Assembly: GCF_900114005.1 (NCBI RefSeq)
Contig: NZ_FORM01000002.1
Span: 186,001 to 250,000 of the forward strand
Length of the DNA: 64,000 nt
Reading direction: 5' to 3'
Source: Olleya namhaensis
Lineage (GTDB): Bacteria; Bacteroidota; Bacteroidia; Flavobacteriales; Flavobacteriaceae
The notes below the pieces were generated by a model that was not told the DNA's origin, searched no databases, and saw only the letters and a list, made by a program, of their open reading frames with translations. This document shows, one piece after another, positions 1-64,000 of this stretch. A program made the position numbers and the translations under genes. Positions within the stretch are counted from its first letter, which is position 1. Each line of letters begins with the position of its first letter.

Positions 1-1619
1 GGGTCAGGCGAAGCTGTAAAATTATTACTTGGATAATTGCTAGAGGATGTAACTTGATCCTGAGTAAGAACAATAAAGTTTGGCACTCTACCATTACTAA
101 TATAAATACGCATATTTTCTTGACCCGCAATACTAAATAAGTTGGGCAAAGCGTTATTATCTCCTTCTATTTTAACCCAAGCCATAATTGTTGCTTTAGA
201 CCAATCACTAATAAAATTAGGCGCATCTAAATAATCATCAACTCCGTCAAAATCAATTGTATTTGACCCTACAAAACCAGTATTATCATCTCTATAATCT
301 AAATCTCCTCCGGTAGACGCATCCGCATCAAAATCTCCAAAAGAACTAACTAAATTCGGCACATCTCCAATTGTTACTTCATCATTAGAATCATAAACAG
401 CAGAAATAACATCAAAGTTATCATCTAGTCCATCTCCATCAGAATCTGTATTAGCTACAATATTAGCATGTCCATTTTCATTAATATCTAAAATACCATC
501 ATTATCAGTATCTGTATCTAAGTAGTCAGGTAAATCTGTACCATCCGTATTTACGGGCGTAAATCCTGAACCATAATTTGTATATAATCCATTAGAACCT
601 ACAACACCACTTGGCGCTAAATAACCGGTAGTTGTTTGTGCTTCTACATTATCAGGTATTCCGTCCTCATCAACATCTATATCTAATTGTGGCTGACATA
701 AAAAGCTGTAAGCAAATCCATCTAAACCATGAGGATCATGAGTCCCTCCTACTAACGCTCCTGCCGTCACGATATGTCTAATCTCAACATGACTAACTAA
801 TTCACTAGTTACAAAACCAATTGTATTTTCAATATTTTGACCAGCCGAAACAACTCCCTTTGAAACTCCATTTGCATCAAACAACTCAATAACACCAACT
901 AAGTCATCTCCAAAATAAGTATCACTATAATAGGCTATTAAATCCCCATCTGCATACACCTCGTAATTCATTACTCCCGCACCTGCATTGGTATCATAAG
1001 CATCAACAAAATCAAAACTAAATGAAGCCACAGGCTCCGTAAAATTTATGTGTACTGAATAAAAATCACCAGTTTCAGCAGCAACTTCTGGCTTAACATA
1101 AAGACCATGAGATGGACCATCTCCAGAAGTAAAACCAGCACTTGTAGTTGTTCTAAACAAATTAATTCTAGGAGAACTTGTTCTTCTATAATAATTATCT
1201 TCAAAAGACAAAGTACCATTAGCAAAAGTACCGACGCTAGTATTTGCAGAACCAGCAGTCCAAGAAGACGCCGGAAAAGAAAAATCAGAAGCACCATTAA
1301 GCACTGTTAAAGATTGCCCTCTACTAAACACTTCCTCTTGGTATCCAGATTCTTGATATCCTAATCCATTGGTGTTAGCACTGATTGTAAAAACTTTATA
1401 TTGATTAAGCTTCCAAGCTATTTGATCTGTTTGCGGACTAGCAGCTCCTGCAATAGCAGGACACTCAACAGTATCAAGTATACCATCATTATCATCGTCA
1501 ACATCTAGTCGATCAACAATACCGTCATTGTCAAAATCTGATTCTTGTGCTTGTGTTGTAAAAGAGACACAAAACATGGCGCATAAAAGCACACTGAAAA
1601 ACAAAGTAGTTTTCTTCAT
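1..1619 (-). CDS. Large exported protein with thrombospondin type 3 repeats and LamG-like domain (partial, C-terminus outside window)
   Basis: The reading frame is open from the ATG at 1619 to the window edge (539 codons). It opens with a Sec signal peptide (MKKTTLFFSVLLCAMF, predicted cleavage just before QESD). A calcium-binding thrombospondin type 3-like segment follows directly (DFDNDGIVD, DVDDDNDGILD). A roughly 200-residue region predicted to be beta-rich comes next, then more Asp-rich repeats (DVDEDGIPD, DTDTDNDGILD, DSDGDGLDD). From about residue 450 the segment beginning NTIDFDGVDDYLDAP looks like the start of a LamG/concanavalin-type domain. Such flavobacterial proteins usually end in a type IX secretion or gliding-motility C-terminal domain, which would lie outside the window. 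A surface or secreted adhesin-like role is inferred. A TACTTTTG -7 element lies upstream at 1682-1689. Confidence 0.85.
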   Translation of the reverse strand, partial: MKKTTLFFSVLLCAMFCVSFTTQAQESDFDNDGIVDRLDVDDDNDGILDTVECPAIAGAASPQTDQIAWKLNQYKVFTISANTNGLGYQESGYQEEVFSRGQSLTVLNGASDFSFPASSWTAGSANTSVGTFANGTLSFEDNYYRRTSSPRINLFRTTTSAGFTSGDGPSHGLYVKPEVAAETGDFYSVHINFTEPVASFSFDFVDAYDTNAGAGVMNYEVYADGDLIAYYSDTYFGDDLVGVIELFDANGVSKGVVSAGQNIENTIGFVTSELVSHVEIRHIVTAGALVGGTHDPHGLDGFAYSFLCQPQLDIDVDEDGIPDNVEAQTTTGYLAPSGVVGSNGLYTNYGSGFTPVNTDGTDLPDYLDTDTDNDGILDINENGHANIVANTDSDGDGLDDNFDVISAVYDSNDEVTIGDVPNLVSSFGDFDADASTGGDLDYRDDNTGFVGSNTIDFDGVDDYLDAPNFISDWSKATIMAWVKIEGDNNALPNLFSIAGQENMRIYISNGRVPNFIVLTQDQVTSSSNYPSNNFTASPD

Positions 1620-1681
1620 AGGTTAAAATATTAGATTTGAGGGATAAATCATTCTCTCGGGCAAAGAAAACGATTATGATA

Positions 1682-1689
1682 CAAAAGTA
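1682..1689 (-). promoter_or_regulatory. Bacteroidota -7 promoter element for the exported repeat protein
   Basis: TACTTTTG on the minus strand matches the TAnnTTTG consensus exactly and lies about 63 bases before the start codon at 1619. No clear TTG -33 element is visible at the usual spacing. Confidence 0.5.
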
Positions 1690-1776
1690 ACTTTTACCAA
1701 TGCTTAAAAAAAACTAACCCGCTTAAACGCAATAATAACCGCTAAAAAACACAAATATGCGTATATAATCGCCAAA

Positions 1777-1797
1777 CAACACCACTAAGTGGTTGTT
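1777..1797 (-). terminator. Possible weak terminator hairpin after the exosortase pair
   Basis: A stem ACCAC-TAA-GTGGT with a short bulged extension lies just past the end of the XrtF-associated gene. The T-run on the minus strand is poor, so this is a weak call. The rest of 1620-1818 shows only the promoter above. Confidence 0.3.
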
Positions 1798-1818
1798 AGT
1801 CAACCAAAAAACATTTAA

Positions 1819-2247
1819 CTACTGGTTAAGTCTATTGTAATAAAATGCAGGCAATAACAACAACAATAAGATGGGCTGAATCAAAAAGCGTCTGATATTA
1901 AAAAAGAGATAATAGTTTTCTTGTTTAGGATCTAGTACGTAAAAAAGAAACAACGGAATTAGAATACAAAAAGAAACACCATACACTAACGCAGAAAACT
2001 TAACAATACTAATATCTTTAAAAAAGAGGTACAATACTAATAAAGACAACCCTGTATTTACAAAAAATCTAAGAGCCGTACTAGCAACTAACTTTAATGT
2101 TTCTTGCCTAGGAGAATCCATATATAGATAGTCATTCTGAAAAAACAACAAATACGGATCATAAAACAATTCGTTTTGAAACCATCTTACCAATGCAAGT
2201 AACAAAAACACAAACGCTATCCCTATATATTTAGAATACTTACCCAT
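1819..2247 (-). CDS. Exosortase F system-associated membrane protein
   Basis: This 142-residue protein is almost entirely hydrophobic, with about four membrane segments near residues 8-25, 58-78, 84-103 and 120-136, and the conserved-looking element NELFYDPYL after the first one. It begins one base downstream of the XrtF stop codon (2247 versus 2248), so the two are co-transcribed. Size, topology and neighbour match the flavobacterial exosortase F-associated family. The family's biochemical role is not established; a partner or accessory role for XrtF is inferred from the constant pairing. Confidence 0.8.
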   Translation of the reverse strand: MGKYSKYIGIAFVFLLLALVRWFQNELFYDPYLLFFQNDYLYMDSPRQETLKLVASTALRFFVNTGLSLLVLYLFFKDISIVKFSALVYGVSFCILIPLFLFYVLDPKQENYYLFFNIRRFLIQPILLLLLLPAFYYNRLNQ

Positions 2248-2790
2248 TTACTTATTTATATGAGAAAAACGGTTAACCCAAAACATCCAAAGCAAAAATA
2301 CCATACCATATATCATCGCAGGAAAAATAACACTATGTAATATCTCCTCTCTCCAAGGGTAATGATACAAGCCTATTGATAAAATAACAATTCTAATTAA
2401 GTTAACTACATACAATAGCACACTACCAGTAAGAATATAAATAAAAGTAGTTTTAAATCTACCAGCAAAAGCAATTATAAAAGCAATAAATAAAATAATA
2501 ATACTTAGACCATTACAACCTTCTATAACTCTGGCCACATATTTACCCTCAACAACCACCTTTACAGAAGGCTCATCCGGATGTGGCATCATTTGTGTTT
2601 TATACCCAACAACCTCTAGTAAGTTTTGAGATTGCTCCGCGACCAAACTGGTAAATAAATCAGGATAATAGGCACCGCCTTTAGAAAAATCTAAGTAATA
2701 ACTATAAGCTAAACTTAGCACGCCGTAAACCAATAAAAAGGTTAAGATAAATTTTATAACGGGCTTATATTTTAAGAGCAATGCTTTCAA
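2248..2790 (-). CDS. xrtF: Exosortase family protein XrtF
   Basis: This 180-residue integral membrane protease/transpeptidase homologue belongs to the exosortase/archaeosortase superfamily. The three expected catalytic residues are visible on successive segments: Cys92 in VIEGCNG, Arg133 in VNLIRIVIL and His152 in EILHSVIF. Exosortases cleave a C-terminal sorting tail from exported substrates; the substrate of the F type is not known to me. The start is TTG at 2790: the codon before it is a stop (TAA), and no in-frame ATG exists until far into the protein. It is the first gene of a two-gene unit with the XrtF-associated gene. Confidence 0.88.
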   Translation of the reverse strand: MKALLLKYKPVIKFILTFLLVYGVLSLAYSYYLDFSKGGAYYPDLFTSLVAEQSQNLLEVVGYKTQMMPHPDEPSVKVVVEGKYVARVIEGCNGLSIIILFIAFIIAFAGRFKTTFIYILTGSVLLYVVNLIRIVILSIGLYHYPWREEILHSVIFPAMIYGMVFLLWMFWVNRFSHINK

Positions 2791-2824
2791 TTAAAAAAGA
2801 ATAAATTTTAAGATTTTTTAGGAG

Positions 2825-2853
2825 TTGAAATTACGCCTTTTTAAATACTTTTA
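2825..2853 (+). promoter_or_regulatory. Promoter of the fRMsr-like GAF gene
   Basis: A TTG -33 element (2825-2827) is followed after 18 bases by TACTTTTA (2846-2853), one base off the TAnnTTTG -7 consensus, and lies 17 bases before the start at 2871. Confidence 0.45.
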
Positions 2854-2870
2854 CCAAAATTTTCAAATAA

Positions 2871-3326
2871 ATGACATTCGAAACTTTAAAACCTCAAATT
2901 GAAACTATTGTTTCTAACACAACAACTACTACTGATGATAAATTATTACAAATTTGTCAGTTATTAGACCAAAACATCTCGTATTACAACTGGGTTGGTT
3001 TCTATTTTAAAAATGGAGATAAAAACGAACTTAAACTTGGACCTTACGTTGGCGCTCCAACAGACCATACCATTATTCCTTTTGGAAAAGGTATCTGTGG
3101 TCAAGTTGCTGTTAGTAATGAAAACTTTGTAGTACCTGACGTCGCTGCACAAGACAATTATATAGCTTGTAGTATTACTGTAAAAGCAGAAATAGTGATT
3201 CCTATATTTGTTAATGGCGAAAATTTAGGTCAAATAGATATAGACTCTAATACTCCAGACCCATTTACGGAAGCTGATGAGCGCTTTTTAGAATTTGTTT
3301 GCCAAAAGGTAGCAACATTATTATAA
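2871..3326 (+). CDS. GAF-domain protein, free methionine-(R)-sulfoxide reductase-like
   Basis: This is a single GAF domain of 151 residues. It matches the fRMsr (E. coli YebR/MsrC) family in the order WVGFYF, IPFGKGICGQVA, DNYIACS, EIVIP and DIDSN. The enzyme reduces free methionine-R-sulfoxide in the cytosol through cysteine chemistry. Cys76 and Cys100 have the same 24-residue spacing as the E. coli pair Cys94/Cys118, where Cys118 is catalytic. The third, resolving cysteine (E. coli Cys84) aligns with His66 here. The protein may therefore use a two-cysteine mechanism, or may be a GAF sensor without reductase activity. It is transcribed alone, with its own promoter and terminator. Confidence 0.75.
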   Translation: MTFETLKPQIETIVSNTTTTTDDKLLQICQLLDQNISYYNWVGFYFKNGDKNELKLGPYVGAPTDHTIIPFGKGICGQVAVSNENFVVPDVAAQDNYIACSITVKAEIVIPIFVNGENLGQIDIDSNTPDPFTEADERFLEFVCQKVATLL

Positions 3327-3340
3327 CATATATAATTACA

Positions 3341-3384
3341 AATTCCGGAAGCTACTAATTATTACAATTAACAGCTTCCGGAAT
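3341..3384 (+). terminator. Perfect 13-bp hairpin after the fRMsr-like gene
   Basis: AATTCCGGAAGCT (3341-3353) pairs perfectly with AGCTTCCGGAATT (3372-3384) around an 18-base AT-rich loop. It starts 15 bases after the stop codon. There is no long T-run, so it may act as a terminator or as an mRNA 3'-end stabiliser. Confidence 0.7.
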
Positions 3385-3470
3385 TTGATATTTACTACTG
3401 CTTGTTAACAACTTAGTGTTTTAGTTGAAAAACCACTATTTATTTTCAACTATACCAATTTACTTTTACT

Positions 3471-3478
3471 TAAATTTG
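3471..3478 (+). promoter_or_regulatory. -7 promoter element of purH
   Basis: TAAATTTG matches TAnnTTTG exactly, 22 bases before the purH ATG at 3501. It also argues against an upstream TTG start at 3480, which would leave essentially no leader. Confidence 0.5.
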
Positions 3479-3500
3479 CTTGCTTATTAACACAACTATA

Positions 3501-5030
3501 ATGAGCAACAAAACAATTAAATCTGCATTAATTTCAGTATTTAGCAAAGACGGTCTAGAACCTATTGTTAAAGAATTACACAAACAAGGTGTCACCATAT
3601 ATTCTACTGGAGGAACCGAAACTTTTATTAAAAATCTTGGTATAGATGTTGTTCCCGTAGAGGACGTAACGTCGTACCCTTCTATTTTAGGTGGACGTGT
3701 AAAAACATTACACCCTAAAGTTTTTGGTGGTATTTTAAACCGTCAAAACCATGATGGAGATGTAAAAGAAATGAAAGATTTTGACATCCCTCAAATAGAT
3801 GTTGTAATTGTAGATTTATACCCATTTGAAAAGACAGTAGCTACGGGAGCTTCAAATCAAGATATTATTGAAAAAATAGACATTGGAGGTATTTCTTTAA
3901 TACGTGCTGCTGCTAAAAACTATGCGGATGTAATCTGTGTCTCTTCTGTAGATGATTATGCCGAGTTTTTAGAGTTAATTACAGATAAAAAAGGTGATTT
4001 ATCTGAAGCGGATAGAAAAGCATTTGCTGCCAAAGCATTTAATGTCTCTTCTCATTACGATTCTGCTATTTTCAATTACTTTAATGCAGACCATGCTATT
4101 CCTGCTTTAAAAATAAGCGAAACTAATGGTAAAGTATTACGTTACGGAGAAAACCCACATCAAAAAGGTTTTTTCTTCGGAAATTTTGACGCACTTTTCA
4201 CTAAATTACATGGTAAAGAATTAAGCTACAATAACCTTTTAGACGTTGATGCTGCTGTAAATTTAATTCAAGAATTTAAAGGCGAAAAACCAACATTTGC
4301 TATTTTAAAACATAACAATGCTTGTGGATTTGCTCAACGCGAAACAGTATCTCAAGCCTATACAGATGCGTTAGCAGGAGACCCTGTTTCTGCTTTTGGT
4401 GGTGTTTTAATTAGCAATACAGAAATAGACGTAGCAACAGCGACAGATATTCATAATTTATTTTGCGAGGTCGTAATTGCACCTTCTTTTTCAGCTGAAG
4501 CTGAAAGCATTTTAAAAGGTAAGAAAAACAGAATCCTATTAGTTTTAAAAGACACCGACTTTGCAGAAACAACTGTTAGAACATGTCTAAATGGCGTTTT
4601 AGTACAAGACAAAAATAATAAAACGGATACTGTAGAAGACTTAAAGTATGTTACAGAAAGTAAACCTTCAAGTGCTGCAATTGACGATTTAATTTTTGCT
4701 TCAAAAATATGTAAGCATACAAAATCAAATACAATTGTTTTAGTTAAAAACAAACAACTTTGCGCTAGTGGAACTGGGCAAACTAGTCGTGTGGATGCTT
4801 TAAATCAAGCCATACATAAAGCACAATCTTTTAATTTTGATTTAAAAGACAGTGTTATGGCTAGTGATGCATTTTTCCCTTTCCCTGACTGTGTGGAAAT
4901 TGCAGGTAACGTTGGAATAACTAGTGTCATCCAACCAGGAGGCTCTATTAAAGACCAATTAAGTATTGATTACTGTAATGCTAACAATATAGCAATGGTA
5001 ATGACTGGTACACGTCATTTTAAGCACTAA
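3501..5030 (+). CDS. purH: Bifunctional phosphoribosylaminoimidazolecarboxamide formyltransferase / IMP cyclohydrolase
   Basis: PurH catalyses the last two steps of de novo purine synthesis, AICAR to FAICAR to IMP, using 10-formyl-THF. The N-terminal MGS-like IMP cyclohydrolase domain (about residues 1-140) shows ISVFSKDGLEPIVKEL, YSTGGT and GGRVKTLHPKVFGGIL. The transformylase domain follows, with LRYGENPHQK, LSYNNLLD, AILKHNNACG and the C-terminal MTGTRHFKH. The length is 509 residues from the ATG at 3501, normal for the family; an in-frame TTG seven codons upstream is disfavoured because a -7 box sits right before it. The gene is monocistronic, with a strong terminator behind it. Confidence 0.97.
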   Translation: MSNKTIKSALISVFSKDGLEPIVKELHKQGVTIYSTGGTETFIKNLGIDVVPVEDVTSYPSILGGRVKTLHPKVFGGILNRQNHDGDVKEMKDFDIPQIDVVIVDLYPFEKTVATGASNQDIIEKIDIGGISLIRAAAKNYADVICVSSVDDYAEFLELITDKKGDLSEADRKAFAAKAFNVSSHYDSAIFNYFNADHAIPALKISETNGKVLRYGENPHQKGFFFGNFDALFTKLHGKELSYNNLLDVDAAVNLIQEFKGEKPTFAILKHNNACGFAQRETVSQAYTDALAGDPVSAFGGVLISNTEIDVATATDIHNLFCEVVIAPSFSAEAESILKGKKNRILLVLKDTDFAETTVRTCLNGVLVQDKNNKTDTVEDLKYVTESKPSSAAIDDLIFASKICKHTKSNTIVLVKNKQLCASGTGQTSRVDALNQAIHKAQSFNFDLKDSVMASDAFFPFPDCVEIAGNVGITSVIQPGGSIKDQLSIDYCNANNIAMVMTGTRHFKH

Positions 5031-5066
5031 GAGTACTCTTAGAATAAAGCGACTTAAATAACATCT

Positions 5067-5099
5067 AAAAGCTTCGGTTTAATTACCGAAGCTTTTTTT
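5067..5099 (+). terminator. Rho-independent terminator after purH
   Basis: AAAAGCTTCGGT pairs with ACCGAAGCTTTT around a short loop and is followed by a T-run. It lies 37 bases after the purH stop. The remainder of 5100-5272 is AT-rich, with a small ACGTAT/ATACGT inverted repeat (5153-5173) and two TACTTTTA motifs (5216-5223 and 5225-5232) that could be mreB -7 elements. Confidence 0.85.
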
Positions 5100-5272
5100 A
5101 TCCCATCTGGCTAAATTTCTGCGTAAGCAAAACATCTAAAACTTTGTTTTAAACGTATCTTTTATTCATACGTCGATTAATAAAAATTGTGAGGCATTAA
5201 ATCCTTATATTACCATACTTTTATTACTTTTACAGCATCTTTTTAATAACGCCTTATAATTACAAATAACAC

Positions 5273-6301
5273 ATGGGATTTTTTGATTTCCTGACAGAAG
5301 AAATCGCTATAGATTTAGGTACTGCCAACACATTAATTATTCATAACGACAAGGTTGTTGTTGATGCTCCATCCATAGTGGCTAGAGACAGGATTTCGGG
5401 CAAAATTATTGCAGTTGGTCAAGAAGCCAACATGATGCAAGGTAAAACCCATGAAAACATTAAAACTATTAGACCATTAAAAGATGGTGTAATTGCAGAT
5501 TTTGATGCGTCTGAACAAATGATAAGTTTGTTTATTAAAAATATTCCCGCTTTAAAAAAGAAATTATTTACCCCAGCTTTACGTATGGTAGTTTGTATCC
5601 CGTCTGGGATTACAGAAGTAGAAATGCGTGCAGTAAAGGAATCTTGTGAGCGTGTTAATGGAAAAGAAGTTTATTTAATACACGAACCTATGGCTGCTGC
5701 TATTGGTATTGGTGTAGATATCATGCAACCAAAAGGAAACATGATTGTAGATATAGGTGGTGGTACTACAGAAATTGCAGTTATTGCGCTTGGTGGTATT
5801 GTTTGTGATAAATCTGTAAAAATTGCAGGTGATGTTTTTACAAACGACATTATTTATTACATGCGTACACAACACAACTTATATGTTGGAGAACGTACTG
5901 CTGAAAAAATAAAAATACAAATAGGTGCTGCTACTGAAGATTTAGATCTTCCGCCAGAAGATATGAGTGTCCAAGGACGTGATTTATTAACTGGTAAGCC
6001 AAAGCAAGTACAAATTAGCTACAGAGAGATTGCTAAAGCTTTAGACAAATCTATTTTACGTATTGAAGACGCGGTGATGGAAACGTTATCACAAACACCT
6101 CCAGAATTAGCTGCCGATATATACAACACTGGTATTTATCTTGCTGGTGGTGGATCTATGTTACGTGGTTTAGACAAGCGTTTATCTCAAAAAACAGACT
6201 TACCTGTTTATATTGCTGAAGATCCGTTACGTGCTGTAGTTAGAGGTACGGGAATCACACTTAAAAATTTAGCGAAGTACAAAAGTGTATTGATAAAGTA
6301 G
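5273..6301 (+). CDS. mreB: Rod shape-determining protein MreB
   Basis: MreB is a 342-residue actin-like ATPase that forms membrane-bound filaments and directs lateral peptidoglycan synthesis. Phosphate-1 motif DLGTANTLI lies near residues 14-22. Phosphate-2 MIVDIGGGTTEIAVI and adenosine motif GIYLAGGGSMLRG are intact. EPMAAAIGIG and the N-terminal amphipathic start MGFFDFLTEEIAIDLG are as in family members. It leads a five-gene Rod operon in which later genes overlap, so one transcript probably covers all. Confidence 0.97.
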   Translation: MGFFDFLTEEIAIDLGTANTLIIHNDKVVVDAPSIVARDRISGKIIAVGQEANMMQGKTHENIKTIRPLKDGVIADFDASEQMISLFIKNIPALKKKLFTPALRMVVCIPSGITEVEMRAVKESCERVNGKEVYLIHEPMAAAIGIGVDIMQPKGNMIVDIGGGTTEIAVIALGGIVCDKSVKIAGDVFTNDIIYYMRTQHNLYVGERTAEKIKIQIGAATEDLDLPPEDMSVQGRDLLTGKPKQVQISYREIAKALDKSILRIEDAVMETLSQTPPELAADIYNTGIYLAGGGSMLRGLDKRLSQKTDLPVYIAEDPLRAVVRGTGITLKNLAKYKSVLIK

Positions 6302-6314
6302 TAATAGAAACTAA

Positions 6315-7130
6315 ATGCAACAAATTGTAAATTTTATACTTAGAAACAAATCTTTTTTGTTTTTCTTGTTGCTGTTATGTGTTTCGGTTGGACTTACTAT
6401 ACAATCACATTCTTATCATAAAAGCAAGTTTATAAACTCCGCTAACAGTATTACTGGCGGTGTTTATAATACAAGCAACTCCGTAAGTAGTTATTTTGGT
6501 TTAAAACAAGAAAACGATAAACTACACGAAGAAAATACACGATTAAGATCATTACTTTTTAATCAAAATATTGATGCAAAAACGTTTATAGATTCGACTT
6601 CTTTTAAAGGTAGATATACTTTTACTACTGCAAAAATTATAAAAAACAGCTACTCGCTTCAGAATAATTATTTAACAATAAATAAAGGTAGTCGCGATAG
6701 CATAAAGCAAGATTTAGGTGTTATTTCTTCCAAAGGTATTATTGGTATTATTGATAATACAAATAGCAAATACGCAACAGTAATTTCAATTTTAAACACC
6801 ACCAATAAAATTAGTGGTCAATTAAAAAAAACAAATCAATTCGGAACCCTAAGTTGGAATGGTAAATCGTCACGATTAATACAATTAACGGATATCCAGA
6901 AAAGCGCAAAATTAGTAAAAGGAGACACCATAGTTACTTCTGGACGTTCTGCCATATTCCCAAAAGGAATTTTAGTGGGTACTATTGAAGATTTTAAATT
7001 AGATGTCACTAAAAACTTTTTTGAAGTCAATGTGCTTTTATTTAATGACATGACAAATCTAGAGCACGTTAGTGTTATTGAAAACAAAGACAAACCACTA
7101 ATAGACGACTTACAAAAAACTAATGAATAA
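6315..7130 (+). CDS. mreC: Rod shape-determining protein MreC
   Basis: MreC is a 271-residue bitopic inner-membrane protein with a large periplasmic part that links MreB to PBP2. It has one N-terminal membrane helix (about residues 13-30), a coiled-coil stretch (LKQENDKLHEENTRLRSLL) and the two beta-barrel domains typical of MreC. Characteristic elements are LTINKGSRDSI, GVISSKGIIGII and DTIVTSGRSAIFPKGILVG. It starts 13 bases after mreB and overlaps mreD by 8 bases. Confidence 0.95.
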   Translation: MQQIVNFILRNKSFLFFLLLLCVSVGLTIQSHSYHKSKFINSANSITGGVYNTSNSVSSYFGLKQENDKLHEENTRLRSLLFNQNIDAKTFIDSTSFKGRYTFTTAKIIKNSYSLQNNYLTINKGSRDSIKQDLGVISSKGIIGIIDNTNSKYATVISILNTTNKISGQLKKTNQFGTLSWNGKSSRLIQLTDIQKSAKLVKGDTIVTSGRSAIFPKGILVGTIEDFKLDVTKNFFEVNVLLFNDMTNLEHVSVIENKDKPLIDDLQKTNE

Positions 7131-7629
7131 CCTATTATCCATACATACTGTTAGGTTTTTTGTACTGATTTTACTTCAGGTATTATTATTTAATAAAATA
7201 AACTTTTTAGGCTACATAAACCCACATGTTTACATCCTGTTTATCATACTATTTCCAGTAAAAAATAACCGCATCTTATTTTTATTTCTAAGCTTTTTAT
7301 TAGGCCTATGTGTGGACATTTTCATGGATTCTGGAGGGATTAATGCCTCAGCAGCTTTAGTGACTGCTTTTATAAGACCGGCAGTTTTAAAATTCAGTTT
7401 TGGTGCGGTTTACGAGCATCAAGCTCTTAAATTTAATAATATAGATTTTGGACAAAAATTAACTTATATCTCTATATTAACTTTTGCACACACACTAACC
7501 TATTTTCTATTTGAAATATTTAACGTTTCCAAAGTAATTTTTGTGTTACAAAATACGTTGTTTTCTAGTATATTCACTATTATACTATGCATATTAATAA
7601 CCTCTATTTTCAGCAAAAAATCTAAATGA
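7123..7629 (+). CDS. mreD: Rod shape-determining protein MreD
   Basis: This is a 168-residue, highly hydrophobic protein with about five membrane segments and no catalytic motifs, including LGYINPHVYILFIILFP and FLLGLCVDIFMD, as is usual for MreD. Sequence conservation in MreD is low, so the call leans on position: it overlaps mreC by 8 bases and the PBP2 gene by 4. MreD stabilises the MreC-PBP2 assembly in the inner membrane. Confidence 0.92.
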   Translation: MNNLLSIHTVRFFVLILLQVLLFNKINFLGYINPHVYILFIILFPVKNNRILFLFLSFLLGLCVDIFMDSGGINASAALVTAFIRPAVLKFSFGAVYEHQALKFNNIDFGQKLTYISILTFAHTLTYFLFEIFNVSKVIFVLQNTLFSSIFTIILCILITSIFSKKSK

Positions 7630-9602
7630 GAAAACTTTTACTTCTTTTATCTGTCATAATTGTAGGCATCGTTTTTACAGGTAGATTACTATACCTTCAA
7701 GTATACAATGCAACCTCAACAGATTTATACAAGGATAACGCCATCAGAAAGGTATTTGACTACCCTAAACGTGGTTTTGTTTATGACCGTAATGGCAAAC
7801 TATTAGTATCCAACCAACCGTCTTATGACGTCATGGTAATACCTAGAGAAGTAAAGCCTCTAGATACTTTAGAGTTTTGTAACTTATTAAAAATTGACAA
7901 GCCTACATTTATAAAAAAGCTTACAAAAGCTAACAGGTATTCTCCACGACTACCGTACGTTTTTGTGTCACACTTATCCAAAGAAGATTACGCCATTTTG
8001 CAAGAAAAAATGCGTAAATATGAAGGTTTCTATATTCAAAAACGTAGTTTAAGAAAATACGAAACTACTATTGGCGCTAATGTTTTAGGAGATATTGGTG
8101 AAGTAAACGATAGAAACATTAAAAATGATAACTATTATCAATCAGGAGACTTAATTGGTAAAGCAGGTGTTGAGGCGTCTTATGAGTCTACTTTACGAGG
8201 ACAAAAAGGTATTAAATTTATACAAAAAGACAGATTTAACAGAAACCTAGGACCTTACCAAGACGGGATACACGACACATTACCAGAAGCTGGAAAAGAT
8301 ATAAAAATAACCATTGATGCAGACCTACAAGCGTACGGTGAGCTATTAATGACCAACAAACGTGGTGGTATTATTGCTATAGACCCAAAATCAGGCGAAA
8401 TTCTAGCATTAGTATCTGGACCAAGTTATGATCCTAATATTTTAGTAGGTAGAGATCGCTCAAAAAACTTTACAAAATTATATAATGACTCCATAGCAAA
8501 TCCAACATTTGACAGAGGACTACAAGCGCAATATGCACCTGGATCTCCTTTTAAAGTTATAAATGCCTTAATTGGTTTACAAGAAGGCGTGGTAACTACT
8601 TCAGAACAGTTTACTTGTAGAATGGGATATTATTACAACGGTAGAAAACTACACGGTTGTCATAGCCATAGAAGTCCTGTTAATATGAATTTAGGTATTT
8701 ACGAATCCTGTAATGCCTACTTTGTTAATGTCTATAGACGAATTTTAGAAAAATACCCAACCTCAGCTGAAGGTATGGATGTTTGGAGTAATCATGCCAA
8801 GAGTTTTGGATTAGGTGATTATTTAGGATATGATTTAGTGGTTGGAAGAAAAGGACGCATTCCAGACAGTAAATTTTACGCCAAATGGTACGGTAAAAAT
8901 AGATGGAGTTCTACATTTATGACCTCTAACGCGATTGGACAAGGAGAAGTTGAAGCAACTCCTATACAATTAGCAAACATGGTTGCAGCTATTGCCAACA
9001 GAGGTTACTTTATAACACCACACATTATAAAAAGTATTGAAGGCGAAACTATTGACGAAAAATATACAACACCAAGATACACAACTGTAGACCGCAAACA
9101 TTTTGAACCCGTGGTAGAAGGAATGTACGATGTATTTAATAAAGGTACTGCAGAAAACTTACAAGTTGAAGGAATAGAAATTTGCGGAAAAACAGGGACT
9201 GCAGAAAACTATGCTAAAATTGACGGTGTACAAACGCAATTAACAGACCACTCCATTTTTGTTGCATTTGCACCTAAAGACAATCCTAAAATAGCCATTG
9301 CTGTATTTGTTGAAAATGGGTATTGGGGAAGTCGTTTTGCTGGAAAGATTTCTACTTTAATGATTGAACAATATTTAAACGGAAGTATTAGTCGTACAGA
9401 TTTAGAAAAATGGATTTTAACCCATAGTTTAGAAAACGAATATGCTAAACAATATTCTGGAGAGCCTTTTAAGATTAACAGAGAAACACAGTTACAAATT
9501 GTACCTGCTCCGAATAAAAACGACATAAACGCAACACCAAAAACAAACTTAGAAAAACAGCAAATACAAGCTACCCCAATACACGTAAATGAGGCAAACT
9601 GA
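7626..9602 (+). CDS. mrdA: Penicillin-binding protein 2, peptidoglycan DD-transpeptidase of the Rod complex
   Basis: A 658-residue class B PBP. One N-terminal membrane anchor (about residues 4-24) is followed by the pedestal/dimerisation domain (KRGFVYDRNGKLL, GDLIGKAGVEASYE) and the transpeptidase domain. The three active-site motifs are present: SPFK with nucleophile Ser307, SCN at 361-363 and KTG at 522-524. The C-terminal tail after about residue 610 is low-complexity, rich in N, Q, T and P, and poorly conserved. It cross-links the glycan made by RodA, whose gene starts 14 bases before this one ends. Confidence 0.96.
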   Translation: MRKLLLLLSVIIVGIVFTGRLLYLQVYNATSTDLYKDNAIRKVFDYPKRGFVYDRNGKLLVSNQPSYDVMVIPREVKPLDTLEFCNLLKIDKPTFIKKLTKANRYSPRLPYVFVSHLSKEDYAILQEKMRKYEGFYIQKRSLRKYETTIGANVLGDIGEVNDRNIKNDNYYQSGDLIGKAGVEASYESTLRGQKGIKFIQKDRFNRNLGPYQDGIHDTLPEAGKDIKITIDADLQAYGELLMTNKRGGIIAIDPKSGEILALVSGPSYDPNILVGRDRSKNFTKLYNDSIANPTFDRGLQAQYAPGSPFKVINALIGLQEGVVTTSEQFTCRMGYYYNGRKLHGCHSHRSPVNMNLGIYESCNAYFVNVYRRILEKYPTSAEGMDVWSNHAKSFGLGDYLGYDLVVGRKGRIPDSKFYAKWYGKNRWSSTFMTSNAIGQGEVEATPIQLANMVAAIANRGYFITPHIIKSIEGETIDEKYTTPRYTTVDRKHFEPVVEGMYDVFNKGTAENLQVEGIEICGKTGTAENYAKIDGVQTQLTDHSIFVAFAPKDNPKIAIAVFVENGYWGSRFAGKISTLMIEQYLNGSISRTDLEKWILTHSLENEYAKQYSGEPFKINRETQLQIVPAPNKNDINATPKTNLEKQQIQATPIHVNEAN

Positions 9603-10863
9603 TAGACATTTTAAATTTGATTGGTTAACCATACTACTATATTTTATACTAGTTATGTTTGGTTGGGTAAACATTATATCTGCTTCACATTCTGGAGAAG
9701 CTTTAGAGTTTTCTAATTTCTCGCATTTTTACAGCAAGCAATTAGTGTTTATTGGACTGTCTGTACTATTAATAATCCTTATTCTATCCATAGAAGCCAA
9801 GTTTTACGAGCGCTTTTCTAGTGTTATTTACATCATTGCCCTACTGTCTTTAGCGGGTCTATTTGTCTTTGGAAAAAATATAAATGGTGCCACATCTTGG
9901 TACCCAATTGGTAGTTTCACGTTTCAACCAGGAGAGTTTGCTAAGGTTGCCACTGCTCTAGCTGTTGCCAAATATATAAGCGATTTGAACACAGATATAA
10001 ATCGTTTTAATGATCAACTTAAAACCTTTGCTATAATTGTTACCCCTGCTCTATTAGTGCTATTACAACCTGATGCAGGAAGCGCCATTGTTTACGGTGC
10101 TTTTTTCTTTGTTTTATACAGAGAAGGTCTACCACACATTTACTTAATTGTAGGTGTCCTTTTAATACTACTTTCCATATTCGCATTAAAATTTGGAGTA
10201 ATCAGCACGTTGTTAATTACATCTATAGTTGTATTAACTTATTACTTTACAAGAAAGAAAAAACCATCCATTATACAACCTATTACTGTTATATTATTGT
10301 GCACGTCATTAGCATTTAGTGTGCGCTTTTTTTATGATAATATTCTTCCTGCGCATCAAAAAGACCGCATTACAATTTGGTTGAGTCTTGAAAAAGACCC
10401 TGACAAATTGGAGCGCATGAAAAAGACCGTTGCCTACAACTTAAATGAATCTGAAAAAGCCATTAGTAGTGGTGGATTTAAAGGAAAAGGATTTTTAGAA
10501 GGTACACGTACCACAGGTAATTTTGTGCCAGAACAGCACACTGATTATATTTTTAGTACTGTTGGAGAAGAATGGGGTTTTATTGGTAGCTTTTTAACGG
10601 TAGTTGTTTTTCTTTTGCTAATTATTAGGATACTTATACTTGCCGAACGACAGAAAACACAATTTAGCAGAATGTATGGTTATGCAGTAGGCGCCATACT
10701 CTTTTTACACTTTATGATTAATATTGGTATGGTCATGGGATTAATACCAACCATTGGTATACCACTACCCTTCTTTAGCTATGGTGGCTCTGGTCTTTGG
10801 GGTTTTACAATCTTAGTATTTATCTTTATTAAGTTAGATTCTAATCGTATTAATGAGTGGTAG
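9589..10863 (+). CDS. rodA: Rod shape-determining protein RodA, SEDS peptidoglycan glycosyltransferase
   Basis: This 424-residue polytopic membrane protein of the SEDS family polymerises lipid II for cell elongation with PBP2. About ten membrane helices are evident. Conserved features include INGATSWYPIGSFTFQPGEFAK, QPDAGSAIVY, the extracellular FVPEQHTDYIFSTVGEEWGF and the C-terminal GIPLPFFSYGGSGL. It completes the mreBCD-mrdA-rodA operon. Confidence 0.97.
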   Translation: MRQTDRHFKFDWLTILLYFILVMFGWVNIISASHSGEALEFSNFSHFYSKQLVFIGLSVLLIILILSIEAKFYERFSSVIYIIALLSLAGLFVFGKNINGATSWYPIGSFTFQPGEFAKVATALAVAKYISDLNTDINRFNDQLKTFAIIVTPALLVLLQPDAGSAIVYGAFFFVLYREGLPHIYLIVGVLLILLSIFALKFGVISTLLITSIVVLTYYFTRKKKPSIIQPITVILLCTSLAFSVRFFYDNILPAHQKDRITIWLSLEKDPDKLERMKKTVAYNLNESEKAISSGGFKGKGFLEGTRTTGNFVPEQHTDYIFSTVGEEWGFIGSFLTVVVFLLLIIRILILAERQKTQFSRMYGYAVGAILFLHFMINIGMVMGLIPTIGIPLPFFSYGGSGLWGFTILVFIFIKLDSNRINEW

Positions 10864-10870
10864 TGTTTTT

Positions 10871-10900
10871 GCCTTTTACCTTTTGCCTTTTGCCTTTTGC
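10871..10900. repeat. Four tandem copies of a 7-base unit (GCCTTTT)
   Basis: Directly behind the rodA stop, GCCTTTT, ACCTTTT, GCCTTTT and GCCTTTT stand head to tail, followed by GC. It lies in non-coding DNA between rodA and the convergent TonB receptor. It has no clear hairpin, so it is best described as a microsatellite. Confidence 0.85.
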
Positions 10901-10982
10901 AAAGTTTGAACATTCACTTATATAAAAATGACTCCTTTTCACAACTTGATTACAACTAGTTGTTTCGGTTTAAAATAACACA

Positions 10983-11020
10983 TAAAAAAATCCCTTTCAA
11001 CTTGACGTTAAAAGGGATTT
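10983..11020 (-). terminator. Terminator after the TonB-dependent receptor gene
   Basis: On the minus strand AAATCCCTTT and AAAGGGATTT form a 10-bp stem followed by a T-run. It begins about 20 bases past the receptor stop and may also limit read-through from rodA. Confidence 0.85.
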
Positions 11021-11041
11021 GAAATTTTATTTTATTTCATC

Positions 11042-13786
11042 TTAAAGATTATAAATAAATCGAGCTGTAACAAATCTAGGTTGAATAAAATACTCACTAG
11101 TGCTTACAGAAAAAGCATCGTTACTATTTTGCACTCTAGAATCCGTATCTAATAAATTTGTAGCTTTAAGCTCATATTCCCATTTACTATCACTACTTTT
11201 TCTATACGCTAAATTAGCATTCCATAATCCAAAACTATTACTATTACCTTCTAGCGTTTGACGGTTGTATGTATAGTCTGTTTTAAAGGTGAATTTTTTA
11301 AATATTAACGCATCAAATTCTGCTGATGGGGCATTGGTATATATTTTAGTACGCCTTGTCCCTTGGTCATTATCACTTAAACCATACGTATATCGTAATT
11401 TAAAATTTGGAGCTTCTCTAAAATTAGATCTAAACTCAGCTGTATAACTTTGACTATAGTTTTCGTTAACCGAAACTTGACTATTAATAAACTGATTAAA
11501 TTTAGAGTAGTTAAATGTTCCTCTAACACTAGCTTGTAATTTTCCAAAACGTCTTTGAAAACGTCCGCTTGCACTTAAACTCTCGTCATCTAAACCAGAA
11601 TTATAAGGTGTACTTGTTCTAATAACAGATCCCGGCTGAAACTCTGATACGTTTCTAATATTATCAATGTTTTTAGAGTAGTTAATAAACGCAAACACGT
11701 TAGTATAATTAAACATGTTAAAACTAAAGTAACTTAAGTTTATATTATGTGCTAAAGAGCTTTCTAAATCAGGATTTCCTCTAAACGTAGAATTATAATT
11801 GTTTAAAACTAAACCTTGGGCAAACTGATTAACATCCGTAAACTGCGTCTGCATCTTATAAGATAAATTTAAAGTTTCTGTCCCCTTTAATTGAATACGC
11901 ACATTTAAATCTGGCAATACTCTAAAAAAGTTATCCGTTGTCTTAGTACTAAACTGATCGTTAACAGCACTATAAGCATGTGCAGAAACTCCAGGACTAA
12001 TTGTAAACTTACCAGTTTTAAAACGATAATGCGCTCCTAGATACAAATCACTAAACGTGTACTTAATATCATTAACATCAGACAAACCTGTTATTGTGGT
12101 ATTGGTGTCTAATTCTGAACCATCATCCAAGGTTTGAAAAATATTAGAATCAAATTGCTGATTGCTATAAATAGTTCCAACTGTAAAGTTTATGTCACTC
12201 TTTTTATTTAGAATATTCCAATAATCTACTTTAGCATCTACTTGATTAGTTTTAACACGTTTTTGTTGATTAACATCATAACTAACCTGCGTCCCATCTA
12301 AACCTAAACCTTGAGCAGTGTCATCAAAAGGATCCCTGTTATTTGGATCAGCATCAGTATTATTACTTGGATCATTTTGCAGTAAAGCATTGTAAAATGG
12401 ATCTTCATCTTGCAATAAATGTTGTATTGATAATGCAAAAATATTATCTTCATCCATTGTGTAATAATAATTTAAATTTTGATTTATCTTGTATGGATTG
12501 GTTTCTTCATTTTGATCAATTGGTCCAATCACGTTAGAGAACGTTCCGTTTAATTGTTCGTCTTTAGACACACGTCCTAAAATATCATAATCCAATTGAT
12601 TACTCGCATTTGGTTTGTATTTAGCACTAAACTTAACCAACCCTAAATCACTTTTTTGTTGCGTATTGCTCTGTGTGTTTTCATCAGGAATACCTAACGT
12701 CTGATCTGTATATAATACCGCACTGTTTTCCTGCAACTCTATTCTGCTACTTGCAAAAATGGCAAATCCACTAACATCTAAAGTACTTTTTGGAGAGTAG
12801 CTAAAATTAGCAGCACCAAACTTAGTATTAATACTTTTTGCTTGATTGTTTTGAAGTTGTCTAAAACCTAAGTCATTACTACCTAAACTAATGTTAGTTC
12901 CACTTTGCTGACTTGGTTGTTGGAAGCCTCCTGAGAAATTAAAAATATCACGACGCGACAATGCTAATTCGCCAATATTATTTAAATCACCAATAAAATT
13001 AATACTCTTTTTAGGGCTATAATAAAATAATTTAGGCTGTGCTAAATACAGCTCACCACTACTAGAATCTCCCGCTCCAGCAGTAATAGTACCAAACCAA
13101 AAGTTTTTCTTTCCTTCTTTTAATTTAATATTAATGGCAATATTATCTTGGTTATTAGTCACACCACTTAATTGACCAACTTCAGAATAATTTTTTAAAA
13201 CCTGAACTTTATCAATAGCATTTGCTGGGATATTTTTTGTTGCCAATTTAGTATCACCATCAAAAAACTCTTTACCATCAATCATAACTTTACCAACCTT
13301 CTTTCCTTCAATCTCTACCTCTCCATCGTCATTAATCTCTACACCTGGCATTTTTTCTAGTACATCACCAAGTTTACGTTCCGTTCCGTTTTTAAAAGAA
13401 TCTGCGTTGTATGTAATTGTATCTCCACTTATAGTCACTGGCATTTCATAAGTAATTTCAACTTCATCCAAACTATTATCAATAGTCATTATGTAGTCTT
13501 TAGTAATACCTGCTTCTTTAGTATTAACAGTCTCAGAAATTTGTTGCATTCCAATATAGCTTACCTTAATACTATAACTAGAATTAACATCTAAATTAAG
13601 CTTATAACGTCCTTTATCGTTAGTTATAGCGTAAGACTCTAATATTTTAGTCTCTTGGTTTATAGCGATTACATTAGCTAGCTCTAATGCAACACCTGTG
13701 CTATCTTTTACTACACCTTCAAATTTGACTTGGGCAAACGAGGTGCTAGCCACTAATAAAAGCAGCGTGGTTAAAATATGTTTCAT
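11042..13786 (-). CDS. TonB-dependent receptor / outer membrane beta-barrel protein with carboxypeptidase-like regulatory domain
   Basis: 914 residues. A signal peptide (ending TSFAQ) precedes a CarboxypepD_reg-like domain (VKFEGVVKDSTGVALELANV) to about residue 100. A plug domain comes next (RKLGDVLEKMPGVEI, KVGKVMIDGKEFF, AIDKVQVLKNYSEVG), then a long 22-strand-type barrel ending FIYNL. It is probably an outer-membrane TonB-coupled transporter; the substrate cannot be told from sequence. It starts 37 bases after the GLPGLI-family gene, which appears to be its operon partner, a frequent pairing in this phylum. Confidence 0.87.
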   Translation of the reverse strand: MKHILTTLLLLVASTSFAQVKFEGVVKDSTGVALELANVIAINQETKILESYAITNDKGRYKLNLDVNSSYSIKVSYIGMQQISETVNTKEAGITKDYIMTIDNSLDEVEITYEMPVTISGDTITYNADSFKNGTERKLGDVLEKMPGVEINDDGEVEIEGKKVGKVMIDGKEFFDGDTKLATKNIPANAIDKVQVLKNYSEVGQLSGVTNNQDNIAINIKLKEGKKNFWFGTITAGAGDSSSGELYLAQPKLFYYSPKKSINFIGDLNNIGELALSRRDIFNFSGGFQQPSQQSGTNISLGSNDLGFRQLQNNQAKSINTKFGAANFSYSPKSTLDVSGFAIFASSRIELQENSAVLYTDQTLGIPDENTQSNTQQKSDLGLVKFSAKYKPNASNQLDYDILGRVSKDEQLNGTFSNVIGPIDQNEETNPYKINQNLNYYYTMDEDNIFALSIQHLLQDEDPFYNALLQNDPSNNTDADPNNRDPFDDTAQGLGLDGTQVSYDVNQQKRVKTNQVDAKVDYWNILNKKSDINFTVGTIYSNQQFDSNIFQTLDDGSELDTNTTITGLSDVNDIKYTFSDLYLGAHYRFKTGKFTISPGVSAHAYSAVNDQFSTKTTDNFFRVLPDLNVRIQLKGTETLNLSYKMQTQFTDVNQFAQGLVLNNYNSTFRGNPDLESSLAHNINLSYFSFNMFNYTNVFAFINYSKNIDNIRNVSEFQPGSVIRTSTPYNSGLDDESLSASGRFQRRFGKLQASVRGTFNYSKFNQFINSQVSVNENYSQSYTAEFRSNFREAPNFKLRYTYGLSDNDQGTRRTKIYTNAPSAEFDALIFKKFTFKTDYTYNRQTLEGNSNSFGLWNANLAYRKSSDSKWEYELKATNLLDTDSRVQNSNDAFSVSTSEYFIQPRFVTARFIYNL

Positions 13787-13823
13787 TTGTATTATTTAAT
13801 TGGTTGGGTTATGTACTAAAAAA

Positions 13824-14738
13824 TTAATTACGACGTCCTCCGCCTCTTCCTCCACGTGATCTAAACATCTCGCGCATCTCTTCCATTTTTTTCTTTACAA
13901 TGTCTTGATACGCTTCCATAGTAACTTCTTTACCTTTAGTAGGCTTTTTGATTTCGTTTTTATCAGAAGGATTCATGACTATTTTAGTACATAAAATGGT
14001 AGTTCTACCAGAATTAACCTCCAAGATTAAGCCAGGAAGTCCCCAATATTCTCCAGGACCAGCGCTTACAGGGATATCCATAGTATACCAAGCAACAACC
14101 TCAACTTCTTTAGGGATTTCTATATCTTCAAAAGGATCTTTTGGCACATCTGCTTTTGTGCTATCACTTTTAACCTCTGCAGTTTCTTTTTTATCAGCCT
14201 CTTTTTTTCCTCTATCACCACCTCTTCTTCTCATGTTGGTCCAATCGGCAGCATCAACCTTTTTAGTAGCAGTAGCCTTAAAACAAGTATACTTACCAAT
14301 TTGCTTAGACTCGCCAGTCATTTTCCAATCTAACTTGACTAAACTATCTTTAATTAAAAACTGCTTACCAAAAAACTCTTGATCTTGCAATAATTGATTG
14401 TCTTTAACATTTTTATATACCGTTCCTGCAGACATACCACCCATATTAAATCCACCTCTACCTCCACTTGGTGCTTCTAAAGCTTCGTCTTCTTTATACA
14501 TAGATTCTGTTTTATTAAAATCTAGAATAAATGTTTTTTCAAGCATACTCTTCATACGCTCCATAATAGACTTCTTACGTTCAGGGCTCATCTCACGTCC
14601 ACCAAAACTATCCATATCAACAGTTGTCTTTGACATATAAATAGCTTGACCTTGAAAACCATCTTGCGCAAACGCATTTGATGACATAATCATGACCACT
14701 AGAATAGCCAGATTTTTAATAGTAGTTTTTAGTTTCAT
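13824..14738 (-). CDS. GLPGLI family exported protein
   Basis: The 304-residue protein is taken from the ATG at 14738, which gives a clean signal peptide (KLKTTIKNLAILVVMIMSSNAFA); a longer frame from 14786 would bury it. The family signature reads YWGLPGLILEV near residue 250. The protein is rich in Lys, Glu and Gly, with three Gly/Arg patches (GGRGGFNMGG, RRRGGDRGKK and C-terminal RGGRGGGRR). GLPGLI proteins are periplasmic or surface proteins of unknown function. Its position directly upstream of a TonB-dependent receptor suggests a joint role in uptake or envelope maintenance. Confidence 0.88.
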   Translation of the reverse strand: MKLKTTIKNLAILVVMIMSSNAFAQDGFQGQAIYMSKTTVDMDSFGGREMSPERKKSIMERMKSMLEKTFILDFNKTESMYKEDEALEAPSGGRGGFNMGGMSAGTVYKNVKDNQLLQDQEFFGKQFLIKDSLVKLDWKMTGESKQIGKYTCFKATATKKVDAADWTNMRRRGGDRGKKEADKKETAEVKSDSTKADVPKDPFEDIEIPKEVEVVAWYTMDIPVSAGPGEYWGLPGLILEVNSGRTTILCTKIVMNPSDKNEIKKPTKGKEVTMEAYQDIVKKKMEEMREMFRSRGGRGGGRRN

Positions 14739-14899
14739 TGTAATAGATTTTAAATTTATAAGGGTAATACGTCCATTAGACCTCAAAAAAAGATAATGGT
14801 TTAATCTAAAAGTGTTAAAAATTAAATTAGCAAAAACAATAGTCCTCTAAATATGTTTTCTGATGCACCTTTGGTTTAGTTTTTGTACATTGGTAGTCC

Positions 14900-15679
14900 A
14901 TGAAGGCAATACTAATATTATTCTGTATTTTATCATTTCCCTTATACGCTCAAGATGCGATAAGCGCGACTTTAGTCCAAAAGGACAGTCTAGATGCCGA
15001 TCAATTTATTTCTAAAAATAATTTTGAAAGCCTCTATTACATAAAAGACAATTCGTTTATAAAAAGCCAAGATGGCAATACTATAAACTACAGTAATTTT
15101 CAGTTAGGCAAAATAACCACCGCACACACTTTTAATCCGTTAAAAATAAACGTGTTTTATGCAGACCTAAACACAGTGATTATATTAGATAATAGATTAG
15201 CCGAAGTCTCTAAAATAGACTTTAACGCATTACAAGACTACAAAAACGTATCGCATGTAACTACCGGTTTTGATAATACTGTTTGGTTATTTAACCAAGA
15301 TTTTCAGTATTTAGAATTATACGATTACAAAACACAAACCACACGTTACAAAACCATACCAGTAGCCTCAAAGGTTTTAGACATAACAAGTAATTACAAT
15401 TACTGCTGGTTATTGACAGAAAACAACCTGTATTGTTATAATTATTTTGGAAGTGTTGTTTACAAAATCAAAAACGATGGCTATTCAAGCATCAAAGCCT
15501 CCAACAAAAACCTAATAATTAAAAACCAAAACGGTTTAATTTTTTATAATCACAAAACCAAAACACTGATACCTATTAAATTACCAAATATGTTAATAAG
15601 TCAGTTTTTTGTAACCAATCAAATCCTGTATATTTACAATCGTAAATTACTATTTCAATACCAACTTAAAACAGACTAA
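14900..15679 (+). CDS. Exported hypothetical protein, possible beta-propeller
   Basis: I do not recognise a named family in these 259 residues. A signal peptide (MKAILILFCILSFPLYA) is followed by short repeating beta-strand-like blocks (NTVIILDNRLAEVSKID, NTVWLFNQDFQYLELYD, NYCWLLTENNLYCYN, NGLIFYNHKTKTLIPI) in the pattern of WD40/PQQ-like propeller blades. It ends 2 bases before the deoxynucleoside kinase start, so the two are co-transcribed. The functional link between an exported protein and a cytosolic kinase is not obvious. Confidence 0.75.
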   Translation: MKAILILFCILSFPLYAQDAISATLVQKDSLDADQFISKNNFESLYYIKDNSFIKSQDGNTINYSNFQLGKITTAHTFNPLKINVFYADLNTVIILDNRLAEVSKIDFNALQDYKNVSHVTTGFDNTVWLFNQDFQYLELYDYKTQTTRYKTIPVASKVLDITSNYNYCWLLTENNLYCYNYFGSVVYKIKNDGYSSIKASNKNLIIKNQNGLIFYNHKTKTLIPIKLPNMLISQFFVTNQILYIYNRKLLFQYQLKTD

Positions 15680-15681
15680 CT

Positions 15682-16296
15682 ATGCACGTTGCCATAGCAG
15701 GAAACATAGGCGCAGGAAAAACGACGCTTACTAAATTATTAGCCAAACACTTTAACTGGGAGGCGCAATTAGAAGACGTTGTAGACAACCCGTACCTTGA
15801 CGATTTTTATAATCAGATGGAACGTTGGAGTTTTAACCTGCAAGTTTACTTTTTAAACAGTCGTTTTAGACAGGTTTCTCAAATTCACGAAAGTGGAAAA
15901 GACATCATACAAGACAGGACTATTTATGAGGATGCACACATATTTGCTCCTAACCTGCACGCTATGGGTTTAATGACCAATCGCGATTTTGAAAACTACA
16001 AATCCCTTTTTGATCTAATGGAAGGTTTTGTTGCCAGTCCTGATTTATTAATTTACTTACGCAGTTCTATCCCAAATTTGGTATCTCAAATACACAAACG
16101 TGGACGTGATTACGAAAACTCAATAAGCATAGATTACCTAAGCAGACTTAACGAGCGTTACGAGGCTTGGATACATGGTTACACAAAAGGTAATTTATTA
16201 GTTATTGATGTAGACAATATGGACTTTGTTGCAAATCCTGAAGACTTAGGTATTATTATCAATAAAATAGACGCAGAAATAAACGGTTTATTTTAG
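15682..16296 (+). CDS. Deoxynucleoside kinase
   Basis: 204 residues of the dCK/dGK-type deoxynucleoside kinase family, which phosphorylates deoxynucleosides for the salvage of DNA precursors. The P-loop GNIGAGKTT is at residues 7-15. Other features are the substrate-site ERWSFNLQVYFLNSR, the DRTIYEDAHIFA motif (equivalent to DRS/ERS) and the lid segment HKRGRDYE. It follows an exported protein gene with 2 bases between. Confidence 0.93.
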   Translation: MHVAIAGNIGAGKTTLTKLLAKHFNWEAQLEDVVDNPYLDDFYNQMERWSFNLQVYFLNSRFRQVSQIHESGKDIIQDRTIYEDAHIFAPNLHAMGLMTNRDFENYKSLFDLMEGFVASPDLLIYLRSSIPNLVSQIHKRGRDYENSISIDYLSRLNERYEAWIHGYTKGNLLVIDVDNMDFVANPEDLGIIINKIDAEINGLF

Positions 16297-16301
16297 ATAG
16301 T

Positions 16302-16398
16302 TTGGGGCGTTACCACAAGGGTCGCGCTGTACATTATATCTTTTTTTGCCATTTGTGGCAGCAAAAAAAGGATGCCATTTCCATCGCTAACGCGGGCT
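16302..16398. repeat. REP-like extragenic palindromic element
   Basis: A GC-rich island between two convergent genes. It opens with GGGGCGTTACCACAAGGGTC and closes with CGCTAACGCGGGC, so GCGTTA and TAACGC form outer inverted arms. Inside is a nested hairpin (16341-16369) with TTTTTTTGC/GCAAAAAAA outer arms and a GCCA/TGGC tip. From memory, sequences of this shape (GGGCGTTACC..AAGGGTCGCGCT..CTAACGCGGGC) recur between genes in many flavobacterial genomes. The inner hairpin could also terminate both flanking genes. Confidence 0.65.
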
Positions 16399-17402
16399 TA
16401 TTTAATAAGACCATGACTTCTAGCATGGACTATAGCCTCTTTACTAGAATTTACCAATAACACTGGAGTTTGCTTATAATGACTAAGTAAACTTTTTACC
16501 CGCTTGGTTTTCTTCTTATCATTAACACTTCTTAAATATACTGCTTTAATACGGTCAGGATAGGCATTTACAAGTTGTAGATAAATATCAGGATCATGCT
16601 CTCCACTATCACCAATTAAAATAATAGATAACTTAGGATACGTCTTTAAAATATTTTCAATCTCTAACTGTTTTTCAGGCTTACTATCAGGCGTTTTCTT
16701 TTTAAAAATAGTACTAAAACCCCTCAATAAAATTGGGCCTTTAGGAAAATTATTAGTTCTTAAAAAAAACTCTAAATAACGGTATAAATTCCATGGACTA
16801 TGGCTTACGTAAAAAATAGGATTCGCCTTTTTATTAGTAGGACCTTTATGCAATTTATGGTAAAAATCTGCTGCACCTTCCAACGGAATTCTATTTTGAG
16901 CATGTTTAAAAAATGTATTATACAACACACGCCATTTTAAAACAGACACCACACCAGTGTGCAAAATAGTATCATCAATATCGCTAATAACACCAAAGTC
17001 AGAATCCTGATTAGGTATCAACAACTCTGCACGGAATCTATTCTGACTTTGTATTGTTCGTTTTAAAGACGCATCATCATAAGACACCTCAAAATTTAAC
17101 CAACCTTCCGTATTTATAAAATCACCAAAATCAGAAATAGCTTCATCTATTTTATAATAGCCATCCTTATCCGTTTCAGTGTAAAATACTTGATTATTAG
17201 GGAGTGTAATTTTAAGTCTTGTATGTTTTATTTCGTCGGTTTCAAATCGTTTCCACGTATTCAAAACAAGATTAAACATACTTTTTTGGTCTAAGTCAAT
17301 AGTTTCGTCTTCCAACGCACGACCGCGATGGTACAAATGGCTGGGCGTACCATAACTTAAAAACGAAATAATTTGTAAGGGATCTTTCTTAAACCAACTC
17401 AT
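16398..17402 (-). CDS. App1-family (DUF2183) phosphatase domain protein
   Basis: 334 residues. The C-terminal half (about 135-330) carries the App1 phosphatidate-phosphatase catalytic domain of the HAD superfamily: DIDDTILHTGV (DxDxT nucleophile motif), SHSPWNLYRYLE and LIGDSGEHDPDIY. The N-terminal half (about 25-125) looks like a small beta-sandwich. In yeast App1 dephosphorylates phosphatidic acid; the bacterial substrate is not known. It is transcribed alone. The TATATTTG -7 box is only 4 bases from the ATG, suggesting a leaderless or nearly leaderless mRNA. Confidence 0.85.
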   Translation of the reverse strand: MSWFKKDPLQIISFLSYGTPSHLYHRGRALEDETIDLDQKSMFNLVLNTWKRFETDEIKHTRLKITLPNNQVFYTETDKDGYYKIDEAISDFGDFINTEGWLNFEVSYDDASLKRTIQSQNRFRAELLIPNQDSDFGVISDIDDTILHTGVVSVLKWRVLYNTFFKHAQNRIPLEGAADFYHKLHKGPTNKKANPIFYVSHSPWNLYRYLEFFLRTNNFPKGPILLRGFSTIFKKKTPDSKPEKQLEIENILKTYPKLSIILIGDSGEHDPDIYLQLVNAYPDRIKAVYLRSVNDKKKTKRVKSLLSHYKQTPVLLVNSSKEAIVHARSHGLIK

Positions 17403-17406
17403 TACT

Positions 17407-17414
17407 CAAATATA
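17407..17414 (-). promoter_or_regulatory. -7 promoter element abutting the App1 start codon
   Basis: TATATTTG on the minus strand is an exact TAnnTTTG match ending 4 bases before the ATG at 17402. The predicted transcription start falls at or next to the start codon. Confidence 0.5.
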
Positions 17415-17448
17415 GCATAAAAAAAACCTGCTAATGTTATTAGCAGGC
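17415..17448 (-). terminator. Rho-independent terminator after hppA
   Basis: On the minus strand CCTGCTAAT-AAC-ATTAGCAGG forms a 9-bp stem followed by eight T residues. It lies 25 bases beyond the pyrophosphatase stop codon. Confidence 0.9.
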
Positions 17449-17472
17449 GTAAAATTTATAATTTTAATACAG

Positions 17473-19893
17473 TTAGCCCTTTTTTACATTTACCGATTTA
17501 ATAATTTTCTTATCCGCCTCAATACGTGCATTATTATCGGCTTCAAACGCTTTTATTTTAGTTTCGACGTCAGTCTTAACACCCTTAAAGGTTTCCGTTT
17601 TAACAACTGTTTCTCCATTAACCACAATAGTATATATTATAACAGCTTCAGCCACATTACTGTCTGCAACCATTTGTTTTTCAATAGTAACGTCTTCTGT
17701 ATGTGCTACACCTGTATCAGCATGACCACCTAAAATTGGTGCAATCACCAACCCAATTAAACACGTTAGTTTTATTAAAATATTCATCGATGGTCCAGAC
17801 GTATCTTTAAACGGATCACCAACTGTATCTCCAGTAACAGCAGCTTTATGTGCATCACTTCCTTTATAAGTCATTTCGCCATTAATCTCTACACCAGCCT
17901 CAAAAGACTTTTTTGCATTATCCCAAGCACCACCAGCATTGTTTTGAAAAATAGCCCATAAAACACCGCTAACAGTAACACCTGCCATATAACCTCCTAA
18001 CATTTCGGCAACAGCCAAATGATGCATTCCAAAAAGTAATGGCACAAAAGCTATCACCAACGGAAAACCAATAGTTAATAACCCCGGTAACATCATTTCT
18101 TTTAAAGACGCTTTAGTAGATATAGCCACACATTTATCATATTCGGGCTTTCCGGTACCTTCCATAATACCAGGGATTTCTTTAAACTGGCGTCGTACTT
18201 CTTCTACCATTTCCATAGCTGCTTTACCAACCGCATTCATGGCTAAAGCCGAAAACACAACAGGCACCATTCCTCCAACAAATAACATTGCTAAAACCGG
18301 TGCTTTAAAAATATTTATACCGTCAATTCCTGTAAACGTTACATAAGCAGCAAACAACGCTAACGATGTTAATGCTGCGGATGCGATAGCAAACCCTTTT
18401 CCTGTTGCAGCTGTTGTGTTACCAACCGAGTCTAATATGTCCGTACGCTCTCTTACAATCGGATCTTGCTCACTCATTTCTGCAATACCTCCGGCATTAT
18501 CAGATATTGGACCAAAAGCATCAATTGCTAATTGCATAGCTGTTGTAGCCATCATAGCAGAGGCAGCTAAAGCAACACCATAAAATCCTGCTAATGCATA
18601 AGACGACCAAATGGCTGCTGCAAATAATAATACCGATGGAAATGTAGAAATCATTCCCGTAGCTAAACCTGCAATTATATTTGTTCCTGCTCCGGTACTA
18701 GATTGTTGTACAATTTTTAAAATCGGCTTTTTACCTAATCCTGTATAATACTCCGTTACAGATGATATTACCGCTCCAACAAATAGCCCAACTAATGTCG
18801 AATAAAACACACGCATAGAGGACACTTCTATAGTACCTTCTCCAAAAAAGTTCATTTGCATAGTTTCTGGTAACATCCAAGTTACTAATCCATAACAAGC
18901 TGCTGCCACCAATGCAATAGATACCCAATTACCACGGTTTAAAGCGCCCATTACTTCGGGCTCCTTAGCATCATTACTATTTATTTTGACTAATAAAGTT
19001 CCTATAATAGAAATAATAATTCCGACACCAGCAATAGACATTGGTAATAAAATTGGTCCAATACCTCCAAAAGCATCATCTATATTTCCTCCCATATCTT
19101 TAATCACATAATTACCCAATACCATTGCTGCTAGTACTGTTGCAACATAAGATCCAAATAAATCAGCTCCCATACCTGCTACATCTCCAACATTATCACC
19201 AACATTATCTGCAATAGTTGCTGGATTACGAGGATCATCTTCTGGTATACCAGCTTCTACCTTACCTACTAAATCAGCACCAACATCGGCTGCTTTAGTA
19301 TAAATACCGCCACCAACACGAGCAAACAAAGCAATTGACTCTGCACCTAAAGAAAACCCAGCTAAGGTCTCTAACACAAGTGTCATGTCCTCTGTATTAG
19401 TCCAGCCATCTGGCATAAATACAAACTTGTAAAATATTATAAAAAAGGCAGTCAACCCTAAAACAGCTAATCCTGCAACACCAAGTCCCATTACTGTTCC
19501 GCCTCCAAAAGATATTTTTAAAGCACTTGGCAGACTTGTTTTTGCTGCCTGTGTTGTTCTAACGTTAGTTTTGGTTGCGATCTTCATACCTATATTTCCC
19601 GCAAAAGCAGAAAAAATAGCCCCGCAGATAAAAGCAATTACTATTAAATAACTAGTAGTGGGTACAAAATACGCGACTACAGCAAGTAAGACACTTACTA
19701 TAACTACAAAAATTGAAAGCAATCTATACTCGGCATTTAAAAAAGCTAAAGCCCCTTCGTAGATGTGATCCGAAATCTCTTTCATCTTACCATCACCAGA
19801 ATCTTGCTTCATTACCCAAGATTGTTTAATAATCATGTAAATTAAGCCCAAAATTGCCATAGCAATAGGCATATATATCATCATTGATTCCAT
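17473..19893 (-). CDS. hppA: Membrane-bound ion-translocating pyrophosphatase, K+-dependent type
   Basis: An 806-residue integral membrane pyrophosphatase with about 16 helices. It hydrolyses PPi and pumps Na+ and/or H+ out of the cytoplasm. Signature loops are present: [40 protein letters not shown], and near the C-terminus DNAKKSFE and [18 protein letters not shown]. Alanine in [13 protein letters not shown] (K+-independent enzymes have Lys there) marks the K+-dependent class, many of which are Na+ pumps. After the last conserved helix there is an extra hydrophilic tail of about 85 residues (from GHADTG), absent from shorter homologues. The soluble pyrophosphatase gene lies immediately upstream on the same strand. 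Confidence 0.94.
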
Positions 19894-19924
19894 ATAAGTT
19901 TGTTTATTAGGTTGTTAAGTATTG

Positions 19925-19952
19925 CTAAAGTAACAAATCAAATAGAAACAAA
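19925..19952 (-). promoter_or_regulatory. Possible hppA promoter
   Basis: On the minus strand TTTG (19949-19952) and TACTTTAG (19925-19932) stand 16 bases apart, 31 bases ahead of the hppA start. The -7 match is imperfect. Confidence 0.35.
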
Positions 19953-20084
19953 AATATTAAAATGATAATTTTTTAACATTAAAATTATATTATCAATAAT
20001 TTAAAAACCAATTAAACATCAAAAAAATAAAATAAACTGACTTTATATTAACAGATTACTAATACAAATACTTGTGCAAAACAA

Positions 20085-20116
20085 AAACCCCTTTTACTTT
20101 GCAGTAAAAGGGGTTT
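20085..20116 (-). terminator. Rho-independent terminator after ppa
   Basis: A perfect 14-bp stem (AAACCCCTTTTACT / AGTAAAAGGGGTTT) with a 4-base loop, followed on the minus strand by a T-rich run. It separates ppa from hppA transcription. Confidence 0.92.
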
Positions 20117-20139
20117 AATATTTTGGATAAATTTACTTC

Positions 20140-20667
20140 TTAGATAGTAAAATTACCATTTTTCTTATGCTCGCTATTCTCATAACGCTCAACACATTTA
20201 TTTAAAATCTCATAGGCTTCTTTTGCATCACCCCATGCTCCGATATCTACTTTTTTCATTTCTAAGTCCTTATATACTTGAAAAAAGTGAGTGATTTCTT
20301 TAACTCTGTGAGGATTTAAATCGTCAATATCGTTGTAGCTATTCCAAATTGGATCTGTAGTTGGTACACAAATAATTTTTTCGTCTGGTCCTTTTTCATC
20401 AGCCATGTGGAATACACCAATTGGCTTAACCTCCATTACACAACCTGGAAAAGTTGGCTCAGTTCCCATAACTAAAACATCTAATGGATCACCATCTAAT
20501 GCTAATGTTTCTGGAATAAAACCGTAATCTCCTGGATACATCATTGAAGAAAATAACATACGGTCAAAACGGATTTTATTTAATTCAAAATCGTATTCGT
20601 ATTTATTTCTGCTTCCTTTTGGTATCTCTATTAATACATCAAATGTTAATTTTCCTCCTGGACTCAT
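20140..20667 (-). CDS. ppa: Inorganic pyrophosphatase, family I
   Basis: A 175-residue soluble family I enzyme that hydrolyses cytosolic PPi and drives biosynthetic reactions forward. Metal-binding signature DGDPLDVLVMG, the upstream MMYPGDYGFIPETLALDGD and IICVPTTDP are present, and the length is normal. It has its own promoter and terminator and sits next to the membrane pyrophosphatase gene, so the cell holds a heat-releasing and an energy-conserving route for PPi side by side. Confidence 0.96.
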   Translation of the reverse strand: MSPGGKLTFDVLIEIPKGSRNKYEYDFELNKIRFDRMLFSSMMYPGDYGFIPETLALDGDPLDVLVMGTEPTFPGCVMEVKPIGVFHMADEKGPDEKIICVPTTDPIWNSYNDIDDLNPHRVKEITHFFQVYKDLEMKKVDIGAWGDAKEAYEILNKCVERYENSEHKKNGNFTI

Positions 20668-20729
20668 ATTCTTTATTTTTAGTTTCCGTCAAGCGGAATT
20701 TAAATATTAATTTTTACTTTTTCGGGATG

Positions 20730-20760
20730 CGAAAGTACGAGATTATTTAGGTATTGGCAA
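20730..20760 (-). promoter_or_regulatory. Promoter of ppa
   Basis: On the minus strand TTG (20758-20760), a 20-base spacer and TACTTTCG (20730-20737) give a well-spaced Bacteroidota promoter. The leader, about 60 bases long, contains a small TTCCG/CGGAA hairpin at 20684-20698. Confidence 0.55.
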
Positions 20761-20835
20761 GAGAAACGTTTTGATTTTTGCCAACAACACTATTTTTATC
20801 CTATTTTCAATTTAGACTAAGTCAAAAACAACCAG

Positions 20836-21930
20836 TTATATAGGCTTTAAAACCCACAGTTCTACTTCTTCTAAAGCACGCCAATGTTGATCTCTTTTTG
20901 TTTTATCAGAAGCCAATTTAACTTTACGTTTTAAACATTTTTCTAACTCAAAGCGTCCACCTTCTGCTAATTCCTTTTCTATAGGGTGTGCTTTAGTTAC
21001 TTCTGTTATCTGAGCCAGGTTTGAAAACAACAAGACTAACTTACCGTCTGGCAATAAACGTTGTTTTGCACTTTCAAAAAAGTCAGGAAACAAACTTTCG
21101 TTATAATATATAGCTTCGTCTAACCTATTTAAACGACTAGACGTTGGTAACCACGGTGGGTTAAAAACAATCAGCTCCGTTTGCTTTTCATGTGTTCCAA
21201 AAAGATTAGCGTATTCCAACGTAATTTTTCTAGACAACTTGGTATCCTTAATAGATTCGTTTAATCCAAAAATAGCATTAGGATTAGTATCCGTACCATG
21301 TACTTTTTGAAAACCGTGTTTTACCATTTGCAGTGATAACACACCACTTCCAATTCCCACATCAATTGCGGATTTTTTTGGTCCTTCATAACGCTTTAAC
21401 CAATTGTCAAATAAAATTAAATGATCATAACGCGTTGGAAAGTACGTCCCAAAATAAGGATGTATTTTATTACGTAACACAGGAATGTTTACACCATTTT
21501 CATACCATTGCCATGCACTGTTAAGTCCTTGAACTTGTACAAATGGCAATAAAAAACGACTAGCTTCTGGATATAATTTTTCTAACCAACCAATAGCTGG
21601 TGCTTTTTTGACTGCTAATTTATAATCAACAATTTCGATCAAAATTAAGCTAGACAATTTTTTATATTGCGCTCTGTATTCGCGTTGCTCTTTAAAAGAC
21701 TTATTAGGCAACTTTTTATGTAAGTAAACTTTTAACTCCTTTAATAGTGTTAATCCATTACTATAAAATGCTGTTATTAATACAGGATGACCAGCTTCTA
21801 ATGTTTTTATTGTTAATCTAACATCTGTTCCTTTACTAAATAACATTAACTGTTTATCTGAAACAATTATTTCTGGCTTATTTAGAGTTAACTCTGACAT
21901 GCCATTTACTTCTGCTTTTGATACAGCCAT
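20836..21930 (-). CDS. Class I SAM-dependent methyltransferase, N6-adenine/glutamine type
   Basis: 364 residues from the ATG at 21930; an alternative in-frame ATG lies at 21900. The C-terminal Rossmann domain shows SAIDVGIGSGVLSLQMVKHG (SAM-binding motif I) and VFNPPWLP (motif IV, NPPW, used by enzymes that methylate an amide or exocyclic amine nitrogen). The N-terminal 150 residues do not match a family I recognise. An rRNA or protein substrate in the style of RlmG, RsmC or PrmC is possible, but the target is not evident. It is flanked by unrelated genes. Confidence 0.75.
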   Translation of the reverse strand: MAVSKAEVNGMSELTLNKPEIIVSDKQLMLFSKGTDVRLTIKTLEAGHPVLITAFYSNGLTLLKELKVYLHKKLPNKSFKEQREYRAQYKKLSSLILIEIVDYKLAVKKAPAIGWLEKLYPEASRFLLPFVQVQGLNSAWQWYENGVNIPVLRNKIHPYFGTYFPTRYDHLILFDNWLKRYEGPKKSAIDVGIGSGVLSLQMVKHGFQKVHGTDTNPNAIFGLNESIKDTKLSRKITLEYANLFGTHEKQTELIVFNPPWLPTSSRLNRLDEAIYYNESLFPDFFESAKQRLLPDGKLVLLFSNLAQITEVTKAHPIEKELAEGGRFELEKCLKRKVKLASDKTKRDQHWRALEEVELWVLKPI

Positions 21931-22011
21931 ATATATTTTAAATTGAAACGTTTTGCAAACTACAACAGCACGCAAGACGTAAGATTGAAATCAATAATTT
22001 ACTATTTGTTT

Positions 22012-24513
22012 TTAGAAGTAGAAACCAAAACTACCGGTAATACCAAATTTTCTAGCATCTGGATTAGTTACTGGATCCAAATAGTTACCTCTAAAATTAA
22101 AGTCTATTCTAAAGACTTTAAAAATATTACCTACACCAACGCTATACTCATAATACGCTTCAGTCTTTGGTGCTCTATAAACTAAACCTGACGCATTAAT
22201 ATCTCTATTTTCCTGAGAAACATCTCCAATAACGCCTCTTGCTCCAACAATAGCTCTTAAATTATACTTTTTAAGAAATGGAATACGAGAAAATAAACGT
22301 CCGTTAAAGTTATGCTCAATATGCAATGTTGCATATTCATCCGTAACAAACTCGTAAAAATCTAAGTTCGAAAACGTATTATATATTGAAAAATAACTTT
22401 GATTACCTGGCACAACGCTAAGTAATCCTAATGGCACTTCTCCAAATGTTTTTCCTGCTTCAATAGTAGTATATAAACGACCATAACCTCCTAAAGCCCA
22501 TGGTTGGGTGTAAGAAAATTGTAATCTTGTATAATCAAAATCACTATTTAAAACACTTTTATCTCCAACAGTTACTTGAGCAAATAGCCTTGCAAAATCA
22601 TCGTTTTTAGTACGACGCTCTACTCCATACCCTGTCATTTCACGTTTTGGAAAATAAGACATAGAAAAGGCTGTTTCGTATTGCTTAACTTCAGATTTAG
22701 TTGCTGTTTGTGTGGCATCTGTAAAATAATCTAAACTAAACGTTTGAGAGGCAGATTCCAAAGTTCTATAACTTCCGCTTAAGCGAGTAATTACATTTCT
22801 AAAAGGCTCAGCTTCGATAGATAATGTACTTAAATTTAAGTTAGTTAATTTATCATTTGTCCCTGTCCCAACTACAGAGCTACTGGCTAAACTTCGCCCT
22901 AAAACATCAGTACTAGTGGTTAAACTAGCTCCAATTTGCTCCACATCACGACGGTTACCTCCAGAGATAATTAAACGACTACGCTTATCAAGTAACCATT
23001 TACCTGATAGACCATATTTAAACTTATTATCTCTAAACCCGTAGGCTGTAAATCCTTCAATACGCCATAAATCGTTTTGCCCAAAATAAGTACGTCCTCC
23101 TGCTCTTAACCTTACTCCTTCTACTTCATTATAACCAAATGTTGAAAAGATCGGACCATAATCTAAATTAAGCTGAGGAAACTCTACATAACCCGAAGCT
23201 AGTATACTTCCTAAGTTATATAGGCGTTTAAATTTTTGAGTGTTTTTTAAAGAGTCCAGCATGACGTATACGCCTTTTTCGTCCTTACTTAAGGTTTCCA
23301 TTCGGTTTTGGTCCCAAAAACTATCGTCTTGATTATAAATATCTTCATCAAAACTGAATACTTTTTCTTTATAAAACTTAGGGTCTTTTTCTTGATCAAA
23401 CTTATAGTTATCGTACAATGTAGTACGCTTACCATAAATACCTTTTGATTTTTCTTTTTTATTAAAAGCAAAATCACTCATAAAGTAATCACGCTTTATT
23501 AAAAACACCGAGTCGTTTAAGACCTCAAACTCTTGTTCTATATAAATTTCTTTTACCCAGTTTATGTTGGCACTTTTAGAAGCCTGCATATTAATTTCCT
23601 TAATTGCGAAGGTGGTATCTGCAACCCAAAAATCGCCTTTAAAAGTTAATTCGTTTTTACGTCTTGGATAATAAATAATATTATAACACCATTTATTATC
23701 TATATAACTACTATCTGCTAATACGTAGTTATAGGTCTGAATTCCTGTTCTGGAAATTGGACTAGTAAAACTTTTATCAAAAAACTTAAGGTAATTATCA
23801 TACACATCGTATTCTGAATATAAGTCATCCACAAAGTCAATAATAATTTGATTATTACTAAACCCTGAGTTTTTGTTTCCTTTTAAAATATCACGCTTTG
23901 CCTTGGTTATATTATCTCCATAGACCTCGCTAGACGACTCGTTAATAAACATTGGCAAATACGTTTTACCTGTAACTTTAGACGTATCCACTTGATCAAA
24001 AACAAACTCCATACCTCTAAATAGTTTACTTTCCATTAAAGTGCTGTCCACTGTATTAAGGTCAAACTCTACTTTCTCGTATTTATCATACTGGTATTGT
24101 TTGTACTTTTTTAAACCGTTACTACGTTTGTTAGCCCAGATTTTTCTAAGAATATCAATTGCTGGGTTATTTTTTTTAGACTGCTTACCTGATACAATAA
24201 AGACTTCGTCAAGTGCAGCAACTTCTTCTTTTAGAATAAATTTTAAATCGTAATTAACTTTTTTCTCAAGCTTAATTTCTTGTGTTTCAAAACTAATAAA
24301 AGAGACTACAATGGTGTCCCATGTGTTTTCGTCTTCAAGATAAAAACGACCTTCCTCATTGGTAATAACACCAACAGACGATCCTTTAAAAACGACATTT
24401 GCAAAAGATATTGGCTGATCAAACTCGTCAAAAACAACACCACTGACCTTAGTTTGTGCGATTGCAAAAAGACTTCCGAAGATAAAAAAGAGGCAAAAAA
24501 GTTTACTATTCAT
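22012..24513 (-). CDS. DUF5686 family outer membrane protein with carboxypeptidase-like regulatory domain
   Basis: 833 residues. A signal peptide precedes a CarboxypepD_reg-like beta-sandwich (TKVSGVVFDEFDQPISFANV, about residues 20-110). The DUF5686 body follows (NPAIDILRKIWANK, YQYDKYEKVEFDLN), and the C-terminal half is a barrel with alternating strands ending FGITGSFGFYF. DUF5686 proteins are widespread Bacteroidota outer-membrane proteins without assigned function. It lies 77 bases downstream of pdhB with a hairpin between them. Confidence 0.85.
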   Translation of the reverse strand: MNSKLFCLFFIFGSLFAIAQTKVSGVVFDEFDQPISFANVVFKGSSVGVITNEEGRFYLEDENTWDTIVVSFISFETQEIKLEKKVNYDLKFILKEEVAALDEVFIVSGKQSKKNNPAIDILRKIWANKRSNGLKKYKQYQYDKYEKVEFDLNTVDSTLMESKLFRGMEFVFDQVDTSKVTGKTYLPMFINESSSEVYGDNITKAKRDILKGNKNSGFSNNQIIIDFVDDLYSEYDVYDNYLKFFDKSFTSPISRTGIQTYNYVLADSSYIDNKWCYNIIYYPRRKNELTFKGDFWVADTTFAIKEINMQASKSANINWVKEIYIEQEFEVLNDSVFLIKRDYFMSDFAFNKKEKSKGIYGKRTTLYDNYKFDQEKDPKFYKEKVFSFDEDIYNQDDSFWDQNRMETLSKDEKGVYVMLDSLKNTQKFKRLYNLGSILASGYVEFPQLNLDYGPIFSTFGYNEVEGVRLRAGGRTYFGQNDLWRIEGFTAYGFRDNKFKYGLSGKWLLDKRSRLIISGGNRRDVEQIGASLTTSTDVLGRSLASSSVVGTGTNDKLTNLNLSTLSIEAEPFRNVITRLSGSYRTLESASQTFSLDYFTDATQTATKSEVKQYETAFSMSYFPKREMTGYGVERRTKNDDFARLFAQVTVGDKSVLNSDFDYTRLQFSYTQPWALGGYGRLYTTIEAGKTFGEVPLGLLSVVPGNQSYFSIYNTFSNLDFYEFVTDEYATLHIEHNFNGRLFSRIPFLKKYNLRAIVGARGVIGDVSQENRDINASGLVYRAPKTEAYYEYSVGVGNIFKVFRIDFNFRGNYLDPVTNPDARKFGITGSFGFYF

Positions 24514-24531
24514 ATTTAGGCATTTAATACA

Positions 24532-24567
24532 AAAAGCTTCATCAACAATCGTGCTAATGAAGCTTTT
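24532..24567 (-). terminator. Terminator after the pyruvate dehydrogenase beta gene
   Basis: An 11-bp stem AAAAGCTTCAT/ATGAAGCTTTT with a 14-base loop, 24 bases beyond the pdhB stop on the minus strand. Confidence 0.75.
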
Positions 24568-24590
24568 AATAAATAGAAAATACTATTTTT

Positions 24591-25568
24591 TTATTTATAC
24601 ATTACTTTTTTAACAGCAGTAATAACATCTGTATGGTCCGGTAACCATTCTGCTAATAATACTGGAGAGTAAGGTGCAGGTGTATCTGCAGTGTTAATTT
24701 TTATAATTGGAGCATCTAAATAATCAAATGCTTCACTTTGTACCAAATAAGTAATTTCAGTCGCAACGTTTCCAAATGGCCATGCTTCTTCTAAAATTAT
24801 TAAGCGGTTTGTTTTCTTTACAGATTTAACAATGGCTTCTCTATCCATTGGACGTACTGTACGTAAATCGATAATCTCACAAGAAATACCATCTTTAGCT
24901 AATTGCTCTGCTGCGATATAAGCCTCTTTAATAATCTTACCAAAAGATACGATTGTTACATCTGTACCTTCTCTTTTTATCTCAGCAACTCCTAATGGTA
25001 TTGTGTATTCTCCTTCTGGCACTTCTCCTTTATCACCATACATTTGCTCACTTTCCATGAAGATCACAGGATCGTTATCACGAATTGCAGATTTTAATAA
25101 ACCTTTAGCATCATACGGATTTGAAGGTACTACTACCTTTAGACCTGGTGTATTTGCAAACCAATTTTCAAAAGCCTGAGAGTGTGTTGCACCTAATTGT
25201 CCTGCACTTCCTGTAGGACCTCTAAATACAATAGGACAATTAAATTGTCCACCAGACATTTGTCTAATTTTAGCAGCGTTATTTATAATTTGATCAATAC
25301 CAACTAACGAAAAGTTAAACGTCATGTATTCTACAATTGGTCTGTTACCTGTCATGGTAGAACCTATAGCAATACCAGCAAATCCAAGCTCGGCAATTGG
25401 TGTATCAATAACACGTTTTGCACCAAACTCATCTAACATCCCTTTTGATGCTTTATATGCACCATTATATTCTGCTACTTCTTCTCCCATTAAGTAAATG
25501 CTTTCATCTCTGCGCATTTCTTCACTCATGGCTTCACATATAGCTTCTCTAAATTGAATTGTCTTCAT
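24591..25568 (-). CDS. pdhB: Pyruvate dehydrogenase complex E1 component, beta subunit
   Basis: 325 residues of the alpha-ketoacid dehydrogenase E1 beta family, which with E1 alpha decarboxylates pyruvate using thiamine diphosphate. Features are GEEVAEYNGAYKASKGM, RVIDTPIAELGFAGIAIG, TGSAGQLGATHSQAFE and the transketolase C-domain EIIDLRTVRPMD and LEEAWPFGNV. No E1 alpha or E2 gene is in the window. The branched-chain homologue is an alternative, but the sequence resembles PDH. Confidence 0.92.
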   Translation of the reverse strand: MKTIQFREAICEAMSEEMRRDESIYLMGEEVAEYNGAYKASKGMLDEFGAKRVIDTPIAELGFAGIAIGSTMTGNRPIVEYMTFNFSLVGIDQIINNAAKIRQMSGGQFNCPIVFRGPTGSAGQLGATHSQAFENWFANTPGLKVVVPSNPYDAKGLLKSAIRDNDPVIFMESEQMYGDKGEVPEGEYTIPLGVAEIKREGTDVTIVSFGKIIKEAYIAAEQLAKDGISCEIIDLRTVRPMDREAIVKSVKKTNRLIILEEAWPFGNVATEITYLVQSEAFDYLDAPIIKINTADTPAPYSPVLLAEWLPDHTDVITAVKKVMYK

Positions 25569-25588
25569 CTAAATAATAATTTGAAAAG

Positions 25589-25596
25589 CAAAAATA
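25589..25596 (-). promoter_or_regulatory. -7 promoter element of pdhB
   Basis: TATTTTTG on the minus strand is an exact TAnnTTTG match, 20 bases before the pdhB ATG. Confidence 0.5.
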
Positions 25597-25638
25597 ACAA
25601 TAAATGAAAAACTTTTAACTACAGAATTATTTAAAATT

Positions 25639-25656
25639 TACTATGCATGCATAGTA
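25639..25656. promoter_or_regulatory. 18-bp perfect palindrome in the pdhB/etfB divergent promoter region
   Basis: TACTATGCATGCATAGTA is fully self-complementary. It lies about 43 bases upstream of the pdhB -7 box and 154 bases before etfB, a typical place for a dimeric regulator between divergent genes. No cognate regulator is identifiable in the window. Confidence 0.5.
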
Positions 25657-25742
25657 TTTTTTCGAAATAAAATAATTATCTTCGTGTCCGTAAGATTTAA
25701 GCGGATTTTTAAAGACTTAAATTTATCAAAAATTAAATAAAA

Positions 25743-25781
25743 GTTAGACAAACTATATCGTTATAGTTGATTGCATCTAAC
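25743..25781 (+). promoter_or_regulatory. Hairpin in the etfB 5' leader
   Basis: AACTATA-TCGT-TATAGTT (25751-25768) forms a 7-bp stem with a tetraloop, closed further out by GTTAGA/TCTAAC. It ends 28 bases before the etfB start and may influence mRNA stability or translation. Confidence 0.45.
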
Positions 25782-25809
25782 GTAACAGAACTCATAAAAC
25801 AAAAATAAT

Positions 25810-26556
25810 ATGAAAATTTTAGTGTGTATTAGTCATGTACCAGATACGACATCAAAAATTAATTTTACAGATGGAGATTCAAAATTTGACACAACTGGAG
25901 TGCAATTTGTAATTAATCCAAACGACGAATTTGGTTTAACACGTGCTATGTGGTTTAAAGAAAAACAAGGTGCATCTGTAGATGTTATAAATGTTGGAGG
26001 ACCAGAAACCGAACCTACTTTACGTAAAGCTTTAGCTATTGGTGCAGATACCGCTATTAGAGTTAATACGGAAGCTAAAGATGGGTACCAAGTTGCTAAA
26101 GAAATTGCTAACGTAGTAAAAGAAGGTGGTTACGACTTAGTAATTGCTGGTCGTGAGTCTATTGATTATAACGGTGGAATGGTACCTGGTATGATTGCAG
26201 AAATGATTGACGCAAATTTTGTAACAAACTGTATTAGTTTAGATGTGGATGGTACAACTGCTAAAGCTGTAAGAGAAATTGATGGTGGTAAAGAAACGGT
26301 TGCTACTGCATTACCTTTAGTTATTGGTGGTCAAAAAGGTTTAGTTGAAGAAAGTGATTTACGTATCCCAAACATGAGAGGGATTATGATGGCAAGAAAA
26401 AAACCATTAACTGTTGTTGAGCCAGTTGGCGCGTCTGTTGAAACGTCTTCTGTTAAATTTGAAAAACCTACTCCAAAAGGTGCGGTAACTTTAGTTGCTC
26501 CTGATAATTTAGATGAGTTAGTTAACTTACTTCACAACGAAGCTAAAGTAATATAA
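25810..26556 (+). CDS. etfB: Electron transfer flavoprotein, beta subunit
   Basis: A 248-residue EtfB. It pairs with EtfA to carry electrons from acyl-CoA and related dehydrogenases to the quinone pool. Features are ICISHVPDT near the N-terminus, FVINPNDEFGL, ALAIGADTAIRV, LVIAGRESIDYNGGMVPGMIAE and the C-terminal segment PNMRGIMMARKKPL. It is followed by etfA after an 81-base spacer that holds a nested hairpin. Confidence 0.95.
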   Translation: MKILVCISHVPDTTSKINFTDGDSKFDTTGVQFVINPNDEFGLTRAMWFKEKQGASVDVINVGGPETEPTLRKALAIGADTAIRVNTEAKDGYQVAKEIANVVKEGGYDLVIAGRESIDYNGGMVPGMIAEMIDANFVTNCISLDVDGTTAKAVREIDGGKETVATALPLVIGGQKGLVEESDLRIPNMRGIMMARKKPLTVVEPVGASVETSSVKFEKPTPKGAVTLVAPDNLDELVNLLHNEAKVI

Positions 26557-26563
26557 ATCCAAT

Positions 26564-26620
26564 ATTAAAATTCCGTATTCCAAGAAATCAAACTTTGGAA
26601 TATAGCTTTGGAGTTTTAAT
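26564..26620 (+). promoter_or_regulatory. Nested intercistronic hairpin between etfB and etfA
   Basis: Outer arms ATTAAAATTCC/GGAGTTTTAAT (11 bp with one G-U) enclose an inner stem TATTCCAA/TTGGAATA (26576-26602). The structure ends 17 bases before the etfA ATG. It could mark an RNA processing or stability point that tunes the ratio of the two subunits. Confidence 0.5.
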
Positions 26621-26637
26621 TTTTAAAATAAAAAATT

Positions 26638-27600
26638 ATGTCAGTTTTAGTATATACAGAATCAGAAAACGGAGCCTTTAAAAAAACAGCTCTAGAAGTA
26701 GCATCTTATGCAAAAGCAGTTGCAGACCAAATGGGAACAACTGTAACAGCTATAACAGTTAATGCAAATGATGTTTCAGAATTAGGACAATACGGAGTAG
26801 ATAAGGTATTAAAAATATCAGATGCTTCTTTAAATAACTTTAATGCAAAATCTTATGCTTCTGCAATTGCACAAGCAGCAAAAAACGAAGATGCTAAAGT
26901 TGTAATAGTAAGTCAAAGTGCAGATAGCAAATATTTAGCACCTATATTATCAGTAGCTTTAGAAGCTGGTTACGCCTCTAATGTTATGGAAGCGCCATCA
27001 TCTACCGCTCCTTTTACAGTAAAACGTACAGCATTTACAAACAAAGCGTTTAATTTAACTACAATTGATACAGATGTAAAAATTGTTGGTGTTTCTAATA
27101 ACTCTTTTGGATTAGTAGAAAAAAGTGCTAGCGCTGCTGCGGAAGATTTTGCACCAAGCTTACCTGCTACAGGAGTAACTGTAGAGTCTGTAGATAAAGC
27201 AACAGACAAAGTAACTATTGCTGATGCTGAAATAGTAGTATCTGCAGGACGTGGAATGAAAGGACCAGAAAACTGGGGAATGATTGAAGAGTTAGCAGAT
27301 GTTTTAGGAGCAGCAACAGCATGTTCTAAACCCGTATCTGACTTAGGATGGAGACCACACAGTGAGCACGTTGGACAAACAGGAAAACCAGTAGCATCAA
27401 ACTTATATATTGCAATCGGAATCTCTGGTGCAATACAACATTTAGCAGGTATTAATGCCTCTAAAGTAAAAGTGGTTATTAACACAGATCCAGAAGCACC
27501 TTTCTTTAAAGCAGCAGATTATGGAGTTGTTGGAGATGCTTTTGAAGTGGTACCACAATTAATAGAAAAGTTAAAAGCATTTAAGGCAGCAAACGCCTAA
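26638..27600 (+). CDS. etfA: Electron transfer flavoprotein, alpha subunit
   Basis: A 320-residue EtfA with the N-terminal adenine-nucleotide alpha-hydrolase-like fold and the C-terminal FAD domain. FAD-site motifs are intact: VSAGRGMKGPENW, LGAATACSKPVSDLGW, HVGQTGKPVASNLYIAIGISGAIQH and INTDPEAPFFKAADYGVVGD. It partners with EtfB. It ends in a large hairpin that separates it from the bifunctional nuclease gene. Confidence 0.96.
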   Translation: MSVLVYTESENGAFKKTALEVASYAKAVADQMGTTVTAITVNANDVSELGQYGVDKVLKISDASLNNFNAKSYASAIAQAAKNEDAKVVIVSQSADSKYLAPILSVALEAGYASNVMEAPSSTAPFTVKRTAFTNKAFNLTTIDTDVKIVGVSNNSFGLVEKSASAAAEDFAPSLPATGVTVESVDKATDKVTIADAEIVVSAGRGMKGPENWGMIEELADVLGAATACSKPVSDLGWRPHSEHVGQTGKPVASNLYIAIGISGAIQHLAGINASKVKVVINTDPEAPFFKAADYGVVGDAFEVVPQLIEKLKAFKAANA

Positions 27601-27626
27601 GTTTTTATAAAATTAAGTTCTTATTA

Positions 27627-27708
27627 ACAAAGGACTGTTTAAATTATGTACAAAAACTACTTATCGTAGTTTGGTAAAGTCCTAATTTAAACGGTTCTTT
27701 GTTTTTTA
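27627..27708 (+). terminator. Large hairpin terminator between etfA and the bifunctional nuclease gene
   Basis: A 20-base arm at 27627-27646 pairs with 27683-27702 through all positions if two G-U pairs are allowed, and a TTTTTT run follows. Inside sits a second hairpin AAACTAC/GTAGTTT. The AGGACT of the outer arm is also complementary to an inner AGTCCT at 27677-27682, so two folds compete. The next gene starts only 7 bases after the T-run. Confidence 0.75.
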
Positions 27709-27714
27709 TACACT

Positions 27715-28323
27715 ATGAGTTTAGTCCGATTAAATATAAAAGGTATTTCTTACAGCCAAACACAAAATGGTGCGTATGCACTTATTCTAAACGAAGTTGA
27801 TGGCGATCGTAAATTACCAATTGTTATTGGTGCTTTTGAAGCGCAGTCTATTGCTATAGCATTAGAAAAAGAAATTAGACCACCAAGACCACTCACCCAC
27901 GACCTATTTAAAAACTTTGCAGATCGTTTTGATATTGTGGTTAAACAAGTTATTATTCATAAATTAGTAGATGGTGTATTTTACTCCTCTTTAATTTGCG
28001 AGCGCGATAAAATCGAAGAAATTATTGATGCTAGAACTAGCGATGCTATTGCATTAGCCTTACGTTTTAAAGCGCCAATTTTTACATATAAAAACATACT
28101 GGACAAAGCCGGAATATACCTAAAGGTTGACCCTACACAAGAAAATGATCCAGATAACATCCTTGTTGAAGATATAATAAACGAAGAGTTTGAATTAGAA
28201 GACGAACAAGACGATTATTTTTCTAAAACAACAGAAGAACTACACAACCTTTTAGACGAAGCTGTAACTAATGAAGATTACGAAAAAGCAGCTAAAATCA
28301 GAGATGAAATCTCTAAACGATAA
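27715..28323 (+). CDS. Bifunctional nuclease domain protein with C-terminal UVR motif
   Basis: 202 residues. The BFN domain (DUF151, about residues 1-135) shows LPIVIGAFEAQSIAIALE, PRPLTHDL and DARTSDAIALALRF. A UvrB/UvrC-type UVR coiled hairpin lies near the end (LHNLLDEAVTNEDYEKAAKI), linked by an acidic stretch. Plant BFN members degrade DNA and RNA; bacterial roles are not settled. It ends 10 bases before the nucleoside transporter, so the two are likely co-transcribed. Confidence 0.88.
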   Translation: MSLVRLNIKGISYSQTQNGAYALILNEVDGDRKLPIVIGAFEAQSIAIALEKEIRPPRPLTHDLFKNFADRFDIVVKQVIIHKLVDGVFYSSLICERDKIEEIIDARTSDAIALALRFKAPIFTYKNILDKAGIYLKVDPTQENDPDNILVEDIINEEFELEDEQDDYFSKTTEELHNLLDEAVTNEDYEKAAKIRDEISKR

Positions 28324-28333
28324 TCCCTTTACA

Positions 28334-30022
28334 ATGAAATATTTTATACTTGCTATTCTAGCGACTTTAACGAGCATTACATCTACCTATGCTCAGGATA
28401 TTGAAAAAGAATGGCAGCTTGAAGCAGGTCAAACTAAATTAGACTCGACAAGTTTAGACTTATCTGATAAAGATGTACTAACCATTAAAGATGGTAGTTT
28501 TAATCATAACAATTTATTTGGAGACTATTTATTTCAAAACAATGTACTAGTATTTTATTATGATACACCTAGCGATGTTTCTCAACGTTTAAAAGTACAA
28601 ACCTTAACAGATTCTACTTTAGTTTTCAAACAAAAAGAAAACATTTATTCGTTTAAAATAAAAGAAAAAACAGCTGCGCAACTTGCAGTATCTGAAGCTA
28701 ACAAAATAATACCTAGTGGTGGTTTTTCTGTAACTAGTCTATGGAGAGGTGCTTTAGGAATGGTTGCTTTATTATTTATTTCATTTTTATTTAGTAGCAA
28801 CAGAAAAGCTATCGATTGGAAAATTGTAGTGATTGGTTTAGCCTTTCAGTTACTAATTGCAATTGGGGTTTTAAAAGTTGATTTTATAAAAACAGCATTC
28901 GAATTTATTGGAGGTCTATTTATAAGTGTTTTAGATTTTACTAGAGCCGGAAGTAAATTTTTATTCGAAGGATTAGTGGTTGATATGGATACTTTCGGAT
29001 TTATTTTCGCTTTCCAAGTATTACCAACTATCATTTTCTTTTCTGCATTAACTTCTTTATTATTTTATCTAGGTATTATCCAAAGAGTAGTAAAAGCTAT
29101 GGCTTGGTTATTATCAAAAGCGCTTAAAATTTCTGGAGCAGAAAGCTTAAGTGTTGCAGGAAATATCTTTTTAGGACAAACAGAAGCGCCATTACTTATT
29201 AAAGCTTACTTAGAAAAAATGACTAAATCAGAAATGCTTTTAGTTATGATTGGAGGTATGGCAACAGTAGCAGGAGCAGTACTTGCTGCATATATTGGCT
29301 TTTTAGGTGGTGATGATGAAGTGTTACGTTTATTTTACGCTAAGCATTTATTAGCAGCTTCCGTAATGGCAGCTCCTGGTGCCATAGTTATTTCAAAAAT
29401 ATTATTTCCTCAAACAGAAGAGGTAAATACAGATGTAGAAGTCTCTCAAGACAAAATAGGTTCTAACATATTAGACGCTATAGCCAACGGTACAACTGAA
29501 GGTTTAAAACTAGCTGTTAATGTTGGAGCAATGCTATTAGTATTTGTTGCTTTTATAGCCATGTTAAATGGTATTTTAGGTTGGGTTGGAGATGTTACTA
29601 ACCTAAACGCCTGGATTGCTTTAAACACAAGTTATAAAGCTTTATCTCTAGAACTTATATTGGGTTACATCTTTGCACCACTAATGTGGTTAATAGGTGT
29701 CGCACAAGCAGATATGGCACTTATGGGGCAACTATTAGGTATTAAATTAGCTGCAAGTGAATTTGTAGGTTACATACAATTAGCAGAACTTAAAAATGTA
29801 GCTAATGCAACACACTTATCTTATGAGAAGTCAATAATTATGGCAACTTATATGCTTTGTGGTTTTGCTAACTTTGCCTCTATTGGAATTCAAATTGGAG
29901 GTATTGGATCTTTAGCGCCAGGACAACGTAAAACCTTGTCTAAATTCGGGATGAAAGCACTACTTGGAGGTACTATAGCATCACTAATATCTGCAACTAT
30001 TGCAGGTATGATTATTGGATAA
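28334..30022 (+). CDS. Concentrative nucleoside transporter (CNT/NupC family) with exported N-terminal domain
   Basis: 562 residues from the ATG at 28334, which gives a clean signal peptide (MKYFILAILATLTSITSTYA); an upstream in-frame ATG at 28271 overlaps the previous gene. About 110 residues follow that look like a small beta-rich periplasmic domain. The transporter then runs from about residue 140, with LWRGALGMVALL, the gate domain VLPTIIFFSALTSLLFYLG, GNIFLGQTEAPLLIKAYL and the C-terminal CGFANFASIGIQIGGIG. It imports nucleosides with Na+ or H+. The family is usually near 400 residues, so the N-terminal part is an addition. Confidence 0.9.
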   Translation: MKYFILAILATLTSITSTYAQDIEKEWQLEAGQTKLDSTSLDLSDKDVLTIKDGSFNHNNLFGDYLFQNNVLVFYYDTPSDVSQRLKVQTLTDSTLVFKQKENIYSFKIKEKTAAQLAVSEANKIIPSGGFSVTSLWRGALGMVALLFISFLFSSNRKAIDWKIVVIGLAFQLLIAIGVLKVDFIKTAFEFIGGLFISVLDFTRAGSKFLFEGLVVDMDTFGFIFAFQVLPTIIFFSALTSLLFYLGIIQRVVKAMAWLLSKALKISGAESLSVAGNIFLGQTEAPLLIKAYLEKMTKSEMLLVMIGGMATVAGAVLAAYIGFLGGDDEVLRLFYAKHLLAASVMAAPGAIVISKILFPQTEEVNTDVEVSQDKIGSNILDAIANGTTEGLKLAVNVGAMLLVFVAFIAMLNGILGWVGDVTNLNAWIALNTSYKALSLELILGYIFAPLMWLIGVAQADMALMGQLLGIKLAASEFVGYIQLAELKNVANATHLSYEKSIIMATYMLCGFANFASIGIQIGGIGSLAPGQRKTLSKFGMKALLGGTIASLISATIAGMIIG

Positions 30023-30065
30023 TAATCACTAGAATTTCAGATATTTTATTTTAACAAAAAAATAC

Positions 30066-30106
30066 TTAAAAGCTCATATTAAACAAATAATATGAGCTTT
30101 TAAATT
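30066..30106 (+). terminator. Rho-independent terminator after the nucleoside transporter
   Basis: A perfect 16-bp stem TTAAAAGCTCATATTA/TAATATGAGCTTTTAA with a 6-base loop, 43 bases after the stop. Confidence 0.9.
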
Positions 30107-30168
30107 TTAAAATATCAAAAACAAACTTCAATATATTTCGAGCAATCCAAAATTAAAATTGTTTTTAT

Positions 30169-30176
30169 TAATTTTG
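30169..30176 (+). promoter_or_regulatory. -7 promoter element of thyA
   Basis: TAATTTTG is an exact TAnnTTTG match, which would give a leader of about 70 bases before the thyA ATG. Confidence 0.4.
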
Positions 30177-30252
30177 CTGAAATAGTTTATAGTAAAAATT
30201 ATAGTAACTAACACTTAATTAAAAACATTCTGCCATCACAGAACTACACTAT

Positions 30253-31077
30253 ATGAAACAATATCACGACTTAGTTAAGCACATATTAGAACATGGAAAC
30301 GAAAAAGGAGACCGTACAGGCACTGGAACAAAAAGCGTTTTTGGTTATCAAATGCGTTTTGACTTAAGTAAAGGTTTCCCGATGTTAACAACCAAGAAAC
30401 TACACTTAAAATCTATTATTTATGAGTTACTTTGGTTTTTAAAAGGAGATACAAACATCAACTACCTTACTGAAAATGGCGTTAAAATATGGAATTCTTG
30501 GGCTGATGAAAATGGTGATTTAGGACCTGTTTACGGACACCAATGGAGAAATTGGAATAGTGATGAGATTGACCAAATTAAAGACGTTATAGACACCTTA
30601 AAAAACAATCCTAATAGTAGACGTATGTTAGTGTCTGCATGGAACCCGTCTGTTTTACCTGACAATTCCAAAAGTTTTTCTGAGAATGTTGCTAATGGAA
30701 AAGCTGCATTACCACCGTGTCATGCCTTTTTCCAGTTTTACGTAGCAGATGGCAAATTATCTTGCCAACTATACCAACGTAGTGCAGATACGTTTTTAGG
30801 AGTCCCTTTTAATATTGCTTCTTATGCCTTGTTTACTATGATGATAGCACAAGTTTGTGGTTATGAAGCTGGTGATTTTATACACACTTTTGGAGATGCA
30901 CATATTTATAGCAACCATTTTGAGCAACTGGAATTACAACTATCTAGAGATGTAAGACCATTACCAACAATGACAATTAATCCTGATGTAAAGGATATTT
31001 TTGATTTTAAATTTGAAGATTTCAAATTAGAAAACTATAACCCACACCCGCATATCAAAGGTGCTGTGGCAGTTTAA
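30253..31077 (+). CDS. thyA: Thymidylate synthase
   Basis: A 274-residue ThyA. It methylates dUMP to dTMP with methylene-THF, producing dihydrofolate. The catalytic Cys156 is in [12 protein letters not shown]; the phosphate-binding [11 protein letters not shown] near the N-terminus, NSRRM, and the dUMP site [18 protein letters not shown] are all intact. A dihydrofolate reductase fusion gene that would recycle the product lies 620 bases downstream. Confidence 0.97.
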
Positions 31078-31100
31078 ACAGTATCCTTTTAATTACAAAA

Positions 31101-31137
31101 ACAAATAGAGCGCTTAATAACTAAGCGCTCTATTTGT
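31101..31137. terminator. Bidirectional terminator between thyA and the CBM48-like gene
   Basis: A perfect 16-bp stem ACAAATAGAGCGCTTA/TAAGCGCTCTATTTGT with a 5-base loop, standing between two convergent genes. Confidence 0.9.
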
Positions 31138-31139
31138 TT

Positions 31140-31436
31140 TTATAAGTTTATCACACTATTATCTGCAGCAGCATAATCATTCCAAGCATACCCATCTGCT
31201 TCCACGTCATTCTGCCATTGTCCATCAACAACGTATTTAAACTCGTAAGCCTGACCTGCTTCTAGGTTTACAGTCCCTTTAAAGGTTCCGTTTTTTAACT
31301 TTTTTAATGGTTCTGCTTCAGTATTCCATTCATTCCAATTACCTGCAACAGTAACTTGCTTTGCTTCTGCTGCCGGAACAGTAAAAGTTACTTTACAAAC
31401 TGGTTTACTTTTCAAAAATTGTTTCTTAATAGCCAT
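31140..31436 (-). CDS. Isoamylase early-set (CBM48/AMPK-type) domain protein
   Basis: A single 98-residue carbohydrate-binding-like beta-sandwich of the glycogen-recognition type: VTVAGNWNEWNTEAEPLKKLKNG, YEFKYVVDGQWQNDVEADGY. No signal peptide, so it is cytosolic. Stand-alone domains like this are common in flavobacteria; the ligand is presumed to be an alpha-glucan, but this is inference. An exact -7 box lies upstream at 31458-31465. Confidence 0.85.
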   Translation of the reverse strand: MAIKKQFLKSKPVCKVTFTVPAAEAKQVTVAGNWNEWNTEAEPLKKLKNGTFKGTVNLEAGQAYEFKYVVDGQWQNDVEADGYAWNDYAAADNSVINL

Positions 31437-31457
31437 AATATAAGTGTTTTAAAGATT

Positions 31458-31465
31458 CAAAATTA
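31458..31465 (-). promoter_or_regulatory. -7 promoter element of the CBM48-like gene
   Basis: TAATTTTG on the minus strand, an exact TAnnTTTG match, 21 bases before the ATG. Confidence 0.5.
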
Positions 31466-31576
31466 GATAAGATTTTTTCAGCCATCAAAATAAAAAATAA
31501 CTAATTTTAAACTTTTATGAGATTATTAAAATTACTGCCTAAAAACATCTATTTCGTTAATTTAATGGCAATAAAT

Positions 31577-31593
31577 TGTTAATATTATTAACA
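31577..31593. promoter_or_regulatory. 17-bp palindrome upstream of the DHFR fusion gene
   Basis: TGTTAATATTATTAACA has perfect 8-bp arms around a central T and lies 105 bases before the DHFR fusion start. It could be an operator, though AT-only arms also arise by chance in this DNA. Confidence 0.3.
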
Positions 31594-31698
31594 CAAAAAC
31601 AGCTGTAAACAATTGATAATCAAACTATATCGATTTCGTCTACAAATATTAAAAGCAAATCTCATAAATTCATTAACTTTACATAATAATAGCGACCT

Positions 31699-32610
31699 AT
31701 GTTCGGAATAAAGAAAAAAGAAAAACCTCAAATAGATAAAGAGCAATTAGAATTAATTAAAAATGCTCAGCGTAGAATTAAGCAAAAAAAGCGTTTGTAT
31801 GCGCATTTTGTAATCTTCTTAATTGGTGCTGTATTTTTAATAGTAGCAAACACCGTTTTAGGAATAGGAAAAGAAACCAAATTTTTTGGAATTGATTGGT
31901 TTGTATTTGCTATTATGGCTTGGCTGTTTTTCTTTTTATATCATTTATTTAGTGTCTTTGTAACTTCAAAATTTATGGGTAAAGAATGGGAAGAACAACA
32001 ATTAGCAAAACTAGTCACTAAGCAGAAGGTCAGAATTGAAAAATTAAAACTACAAGTGGAGAAAGAAGATTTAACACTTGCAAAAAGTGAAGTTTTTAAA
32101 GCACAACAAACTAAAGCGATTAACAATCTAACCATGATTGTTGCTGCAGGTGAGAATAATGAAATTGGTAAAAACAACGATTTAATTTGGCATTTACGTG
32201 ATGATTTAAAGCGCTTTAAAGCACTAACTTCTGGTCATCATATAATCATGGGACGCAAGACATTTGAGAGCTTTCCAAAGCCATTACCTAACCGTACACA
32301 TATTGTAATTTCAAGACAGTCTGACTATAAAGTACCTGAAGGTGTTATTGTAGTAAACAATATAGAAGCTGCTATTGCCTTAGCTAAAGATGATGCACAA
32401 CCATTTATTATTGGGGGTGGAGAAATTTACAAACTAGCTATGCCCTATGCTTCTAAACTTGAATTAACTCGTGTACATTCAAATTTTGATGCAGACACAT
32501 TCTTTCCGGAGATTGATCTATCTGTTTGGAAAGAAACTGCAAATACCTTTCATACAAAAGACGAAAACCATGACTTTGAGTTTTCATTTGTAACTTATCA
32601 AAGAGATTAA
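31699..32610 (+). CDS. folA: 2TM-domain / dihydrofolate reductase fusion
   Basis: 303 residues with two parts. Residues about 10-95 form a 2TM domain: basic start, membrane helices near 35-57 and 62-90. A Lys/Glu-rich probable coiled coil (about 95-140) follows. Residues 143-303 are a complete DHFR: TMIVAAGENNEIGKNNDLIWHLRDDLKRFK with the catalytic acid in WHLRDDL, IIMGRKTFESFPKPLPNRTH, and FIIGGGEIYKLA. It reduces dihydrofolate, a product of the nearby ThyA. The architecture would tether DHFR to the inner membrane. There is no internal frameshift or stop at the junction. Confidence 0.92.
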   Translation: MFGIKKKEKPQIDKEQLELIKNAQRRIKQKKRLYAHFVIFLIGAVFLIVANTVLGIGKETKFFGIDWFVFAIMAWLFFFLYHLFSVFVTSKFMGKEWEEQQLAKLVTKQKVRIEKLKLQVEKEDLTLAKSEVFKAQQTKAINNLTMIVAAGENNEIGKNNDLIWHLRDDLKRFKALTSGHHIIMGRKTFESFPKPLPNRTHIVISRQSDYKVPEGVIVVNNIEAAIALAKDDAQPFIIGGGEIYKLAMPYASKLELTRVHSNFDADTFFPEIDLSVWKETANTFHTKDENHDFEFSFVTYQRD

Positions 32611-32670
32611 TTCACTCTAAAATTTAATTTAAAAAAAGGGTAATCTAACTTTAGTTTAAATTTAACACCA

Positions 32671-32698
32671 AAAACATACCTCTTAGTATCTTTTAAAT
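32671..32698. promoter_or_regulatory. TetR operator copy 1, upstream of the TetR gene
   Basis: AAAACATAC-6 bases-GTATCTTTT is an inverted repeat with one mismatch, ending just before the TACATTTG -7 box at 32700-32707. Together with the trailing AAAT it matches copy 2 (33328-33355) at 24 of 28 positions. Binding here would block the promoter, so self-repression is inferred. Confidence 0.65.
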
Positions 32699-32699
32699 A

Positions 32700-32707
32700 T
32701 ACATTTG
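32700..32707 (+). promoter_or_regulatory. -7 promoter element of the TetR gene
   Basis: TACATTTG, an exact TAnnTTTG match, ends 4 bases before the ATG at 32712. This predicts a leaderless or nearly leaderless transcript. Confidence 0.55.
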
Positions 32708-32711
32708 TAAC

Positions 32712-33314
32712 ATGTTGCAAAACGAAAAATCAGAACTTACCAAACAAATAATCTTAGACAAGTCGTTTACATTATTTTACGAAAATGGTTTTAAAACCAC
32801 TAGCGTAGATAAGATAATGAAAGCAACAAAGTTGACTAAAGGTGCTTTTTATCATCATTACAAAAACAAAAAAGAACTTGGGCTAGCAGTCATAAGTCTA
32901 AAAGTGCAACAACGTGTTTACAAAGGTATGATTACACCATTGTACCAATCTGGTAATGCTTTACAGATTTTAGAGACTACGTTTTTAGACCGCTTAAAAT
33001 CCTTTCCAGTTTACGACAAACAGCATGGTTGTCCCATGAATAATTTTATAAATGAAGTTGGTGATCTTGAAGTTGCCTACCAATTAGCTTTACGACGTAT
33101 TATTGAAGATTGGAAAGCGGCATTAATAACCTTAATAGATAGAGGGCAAAAAGAAAACACCATTAGTAAAACACTGTCAAGTAAAGCTATAGCCGTGTAT
33201 TTAATAAGTGCTTTTGAAGGGATACGTGGCATTAGAAAACTGTATGATACTGATGATATTCTAGACCAATATATCGATGGATTATCGTTATACCTAAAAC
33301 AAATTAAAGCGTAA
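32712..33314 (+). CDS. TetR/AcrR family transcriptional regulator
   Basis: 200 residues. The N-terminal TetR helix-turn-helix is clear (TTSVDKIMKATKLTKGAFYHHYKNKKELG). The C-terminal ligand domain contains YDKQHGCPMNNFINEV, in the place where NemR/AcuR-type regulators carry GCL(L/V)GN and where NemR senses electrophiles by a cysteine. The next two genes encode a HAD-type dehalogenase and an SDR oxidoreductase. Matching operators in front of this gene and of the dehalogenase gene suggest local repression of all three. The inducer is unknown; a reactive or halogenated compound is speculation from the targets. Confidence 0.9.
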   Translation: MLQNEKSELTKQIILDKSFTLFYENGFKTTSVDKIMKATKLTKGAFYHHYKNKKELGLAVISLKVQQRVYKGMITPLYQSGNALQILETTFLDRLKSFPVYDKQHGCPMNNFINEVGDLEVAYQLALRRIIEDWKAALITLIDRGQKENTISKTLSSKAIAVYLISAFEGIRGIRKLYDTDDILDQYIDGLSLYLKQIKA

Positions 33315-33327
33315 TTTTTTTTAAAAC

Positions 33328-33355
33328 AAAACATACCATGTAGTATGTTTTAAAT
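33328..33355. promoter_or_regulatory. TetR operator copy 2, upstream of the HAD dehalogenase gene
   Basis: AAAACATAC and GTATGTTTT are perfect 9-bp inverted arms around CATGTA, followed by the AAAT also present at copy 1. It ends 8 bases before the dehalogenase start, so a bound repressor would cover the start region. Confidence 0.7.
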
Positions 33356-33363
33356 AATTATAT

Positions 33364-34164
33364 ATGAAGAAAGAACAAAACAAAAGAAGAGATTTTATTA
33401 AAAAGGCAGCATTAGCAAGTTTAGTAGCGCCCCACCTAGCCTTCTCAACATCAACTAAAAATACACAAGACACTATAACAATAGCCCAAAGACCTAAAGT
33501 TTTATTTTTTGATGTCAACGAGACGTTATTAGATCTTACCGCTATGAAAGATAGTGTGGGGCAAGTGTTAGGTGGCCGAAAAGATTTATTATCCCTTTGG
33601 TTTACAACCATGTTACAATACTCCTTAGTAAGTACAGTTGGAAACCAATATAACGATTTTGGTATTATAGGTGCTGCTGCCCTACAAATGGTAGCTGCCA
33701 ACAACGGAATTACGTTAACCGAAGCACAAGCTAAAGCTTCTATCCTAGGCCCTATAAGATCATTACCAGCACATCCTGAAGTAAAAGCTAGTTTACAAAA
33801 ATTAAAGGATGCAGGTTACAAATTGGTATCTTTTACAAACTCTTCTAATAAAGGTGTAGAAACACAATTTAAAAACTCAGGCTTATTAAATTATTTTGAC
33901 GAAAGATTAAGTGTAGAAGACATCGGTAAATTTAAACCACACGTAGATGCTTACATTTGGGCCGCAAGAAAAATGCAAATAAAACCTGAAGAATGCCTGT
34001 TAGTTGCTGCCCATGGTTGGGATATTGCAGGAGCACTTTGGGCCAATTGGCGTGGCGCATTTATTAGTAGACCAGGAGCACAATTATATCCATTAGCAGA
34101 AAAGCCCGAAATTATAGCCTCAGATTTAGCTTTAATTACAGATCAATTAATAGCTTTAAAATAA
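33364..34164 (+). CDS. HAD-superfamily haloacid dehalogenase type II with Tat signal
   Basis: 266 residues. The N-terminus carries a twin-arginine signal (KRRDFIKKAALASLVAP), so the folded enzyme is probably exported to the periplasm. The HAD core follows: nucleophile motif FFDVNETLLDL, VSFTNSSNKG (motif II), KFKPHVDAY (motif III Lys) and LLVAAHGWDIAGALWANWRG (motif IV). Type II enzymes remove halide from 2-haloacids by an aspartyl ester; the true substrate is not known. It lies between the TetR gene and an SDR gene, behind an operator shared with the former. Confidence 0.87.
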   Translation: MKKEQNKRRDFIKKAALASLVAPHLAFSTSTKNTQDTITIAQRPKVLFFDVNETLLDLTAMKDSVGQVLGGRKDLLSLWFTTMLQYSLVSTVGNQYNDFGIIGAAALQMVAANNGITLTEAQAKASILGPIRSLPAHPEVKASLQKLKDAGYKLVSFTNSSNKGVETQFKNSGLLNYFDERLSVEDIGKFKPHVDAYIWAARKMQIKPEECLLVAAHGWDIAGALWANWRGAFISRPGAQLYPLAEKPEIIASDLALITDQLIALK

Positions 34165-34202
34165 GTATCATCCTAAATTAATAATTCATAATACCAAAAC
34201 AC

Positions 34203-34937
34203 ATGACATTAGAAAACAAAGTCATCATAGTTACTGGTTCTTCTAGAGGAATTGGTAAAGAAATAGCACAATTATTAGCCAAAAACGGAGCTAAAATAAT
34301 TGTAAATCATTCTAATAGCGAAAAAGAAGCTTCGGCTACTGTACAAAGCATAAAAGACAATAACGGTGAGGCTATAGCGATAAAAGCAGATGTAAGTAAC
34401 CGAGAAGATGTTACTAGATTATTTGATCAAGCTATAGCGCAATATGGTAAAATTGATGTTTTAATAAACAATGCAGGTGTAATGATTTCAAAAAAAATCA
34501 AGGATAACACACAAGACGATTTTAATAAGCAGTTTGACATCAATGTTAAAGGTGTCTTTAATACGCTACAAGAAGCAGACAGTAAGTTAGCCGATAATGG
34601 AATTATTATAAGCGTTTCATCAAGCACAGTAAAATTAATGTTTCCAACCTACGCCCTTTATTCGGCTTCTAAAGCTGCTGTAGAGCAAATAACGCGCGTA
34701 TTTTCAAAAGAAATTGGAAGAGGAATATCCGTAAATGCAATTGCCCCAGGCGCTACAGAAACTGAGTTGTTTTTAAAAGGAAAATCACAAGAATTTATAG
34801 ATAAACTAAGTAGCATGAATGCCTTTAACAGACTAGCAAAACCAATAGACATTGCTAAAGTCGTTTTGTTTTTAGCTAGTGATGACTCCAAATGGATCTC
34901 AGGTCAAGTTATTGGCGCCAATGGTGCTTTAGTATAA
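34203..34937 (+). CDS. SDR family oxidoreductase
   Basis: A 244-residue classical short-chain dehydrogenase/reductase. NAD(P)-binding SSRGIGKEIA follows strand one, NNAGV is near residue 90, and the catalytic Tyr and Lys are in YALYSASKAA, with the Ser in IISVSSSTVK. The C-terminal WISGQVIGANGA is typical of the FabG-like group. It is the last gene of the TetR/HAD/SDR cluster (38 bases after the HAD gene). The substrate is undetermined. Confidence 0.92.
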   Translation: MTLENKVIIVTGSSRGIGKEIAQLLAKNGAKIIVNHSNSEKEASATVQSIKDNNGEAIAIKADVSNREDVTRLFDQAIAQYGKIDVLINNAGVMISKKIKDNTQDDFNKQFDINVKGVFNTLQEADSKLADNGIIISVSSSTVKLMFPTYALYSASKAAVEQITRVFSKEIGRGISVNAIAPGATETELFLKGKSQEFIDKLSSMNAFNRLAKPIDIAKVVLFLASDDSKWISGQVIGANGALV

Positions 34938-34950
34938 TTGATTAAACAAA

Positions 34951-34986
34951 AAAAAGCAAAATTCTAATATTAGAATTTTGCTTTTT
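34951..34986. terminator. Bidirectional terminator between the SDR gene and the RluB-like gene
   Basis: A perfect 18-bp palindrome (arms AAAAAGCAAAATTCTAAT / ATTAGAATTTTGCTTTTT) with T-runs on both strands, between two convergent genes. Confidence 0.92.
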
Positions 34987-35022
34987 TTATATGATTTTAT
35001 AATCTAAGATTATAAACTGTTA

Positions 35023-35877
35023 TTATAACATCTTAAGAGTGTTAACTTCTTGTTCCGTTAAAATTTTCCAGTTACCTCTAGGAATATCTTTTTTAGTTAA
35101 ATGTGCTATCTGTACACAATCTATTCTTACTAACTCATATTTTAAGTGTTCAAAAATAGTATGTAAAATAGTATTACCTGTATTCTTTATTTTTACACCA
35201 ACTTCGTTTTTAGTATTATTTACGTAGTCAATTTCTTCAACTTTTACAGATTTACCTTCTACTTTAAATCCTTCTCTAATCTTCTTCATGTCTTCCATTT
35301 TTAAGTTTTTATCCAACTCTAAATGAAATAAACGCTCAACTCCTTTATTAGAATTTGTAAAACGAGCAACAACTTTTTCGTCATTAGTAAACAACAATAA
35401 CCCGGTAGAGTTACGTCCTAAACGTCCAATTGGTTTAATTCTAGAACTTGTAGAATTACCGACTAAATCCATTACCGTTTTACCTTTCTGGTCACTAGTA
35501 GTAGTTGCAAATCCTTTTGGCTTGTTTAATAAAACGTAAGCCTTTTTTTCTGGATTTATTCTTGCTCCATCGTAACGCACCTCGTCTTCTAACTTTACTT
35601 TATAGCCCATTTCAACGACTACTTTACCGTTAACGGACACTAATCCCATTGCAATATGCTGATCTGCTTCTCTACGAGAACACATACCAGAATTGGCAAC
35701 GTATTTATTTAAACGTATTTCGCCTGGAATAGAAACTCTTTTCTGTCCAGGTTTTTTATCAAAAGCAGGCTTAGATGACTCATCGGCAACATCTTTCCCT
35801 CTTTTTTTAGGTCTAAAAGGTGCTCTTGGATTAGCTTTCCCTTTTCCTTTGTCCTTTCCTTCGCGTGCTTTACTCAT
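35023..35877 (-). CDS. RluB/RsuA-family pseudouridine synthase homologue with altered catalytic motif
   Basis: 284 residues. A basic, low-complexity N-terminus (about 1-55, rich in Lys, Gly and Pro) precedes an S4 RNA-binding domain (IRLNKYVANSGMCSRREADQ) and the pseudouridine synthase domain (VLLNKPKGFATT, TGLLLFTNDEKVV, FHLELDK). Family members isomerise a uridine in rRNA. The catalytic aspartate normally sits in GRLDxxTxGL; here the codons read GRLGRNSTGL, with Gly in its place. The enzyme may be inactive, use another residue, or act as an RNA-binding factor. It lies at the end of the mvaD-to-nitrilase run, but an exact -7 box (35892-35899) gives it its own start. Confidence 0.85.
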   Translation of the reverse strand: MSKAREGKDKGKGKANPRAPFRPKKRGKDVADESSKPAFDKKPGQKRVSIPGEIRLNKYVANSGMCSRREADQHIAMGLVSVNGKVVVEMGYKVKLEDEVRYDGARINPEKKAYVLLNKPKGFATTTSDQKGKTVMDLVGNSTSSRIKPIGRLGRNSTGLLLFTNDEKVVARFTNSNKGVERLFHLELDKNLKMEDMKKIREGFKVEGKSVKVEEIDYVNNTKNEVGVKIKNTGNTILHTIFEHLKYELVRIDCVQIAHLTKKDIPRGNWKILTEQEVNTLKML

Positions 35878-35891
35878 GATATAATTTTGTG

Positions 35892-35899
35892 CAAATTTA
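35892..35899 (-). promoter_or_regulatory. -7 promoter element of the RluB-like gene
   Basis: TAAATTTG on the minus strand, an exact TAnnTTTG match 14 bases before the ATG, leaving a leader of only a few bases. Confidence 0.5.
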
Positions 35900-35932
35900 C
35901 AATGTTTTTTTGATTATAAATTAAAAAGATTC

Positions 35933-36883
35933 TTAATCGTTAAACTCGACTGTAGATTGTCTTTGTCTATTCACTGTTAGCTTGGTAACATCTGGTCTAG
36001 AATAGTGTCCAACAACGTCAAAATTCTGACGTTCTTCCAACACGCGATTAAAATCTAAAGTCGCAGTAATCAAGCCTTCTTTATGTAAAACAGGTTCAAT
36101 AATCCATTCGCCATCAGGTCCAGCAATGCAACTTCCGCCATTAGCTAACACCTCCGGAGCGTTAGTTAAAATGGTATCTAAATGCGGTGTACTTTCAGGA
36201 AAATCTTTTTTAGTCATAAGACTTGAAGCCGAAATCACATAACTTCTTGATTCCCTTGCAATAAAACGAGTGATATCTTTAGTATTATGATCACTTCCAG
36301 GCCAAACAGCAATATGAAGATTTTCTCCTAAACCATATAATGCAGTTCTTGGTAATGGCATCCAATTTTCCCAACAATTTAGACCTCCTACTGTAAATTG
36401 TTTTAAAGGATGCACTTGCAAACCGTTACCGTCACCAGGCGCCCAAGTTAATCGCTCATCATAGGTTGGTTGTAATTTTCTATGCACAGATTTAATAACT
36501 CCTGCAGCGTCAATATATACAAGAGACGCATAAATACTATGACCGCCTCTATTTTTGGCGCGTTCCATAATACCTAAATAAACCGCAATTTTATTAGTTT
36601 TAGCAAGATCACAAATACGATCTAACTCTCCCGCTTCTATCTGGATAGAATTTTTAACATACGTCGCATGCAACTCTTTATTAACTTTAGTATCCCATTC
36701 TGCTCCCCCAGTTAATGCCACCCAAAACGGATAACCTGGCACTAAAGCTTCTCCAAAAACAATTAATTCTGATCCAACATGTGCTGCATCAATTATAGAT
36801 TGTTCTACTTTTTTAAGTGTTTCTAGTTTATTTAAAAGTACAGGTGTAATTTGGGCTATAGCCACTTTTAAAGTGTGTTCCAT
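35933..36883 (-). CDS. Nitrilase (carbon-nitrogen hydrolase superfamily)
   Basis: 316 residues, one CN-hydrolase domain. The catalytic triad is visible: Glu in LIVFGEALVPGYPFW, Lys in VHRKLQPTYDERL, and Cys170 in GGLNCWENWMPL. The CWENWMPL context and length place it in the true nitrilase branch (nitrile to acid plus ammonia) rather than the amidase branches. It starts 4 bases after the UbiA prenyltransferase ends, so it belongs to the same transcript, an unexpected neighbour for isoprenoid genes. The natural nitrile is unknown. Confidence 0.9.
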   Translation of the reverse strand: MEHTLKVAIAQITPVLLNKLETLKKVEQSIIDAAHVGSELIVFGEALVPGYPFWVALTGGAEWDTKVNKELHATYVKNSIQIEAGELDRICDLAKTNKIAVYLGIMERAKNRGGHSIYASLVYIDAAGVIKSVHRKLQPTYDERLTWAPGDGNGLQVHPLKQFTVGGLNCWENWMPLPRTALYGLGENLHIAVWPGSDHNTKDITRFIARESRSYVISASSLMTKKDFPESTPHLDTILTNAPEVLANGGSCIAGPDGEWIIEPVLHKEGLITATLDFNRVLEERQNFDVVGHYSRPDVTKLTVNRQRQSTVEFND

Positions 36884-36887
36884 GTTT

Positions 36888-37793
36888 TTAAAGTATTCGG
36901 TTTAAAACTAAATCAATATCAATTAACAAGATACTAAAAACACCTGCTACAATAATAAATTTTAAAATATTATGAAGCCACAAGTATTGTGTCTTTGTGC
37001 TTGATCTCCAAAGTAGTACTAGATAAATAATTAATAAAATTTCGCACATGTAAAAATAGAGGTACATCTGTCCTATATCAAATCTGGTAATTAAAAAATA
37101 CACCGGAAATAAGGTTGCTATAACTAAAAACGATATTATTTTTTTGGACATTTTTTCGCCATAAACAATGGGTACGGTTCTATAGTTTAAAGTCAGATCT
37201 CCTTTTATATTCTCTAAATCTTTAGTTAACTCTCTTATAAAAATTATAAGAAATAAAAAGGTGGCGTGTACCAAAATAACTGACTTAAAATTATAGTAGT
37301 ACACAAAAATGACAAAAAAAGGTGTCAAGGTTAAAATAGCCGAAACAATATTACCAACAATAGGTCTCTTTTTTAACTTATGCGAATAAAACCAAATAGC
37401 GAATATGTAGAATGAAAAAAATAATACGGGCTTAAAAGAAACGTAGCTAGCCAAAACAACTGCTGAAAAATTAAGCACAAAATAGAAAGACAACTTAGTA
37501 TTTTGACTAACCAACTTATCTAACATTGTCTTATTAGGCCTATTAATTAAGTCCTTTTCAGAATCGTAAAAATTATTGATGATATAACCACCTGCAATAA
37601 CAGCTCCTGTGGCTAAAACTAGCATTAATAAATTAACATCAAACAATACTTGTTTTAATGGTTTGTCGGATGCAAAGATGTAAATAGATGCTAAGTACTG
37701 AGCAATAACTATAATAAGAATATTATAGCCTCTAACTACAGAAAACATACTAAAAAACTTTAAGTAAAGATGTTTTTGTTTTCTGGTAAACAT
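36888..37793 (-). CDS. UbiA-superfamily prenyltransferase (GGGP synthase-like)
   Basis: A 301-residue membrane protein with about eight or nine helices. Both Asp-rich motifs that bind prenyl diphosphate through Mg2+ are present: NNFYDSEKDLINRPNK and RELTKDLENIKGDLTLN. The family transfers a polyprenyl group to an aromatic or glycerol-phosphate acceptor. Homologues in flavobacteria are often named geranylgeranylglycerol-phosphate geranylgeranyltransferase; the acceptor cannot be decided here. It starts 3 bases after the 41-residue microprotein gene, within the mevalonate gene run, which supplies its substrate pathway. Confidence 0.87.
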   Translation of the reverse strand: MFTRKQKHLYLKFFSMFSVVRGYNILIIVIAQYLASIYIFASDKPLKQVLFDVNLLMLVLATGAVIAGGYIINNFYDSEKDLINRPNKTMLDKLVSQNTKLSFYFVLNFSAVVLASYVSFKPVLFFSFYIFAIWFYSHKLKKRPIVGNIVSAILTLTPFFVIFVYYYNFKSVILVHATFLFLIIFIRELTKDLENIKGDLTLNYRTVPIVYGEKMSKKIISFLVIATLFPVYFLITRFDIGQMYLYFYMCEILLIIYLVLLWRSSTKTQYLWLHNILKFIIVAGVFSILLIDIDLVLNRIL

Positions 37794-37796
37794 TAA

Positions 37797-37922
37797 TTAT
37801 TTATTTGATAAGAATTTTCTTAAAACCTTATAAACAATAAATAAAATGGCAAAACTCAAAAGAAAACCAAGTATTTGCATTAAAAATAAACCTATTGAAA
37901 AATCATTTAACGTTGCTTCCAT
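37797..37922 (-). CDS. 41-residue membrane microprotein
   Basis: A short frame from ATG at 37922 to TAA at 37797 encodes MEATLNDFSIGLFLMQ, a single hydrophobic helix (about residues 10-32) and a basic tail ending KVLRKFLSNK. It sits 12 bases after the mevalonate kinase stop and 3 bases before the UbiA start, filling the gap exactly and keeping the operon spacing. Helix-in topology with a positive C-terminus suggests an inner-membrane peptide, perhaps a small partner of the UbiA enzyme. I know of no named family. Confidence 0.65.
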   Translation of the reverse strand: MEATLNDFSIGLFLMQILGFLLSFAILFIVYKVLRKFLSNK

Positions 37923-37934
37923 CTCAAATTAATT

Positions 37935-38864
37935 TTAAAAATTATAAACGACTTCTAATTTATAGTCCTTTAGTGCTTGTTCTGCTTTTTTAATATCTGG
38001 TGTAAAACCTAAAATATAACCTCCACCGCCAGAACCACAAAGTTTTAAATAGTAGTCATTAGTTTCGATTCCATTTTTCCATAACTCATGAAACTGAGCA
38101 GGAATCATCGGTTTAAAATTATTTAACACCACTTTAGATAATTGCTTGGTATTTTTAAACAACGATTTTATATCGCCTTTTAAGAAATCGTCAACACAAG
38201 CATCTGTATGTTTTATAAACTGTGTTTTAAGCATTTTTCTAAACCCTTCTTGCTTCATGCTTTCCATAAAAATGCTTACCATTGGTGCTGTTTCGCCAAT
38301 AATACCAGAATCTAATAAAAACACAGCACCTTGCCCATCACTACTTTGTGTCGGGATGCCTGTAGCTTCAATATTTTCTTGAGAGTTTATTAAAATTGGT
38401 AAACTTAAATAACTATTTAATGGATCTAAACCAGACGACTTACCATGGAAAAAAGATTCCATTTCAGCAAAAACCGATTTAAGAATTAATAATTTCTCCC
38501 TAGTTAAGTTTTCTAAAACTGTAATTTTATCTTGAGCATATTTATCATAAATAGCCGCAACAAGTGCTCCGCTACTTCCTACACCATATCCTTGTGGGAT
38601 TGATGAGTCAAAATACATTCCAGCTTTAACATCTGATTTTAATGTTTTAATATCAAACACCACCAAATCACTATCAACTTTTGCAAGATAGTCCGCAAAG
38701 CGTTTCAAACTTTTATTAGATTTTATAGCCTCTTCAGACGGATTTTCTTCCGTTTTAAGTGCACCATTATAAAAGTTATAAGGTATAGACAGTCCTTTAG
38801 AGTCTTTAATAATTCCGTACTCTCCGAACAATAAAATTTTTGAATAAAATAAAGGGCCTTTCAT
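37935..38864 (-). CDS. Mevalonate kinase-like GHMP kinase
   Basis: 309 residues of the GHMP kinase superfamily. Features are the N-terminal SKILLFGEYGII, the ATP-binding glycine loop IPQGYGVGSSGALVAA and the C-terminal KLCGSGGGGYILGF. It follows diphosphomevalonate decarboxylase (29-base gap), supporting an assignment to the mevalonate pathway (mevalonate to 5-phosphomevalonate). Phosphomevalonate kinase is a possible alternative, since the third kinase gene is not in the window. Confidence 0.83.
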   Translation of the reverse strand: MKGPLFYSKILLFGEYGIIKDSKGLSIPYNFYNGALKTEENPSEEAIKSNKSLKRFADYLAKVDSDLVVFDIKTLKSDVKAGMYFDSSIPQGYGVGSSGALVAAIYDKYAQDKITVLENLTREKLLILKSVFAEMESFFHGKSSGLDPLNSYLSLPILINSQENIEATGIPTQSSDGQGAVFLLDSGIIGETAPMVSIFMESMKQEGFRKMLKTQFIKHTDACVDDFLKGDIKSLFKNTKQLSKVVLNNFKPMIPAQFHELWKNGIETNDYYLKLCGSGGGGYILGFTPDIKKAEQALKDYKLEVVYNF

Positions 38865-38893
38865 ATGCTATCTAAATCATTGATTTTATAAAG

Positions 38894-39976
38894 TTACGAC
38901 TGTTTTGCTCCAAAACCAATTTTATCACAAATATAGTGACCGTTTTGGCAATATGCAACTAACTGTGATTTAATGAATTCTAAAATTTGGTCTGCATCTT
39001 TTTCTGGATATAACACGTGTACATTTGCTCCGGCATCTAATGTAAAACTGATTGGCAAACCTGTCTCTTGTCTAAAACTCCAGATTTTATTAATAATCTC
39101 TAGAGTGTTTGGTTTCATTAATATAAAATAAGGCATACTAGTCATCATCATGGCATGAAGGGTTAATGCTTCGCTCTCCACTAAAGCAATAAAAGCTTCT
39201 AAATCTCCAGATTCTAATATGTTTTTAATTTTTGAAATATTACCTACTGCTTGATCAAAACGTTGCTTAGCAAAGGGATGACCATGCATTAAATTATGTC
39301 CTATTGTACTACTGACTTGCTTCTCGCCTTTATCAACCAACAAAATAGTATCCTGATAATTTTTAAAATTATCATGTACTTTATATGGATATTTAACACC
39401 AAAAAGATCGTTACTTCCTTCTATTTCTGGATGTGCACCCCAAACAACTAAATCACCTTCCAAACTTCTGCAAGCACTTCCTGACCCTAATCTGGCTAAA
39501 AATGAAGCTTTTTGAATAAAATCTGAATCAGATAATTTAGGATTTAATTGTTTTTCAATACTCATTAAACACAAAGCCAAAGCACTCATTCCTGATGCTG
39601 AAGATGCGATTCCAGAACTGTGCGGAAACGTGTTTTGCGTATGTATTGTAAAATGAAATTCTTTTAAGAAGGGTAAATATGCTTCAATACGATTGAAAAA
39701 AGTTTCAATTTTAGGATGAAAATCTGGTTTTGGCATATCATCTAAAAAAACTTCAAATGAAAAAGTAGATTGATCACCTTCTCTTTTCTCAAATTTTATT
39801 TCGGTAATTGTTTTACAGGCATCCAAAGTGAAACTAATACTAGGGTTTTCCGGAATTTGATGTTCCTTTTTTCCCCAATATTTAACTAAAGCAATGTTAC
39901 TTGGAGACGACCAAGACGCTGATCCGCTTGTAAGAGTATTCGTGTATTTACCTAGTTTAAAACGAGTTGAATTCAT
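38894..39976 (-). CDS. mvaD: Diphosphomevalonate decarboxylase
   Basis: A 360-residue GHMP enzyme that makes isopentenyl diphosphate from diphosphomevalonate with ATP. Diagnostic features are SNIALVKYWGKK, SISFTLDACKT, the glycine loop FPHSSGIASSASGMSALAL, GSGSACRSLEGDLVVW and the active-site SFTLDAGANVHVLYP. It leads the minus-strand isoprenoid run and has an exact -7 box. Confidence 0.95.
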   Translation of the reverse strand: MNSTRFKLGKYTNTLTSGSASWSSPSNIALVKYWGKKEHQIPENPSISFTLDACKTITEIKFEKREGDQSTFSFEVFLDDMPKPDFHPKIETFFNRIEAYLPFLKEFHFTIHTQNTFPHSSGIASSASGMSALALCLMSIEKQLNPKLSDSDFIQKASFLARLGSGSACRSLEGDLVVWGAHPEIEGSNDLFGVKYPYKVHDNFKNYQDTILLVDKGEKQVSSTIGHNLMHGHPFAKQRFDQAVGNISKIKNILESGDLEAFIALVESEALTLHAMMMTSMPYFILMKPNTLEIINKIWSFRQETGLPISFTLDAGANVHVLYPEKDADQILEFIKSQLVAYCQNGHYICDKIGFGAKQS

Positions 39977-39994
39977 TTATTTTATAAGTTTTAG

Positions 39995-40002
39995 CAAAGA
40001 TA
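39995..40002 (-). promoter_or_regulatory. -7 promoter element of mvaD
   Basis: TATCTTTG on the minus strand, an exact TAnnTTTG match, 18 bases before the mvaD ATG. Confidence 0.5.
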
Positions 40003-40026
40003 GGTCTATTATTTTATATAAATTCT

Positions 40027-40034
40027 TAATTTTG
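40027..40034 (+). promoter_or_regulatory. Possible -7 element for the divergent TetR gene
   Basis: TAATTTTG matches TAnnTTTG, 131 bases before the TetR start at 40166, which would imply a long leader. Confidence 0.3.
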
Positions 40035-40049
40035 CTACCGAATAATCGT

Positions 40050-40070
40050 TCAGTTTCTGATAAAAACTGA
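40050..40070. promoter_or_regulatory. Candidate operator between mvaD and the TetR gene
   Basis: TCAGTTT-7 bases-AAACTGA is a perfect 7-bp inverted repeat just downstream of the plus-strand -7 box. Its place fits self-regulation by the adjacent TetR protein. Confidence 0.35.
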
Positions 40071-40165
40071 GTTTTATTTACTATATTTAATAACTAACAA
40101 TAGGTAAAAAGGTTCCCTTAAAACTTCGCTTTTAGCTAATTTACCGATTATAACAAGTCTATTTC

Positions 40166-40726
40166 ATGGACAAGAAACAACGTATAATTATCACTATGCT
40201 TGAGCTAGTGGTAAAACAAGGTGTACACGCTACGCCAATGTCACAGGTTGCCCGAGAGGCTAATGTTGCAGTAGGAACAATATATCACTATTTTGAAAAC
40301 AAAAATCAAATTATTGAAGAGATCTATAATATGATTTATCAAGATTATGGCGTTGTTTTGATGGCAAACCTACCAAATGAAGGTTTCCAAAAACAATACG
40401 AAGCGATGTGGTTGAATTTATATAACTACTTTATAGGTAATCCTCTTGCGTTTCAATTTGTAGAGTTTATTGGTGTCCCTCCTATTATTTCTAAGGAAGT
40501 TATGGACAAAACAGTAGTCCATTTTTCTTCTGTAAGAGATTTCTTTTTAAATGGTATCAAAGACAAACATCTTAGAGATGCCCCATTACGATTAGTTTTA
40601 CAATATGCTTATGGTAATGTTGTATCTGCAGTTTGGTTAAAAACTAAAGGAGAATTAGACATGGAAGGAGACGACTTAAAGACAGCTATTGCTATGTCTT
40701 GGGATTGTATTAAAAATCAACGTTAA
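40166..40726 (+). CDS. TetR/AcrR family transcriptional regulator
   Basis: 186 residues. The helix-turn-helix is canonical (TPMSQVAREANVAVGTIYHYFENKNQIIEEIY); the remainder is an all-helical ligand domain (WLNLYNYFIGNPLAFQFVEF) without a recognisable subclass. It is divergent from mvaD and convergent with the DUF1697 gene, whose stop codon is on the very next base. No efflux or enzyme gene lies downstream of it, so its targets are not obvious; mvaD control is possible. Confidence 0.88.
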   Translation: MDKKQRIIITMLELVVKQGVHATPMSQVAREANVAVGTIYHYFENKNQIIEEIYNMIYQDYGVVLMANLPNEGFQKQYEAMWLNLYNYFIGNPLAFQFVEFIGVPPIISKEVMDKTVVHFSSVRDFFLNGIKDKHLRDAPLRLVLQYAYGNVVSAVWLKTKGELDMEGDDLKTAIAMSWDCIKNQR

Positions 40727-41260
40727 TTAAGCCTCACTTAATGCGAGTAACTTTGTTAGTGTTTTAAAATTCCTGGTAGTTACCGTAATTTCTAATTTTT
40801 TTTCTAAAAAATTATTATTGGCTTTTGCCCTACCGTAACCTGTACTAGAATATAAATACACACAATCATTTATAAGCTTAAATTTTTCGTTTAAAAAACT
40901 AAAGGTCGTGATCAATTGTTTTTGATTGCGACCTACTTTTGTGTACAATAATGCAAAATAACTGGTTTGTTTTTCAGTTTCGCTAAAGGGATATTTCTCT
41001 AAAATTAGCGCCACTTGTTTTGGTGTTTTAACTAAAACGGGGATTTTAAAACCAAAACTATTTTCAATACCCGCTTCAATCTTAGAGGTTATTATAGCTA
41101 TATCTGCTACATCCGACTTAAACACAATATTACCCGTTTGAATATAGGTTTTCACCTCTAAAAACCCTAACAATTCCATAAGCGCTCTTAAATCTTGCAT
41201 TGGTAGTTTATTATGACCACCAACGTTAATACCTCTTAAAAACGCAATATATTTTTGCAT
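40727..41260 (-). CDS. DUF1697 family protein
   Basis: 177 residues. Family features are YIAFLRGINVGGHNKLPMQDLR at the start, VKTYIQTGNIVF and the C-terminal RNFKTLTKLLAL. Function is unknown. It begins one base after the flavoprotein stop, in a three-gene unit GDPD, flavoprotein, DUF1697. Confidence 0.88.
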   Translation of the reverse strand: MQKYIAFLRGINVGGHNKLPMQDLRALMELLGFLEVKTYIQTGNIVFKSDVADIAIITSKIEAGIENSFGFKIPVLVKTPKQVALILEKYPFSETEKQTSYFALLYTKVGRNQKQLITTFSFLNEKFKLINDCVYLYSSTGYGRAKANNNFLEKKLEITVTTRNFKTLTKLLALSEA

Positions 41261-41261
41261 G

Positions 41262-42473
41262 CTAATTATCTATATTTTTAGCTACAATATAGGCGCTTGT
41301 CCATGCATTTTGAAAGTTAAAACCACCAGTAACTGCATCTACGTTAATTATTTCGCCAGCAAAATATAAGTTATCATGGATCTTACTTTGGTAATTTTTA
41401 AAATTAACCTCTTTAAGATCTATTCCTCCTGCAGTAACAAACTCTTCTTTAAAGGTGCTTTTTCCATCTACCTTAAAAACAGCTTTTGTTAATTGTCCAG
41501 CTAAGGCCTCTAATTGTATTTTATTAAGATCTGCCCATCTATTATCTTCCGTAATATCTGCAGCTAAAACTAGTGTTTTCCATAGGCGTTTTGGCAAATC
41601 AAATTGTGTTGCTTTAAACACCGTTTTTTTAGACAAGTCCTGTTTGATGTCTTTTAAATCTGACAACGCTGTTTCAAATTCTTGATTAATAAAATTAACT
41701 TCAATATCAAATTTATAATCTCTTTTTGCTAACTCTAAAGCTCCAAAAGCAGATAGCTTTAAAATTGAAGGTGCACTCATCCCCCAATGGGTAATCAATA
41801 ATGGCCCAGAAGATTCTAATTTAGAATCAACCACTTTTACTGTAACATTCTGAGCGACTACACCAGGAATATCTTTTATACGTTGATCGTTAATATTAAA
41901 CGTAAATAATGATGGAACAGGCTTGATAATAGTATGTTCTAATTGCTGTAAAAAAGACCATATTTTTGGATTACTTCCAGTTGCAACTATTAATTTATTT
42001 GCTAAAAACTGATCTGTTTTAGTGCTAATACTCCATTGCGTATTTATTTTTTCAAAACTTATCACAGATTGATTAGTCAACACATCAACATTGTGCTTAT
42101 CCGCTTCATTTAAAAAACAATCTATAATAGTTTGAGAGTTATTACTGGTTGGAAAGATACGTCCATCATCTTCAATCTTTAGTGGTACACCACGCGCTTC
42201 AAACCAGCCCATAGTATCTCCTGTCATAAAAGTATGAAAAGGCCCCAACAGCTCTTTTTCCCCTCTAGGGTAATACGTCGTTAATTCTTGTGGGATAAAC
42301 TCGGCATGCGTCACATTGCAACGCCCACCACCTGACACTTTAACTTTACCAAGGACATCTTTACCTCTTTCTAATATGGCTACTTTTAGGTTAGGATGTA
42401 GCTCTCCAATGTTTACTGCAGCAAAAAAACCTGCTGCTCCGCCTCCTATAATAATTACATCGTACTGTTTCAT
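41262..42473 (-). CDS. NAD(P)/FAD-dependent oxidoreductase, HI0933/BaiN family
   Basis: A 403-residue flavoprotein. The N-terminal dinucleotide motif is DVIIIGGGAAGFFAA, followed by GGRCNVTHAEF and, near the end, TAGGIDLKEV and FAGEIINVDAVTGGFNFQNAW, all diagnostic for the HI0933 (YhiN/BaiN) family. The reaction of most members is unknown. It overlaps the GDPD gene by 4 bases (ATGA arrangement). Confidence 0.92.
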   Translation of the reverse strand: MKQYDVIIIGGGAAGFFAAVNIGELHPNLKVAILERGKDVLGKVKVSGGGRCNVTHAEFIPQELTTYYPRGEKELLGPFHTFMTGDTMGWFEARGVPLKIEDDGRIFPTSNNSQTIIDCFLNEADKHNVDVLTNQSVISFEKINTQWSISTKTDQFLANKLIVATGSNPKIWSFLQQLEHTIIKPVPSLFTFNINDQRIKDIPGVVAQNVTVKVVDSKLESSGPLLITHWGMSAPSILKLSAFGALELAKRDYKFDIEVNFINQEFETALSDLKDIKQDLSKKTVFKATQFDLPKRLWKTLVLAADITEDNRWADLNKIQLEALAGQLTKAVFKVDGKSTFKEEFVTAGGIDLKEVNFKNYQSKIHDNLYFAGEIINVDAVTGGFNFQNAWTSAYIVAKNIDN

Positions 42474-43156
42474 AATCTGTCTGGAAAATCACTAATTATA
42501 GCATCTACTTGATAGCTAATGGCTTGTTTTATATCTTGTTTTGTATTAACCGTCCATGTATTAATCTTATACCCTAATGCTTGAGCTTGCGCAACATTAA
42601 GTTTGGTTAACAAGGAAAATTTAGGATGAATTGCTTTCGCTTTTATAACATTCGCAAATGCTAAAGCCTCACTAAAATTATCTTCTGTCAATACACCTAA
42701 TGGAATATCAGGATTTATATTGTAAAGCTCAAGTAATACGGAATGCTTAAAACTACTAACTATAATATTATCCAAAGCCCATCCTTTATTATCTATATAA
42801 TCTTTAACAATATGATCTGTTGGAATTGCAGTTCCTTCGCCTTTTAATTCAATATTTATTACAATAGTATTATCAATTAAATCCAACACTTCTATTAAAG
42901 TTGGTATCTTAAATTGATTATCTACTTTTAATTTTTTAATATCTGTTAAGGTCAAATTAGCTATTGCACCTACCCCATTTGTAATACGATCTAAAATAAA
43001 ATCATGAAAAACAACTAGCTCTCCTGTTTTACAAACATGCACATCAATCTCCACACCATCAACACCTAAATCTATAGCTTTTGCAATAGATTCTAACGTG
43101 TTTTCCGTAACATAACCTTTAGCGCCACGGTGGCCAATTTTAAGAAATTTACTCAT
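42470..43156 (-). CDS. Glycerophosphodiester phosphodiesterase
   Basis: 228 residues from the ATG at 43156; an ATG four codons upstream is also in frame. The TIM-barrel GDPD motifs are all there: HRGAKGYVTENT, VEIDVHVCKTGELVVFHD, VNIELKG and the C-terminal INTWTVNT. It hydrolyses glycerophosphodiesters to glycerol-3-phosphate and an alcohol. No signal peptide, so cytosolic. Confidence 0.94.
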   Translation of the reverse strand: MSKFLKIGHRGAKGYVTENTLESIAKAIDLGVDGVEIDVHVCKTGELVVFHDFILDRITNGVGAIANLTLTDIKKLKVDNQFKIPTLIEVLDLIDNTIVINIELKGEGTAIPTDHIVKDYIDNKGWALDNIIVSSFKHSVLLELYNINPDIPLGVLTEDNFSEALAFANVIKAKAIHPKFSLLTKLNVAQAQALGYKINTWTVNTKQDIKQAISYQVDAIISDFPDRL

Positions 43157-43242
43157 TAATTTTATCAATATTTTAAGATTCCAAAACTACATTTGGTTTG
43201 ATATATGCTTATATTTATTTGAATTTAAAATCATCACAATTT

Positions 43243-44049
43243 ATGACATTTCAATTAAAACCAATACTAGTTTCAGCATTACTTTTTATGTCATGCAACA
43301 CCGGAAAACTAACTGTGGTTGGGTCTATTGATAATGATTTAGAAGAAGCTTCTGCAGCACAAATGGTTACAAACTCTAATTTAATTTGGACCATACAAGA
43401 CGCCGGAAACAATAATAATGTTTACGGTTTAGATTTAAAAGGTGACATTGTTAAAGACATTGATGTTAGTAACATTAAAAATCAAGACTGGGAAGATTTA
43501 GCTAGCGATACTGAAGGCAATTTATACATTGGTGATCTTGGAAACAACTCTAGAAAACGAAAAAAATTCTTCATCTATAAAATTGAAAACTTAGCAAATG
43601 TGGATCATAAAACCGAAGCATTAACGATTAGTTTTACATTACCAAAAGATGTAAAATCAGAAGATTTTGAATCGTTTTTTTTATGGAAAGACAGCTTTTA
43701 TGTTTTTAGTAAAGAGAACAAAAAGACAATGCTTCTTAAAGTCCCGAACAAAGTAGGAGAACATGTAGCTACTTACATTACAGAATATGAATTAAAAGGA
43801 AAAGATACACGTGTAACCTCTGCAGACATTAGTCCTGATGGCAAAACCGTTGTACTATTAAATCATGATCGCATATGGACCTTAACGGAATATAATACAG
43901 ATAACTTTTTTGAAGGTGTTGTGTCCAAAATAGATTTAAAACACGACAGCCAAAAGGAAGGCATTTGCTTTAAAGACAACAAAACAGTTTATATTACTGA
44001 TGAAGATTCTGGAAAAGATGGAAACAACATTTACAGCTTTAAACTATAA
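43243..44049 (+). CDS. Exported lipoprotein, beta-propeller-like
   Basis: 268 residues from the ATG at 43243, which gives a lipoprotein signal ending ALLFMSCNTG (lipidated Cys17). The body contains repeating strands (NLIWTIQDAGNNNNVYGLD, NLYIGDLGNNSRKRKKFFIY, VTSADISPDGKTVVLLNHD, KTVYITDEDSG) resembling an SdiA/YjiK-type or NHL-type propeller. No enzyme motif is recognised. Its last codons overlap the end of the convergent DUF2254 gene by 6 bases. Confidence 0.8.
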   Translation: MTFQLKPILVSALLFMSCNTGKLTVVGSIDNDLEEASAAQMVTNSNLIWTIQDAGNNNNVYGLDLKGDIVKDIDVSNIKNQDWEDLASDTEGNLYIGDLGNNSRKRKKFFIYKIENLANVDHKTEALTISFTLPKDVKSEDFESFFLWKDSFYVFSKENKKTMLLKVPNKVGEHVATYITEYELKGKDTRVTSADISPDGKTVVLLNHDRIWTLTEYNTDNFFEGVVSKIDLKHDSQKEGICFKDNKTVYITDEDSGKDGNNIYSFKL

Positions 44050-45326
44050 ATTAAAGGGCTTTAATTGAAGCGTAATTAGCTTTACGTCCTCTGGATTAGT
44101 AATTGCCTTTTTAGCATCTTCAAAAAGCTTACTAGCCTCTTCATGCACAGCATTAACATAGGTTTTATTGTTACAACCAACCGTAAAAGCTAAGTGATTA
44201 AGCATATGTATTAATTTAACCACTACTACAACATCATGCTTGGCATAAGTCCTAATTGGTGCTAAAACAGAAAATAATAGGTCCTTAAAACTTACCGAAT
44301 TAATTTTAATCAAGGCATCATCATTATGTTGTAAAATACTAACATCTTGCTTCTGCATTCTTTTTTCAAATAATTCTGTTAAATAATCTATTGCAATTTC
44401 TGTAGTTCCGGGATCATTTACCCCTGGCGACATTGCTTTTACTGCAATCTCGGTAATTTGTTTAAACCCTAAAACATAATTATCTTCAATAACTTCGTCT
44501 CTAGAAAACTGAAAAAAGCTTAATAAATCATCAAGAGCCTCTTCGTCTATTTCTGCATTACATTTAAATAAGGGTTTATCCTTATAAATGTACTGTCCTT
44601 TTATGGCTACCACATGGCATTTGCAATCGTTATTTTTAGCAAACTCTAACACGGGGTCTAGTATTATATCTTGTAAAAAACCGGTTGAAACCGAATTATA
44701 AGTCGTCCAATTATCAGTGTCTGGAAAATCATGATCACCATTCTTTTCTGATGTAATAAGTTGGTCTAATCTGTTTTTTGCTTCAGAAAAAATACGCTGC
44801 ATTATATTATGCACTTGAATTTCTTGAGAAATAGAATGAATAAAATAAAAGCACCCAAACAAACGACCATTAAAACAATAGCCAATAACACTGAAAAACC
44901 TGGCAATTGATATTTATCACCATCAGGCTCTATTGAAACCATTGTGAATATACAATACAGTAGCGTTGCATTGTAAATACCTAATATTTTTTGATGGCGT
45001 TTATTAGAAATCAAACCTGGCAATACTCTTGGCGAAAAATTACTTGATGCTTGATTAAGTAAAACCATAACCATCGAAAAACTAAACACCATTATTGAAA
45101 TTAACCCAGCAATAAACGTGGTTAAAATACTAAAAGCAGTTTCTGTATTATTTATAACCAGTAAAGGAACATGATCCATTAAATAGGCAGAAACCCCTTT
45201 ATTTTCTATGTAAAACATAAAAAAGGCAAAGCCCACACCAACTAAGCTATACACCGTTGGATAAAACGCTATTTTACTTTCTAGCTTTTTTAAATATTCA
45301 AACCCACTGACTATTATATTTTTCAT
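44044..45326 (-). pseudogene. DUF2254 membrane protein, split by a frameshift
   Basis: Two frames together make one DUF2254 protein. The first (45326 to 44802, 174 residues) holds the membrane part with VFSFSMVMVLLNQASSNFSPRVLPG. The second (from about 44850 to 44044) holds the soluble part, with VHNIMQRIFSEAKNRLDQ and the family motif AMSPGVNDPGTTEIAIDYL. They overlap around 44830-44850, where one extra base would restore a continuous protein of about 420 residues. The break is in an A/T-rich tract (TTTTATTTTATT on the minus strand). It may be a real inactivating deletion, a phase-variable site or a sequencing error. It is 10 bases downstream of the phosphoesterase-Omp85 gene. Confidence 0.78.
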
Positions 45327-45336
45327 GTATTGGTTG

Positions 45337-48300
45337 TTAAAAATTCAACCCAAATCCAAAAGAAAAGCGTAACCCTTCTTCACTATTAAAAAAGTTAAAT
45401 GTACCAGAAACACTGTCTGCTGCGGTTACCCAAAAACCAACACCAAAATCATTATGCCATACTTTTGAATCTCCATTTTTAAGCCACACACGTCCTACAT
45501 CTCCTCCAGCAAACACACCTAGTTGTAGTGGTAATGCACGGGTTTTAAATTGATTAAAACTATAACGTATATCTGCACTACCTGTTAAACTATTCTGTCC
45601 CGTAAAACGCTGTAATCTATACCCTCTTAATCCATTGTTACCACCAATATTTGCTGCTTGATAAAATATCAAATCATCCCCAAAACGTAACTGAGAGCGC
45701 ACATCTGTTTTTAAAACTAATTTTCTATTAGTAGATAACGCATTGTAAAACCCTAATTCTGAGTTTATATAACCATAAGTATATTTAGAATTATTCACTT
45801 CTGATTTTGCTCCCACGTCTAAACCTAAAGTCATTCCTCGCGTTGGATTAGAAGCATTATCAAAACTCTGGTAATTAAAATTACCTTCTAAACCTACAAA
45901 GACACGTCGATTATAAAAATCGTCATTTGTTGTCGATGGTTCTAAAGTTTCAATAAAACGATTTGTTGTTTCTCCAATTTCAATAGCTTCGGTTAATAAT
46001 TTAGCGCCATAGTCTGATCCAAAATCTCCTTTTTTCAATATACCAACACTTGCCGCATAGGTACTTGTTTTTATTCGATTATAATCTAATTCTAAAACAT
46101 CATCATTATTAACGGTTTGGTTACCGTATCCAAAAAAGTTATTTGTAAAATTCTCGCTAGTTACTTGCCCTGCAACATGTAAGTTCCAATCCCCAAAAAG
46201 GTTAGCAAACTCACCATCATAGTTTACGCTAAATCCACTAGTTGCAAAAAAGTAACCTGCATTAAAACGGTGTTGTTGCGAGTATGGATTACGAGTAAAC
46301 CCTTTGATAGTATAATTTAATCCAAAACCAACTTTAAAACCATCATCCGGATTATATCCCAAACTGGGTGTTAAGACACTGGTTTTAACTATGTTTTTCT
46401 GAAAATCAAACAAGTTATTGTTATAAACATCCGTGAAGTTTATTTTGGCTCCATTATTTTTAGTTATCGTATTTGGCTTAGACTCGTGGTCATAAATACG
46501 TACGCGTCTTCCGTTGTTAATAATATATTCGTCATTATTTTGACCACCAATAATTCTTGTAAAAATCAAGTTATTAGCCTTTCCCGTTACTTCAATAACA
46601 TCATCATCATCTAGTGCATAAATCCATAACTCTTTAGTGATGTTTTTATTAAACGTACGATCAACAATAACATCTGCTTTCTTTCCTTTTTTTATTCTAG
46701 AAATTATGACTTGAGTTTCGTTATCACCAACCCTTTTTACTTCAATATAATCGTCTTTATCTGTTCCGGTAAGTATGACTAATTCGTTTAAATAATCCGA
46801 ATAACGTTCCGCTATATCTAACAAATTAGAACGTCTTCCTTTCAAAAAGGTTTTAATTTGTTGTAATGATTCGTCTTGAGCTTCTTCTGGCACTTTACTA
46901 AATGCCTCTTCTATCACATCGTCTGTAATATGATCCATTAAGTATTGCGCTTGCTTTAACCAAACCGATTTATCCGATTTTTGGATTAACACTTTATCTA
47001 ATTTTATTCCGGCACTATTCATCCACTTGATGTCTTTTAACTCGGCATCATACACTTGTAATTGCTTTGTTGACCCAGAAATAAAACGCATTATATCTAA
47101 GATTGCACCATCAAAATTAGAAAACACTTGGTCTCTATCTCTTGGTATTGGACGGTATAGTTTATCACCATTCTCTTGATTAAATTGTGCCCATCTCCAT
47201 TGGTCTTGATGCCTATCCCAATCCCCTAAAAGCATATCAAATAAACGCGCTCTAACAAATGCATTTTCGTCTATTTTATATTTTTCATCTTTACGGATTT
47301 TCTTAATAATATCATGTGTGCTTTCAATATCATCCGCATAACCAAAGTTTTTCTCGTCAGAATAATTGTCTTCTGGACGTTCTTCAATTAAATATAATTC
47401 GCCTCCATAATTGTAATTATAATCCTTTAAATATTTGTGTTTTGGTATATAATATAATTTTGGATTGGTATGGTATACATCTGCTGCATGAGATAAATCC
47501 GGAACTACAGAAAACGCGTAGGGATGCGCTGCTGTGTAAAAATCTAATATTAAATCTTCGACTTTAGTTTTATCAAAATCATCACTTAAATATGTTTCTT
47601 TAAATAAAACGGTCTGCAAATATTGTGTTGCACTTTTACGTAATGCTCTCATATTTAACTGACGCCCATCTTTGGTTTGCAATCTTAAAGAGCGGGTTTG
47701 ATGCCCTCCGCCTTCTCTTACAATTTCTAACCCACCATAAAGTGTGTCTAAAGTAGCTACAGGTACTTCTATTTTTTGACTGTATAACGCTCTATATTTT
47801 TCTCCAAATAATGCTTGATACACCCCTGTTTTATCTGTTTCTTCTTTTGAATAAATAGACGCTTGCGTTGTTGTTGGAAAACTATCTGGTAATTGCGACA
47901 GATCATATTCTGCAGCTTTTTTATCTAATACTTGTTTTGTAAACAACAGTTTTGCTTGTTCATTGTCTTCGCCATAAAAGCTAACATAACTACTACCATC
48001 TTCAAACATTGTTAATGTTGCAAACCCTTGTTGTCCTGACGCAAACAATCCATTATTACTTAAAGACGCACCAGAACTTTTAGATCCAGAACCCGATACT
48101 ATTTGCTTGATACCACTATCTTCAATATACTGTAACGTATGCTCGTGACCAGAAGTAAATACAATATTTTGATACTCTAAGGCTAGGGTTTTAATACGGT
48201 TCATCATTTTGTTATAACGCTCGTTATAACGATCCTGAATAGAGACGCCACCTTGGGTTCTGATTTGCGTAATTAGAGATGCAAAAAATGGTAAAGGCAA

Positions 48301-49047
48301 ATTACTTTGAAAAGGAAACAAATGTTTGTCTTTAGTATAAAAACCACCATGCGAACCGTTAGTATACATCGGATGATGCATGGCTACAACTACATTTTTG
48401 TTTTGGGCTTTTTTAAATTCGCCTTCTAATTCTAGCAAAAAACGCTCTCTTGTTTTTATTTCGCAATCATCATTTATAGTTGGGTGTTTATTCCAGTTTT
48501 CTAAATACCACTGGGTATCTATAATAATTAGCTCTACTTGATCACTAATCTCAACAACTTCTAAAGGACAACCATTTTCTGGTTTAAAAGTATCCTCTCC
48601 TAAAGCCTCTTCTATAAATTTCTCTTCATTTTTTAAACCATGTAATCCATTGGCATACCAATCATGATTACCAGGAATAAATACTACCTGCCCATCAAAA
48701 TCGTTAACAGATTTAACTTGTGCTTCAATATTATTTTTAGCCTCGTTATAAGATTTATGTCCCTTTGAAGGTAAACCTGCAGGATAAATATTATCACCTA
48801 AAAAAAGTGTCACATCTCCTTTTGTATCTTTATTTTTAATGAAATTCTTATAGGCTTTTAACCCGTTAGAAAATCCGTTTTCAGGAGAAATACCGGCATC
48901 ACCAACCAAATAAAAGGTTTTATGAACCGCTTTATTAGGCAATGCTTTAATTGCTGAATCTGCAGCCTTGTATTGTGCTTCAAAACTGGCGCAATTACTT
49001 AAAATTAGAGCAAGTGCAAACGTTAGAAATATGTTATTTTTTGTCAT
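45337..49047 (-). CDS. Metallophosphoesterase fused to an Omp85/BamA-like outer membrane barrel
   Basis: 1236 residues. A lipoprotein-type start (ALILSNC, Cys19) is followed by a calcineurin-like phosphoesterase (about 40-330) with all five blocks: VGDAGI, LGDNIYP, PGNHDWY, AMHHPMY and SGHEHTL. A middle region (about 400-870) has no named domain that I recognise but contains LGDWDRHQDQWRW. The C-terminal third is a surface-antigen barrel (SLGYNPDDGFKVGFGLNY, GGNNGLRGYRLQRF, SFGFGLNF with a terminal Phe). The phosphatase would lie in the periplasm at the barrel. It heads a unit with the DUF2254 gene; the substrate is unknown. Confidence 0.87.
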   Translation of the reverse strand: MTKNNIFLTFALALILSNCASFEAQYKAADSAIKALPNKAVHKTFYLVGDAGISPENGFSNGLKAYKNFIKNKDTKGDVTLFLGDNIYPAGLPSKGHKSYNEAKNNIEAQVKSVNDFDGQVVFIPGNHDWYANGLHGLKNEEKFIEEALGEDTFKPENGCPLEVVEISDQVELIIIDTQWYLENWNKHPTINDDCEIKTRERFLLELEGEFKKAQNKNVVVAMHHPMYTNGSHGGFYTKDKHLFPFQSNLPLPFFASLITQIRTQGGVSIQDRYNERYNKMMNRIKTLALEYQNIVFTSGHEHTLQYIEDSGIKQIVSGSGSKSSGASLSNNGLFASGQQGFATLTMFEDGSSYVSFYGEDNEQAKLLFTKQVLDKKAAEYDLSQLPDSFPTTTQASIYSKEETDKTGVYQALFGEKYRALYSQKIEVPVATLDTLYGGLEIVREGGGHQTRSLRLQTKDGRQLNMRALRKSATQYLQTVLFKETYLSDDFDKTKVEDLILDFYTAAHPYAFSVVPDLSHAADVYHTNPKLYYIPKHKYLKDYNYNYGGELYLIEERPEDNYSDEKNFGYADDIESTHDIIKKIRKDEKYKIDENAFVRARLFDMLLGDWDRHQDQWRWAQFNQENGDKLYRPIPRDRDQVFSNFDGAILDIMRFISGSTKQLQVYDAELKDIKWMNSAGIKLDKVLIQKSDKSVWLKQAQYLMDHITDDVIEEAFSKVPEEAQDESLQQIKTFLKGRRSNLLDIAERYSDYLNELVILTGTDKDDYIEVKRVGDNETQVIISRIKKGKKADVIVDRTFNKNITKELWIYALDDDDVIEVTGKANNLIFTRIIGGQNNDEYIINNGRRVRIYDHESKPNTITKNNGAKINFTDVYNNNLFDFQKNIVKTSVLTPSLGYNPDDGFKVGFGLNYTIKGFTRNPYSQQHRFNAGYFFATSGFSVNYDGEFANLFGDWNLHVAGQVTSENFTNNFFGYGNQTVNNDDVLELDYNRIKTSTYAASVGILKKGDFGSDYGAKLLTEAIEIGETTNRFIETLEPSTTNDDFYNRRVFVGLEGNFNYQSFDNASNPTRGMTLGLDVGAKSEVNNSKYTYGYINSELGFYNALSTNRKLVLKTDVRSQLRFGDDLIFYQAANIGGNNGLRGYRLQRFTGQNSLTGSADIRYSFNQFKTRALPLQLGVFAGGDVGRVWLKNGDSKVWHNDFGVGFWVTAADSVSGTFNFFNSEEGLRFSFGFGLNF

Positions 49048-49102
49048 TAAAGGTTGATAGTTTTATTTTTTTAGTACTTTGGATAAGAATAATTACATAC
49101 CT

Positions 49103-50374
49103 ATGTCTAAACTAGTTGAAAAAACCGAAGCTTTTGTATTTGATCTCCTTAAAAACGAGCTTCCAAACACTATAGTCTACCACAATCATACGCATACCCT
49201 AAGAGTATTTAAAAGTACAAAAGAAATTATAGAAAATTCTAAAATTGATGTTAATGATGCGGAAATACTTGAATTAGCTGCCTTATTGCATGACGTAGGA
49301 TATACACAAACTAGAGACGGTCATGAAGTTGTTAGCGCGAAAATTGCTAGAGATTTTTTAACGTCTGAAAATGCGAGCGAAAGCCTTATTAAAAGTGTTG
49401 AAAATTGCATATTAGCAACTCAATTTGATGCACAGCCGCAAAACGAGTTAGAAAAAATAATTCGTGATGCAGATTGCTCTCATTTTGGAAAAAAATACTT
49501 CCCTGAAGCTAGCGAGTTTTTAAGAAAAGAACTAGAATTATCCGGTATAGCTAATTATACACCTAGTGAATGGTTAGACGAAAACATAAAAGTATTATCT
49601 AAAAAACACAAATATCATACAGATTACGCTTTAAAAAACTGGCAATCTAGAAAAGAAAAGAATTTAGCGAAGCTTATTAAAACCAAAAAGAAACAGAAGA
49701 CAAAAATTAAAAATGAAGAGCTAAAAGCAAAATATAAAGCGCAATACAAAAATGAAAGTCCAGAACGTGCTATCCAATCTTTTTACAGAACAGCTTTAAA
49801 AAATCATATAAAACTGAGTGATATTGCAGATACAAAAGCAAACATTTTATTATCTGTAAATGCCATTATAATATCTGTAGTCTTAGCTAATTTAATATCA
49901 AAATTAGATACTAACCCTTATTTGATTTGGCCTACAGTGATATTTACATTATTTAGTGTAATATCTATGGTAATGTCCATTATAGCAACACGTCCAAATG
50001 TAACTAGCGGACAATTTACTAAAGAAGACGTAAAAAATAAGGAAGTAAACCTTACCTTTTTTGGAAACTTCCATAAAATGGGGCTTAAAGAATTTGAATG
50101 GGCTATTAATGAAATGATTAGTGATAAAGAATACATCTATAAATCACTAACCAAAGATTTATACTTTTTAGGATTAGTTTTAGAACGTAAATACCGTTTA
50201 TTAAGAATAACGTACACCGTATTTATGATTGGAATAATAGTGTCTCTATTAGCTTTTGGTATAGCTGTAAAAAACAACCCAGGTGTTAATATCCAAGACG
50301 TTTTAAACACATCTACACACATACAATCCGTATTACCAAATGGTGTTGCTAATACGTTTGTAGCTATGCTTTAA
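49103..50374 (+). CDS. HD-domain phosphohydrolase fused to a DUF5706 (Pycsar effector-type) membrane domain
   Basis: 423 residues from the ATG at 49103; a TTG eight codons upstream is in frame. The N-terminal HD domain (about 1-190) keeps its metal ligands: VYHNHTHTLRV, ALLHDVGYTQ, GHEV and IRDADCSHFG. A Lys-rich linker (about 190-220) leads to DUF5706 (about 225-400): SDIADTKANILLSVNAIII, two membrane helices, RPNVTSGQF and a further C-terminal helix pair. DUF5706 is the membrane-effector domain of Pycsar antiphage systems, where a cyclic pyrimidine nucleotide triggers membrane damage. No cyclase gene is adjacent, so a housekeeping nucleotide-signalling role is equally possible. Confidence 0.87.
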   Translation: MSKLVEKTEAFVFDLLKNELPNTIVYHNHTHTLRVFKSTKEIIENSKIDVNDAEILELAALLHDVGYTQTRDGHEVVSAKIARDFLTSENASESLIKSVENCILATQFDAQPQNELEKIIRDADCSHFGKKYFPEASEFLRKELELSGIANYTPSEWLDENIKVLSKKHKYHTDYALKNWQSRKEKNLAKLIKTKKKQKTKIKNEELKAKYKAQYKNESPERAIQSFYRTALKNHIKLSDIADTKANILLSVNAIIISVVLANLISKLDTNPYLIWPTVIFTLFSVISMVMSIIATRPNVTSGQFTKEDVKNKEVNLTFFGNFHKMGLKEFEWAINEMISDKEYIYKSLTKDLYFLGLVLERKYRLLRITYTVFMIGIIVSLLAFGIAVKNNPGVNIQDVLNTSTHIQSVLPNGVANTFVAML

Positions 50375-52745
50375 TTTCATTCATTAAATCGTCGTATGTA
50401 TAAAACTCTTTTTTACTAGAATCTTTTTGGTATAACATATTAATTCTAATAGCCTTTAGACCAGTTACGCCTTGTAGGTCTTCTAATTCAAGAATTTCTA
50501 CCTCGTCCCCTAGCTTATGTTTAGACTGTAAGAATTTAACGTATTTTAAATACTCAAACTCATCTGCTTGTTGAGAATAGACAATGGTTAATTTACCTTT
50601 AGCTGTAATACGTTCTGTAGTACCTTTAATGTTAGCTTTGTCTACACGTTTTTTAACCACCTCATATCTTGCATTGTAAGTTCCATCAACATCAAAATGT
50701 TTCTCGTCTGCCCTAAACCTTATAGATAATGGCTGATTAAACACCAATATCATAGAAGCGACATCCAAAGCTATTGGATATTTGTGCTGCTTGTTATAGA
50801 AAGCAGTCTCCATATCTATCATAACTTGCATTTGCCACAAGCGTAAATTATACAAGTACAATTCGTTAAAAGAATCTTCTTTTGTTATGGACTCTCCTAT
50901 ATACATATTATGCTCTACACCATCTGTTTTGAAACGCTCAAAAAAGTGAGGATACATTGCTTGTGCTTCAACTTGCTTTCTATCTAATAATGAAGACATG
51001 TTTTTATTAATCAGACTTATCGTGTCATCATAATTTTTTCGATAATAATAAATAACTTCTAAATCAGTATTTACTTTACTAAAATAATCTTCTATATCTT
51101 CTTTTAAATAGGGTTTGTTTTTAAGTTGAAATCTAAAAAGTGGTTCAATTTCATACTTAAAAAACTGAGTGATTTTTTGCTCACTATCTACTTTAAAATC
51201 AATTTTTAAAGCTGTTTTATAGGTTTTAATTTGAAACAATACCTGCTCAAATATTGGTAAATGTTCTTCTTTTAAAGCTATTTTTATAATTTTTTCAACC
51301 ATTTTAAGTTGAAGTGCTAGATCTTTTTGAGTTGCATTATTTCTAGCTTCTGAAGATCCTTTAACATCTATTTGCCCAAATAAAGGGTATACGTTTTCAA
51401 AACTAATTTTATTAAAAGTAGGGTTATCTACTCCACTATAATCTTCTTGCATAAACTGCCTAGCTGCCTTCTCAAACTTCCATTTCACACTTGGATGGAT
51501 AGAGGTGCATTCTCTTTGGATAATAGCCTGAATAAGGTTCTCTTCGTCTCTTTTAGAGCGTTTTACTGCAGACAAAATAAAAGGCATCACATCTACCAAT
51601 TTATTAGAGTTTATACTATTTAAAGCTCTTGGTGTTGCAGACACCAACTCTAAAACTGCCAACAATTCTCCATTTTCTGCAATAGGAGCAAAAATGGCAC
51701 TTTTAAAACCTTGTTCTTTTAAAACCTTTATTTGAGGTACTAATCCCTTTGAAAGCTCAAACCCTTTGTCAACATCAGAGATTGCAAAGTTTGTTTTCTC
51801 CTTTAATATTTTATCATAACTGTAATGACAGAATAAATTCTCGCATTTAAACTGCTCTTTTGCTTTTAATAAAAAACTACTAATAGCAGAGTCATGCACT
51901 TTCATTAACGTGTTTTCTTCTTTATTGAATATAGAAAAACCAACCTGCAAATCACTAACCCCTAACAAAGACCTAAACACTTGTTGGAAATCACTCATAA
52001 AGCTTTCGTCTTTACGTTTGTTGTTTCCTATTAAAGTCGTTTTTATATTTGATATTGCTTGATCATCAGTAACATCAAACATATTAGAAATTACAAACCC
52101 ATTGGAAATGTAACTGTTTGGCGGAAACTTAGCTTTCCATAACTCTATATTGTCAAAATTATCCAACAACTCATCAAAATCTGACTGTGTTAATTTTGGT
52201 GCTTTATCCGTTGGTAAAATCTCCATAAAATCCGCATTATACGTGATTTTATAAACTCTAATCATTCCGTTTTCATCCGGAATTTCATAATATAATGGTC
52301 GTTTGAAATTAGTATCAAAGCCATAACAGAAACTCATGATAATGGTACACCCTAAAATATACCAGTCATTTTCTGGCATGTTTTTTATAACCAATTTAAA
52401 ATCAGGACCTGCTGTTTTAATTATATTTTCAAAACGTTTTGACGCATTAAAAATAAAATTATGATAAGGTACACTTACGGTCTTAATCTCGTTTAAACTT
52501 AAAACTTCGCTAAACGAATCTTGTAATAGTATCTGAATTTCGTCTTTATACTTTTCTAAAACAGAAATATTACTAAACCCTTCTTTTAAAATAGGATTTG
52601 CTTCTTGAATTTCTAGTATACGCTTCGCCTTAGCTGCGGTGAATGGATCTTCACTTTTAGCCAATGGTTTGTAACGTTCAATTAATTTATTGAAACTAAT
52701 TTGTAACGAAAACGGTAAATTTATATTGTCATTTAGATCAATCAT
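50364..52745 (-). CDS. GAF-domain signalling protein of unknown function
   Basis: 793 residues, no signal peptide and no membrane helix. A GAF-like domain lies near residues 270-410 (FKSAIFAPIAENGELLAVLEL). The surrounding regions (LPFSLQISFNKLIERYKPLA at the N-terminus; VKWKFEKAARQFMQEDYSGV, LPIFEQVLFQIKTYKTAL, and a C-terminal part with ITAKGKLTIVYSQQADEFEYLKYV) match no domain I can name. Similar large cytosolic GAF proteins occur in other flavobacteria. Its last codons overlap those of the HD-DUF5706 gene by 11 bases, tail to tail. Confidence 0.72.
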   Translation of the reverse strand: MIDLNDNINLPFSLQISFNKLIERYKPLAKSEDPFTAAKAKRILEIQEANPILKEGFSNISVLEKYKDEIQILLQDSFSEVLSLNEIKTVSVPYHNFIFNASKRFENIIKTAGPDFKLVIKNMPENDWYILGCTIIMSFCYGFDTNFKRPLYYEIPDENGMIRVYKITYNADFMEILPTDKAPKLTQSDFDELLDNFDNIELWKAKFPPNSYISNGFVISNMFDVTDDQAISNIKTTLIGNNKRKDESFMSDFQQVFRSLLGVSDLQVGFSIFNKEENTLMKVHDSAISSFLLKAKEQFKCENLFCHYSYDKILKEKTNFAISDVDKGFELSKGLVPQIKVLKEQGFKSAIFAPIAENGELLAVLELVSATPRALNSINSNKLVDVMPFILSAVKRSKRDEENLIQAIIQRECTSIHPSVKWKFEKAARQFMQEDYSGVDNPTFNKISFENVYPLFGQIDVKGSSEARNNATQKDLALQLKMVEKIIKIALKEEHLPIFEQVLFQIKTYKTALKIDFKVDSEQKITQFFKYEIEPLFRFQLKNKPYLKEDIEDYFSKVNTDLEVIYYYRKNYDDTISLINKNMSSLLDRKQVEAQAMYPHFFERFKTDGVEHNMYIGESITKEDSFNELYLYNLRLWQMQVMIDMETAFYNKQHKYPIALDVASMILVFNQPLSIRFRADEKHFDVDGTYNARYEVVKKRVDKANIKGTTERITAKGKLTIVYSQQADEFEYLKYVKFLQSKHKLGDEVEILELEDLQGVTGLKAIRINMLYQKDSSKKEFYTYDDLMNEIKA

Positions 52746-52941
52746 CGAAAGTATTAAAGTTCGGCAAAGATACGCATTATCACTATTAGTCGTGATACTT
52801 TAAATAAGTTGACATCTTTTTGTCTTATTAAAAACTACTAGACTAAATATGGACTCTTTTAAAGATACAAAACAGAAAATTAAAAGTTCTTAAAACATTA
52901 TAAAACAAACATTTTATTAACACAAAACCAATTTAAAACAA

Positions 52942-52969
52942 AAAAATCCGGAATAAATTCCGGATTTTT
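52942..52969 (-). terminator. Terminator after the small exported protein gene
   Basis: A 12-bp stem AAAAATCCGGAA/TTCCGGATTTTT with a TAAA loop, 24 bases past the stop. The rest of 52746-52941 is AT-rich with nothing recognisable. Confidence 0.9.
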
Positions 52970-52992
52970 ATTAGTTATATATACTACTGATA

Positions 52993-53322
52993 TTAGTCTT
53001 TAAGCTCTAAACCAGTAATCGTTAATACTTCAATTTCTATTTCGTTTCCTTCTGCATCTTCACTCATTTCCATTGTTTTCTCATAAGTAACCTTGAATTT
53101 ACTTCCAACAAAATCGTCAGATTCTAAATCAAAAGCCTCTAAAGCTTCTTCTGATACATATTGAAATAACATTTTTGGGCTTTTACCGTTTTCTGGAACA
53201 TTAAATACATAATCATACTCTACAACGCCTTTGTAAATACCTGTAACAACTATTGGATTTGTAGTTGTGAATGATGTTAAGCTAAAAAAAGCTAATGCTA
53301 TAATAATTAATTTTGTTTTCAT
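52993..53322 (-). CDS. Small exported hypothetical protein
   Basis: 109 residues from the ATG at 53322, which exposes a signal peptide (KLIIIALAFFSLTSFTTT). The mature part has the look of a short beta-rich protein (GIYKGVVEYDYVFNV, SKFKVTYEKTMEM, IEVLTITGLELKD) and is acidic. No family is recognised. It is transcribed alone, with a clear terminator. Confidence 0.7.
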   Translation of the reverse strand: MKTKLIIIALAFFSLTSFTTTNPIVVTGIYKGVVEYDYVFNVPENGKSPKMLFQYVSEEALEAFDLESDDFVGSKFKVTYEKTMEMSEDAEGNEIEIEVLTITGLELKD

Positions 53323-53462
53323 TTTAAAAAAATTTATAAAATTATTGTATTGTTTGTTGTTTTCGGAAATTTGCCACCTCAAGTCCAAAAGTGCTTTTAG
53401 TATTGTTTATTTTGGCAATACACGTGGTAAGTCTAATATACGTTTTTAAAGTGTTATTTAGA

Positions 53463-54239
53463 TTACATAAATTTAGTAATAAACATATCAAAAACTTCAA
53501 TTACAATTAAAATAATAATGATCCACTCTAGCCTACTGCTTTCTTTATGGTCCATTATGTCTTTAAAAAGCTCAAGATTTTCTTTTATAATTTCTATCCT
53601 ATCATGAATTAAACGGTATCTGTCTTTTAAATCAAACGTTTGTTTTAAATCTTGATTAAGCTGATTTAATTGTTCGTTTTCCCATGTACTATCAGGAGAA
53701 TCAAAAATATATAGATTTTCCGAAATTCGGTTTTTAATATTTAAAGTTCTACCTATAAATCGTTTTAGCTTATTTCCTGAAATATCTAGTTTCCCTTTCT
53801 TTTCAAGATAAAGCGTGTGTTTATTCGTTTCTTCTAAAAGATCATACGTAATATCAGAATAACGATCTAGCGCCACACTTTGTGACACGTTAAGCATGAC
53901 TAACCTAATCATGTCATCGTTTAATTCTGGTAACTCTATATGATTAAAATCAACTTTTAAACTATTGGGCTTGATAAGTACCTTAACCTCTTCGGATAGT
54001 TTTTCTGACAAATAATTATTGGAGAATGGCTCCATACTAGCAAGCACCTTATTAATAGACTGAGTGGTCATATTAAAAAAGCTTACTATTCCGTATTGAA
54101 AAATGTACACAAACGCATTATCGTCGCATTTGTAATACAGCTCGTCACTATCATTAAACAACAACTGCCAAGACAGTTGTTGTTTACATTGTTTTATATT
54201 GATAGTGCTAGCTACCTGATAGGCAACTACAGTATACAT
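53463..54239 (-). CDS. RMD1/YagE (DUF155) family protein
   Basis: 258 residues. The conserved DUF155 pattern is seen: DDNAFVYIFQYGIVSFFN, QSVALDRYSDITYDLLEET, GRTLNIKNRISENLYIFDSPD and a C-terminal membrane helix LEWIIIILIVIEVFDMF. Yeast relatives (Rmd1, Rmd8) and the mitochondrial RMND1 have roles in meiosis and in mitochondrial translation; the bacterial role is unknown. It follows the acidic 108-residue gene by 2 bases at the end of the polyamine operon. Confidence 0.87.
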   Translation of the reverse strand: MYTVVAYQVASTINIKQCKQQLSWQLLFNDSDELYYKCDDNAFVYIFQYGIVSFFNMTTQSINKVLASMEPFSNNYLSEKLSEEVKVLIKPNSLKVDFNHIELPELNDDMIRLVMLNVSQSVALDRYSDITYDLLEETNKHTLYLEKKGKLDISGNKLKRFIGRTLNIKNRISENLYIFDSPDSTWENEQLNQLNQDLKQTFDLKDRYRLIHDRIEIIKENLELFKDIMDHKESSRLEWIIIILIVIEVFDMFITKFM

Positions 54240-54241
54240 AC

Positions 54242-54568
54242 TTAGAAATCGTCGTGATCTTGTTCCTCGCTTGGTTCTGATTCTGGATCCTGAACTGCTT
54301 CTGCGTCATCGTCTTCAAAATCTTCATAATCATCTTCGTCGTAGTTTTCCATAGTTTTTACCAACTTGGTACTAACCTTGACTAAATACTTAGTGTCTTC
54401 CGTAGTTACTTCTACAGCTTCTATAAGCTCGTTTTTAGCATTTCTAAACTCGATAATATGATCTTCGTCGTAGCCATCAGGATACTTTTCTACTAACAAT
54501 TTTAATATTTCAGGTGTTAGTTTTTTAAAGTCTACTATGACACGTTTTAAATTGTCTGTTTTTTTCAT
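54242..54568 (-). CDS. Acidic hypothetical protein
   Basis: 108 residues. The first 75 residues look folded (LKRVIVDFKKLTPEILKLLV, DGYDEDHIIEFRNAKNELI). The last 35 are almost all Asp and Glu (NYDEDDYEDFEDDDAEA) and probably unstructured, a tail type able to bind cations or basic partners. I do not recognise a family. It lies 15 bases after the deoxyhypusine synthase-like gene, so it is part of the polyamine transcript. Confidence 0.75.
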   Translation of the reverse strand: MKKTDNLKRVIVDFKKLTPEILKLLVEKYPDGYDEDHIIEFRNAKNELIEAVEVTTEDTKYLVKVSTKLVKTMENYDEDDYEDFEDDDAEAVQDPESEPSEEQDHDDF

Positions 54569-54583
54569 TTTTTACGAAAGCAA

Positions 54584-55558
54584 TTATAATCCTAATATGT
54601 AAGCAAATATAAGCGGAGCAACTATTGTTGCATCACTCTCTACAATAAATTTTGGTGTATCAATATCCAGTTTCCCCCAAGTAATTTTCTCATTAGGTAC
54701 AGCTCCAGAATATGACCCGTAACTAGTTGTAGAGTCACTTATTTGGCAAAAATAACTCCAAAATGGTGTATCTGTACGCTCCATATCTTGATATAACATT
54801 GGCACTACACATATTGGAAAATCTCCTGCGATACCACCTCCAATTTGGAAAAACCCGATTCCGTTTTTAGAGTTTTCAGTATACCAATCTGCTAAAAACG
54901 TCATGTACTCGATTCCAGATTTCATGGTACTAGCTTTAAGCTCTCCCTTTAATACGTAGCTTGCAAAAATATTACCCATAGTACTGTCTTCCCAACCTGG
55001 GCAAACTATTGGTAAGTTTTTTTCTGCTGCAGCATACATCCAAGAGTCTTTTAAATCAATCTCGTAATACTCTTCTAAAACGCCTGACAATAACATTTTG
55101 TACATGTACTCATGTGGTAAAAAACGCTCTCCATTAGCCTCAGCATCTTTCCATATTTTTTCAATATGGTGTTGTAAACGTCTAAATGCTTCGTGCTCAG
55201 GAATACAAGTATCTGTTACACGGTTAAGTCCTTTTTCTAATAAATCCCACTCTTCTTGAGGTGTTAAATCACGGTAATTAGGCACACGCTTGTAGTGCGA
55301 ATGTGCTACCAAATTCATGATATCCTCTTCTAAGTTTGCTCCAGTACATGAAATAATATGCACTTTATCTTGACGAATCATTTCTGCAAAACTTTTACCA
55401 AGTTCGGCAGTACTCATAGCACCAGCAAGAGACACTAACATCTTAGCGCCATTGTCTAATTGTGTTTCGTATCCTTTTGCTGCATCTACTAAAGCTGCTG
55501 CGTTAAAATGTAAATAATGATGTTCTATAAATTGTGAAACTGGTCCTTTAGTACTCAT
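54584..55558 (-). CDS. Deoxyhypusine synthase-like protein
   Basis: 324 residues of the deoxyhypusine synthase family, NAD-dependent enzymes that transfer an aminobutyl group from a polyamine. Features are MLVSLAGAMSTAELGKSF, SCTGANLEED, IGGGIAGDFPI, SYSGAVPNEKITWGKLDID, and the reaction-intermediate lysine in WGK (Lys296). Bacteria lack the eukaryotic protein acceptor eIF5A, so a small-molecule acceptor (putrescine, giving homospermidine) is the likelier reaction. It overlaps the agmatinase gene by 11 bases, in keeping with a role in polyamine synthesis. Confidence 0.9.
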   Translation of the reverse strand: MSTKGPVSQFIEHHYLHFNAAALVDAAKGYETQLDNGAKMLVSLAGAMSTAELGKSFAEMIRQDKVHIISCTGANLEEDIMNLVAHSHYKRVPNYRDLTPQEEWDLLEKGLNRVTDTCIPEHEAFRRLQHHIEKIWKDAEANGERFLPHEYMYKMLLSGVLEEYYEIDLKDSWMYAAAEKNLPIVCPGWEDSTMGNIFASYVLKGELKASTMKSGIEYMTFLADWYTENSKNGIGFFQIGGGIAGDFPICVVPMLYQDMERTDTPFWSYFCQISDSTTSYGSYSGAVPNEKITWGKLDIDTPKFIVESDATIVAPLIFAYILGL

Positions 55559-56486
55559 CGTCTTCGTTGAATTTAGAAGTGTTATTTTTTTGTGTGTCTT
55601 TCTCGTATGTGTTGTCGTAATCGTCTTCTGCGCCTTGATTTAAAAACTTATAGCTTAGCATTTTATAATATAATTTCGCAGCTAAAAAGTCTGAAGATTT
55701 ATCCACTTTATTTGGACATAATTCAACAATATCAAATCCAACCACGTTTTTCTCTTCAAATACTTGCTTTAAAAACTCTAAAGTTTCGTACCATAATAAA
55801 CCACCCGGCTCTGGCGTACCGGTACTTGGCATAATTGAAGGGTCAAATGCATCTAAATCTATGGTAATAAATACATTATCCGTCATCTGATCTATAGCAC
55901 TATCCATCCAAGTATCATCCAATGCCATCTCATGCGCAAAGTATGTCTTCTCTGTGTCCATTACAGTCTTTTCAATAGCATCCATAGAGCGTATACCTAC
56001 TTGAATCAAGTTAGTATTTTGACTTGCTTCGTATAATGCACACGCGTGGTTACATGCTGTACCTTCATACTCCTTACGCAAATCTGCATGCGCATCTAAT
56101 TGCAATACTGTTAAACTAGGAAACATCTCGTTAAATGCACGTATTGTACCAATAGATATAGAATGTTCTCCTCCAAAAATAGTAACAAACTTATTTTTTT
56201 TAATATACTTTTTAGTTGCTTGATGAACAGCTTCTACCATTGCTTCTGGCGAGCTATTTTCTGTTACAGCATCTGCTAAATACACCCCTTGATTGTATAC
56301 TTCAGAATCTGTTTCGATATCATAAAGTTCCATATTTGCAGAAGCATCTAAAAATGCTTCAGGACCTTTATCAGCCCCTTTTTGCCATGTACTAGTACCA
56401 TCATAAGGTACAGGAATTAAAACAATTTTAGCTTTTTCTAATTTTGCTAATTCTTCTGGAATACCAGCATAAGTTTTAGTTTGCAT
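55548..56486 (-). CDS. speB: Agmatinase
   Basis: A 312-residue ureohydrolase that splits agmatine to putrescine and urea. All Mn-binding motifs are present: FGGEHSIS, QLDAHADLR and TIDLDAFDPS. The C-terminus extends with a polar tail (QGAEDDYDNTYEKDTQK). It lies between speA and the deoxyhypusine synthase-like gene, overlapping both by 11 bases, so translational coupling is likely. Confidence 0.93.
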   Translation of the reverse strand: MQTKTYAGIPEELAKLEKAKIVLIPVPYDGTSTWQKGADKGPEAFLDASANMELYDIETDSEVYNQGVYLADAVTENSSPEAMVEAVHQATKKYIKKNKFVTIFGGEHSISIGTIRAFNEMFPSLTVLQLDAHADLRKEYEGTACNHACALYEASQNTNLIQVGIRSMDAIEKTVMDTEKTYFAHEMALDDTWMDSAIDQMTDNVFITIDLDAFDPSIMPSTGTPEPGGLLWYETLEFLKQVFEEKNVVGFDIVELCPNKVDKSSDFLAAKLYYKMLSYKFLNQGAEDDYDNTYEKDTQKNNTSKFNEDDEY

Positions 56487-57873
56487 AACCTAAAATTTTA
56501 AGTAAGTCTTCACTTTTTTGTTGTTCAGAAAATAATGTTTTTGTGATGTTTCCATCCTTGTCTTTATCTATTAAAATATGTTTTGGAGATGGTATTAAAC
56601 AATGTTGTAATCCTCCAAAACCACCAATTGTTTCTTGATATGCTCCAGTATTAAAAAAACCTATATACAATGGTTTTTCTTTGTTGTATTTTGGTAAATA
56701 AATAGCGTTCATATGCTGCTCACTGTTGTAATAATCATCACTATCGCAAGTTAAACCTCCTAGTAAAACACGCTCATAAGAGTCATGCCAACGGTTTATC
56801 GCTAACATTATAAAACGCTTGTTAATTGCCCAAGTATCTGGTAATGTTGTAATAAAAGAAGAGTTTATCATGTTCCACTTTTCACGATCATTTTGTTGTT
56901 TTTGATACAACACTTCATAAATAGCGCCACCACTTTCTCCTACTGTAAAACTTCCAAATTCTGTAAAAATATTTGGTACATCTACTTCTTCCTCTTCACA
57001 CGTTTGTTTAATTTGATTAATGATTTCGTCAATCATATATTCATAATCAAAATCAAATGCTAACGAGTTTTTAATCGGAAATCCTCCTCCAATATTTAAA
57101 CTATCTAAGCTAGGACAAACCTTTTTTAAACTCGTGTATACTTTTAAACATTTTAAAAGTTCGTTCCAGTAATACGCATTATCTCTAATTCCCGTATTGA
57201 TAAAAAAGTGAAGCATTTTAAGCTCTACTTTAGGATTAGATTTTATTTGATTTTTATAAAACGGGATTATGTTTTTGTACCCAATTCCTAATCTTGAAGT
57301 ATAAAACTCAAACTTAGGCTCTTCCTCTGATGCAATTCTAATACCTACTTTAAAGTTTCCATCAATTTGCTCAGAAAGTAAATCTATTTCTTCGTAGTTA
57401 TCAATAATTGGAATACAGTTTTTTTGACCGTTATTAATTAACCGAGCAATGTTTGAAACATATTGATCACGTTTAAATCCATTACTAATAATAAATGTTT
57501 CGTCAGTTATCTTACCTTCCTTCTTAAGGTTTTCAACAATATCAATATCAAAAGCAGATGATGTTTCAATGTGAATATCATTTTTTAAAGCCTCATTTAA
57601 AACATGTTTAAAGTGAGAGCTTTTTGTGCAATAGCAATAGTTGTAGTTCCCTTTGTAATCGTGTTTTTTTATGGCATCTCTAAACCATGTTTTTGCACGT
57701 TGTATATTGTTAGAAATTTGTGGTAAGTATGTAAATTTTAAAGGTGCTCCATACTCTTCTACTAACTCCATTAAATCGATATCATGAAATTGTAATGTCT
57801 TGTCCTCTAACTTAAATTCTGGTTGAGGAAAATCAAAAGTTTGACTGATTAAGTCTATGTACTTTGTGTTCAT
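56476..57873 (-). CDS. speA: Arginine decarboxylase
   Basis: 465 residues of the PLP-dependent fold III decarboxylase family: PLP Lys84 in YCYCTKSSHFKH, FINTGIRDNAY, SLNIGGGFPIKNSL, FTEFGSFTVGESGG, and CDSDDYYN near the end. Agmatine formation is inferred from the next gene being agmatinase; E. coli SpeA is longer, near 650 residues. It heads a five-gene operon (speA, speB, deoxyhypusine synthase-like, two unknowns). A terminator hairpin lies only about 37 bases upstream of the ATG, behind a structured RNA. Confidence 0.9.
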   Translation of the reverse strand: MNTKYIDLISQTFDFPQPEFKLEDKTLQFHDIDLMELVEEYGAPLKFTYLPQISNNIQRAKTWFRDAIKKHDYKGNYNYCYCTKSSHFKHVLNEALKNDIHIETSSAFDIDIVENLKKEGKITDETFIISNGFKRDQYVSNIARLINNGQKNCIPIIDNYEEIDLLSEQIDGNFKVGIRIASEEEPKFEFYTSRLGIGYKNIIPFYKNQIKSNPKVELKMLHFFINTGIRDNAYYWNELLKCLKVYTSLKKVCPSLDSLNIGGGFPIKNSLAFDFDYEYMIDEIINQIKQTCEEEEVDVPNIFTEFGSFTVGESGGAIYEVLYQKQQNDREKWNMINSSFITTLPDTWAINKRFIMLAINRWHDSYERVLLGGLTCDSDDYYNSEQHMNAIYLPKYNKEKPLYIGFFNTGAYQETIGGFGGLQHCLIPSPKHILIDKDKDGNITKTLFSEQQKSEDLLKILGYAN

Positions 57874-57909
57874 TTTTGTTTAAAACGTTAAAATTAAAAT
57901 ATAAATAGT

Positions 57910-57940
57910 AAAAAAATCCTTGTTAAAAAAAATAACAAAG
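57910..57940 (-). terminator. Terminator hairpin in front of speA
   Basis: On the minus strand CTTTGTTA and TAACAAGG form an 8-bp stem (one U-G pair) around seven T residues, followed by A and seven T. It ends 37 bases before the speA start codon, so it would stop transcripts coming from the structured region upstream unless it is relieved. Confidence 0.75.
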
Positions 57941-58131
57941 TGACTATCAAATTTGAATTCTAAGGTCGTAAGTAGGCGCAAAGCCAAACTGATGCTGGCT
58001 AGCATATATAGATGTGAAAGCGGAAGTTAGCTTTAGAATTCGGTCGCTTAATCTGTAAGCTGCTTTTGAATATGACTTCCTAATTTTCAAAAGCCCGAAC
58101 ATAGAAACAGAGTTCAAAGTGTTCAGCTATT
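57910..58131 (-). ncRNA. Candidate structured RNA: leader/attenuator of the speA operon or an independent small RNA
   Basis: The 420-base gap 57874-58294 contains about 180 bases of clearly higher GC than its flanks. Inverted repeats stack in it: GAATTCTAA (57955-57963) with TTAGAATTC (58033-58041), enclosing ATGCT-GGCT-AGCAT (57992-58005) and GGC/GCC (57975-57985). A second unit has GCTTTTGAA/TTCAAAAGC (58062-58094, 9 bp) and GAACA/TGTTC (58097-58124), closed by AGCT/AGCT. The minus-strand reading ends in the intrinsic terminator 57910-57940. TTCATTTG at 58138-58145 is one base from the -7 consensus and sets the guessed 5' end. I cannot match it to a named RNA class. Confidence 0.5.
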
Positions 58132-58237
58132 ATACTGCAAATGAAATACTTTTTTTTGAATTAAAAACTTTTTTATTAAAAAAATAAAAAACATTTAATA
58201 CTCTGATAACAAGAGCACTTACAACTCTAAAAAACAC

Positions 58238-58275
58238 AAAAGCACTTCTTTTATTAAATTAAAAGAAGTGCTTTT
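58238..58275 (-). terminator. Terminator after the outer membrane barrel gene
   Basis: A perfect 16-bp stem AAAAGCACTTCTTTTA/TAAAAGAAGTGCTTTT with a 6-base loop, 20 bases past the stop. Confidence 0.92.
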
Positions 58276-58294
58276 ACCTAAATTACTTTAAAAA

Positions 58295-59344
58295 CTAATC
58301 TAAATCCAATCTAATACCTAAAGAAATATTGTTTTGATCAAACGTTTGATTTTTAAATAGTGGGGCAATGTCATATTTAGCATATAAACTTAAATCTCCT
58401 ACTCCAATATACCCGCTAAGACCGTACGTAAAAGTGTTGGTATTAAAGTTTCTTTTAATTTTCTCCTTTACACGATCTCCGTTTTCTTTGTAGGTTAACT
58501 TTTGTACTGCATTACCATTTACACCAAAATAACCTCCCAATCCTACTTTAAACTTATTATGATTAAAATAACGGACACGACCATCTTTATAGTCTTTTTT
58601 ATTCCATGGACCAAACTCAAGATGCATAGGAATTACTAAGCTAGTGGTTCTAAACTTGGCGCGTTTTAAATCGCCATCAAAAGACTGTAATATTGTTTGA
58701 TTACCATCTTGAACAAAATACATATCGTTCTTAATATCTAATTTATTCCATTGCACAGAAAGCCCATATTTAAAACGTAAAAAATTAGACTCTTTTAGTA
58801 CTCTAGTTTTCCATAGCCATCCTAGCTCTACAAAACCAGAACCTCCTAATTTATATGGCGTATCACTTAAACTAACACCATCAATTATTGTATTATTAAA
58901 CCCCATTGCAAAAAGCATTTGGTTACCTGTACGGATATCTTTTTTGGGTGGTTTCCTATTTGCTCTTACCCCTAAAATCTCTCTATCACTGTCTCCAATT
59001 TTAATAGACACTACTGTTTTTTGAATATCATCCTTAGAACCTTGATTATTTCGAGTTAAAAACTCTAATCTATTTACCGCAATAGCTATTCTATTTTCTA
59101 TATTTAATGCTCTTTTTTCCGCAGCTTCTTTTTTTAATTGTTCTGCTTCTTCAAAAGTAATCTCATCTTCCTCTAATTGATCATTTATTGTTTCAATTTC
59201 TAATTTCAAGGCATCACGCTCTTCCGTAGTAATTGTTTCTTTTATGGATTCTATTCTTGGTATTGAATCCATTACTTGTGCTTTAAGCTGACTTACTGCC
59301 AACAATAAAAACAAGTACACTAAATGTTTTGTAATGTTTTGCAT
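58295..59344 (-). CDS. Outer membrane beta-barrel protein with coiled-coil N-terminus
   Basis: 349 residues. A signal peptide (ending SQLKA) is followed by a charged helical stretch (about 35-110, LKLEIETINDQLEEDEITFEEAEQ type heptads). A barrel follows, with alternating strands (GGSGFVELGWLWKTRVL, FLRFKYGLSVQWNKLD, TYGLSGYIGVGDLSLYAKY, ISLGIRLDLD). No transport or enzyme motif. It is the third gene of the ECF sigma operon and is probably an envelope protein controlled by, or sensed by, that system. Confidence 0.8.
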   Translation of the reverse strand: MQNITKHLVYLFLLLAVSQLKAQVMDSIPRIESIKETITTEERDALKLEIETINDQLEEDEITFEEAEQLKKEAAEKRALNIENRIAIAVNRLEFLTRNNQGSKDDIQKTVVSIKIGDSDREILGVRANRKPPKKDIRTGNQMLFAMGFNNTIIDGVSLSDTPYKLGGSGFVELGWLWKTRVLKESNFLRFKYGLSVQWNKLDIKNDMYFVQDGNQTILQSFDGDLKRAKFRTTSLVIPMHLEFGPWNKKDYKDGRVRYFNHNKFKVGLGGYFGVNGNAVQKLTYKENGDRVKEKIKRNFNTNTFTYGLSGYIGVGDLSLYAKYDIAPLFKNQTFDQNNISLGIRLDLD

Positions 59345-59377
59345 AACTGTTCGTTTTTTTTTTAATGATTAATTGAT

Positions 59378-60124
59378 TTAATTATCGCGCTCTACTACTG
59401 TCGTTCTTAAAGTTTCATAGCCTGATTTTACAGCATGAAACAATCTGTTTTTTAGAGACTTTTCTGATGTCATCTCTATCTCCTCTAGTAAAGAGTTCGC
59501 GTCTATTTTTTCGGATTTATACCCCGTATTTGTTGCCTTAACTTTGGCATAAGCTTTATCTAAAAGCAAATCTGCTTCATTAGTTAAAATTTTACTCTTA
59601 ATTATTTGTGTATCTACTGACTGAGATTGCGCAACAACAGTACTAGTCACACTGTTAGAAACGGTATTTAAAGCATTACCCTCAGCTTCTAAGCTGGTAG
59701 GTTTTAAATTCCCTGAAGCTACATTAATTACGGTTGCTTTTTTTGTAGGTGCCGTAATAACGGCATTGTTCTTTTTTACTTGATACTGCTGCTCTTGCTT
59801 TTCATTTAACACATCACTTTTAGCGTCCTTTTTATTTACAATTACATCTGGTTGTACTGCCTGTATTTTTCTTGGTATATTTATTTCATTTTTCACTTCT
59901 TCAACAACCTCATTAATAGTATTTGATTGATTTCTAAAAATAAAAACCGTCAAACAAACGCCTACAAGTGTTGCTGCAATACTCAGCCACCAAAATGAGA
60001 CTTTACGTTTATCTTGACGTTGATCTAATAGTGTGTCTAACTGACTCCAAGTTGTTTTACTTGGTGCAATTGTACGACGCTCTAAAGTGTCTTTTAATTG
60101 CTTTTCAAATTTATTTGGTGCCAT
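59378..60124 (-). CDS. Single-pass membrane protein, possible anti-sigma factor
   Basis: 248 residues from the ATG at 60124, overlapping the sigma gene by 14 bases. A cytosolic N-terminus (FEKQLKDTLERRTIAPSKTTWSQLD, about 1-45), one membrane helix (SFWWLSIAATLVGVCLTVFIF, about 47-67) and a low-complexity periplasmic part are visible. This layout and the tight coupling with the ECF sigma gene suggest an anti-sigma factor, but the usual zinc motif (HxxxCxxC) is missing. Confidence 0.72.
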   Translation of the reverse strand: MAPNKFEKQLKDTLERRTIAPSKTTWSQLDTLLDQRQDKRKVSFWWLSIAATLVGVCLTVFIFRNQSNTINEVVEEVKNEINIPRKIQAVQPDVIVNKKDAKSDVLNEKQEQQYQVKKNNAVITAPTKKATVINVASGNLKPTSLEAEGNALNTVSNSVTSTVVAQSQSVDTQIIKSKILTNEADLLLDKAYAKVKATNTGYKSEKIDANSLLEEIEMTSEKSLKNRLFHAVKSGYETLRTTVVERDN

Positions 60125-60671
60125 ATTCCTTGGTATTAAGTATTCTAATATTATTCTGTAATAATTTACGCGCTTTAAATAGTTGAGATTTAGAAGTCCC
60201 TTCACTTATATTTAAAAGTTTAGCTATCTCTGCATGCTTATACCCCTCTATGGCATACATTACAAACACCATTTTGTAACCTTCTGGTAAATTATCTATC
60301 AATTCTTGTAATTGTGCCACATCATATTGTTGCGAACTTTCATCCTGAATTTCGACATGTTCATAATCATCGTCTACAAATTGAATCGTTTTTTTCTGTC
60401 TCAAAAATGAAATTGACTCTCTAACCATAATCCGCCTAATCCAACCTTCAAAACTACCTTCTCCCCTAAAACTTTTTAAATTTGTAAAGACTTTTAAAAA
60501 CCCGTTAAGCATAACCTCCTCTGCATGTTGTAAGTTTTTGACATAATAACGACAAACACTTAACATTTTGGGTGCATGCATTTCAAACAATACGTGTTGG
60601 GCTTCACGATTATTCTGAGCAGCTTTTTTGATAAGCTTAGTTTCGTTATTAAATAAGGTTACAACTTTCAC
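60111..60671 (-). CDS. ECF-type RNA polymerase sigma factor
   Basis: A 186-residue group IV sigma factor. Region 2 includes YVKNLQHAEEVMLNGFLKVF and FEGWIRRIMVRESISFLR. Region 4 includes LQELIDNLPEGYKMVFVMYAIEGYKHAEIAKLLNISEGTSKSQLFKARKLL with a clear helix-turn-helix. It is first in a unit with a membrane protein and an outer-membrane barrel, fitting an envelope-stress or surface-sensing circuit. CAATTTTG upstream (60709-60716) is one base from the housekeeping -7 element. Confidence 0.93.
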   Translation of the reverse strand: MKVVTLFNNETKLIKKAAQNNREAQHVLFEMHAPKMLSVCRYYVKNLQHAEEVMLNGFLKVFTNLKSFRGEGSFEGWIRRIMVRESISFLRQKKTIQFVDDDYEHVEIQDESSQQYDVAQLQELIDNLPEGYKMVFVMYAIEGYKHAEIAKLLNISEGTSKSQLFKARKLLQNNIRILNTKEYGTK

Positions 60672-60755
60672 AAAAAGTATTTAAATTCGCATTATATTTA
60701 TATAGACGCAAAATTGATATAAATAGTTGCCTCAATAACAATAAAAAAAAAGAAT

Positions 60756-62072
60756 ATGCCTAAAATAAGTTTCTTTAATAAAGCCTTTCCATACATTATC
60801 TTATTATCCTTTATAGTCTTGTTTAATTGTAAATCTGATGACGACACACCAATTACAATGGAACCAGAAATTGAAGAAACACCCCTAAATATAACGGAAA
60901 ACATTGAGTTAATTGATGAAAGCGCTATTCAATTAGGATACATTTTAGCTATAGAAAATGGAGCAGACACCTCTTATCTTATTGACAAAGGCGGTAATAA
61001 AATTAAACAATGGAATTTTGACAGTAATTTAGGTAATGACATAAAACTATTACCTAATGGAACTCTATTAGGTATGTTTAAAACAAATACTCCTTCATTT
61101 ACACTAGGTGGTTATGGTGGTGTTATAAAAATCATAAACAGTGATTCTCAAACTATTTATGAGTATAACTACTCTGATGACATTGTTCTAGCACATCATG
61201 ATGTAAAACAATTACCTAATGGAAATTTCTTGTTTATTGCTTGGCAAAAGGTAGATAATGCAGTTGCTATTGCTAATGGTTTTAATAATAGTAATGATAT
61301 ATTTCCTGAAACTTTAGTGGAAATAGACCCAACTACAGATCAAATAGTTTGGAAATGGAATAGCATGGATCATATTGTACAAGACCATGACAATTCTAAA
61401 CTTAATTACAACAACGTAAACGATAACCCACAATTAATAGATGTTAACTATAATAGCACTATTGCTAATGGTGATATTATGCACGCCAATGGAATAGACT
61501 ATGATCCAATAAAAGACATTATTTATTTAAGTATTAATTTTTACAGCGAAGTTTGGGTAATAGACCATAGTACTTCCACAACTGAAGCAGCAAGCAATAC
61601 GGGAGGAAATTACAACAAAGGAGGCGATCTAATATATAGATTTGGAAATCCTGAAGCCTACAAAAACACAACGTCACCAAGATTGTTTTACAACAATCAT
61701 GCACCAACAATAATTGATGAGGGTAAACCAGGAGAAGATAATATTTTAGTATACATGAATGGTAGTAATAACAATCAATCCATTGTATACGAATTTAAAA
61801 TGCCCGTAAACTTTAGTCTTAATGGCTCTCAAAATAACGAACCTGAAGTAATTTGGAATTTTACCGATGCAAATTTATATAACGGACGCATATCTGGAGC
61901 TGTGAGATTAAGAAACGGAAACACTTTAATTTGTGAAGGTGATTACGGTTATTGGGAAGTTACAACTAATGGCACTGTCGTTTGGAAATATTCAGGTTTG
62001 GATGTTCCTGCTTTTTGGAGAGGTTATGATTATTATCCAGGTGATGAAGCTATAATTAATTTAGGACTATAA
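60756..62072 (+). CDS. Aryl-sulfate sulfotransferase (ASST)-like lipoprotein
   Basis: 438 residues. A lipoprotein-type signal ends IVLFNCKSDDD; the K-S-D-D-D stretch after the cysteine resembles the flavobacterial surface-export signal. The rest is a propeller of ASST type: DIKLLPNGTLLGMF, LAHHDVKQLPNGNFLFIAW, VWKWNSMDHI, HANGIDYDPIKDIIYLS, NNHAPTIID, RNGNTLICEGDYGYWEV. Several His residues are spaced as in the ASST active site. True ASSTs move sulfate between phenols; activity here is not proven. It ends immediately before the convergent polyprenyl synthetase stop. Confidence 0.8.
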   Translation: MPKISFFNKAFPYIILLSFIVLFNCKSDDDTPITMEPEIEETPLNITENIELIDESAIQLGYILAIENGADTSYLIDKGGNKIKQWNFDSNLGNDIKLLPNGTLLGMFKTNTPSFTLGGYGGVIKIINSDSQTIYEYNYSDDIVLAHHDVKQLPNGNFLFIAWQKVDNAVAIANGFNNSNDIFPETLVEIDPTTDQIVWKWNSMDHIVQDHDNSKLNYNNVNDNPQLIDVNYNSTIANGDIMHANGIDYDPIKDIIYLSINFYSEVWVIDHSTSTTEAASNTGGNYNKGGDLIYRFGNPEAYKNTTSPRLFYNNHAPTIIDEGKPGEDNILVYMNGSNNNQSIVYEFKMPVNFSLNGSQNNEPEVIWNFTDANLYNGRISGAVRLRNGNTLICEGDYGYWEVTTNGTVVWKYSGLDVPAFWRGYDYYPGDEAIINLGL

Positions 62073-63050
62073 CTACTTTTTTCTTTCAATAACATAATTA
62101 ACCATCAACTCAAGCGAATCTCTATATTCCGATTTTGGAAATCCATTTAGCAAGACTAAAGCTTCTTCTTGAAAAGATTTCATTTTTGAAACCGCATAAT
62201 CCAAACCGCCATTTTGTTTTACAAAATCGATAACTTGATTGACGCGTTTTCTGTCTTTGTTGTGGTTTTTAATCGAATTGATTACCCACTTTTTATCTTT
62301 TTTAGAACAGTTACTTAGAACATAAATTAAAGGTAAGGTCATTTTTTGCTCTTTAATATCTATCCCTGTAGGCTTACCAATACTTTGTGTACCATAATCA
62401 AACAAGTCATCTTTAATTTGAAAAGCCATTCCGATAAGCTCTCCAAATTTACGCATACTTTCTACCTCAACAGAATTAGGCTTTACTGAGGCTGCTCCAA
62501 GACTACAACATGCCGCTATAAGCGTTGCTGTTTTCTGTCTAATAATTTCGTAATAAATATCTTCTGTTATATCTAGCTTTCTTGCTTTTTCTATTTGAAG
62601 TAATTCCCCTTCACTCATTTCCCTTACTGCAATAGAAATAATTTTAAGCAAATCAAAATCGTTATTATCAATAGAAAGCAACAACCCTTTAGACAACAAA
62701 AAATCACCTATCAGGACAGCTATTTTATTTTTCCATAGAGCATTGATGGAGAAAAACCCACGACGTTTATTACTGTCATCTACTACATCATCATGGACTA
62801 AAGTCGCAGTATGTATTAGCTCTATTACCGAGGCGCCACGATAGGTACGCTCACTTACCTCTCCGTTAGATACCATTTTAGCTACTAAAAAGACAAACAT
62901 TGGACGCATTTGCTTCCCTTTACGGTTAACAATATAGTACGTTATCCTATTTAAGAGTGCTACTTTTGAAGACATAGCCAGCCTAAACTTCTTCTCAAAA
63001 AGATCCATTTCAAAAGCAATAGGCTGTTTTATCTGTTCTGTTATCTTCAA
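62073..63050 (-). CDS. Polyprenyl diphosphate synthase
   Basis: A 325-residue trans-prenyltransferase. The first Asp-rich motif is in TLVHDDVVDDSNKRRG, the second in MAFQIKDDLFDYG, with GKQMRPMFVFLVA and GKPTGIDIKEQKMTLPLIY as further signatures. It extends farnesyl or geranylgeranyl diphosphate with IPP, most likely for the menaquinone side chain. Chain length cannot be fixed from sequence by eye. Confidence 0.93.
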   Translation of the reverse strand: MKITEQIKQPIAFEMDLFEKKFRLAMSSKVALLNRITYYIVNRKGKQMRPMFVFLVAKMVSNGEVSERTYRGASVIELIHTATLVHDDVVDDSNKRRGFFSINALWKNKIAVLIGDFLLSKGLLLSIDNNDFDLLKIISIAVREMSEGELLQIEKARKLDITEDIYYEIIRQKTATLIAACCSLGAASVKPNSVEVESMRKFGELIGMAFQIKDDLFDYGTQSIGKPTGIDIKEQKMTLPLIYVLSNCSKKDKKWVINSIKNHNKDRKRVNQVIDFVKQNGGLDYAVSKMKSFQEEALVLLNGFPKSEYRDSLELMVNYVIERKK

Positions 63051-63076
63051 AATTTAGATCTAATTTTTAGTGATAC

Positions 63077-63084
63077 CAAAAATA
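63077..63084 (-). promoter_or_regulatory. -7 promoter element of the polyprenyl synthase gene
   Basis: TATTTTTG on the minus strand, an exact TAnnTTTG match, 26 bases before the ATG. The rest of 63085-63212 is AT-rich; TACCTTTA near 63160 could serve the divergent exported protein gene. Confidence 0.5.
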
Positions 63085-63212
63085 CAAATAAACTTATAGA
63101 CCCTAATATTAATAATTCGTAATTATTCTATAAAAATTATAATATTTAAAAAAAAAAATTACCTTTATGGTACTATTATTCAACTAACAATCAACGCTGT
63201 AATCTTTTACTT

Positions 63213-64000
63213 ATGAAAAAAACTACATTTTTATTTTTATTTTTATTTCTTACCACATCATTTGCATTTAGTCAAGTTTTAATTGACGAAAATTTTGATG
63301 CCGGCTTAAGCACACCAACTGGTTGGTCTAACACTGACCTTGCTAATGGTGGTGTTTGGTCTTTTGCTAATAGCGGTGAAGCTCCAGGTTTTGGGGCAGC
63401 AAACACTGTTTTATATGACGAAGGTTTCTCTGGAAGCTATCCTATTTTTGATAGTGATGCTATAGGTAATGATAGCGAACCTGAAGATGCTTATTTAGAA
63501 AGCCCAACTTTTGATGCTTCTGCATTAACTGATGTACAATTAACATTTAATCATGTTATTCGTGCTGAATTTGCTGGTAATGGTTTTGTTGAAGTGTTTG
63601 ATGGTACAGCTTGGGTACAAGTCGTATTGTTTAACAGCACAAACAATACTAGTGGAGCCAACGAACTTGATTTTGGTTTTAAATCTTATAATGTATCTGC
63701 ACAATTAGCAGGTGTAAGTAATGCAAAAGTAAGATTTAGATGGGTTGGAGATTATTCATATTTTTGGGCTTTTGATAATGTAAAAGTATTTTCTTGTACA
63801 GAAACTACTGCTCCAACTGCTGCAACTGCAACTACTCCTGCTAATGGTGCCACAAATGTTGCTATTGATGTTACAGGTACAACACCGTTAATTACTCCTT
63901 TTAATTGGACTGCTGGACCATCTGCTACCGTTTTCAACTTATCTTTAGGTACAGATACTGCAGGAACGGATATTGGTACTATAGATGGTGCTACTAATGG
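63213..64000 (+). CDS. Exported protein with choice-of-anchor J and Ig/Fn3-like domains (partial, C-terminus outside window)
   Basis: The frame is open from the ATG at 63213 to the window end (262 codons). A signal peptide (MKKTTFLFLFLFLTTSFAFS) is followed by a choice-of-anchor J (MAM-like) domain, about residues 20-195: LIDENFDAGLSTPTGWSN, YLESPTFDASALTDVQLTFNH, KVRFRWVGDYSYFWAFDNVKV. A Thr/Ala-rich segment (TAPTAATATTPANGATNVAI) then leads into an Ig- or Fn3-like repeat (FNWTAGPSATVFNLSLG). This is the build of flavobacterial secreted enzymes and adhesins that carry a type IX secretion tail; that tail would lie beyond the window. Confidence 0.83.
   Translation, partial: MKKTTFLFLFLFLTTSFAFSQVLIDENFDAGLSTPTGWSNTDLANGGVWSFANSGEAPGFGAANTVLYDEGFSGSYPIFDSDAIGNDSEPEDAYLESPTFDASALTDVQLTFNHVIRAEFAGNGFVEVFDGTAWVQVVLFNSTNNTSGANELDFGFKSYNVSAQLAGVSNAKVRFRWVGDYSYFWAFDNVKVFSCTETTAPTAATATTPANGATNVAIDVTGTTPLITPFNWTAGPSATVFNLSLGTDTAGTDIGTIDGATN

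Follow-up and report, generated by a model that had tools for sequence, protein, structure and literature searches.

Which kind of regulatory element occupies the gap in front of the speA polyamine operon of Olleya namhaensis is the question raised by this locus, which lies in an analysed stretch of 64,000 nucleotides (here called the window). The original prediction, made from the sequence alone, placed here a structured RNA with its own terminator and read it as a transcription-attenuating leader, with a stand-alone small RNA as the alternative. Comparison with related genomes points to a leader, located before the polyamine genes of many marine bacteria, in which a folded RNA shares its bases with a short peptide gene, the product of which probably works through a pause of the ribosome that switches the genes on or off.

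The gap between the end of the upstream ORF (58295) and the speA ATG (57873) measures 421 bases on the minus strand, in agreement with the approximately 420 bases originally given, and the raised GC content was recovered as well, with values of 0.33-0.41 in 100-base segments over 57950-58149 against 0.19-0.27 in those segments outside that do not overlap the element. The gene order on the minus strand is upstream gene, gap, speA, agmatinase, deoxyhypusine-synthase-like gene, a 108-aa gene, a DUF155 gene and a gene for a small secreted-type protein. The speA-like arginine decarboxylase (Orn_Arg_deC_N; 56476-57873, minus strand) matches PF02784 (E 2.3e-14), and its best NCBIfam models are arginine decarboxylases, all under their cut-offs. 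The agmatinase (55548-56486, minus strand) scores above the cut-off of TIGR01230, and the deoxyhypusine-synthase-like protein (54584-55558, minus strand; PF01916, E 1.9e-43; NCBIfam models all below cut-off) possibly belongs to a homospermidine route. The 108-aa product (54242-54568, minus strand), to which no function was assigned, had no match in Pfam or NCBIfam, and the small secreted-type protein (52993-53322, minus strand) had none above cut-off in either collection. Directly past the upstream gene, an inverted repeat of 16 perfectly matched bp around a 6-base loop, with a T run behind it (58238-58275), is likely the terminator of that gene. Elsewhere in the window, a Flavo-1 RNA (RF01705) is located at 16316-16402 of the minus strand, with a score of 61.3 bits, over the gathering score, while a tRNA/tmRNA search of the window detected none.

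Fold and distribution of the RNA

The structured RNA domain, model R1, comprises 113 nt at the 5' end of the leader (58019-58131, minus strand), for which comparison between genomes establishes a fold of five helices and a pseudoknot: P0 (58129-58125 with 58032-58028), P1 (58124-58120 with 58109-58105), P4 (58099-58095 with 58043-58039), P2 (58094-58086 with 58070-58062), P3 (58060-58055 with 58051-58046) and the pseudoknot GGAAGU/ACUUCC (58080-58075 with 58027-58022). The first alignment (42 sequences, 39 distinct) had 95.5% of cells paired and two-sided changes in 20 of the 36 pairs. Covariation of the stems in relatives, which the original prediction had named as a check, is more extensive in a larger alignment of 101 copies, with 91.1% of cells paired and two-sided changes in 33/36 pairs; this alignment covers 100 loci of the 172-copy set described below, with weak and second copies included deliberately and the rest chosen at random. 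None of 500 shuffles attained any of five measures in either alignment (42 and 101), and sliding the partners by one base reduced pairing to 49-52% in both. The sequences in these alignments and counts are related, so that the counts are not independent events. The fold of the window region as a single sequence is not unusual (z = -1.18; 24 of 200 shuffles fold equally well or better), and the case for the RNA is therefore carried by the comparison between genomes.

Regarding individual helices, one of the two 9-bp stems originally noted, GCTTTTGAA/TTCAAAAGC (58094-58086 with 58070-58062), is helix P2, with 91.9% of cells paired and two-sided changes in 9/9 pairs (101 sequences). The second, GAATTCTAA/TTAGAATTC (58041-58033 with 57963-57955), is present in the window, but pairing between its two arms is no stronger for partners from one genome (mean -5.20 kcal/mol) than for partners swapped between genomes (means of -5.53 to -5.10 kcal/mol), and the stem was rejected as a switch since own versus swapped pairing gives no signal. 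The pseudoknot, which was omitted from the model behind the 101-sequence alignment, is 96.4% paired with two-sided changes in 5/6 pairs (101 sequences). P1, the loop of which contains the start codon of the leader ORF, is 87.7% paired over the main run and has two-sided changes in 2/4 pairs (101 sequences); the outermost pairs of P3 are weak and its innermost pair is unpaired in 49 of the 101 sequences. An alternative P1 (58124-58120 with 58101-58097) was rejected as lacking covariation. Also rejected was the fold given by RNAalifold itself, in which columns 20-30 are joined to the 3' end in place of P0 and the pseudoknot, as the joining pairs have no two-sided change; P0 and the pseudoknot were retained because of the two-sided changes in both.

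An initial search with a 251-base query matched 42 of 149 relatives, and in 40 of these 42 loci the element lies 240-375 nt upstream of speA, with speA about 1.5 kb away in one locus and absent in another. A covariance-model search detected the RNA, nearly always as a single copy per genome, in 189 of 397 sampled genomes of the family to which the window belongs (130/237 genera). An order-level sample of 246 genomes, which was searched with stricter filters and is not broken down by family, contained it in five, each of which belongs to that same family. Among named genomes, a scan with a DNA pattern found at least 118 stretches; among the 80 matches listed, the titles, from which the taxonomy is taken, are Flavobacteriaceae genera, e.g., Winogradskyella, Lacinutrix, Tamlana, Algibacter and Formosa, and otherwise metagenome-assembled genomes labelled only Flavobacteriales or Bacteroidia. 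From part of the RNA-positive family genomes, 196 matches were collected, leaving 172 distinct copies after removal of duplicates. Of these, 162 are located within 400 nt upstream of speA and on its strand; one of the other ten reaches a contig end and nine precede another gene.

The original prediction matched no known class by eye, in agreement with the Rfam searches, which at the gathering threshold gave no match at the locus (with the whole window scanned) and none at the RNA in 11 diverged loci. In a permissive search of 57900-58140 the best sub-threshold scores were 11.3 and 9.7 bits, both on the opposite strand, and permissive searches of stretches of 801 and 241 bases gave only chance matches, around the AT-rich hairpin at 58238-58275. 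These results support a covarying, cis-placed RNA before the polyamine operon that would lie outside every Rfam family. A conserved, covarying structure at the head of genes with linked functions is expected of a riboswitch and is present here; the RNA half may bind a ligand.

Regarding the terminator, the proposed layout of an aptamer-like fold, a terminator and a biosynthetic operon is not supported beyond the conserved, covarying RNA before the operon: its terminator is not conserved and the same stretch encodes a conserved leader peptide. The structure described as an intrinsic terminator 37 bases before the speA ATG is a weak AU-rich hairpin (57940-57933 with 57925-57918; -5.3 kcal/mol) with a T run, at 57910-57940 of the minus strand, which a terminator scan requiring at least three G-C pairs did not report. 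Among 159 relatives kept after gaps outside 30-260 nt were dropped, a hairpin of -5 kcal/mol or better with a T run occurs in 6 (shuffles 0.8) and one of -3 kcal/mol or better in 18 (shuffles 3.4), so that an intrinsic-terminator expression platform is found in few loci. At the other end, a putative -7 element, TTCATTTG (58138-58145, minus strand), which agrees with the Bacteroidetes TAnnTTTG with one mismatch, lies some 7 nt ahead of the conserved RNA; in the 30 nt that precede the RNA, CATTTG was found in 79 of the 162 speA-linked copies (4.0 expected) and TAnnTTTG in 23 (5.2 expected). A second TAnnTTTG promoter before speA itself was rejected (1/158 against 6.9 expected).

A leader ORF across the RNA

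A conserved leader ORF, absent from the original prediction, runs across the noted region on the minus strand (57947-58117); it has 56 codons, starts with UUG, ends with UGA and encodes LNSVSMFGLLKIRKSYSKAAYRLSDRILKLTSAFTSIYASQHQFGFAPTYDLRIQI. The ORF was found in the same frame in all 42 of the first relatives and is intact in 170 of the 172 copies, the exceptions being L070, which meets a contig end, and L104, a second copy whose frame is broken. An NTG start triplet is present at one model position, or within one base of it, in 169/172 copies. Among the 162 speA-linked copies, the start codon is UUG in 111, AUG in 40 and GUG in 11, the base at -3 of the start is A in 122, and the length is 55-57 codons in 140. 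The other two frames over the full ORF span are open in 0 and 3 of 84, 0 and 0 of 41, and 0 and 1 of 15 copies.

Substitution rates differ between the two halves of the ORF. In codons 2-33, the RNA half, dS is 0.15-0.17 and dN 0.09-0.12, and from codon 34 to the end dS is about 1.26 and dN 0.21-0.26, giving a dN/dS of 0.17-0.20 (887 and 178 pairs of 75-98% identity, with only ORFs of 55 or 56 codons used). The low dS of the first half and the low dN/dS of the tail thus indicate selection on the RNA in the first half and on the protein in the second. The conservation near the stop codon is specific: 151 of the 162 speA-linked leaders end in [ILVFMY]-x-[IV]-stop and 11 do not fit, Gln (61 leaders) and Arg (56) are frequent at the next-to-last position, the end often being I-Q-I or I-R-I, and the stop is UGA in 146/162, compared with 3 of 51 window genes (ORFs of at least 150 aa). 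The median gap from the leader stop to speA is 75.5 nt. A short ORF upstream of the regulated gene and conserved as protein near its stop, the mark of a leader-peptide attenuator, is therefore present. In copies away from speA, the terminus fits in 3/8 and the stop is UGA in 2/8.

The distribution of the two elements suggests that RNA and leader peptide are separable modules. Fifteen speA loci (12 + 3) were taken from family genomes without a strong match to the RNA model; a leader with the strict terminus is present in eight, two of which also have weak RNA matches (48 and 30 bits), and in seven no strict-motif leader was found. By eye, a further two of the fifteen have leaders ending NIRQ and PIRS. 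Leaders of 18-20 residues with the ending IRI-UGA precede speA at three loci of another family. The strict motif was found in 6 of 50 speA loci of other families (L209-L258): three in one family (L210, L211 and L231), one with a strong hairpin (L234) and two weak ones (L212 and L246), the leader matches of which may be due to chance.

Conversely, the RNA occurs before genes other than speA. The nine such copies comprise four directly before homologues of the 108-aa operon gene (L023, L128, L166 and L186, in genomes G028, G377, G345 and G419), four, all second copies in their genomes, before small secreted-type genes (L079, L088, L104 and L106, in G246, G436, G176 and G280), which, judged by eye from translations, resemble the gene at 52993-53322 of the window, and one before a VOC-type gene (G069). 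In G069 and G377, where the RNA precedes other genes, speA retains its own leader, ending ELRV-UGA and LQLRV-UAG, respectively. G028 and G345 have kept the RNA, yet no speA match was found in either genome.

Three side observations concern these copies. Both small genes of the operon (54242-54568 and 52993-53322) have relatives or look-alikes elsewhere that lie directly behind the same RNA. The L166 locus of G345 has the leader, then a start like that of speA (ATGAATACA), a short broken stretch and the 108-aa gene, and looks like a deleted speA. In G246, two copies (L079 and L105) are arranged head to head with about 350 bases between them; speA follows one of the two and a small secreted-type gene the other.

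Predicted masking of the speA start and competing explanations

The bases that follow the leader stop are complementary to the start of speA beyond expectation in the comparison between genomes. For 154 loci, kept after gaps below 55 nt were dropped, the 27 bases from the leader stop pair with speA positions -24 to +9 at -7.37 kcal/mol in their own combination and -5.20 kcal/mol when swapped (z -20.1). In a non-redundant set with tighter segments (149 loci with gaps of 55-130 nt, reduced to 105 by dropping those of at least 0.80 similarity) the values are -5.93 and -4.40 kcal/mol (z -10.5; 0/200 swaps). Control segments gave z values of +2.5, -0.5 and -1.6 (105 loci), and two leader segments upstream of the stop are also over-complementary to the speA start (z -4.5 and -2.9), as is another leader segment in the 154-locus set (z -6.5). 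The 13 leaders with no or weak RNA have the same property (z -3.9; 0/300). In predicted ensembles, speA positions -6 to +3 are paired with the post-stop stretch with a mean probability of 0.30 against 0.17 when swapped, and pairing reaches 0.5 in 45/149 loci against 20/149 with a swapped stretch.

In the window itself, the candidate 5' arm of a hairpin that would mask the start of speA is ACTTTGTTATTTTTTTT (57925-57941, minus strand), which forms an inverted repeat of 17 nt, 76% complementary, with the candidate 3' arm AAAAATGAACACAAAGT (57861-57877, minus strand), the latter including the speA ATG. If the duplex between the post-stop stretch and the speA start is carried on into the codons of speA, it reaches -11.3 kcal/mol; the predicted pairing probability is 0.0, with the local hairpin originally taken for a terminator winning. 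Since initiation in Flavobacterium johnsoniae, from which Shine-Dalgarno sequences are absent, is tuned by structure at the start codon (PMC6847099), masking of the speA start is plausible.

On balance, and by somewhat better than an even chance, we judge the element to be a two-part leader in which a ribosome-arrest peptide controls speA and an RNA domain, perhaps an aptamer, has been added. Both parts are shown by the comparison between genomes: the mRNA has the pseudoknotted RNA domain at its 5' end, and a leader ORF of about 55 codons starts in the first hairpin loop of that RNA, has the RNA domain in its 5' half and protein-level selection in its 3' half, and ends with UGA about 75 nt before speA. 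We infer that the leader is translated, that the ribosome arrests at the UGA and that speA is thereby unmasked. Once the peptide is complete, the ribosome would be held at the UGA on a signal of arginine or polyamine metabolism and would cover the post-stop bases that otherwise pair with the speA start, allowing speA to be translated, while on prompt release the hairpin would form and speA would be repressed. The leader would in this way control translation of the operon, and perhaps transcription too. The folded RNA domain would set the frequency of leader translation as an aptamer or protein-binding site, or it may do no more than slow initiation on the leader. If arrest turns speA on, the signal would, by analogy, be either high arginine (substrate induction, compare ornithine for SpeFL) or low polyamine.

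A fuller version, which we regard as possible and somewhat doubtful, would make this a two-input leader. The pseudoknotted RNA would be a new aptamer class for a metabolite of arginine or polyamine metabolism that gates leader translation, and the peptide a new arrest peptide sensing a second signal at the UGA; the modules would have come together, parted and relocated independently during evolution, and at other places in the genome the RNA would also act on the uncharacterised small-protein genes of the operon.

Strong covariation and a pseudoknot are equally what a plain metabolite riboswitch would have, in which the RNA binds a ligand and controls speA directly and the ORF need only stay open; copies that precede other genes, in some of which the ORF is damaged or changed (the broken frame of L104, the terminus kept in 3/8), fit this as well, and spermidine riboswitches exist (PMC10853860). 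We consider it unlikely, as it leaves unexplained the protein selection on the tail, the UGA bias and the leaders that persist without the RNA, and as no terminator is conserved. Transcription attenuation through leader translation, Rho-dependent or of another kind and with no masking of the start, has been described for E. coli tnaC and Salmonella orf34-speF (PMC8429421, PMC6386406), which are built like the present leader, with an ORF and its stop codon ahead of the gene; the post-stop bases covary with the start of speA, which points to masking, and this mechanism, too, appears improbable here.

The protein-level selection could also mean that the ORF encodes a small functional protein merely sharing an mRNA with speA. 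This is very improbable, given that selection sits on the tail beside the stop while the N-terminal half varies with the RNA helices, that the length falls to 18-20 residues in another family, and that most copies away from speA lack the terminus and the UGA stop. An independent small RNA with a promoter and a terminator of its own, to which the promoter-like element directly upstream and the hairpin with T run in the window might belong, has hardly any probability left because of the fixed place before speA in 162/172 copies, the lack of a conserved terminator and of a TAnnTTTG box before speA, and the coding signature; neither an own terminator nor independence from the neighbouring gene was found.

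Relation to known leaders

The two-part leader favoured here resembles several described systems in part. TnaC and SpeFL arrest ribosomes at stop codons (PMC8429421), and a masking structure is described for Salmonella orf34-speF (PMC6386406). The orf34/SpeFL leader of gamma-proteobacterial speF likewise places a short ORF before a polyamine decarboxylase gene, with SpeFL arresting at its stop and a structure masking the downstream start (PMC6386406, PMC8429421). It belongs to another phylum and has another decarboxylase and peptide, the downstream gene being the ornithine decarboxylase gene speF and not, as here, an arginine-decarboxylase-type speA. The spacing also differs, at about 75 nt from stop to gene here compared with orf34 beginning at +32 and speF at +516, and, unlike orf34, the present ORF has its first 33 codons doubling as a covarying, pseudoknotted RNA.

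TnaC arrests at UGA with RF2 and has conserved C-terminal residues (PMC8429421), to which the UGA and conserved terminus here, and the proposed arrest, correspond. Its next-to-last residue is Arg (PMC8429421), and Arg or Gln stands at this place in many of the present leaders. TnaC precedes another gene and has no likeness in sequence by eye, and the accounts of it cited here describe no overlapping structured RNA of this kind. Another polyamine-gene leader ORF, mdtU of E. coli mdtJI, has 34 codons, a stop 106 nt before the gene and a conserved C-terminus, and its region is predicted to pair with the downstream ribosome-binding site (PMC7815308), comparable to the masking proposed here. mdtJI is a spermidine exporter, and the passages on mdtU cited here describe no covarying RNA domain (PMC7815308). 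The spermidine riboswitch, a SAM-I variant, is also an RNA before polyamine genes (PMC10853860), but it has SAM-I architecture and a terminator at its end, which is absent here. No SAM-family match was found in the window, nor in 57900-58140 at E values up to 10. A leader ORF and a regulatory RNA are combined in one leader, as here, in the Salmonella mgtA leader with mgtL. In contrast to speA, mgtA encodes a Mg2+ transporter, and to our knowledge the mgtL leader is not related in sequence to the speA leader.

In the open-licence literature searched, no description of an RNA or leader peptide before speA in these bacteria was found, and little work there addresses how Bacteroidota regulate their polyamine synthesis. 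What appears to be new is a leader-peptide attenuator carrying an unusual, overlapping RNA domain without an Rfam family. If this is true, the same bases in one stretch of 180 nt would yield an RNA family and a candidate arrest peptide, both of them new, selection on RNA structure and on protein would act on two halves of one short ORF, and the uncharacterised small proteins of the operon would gain a regulatory link to polyamines.
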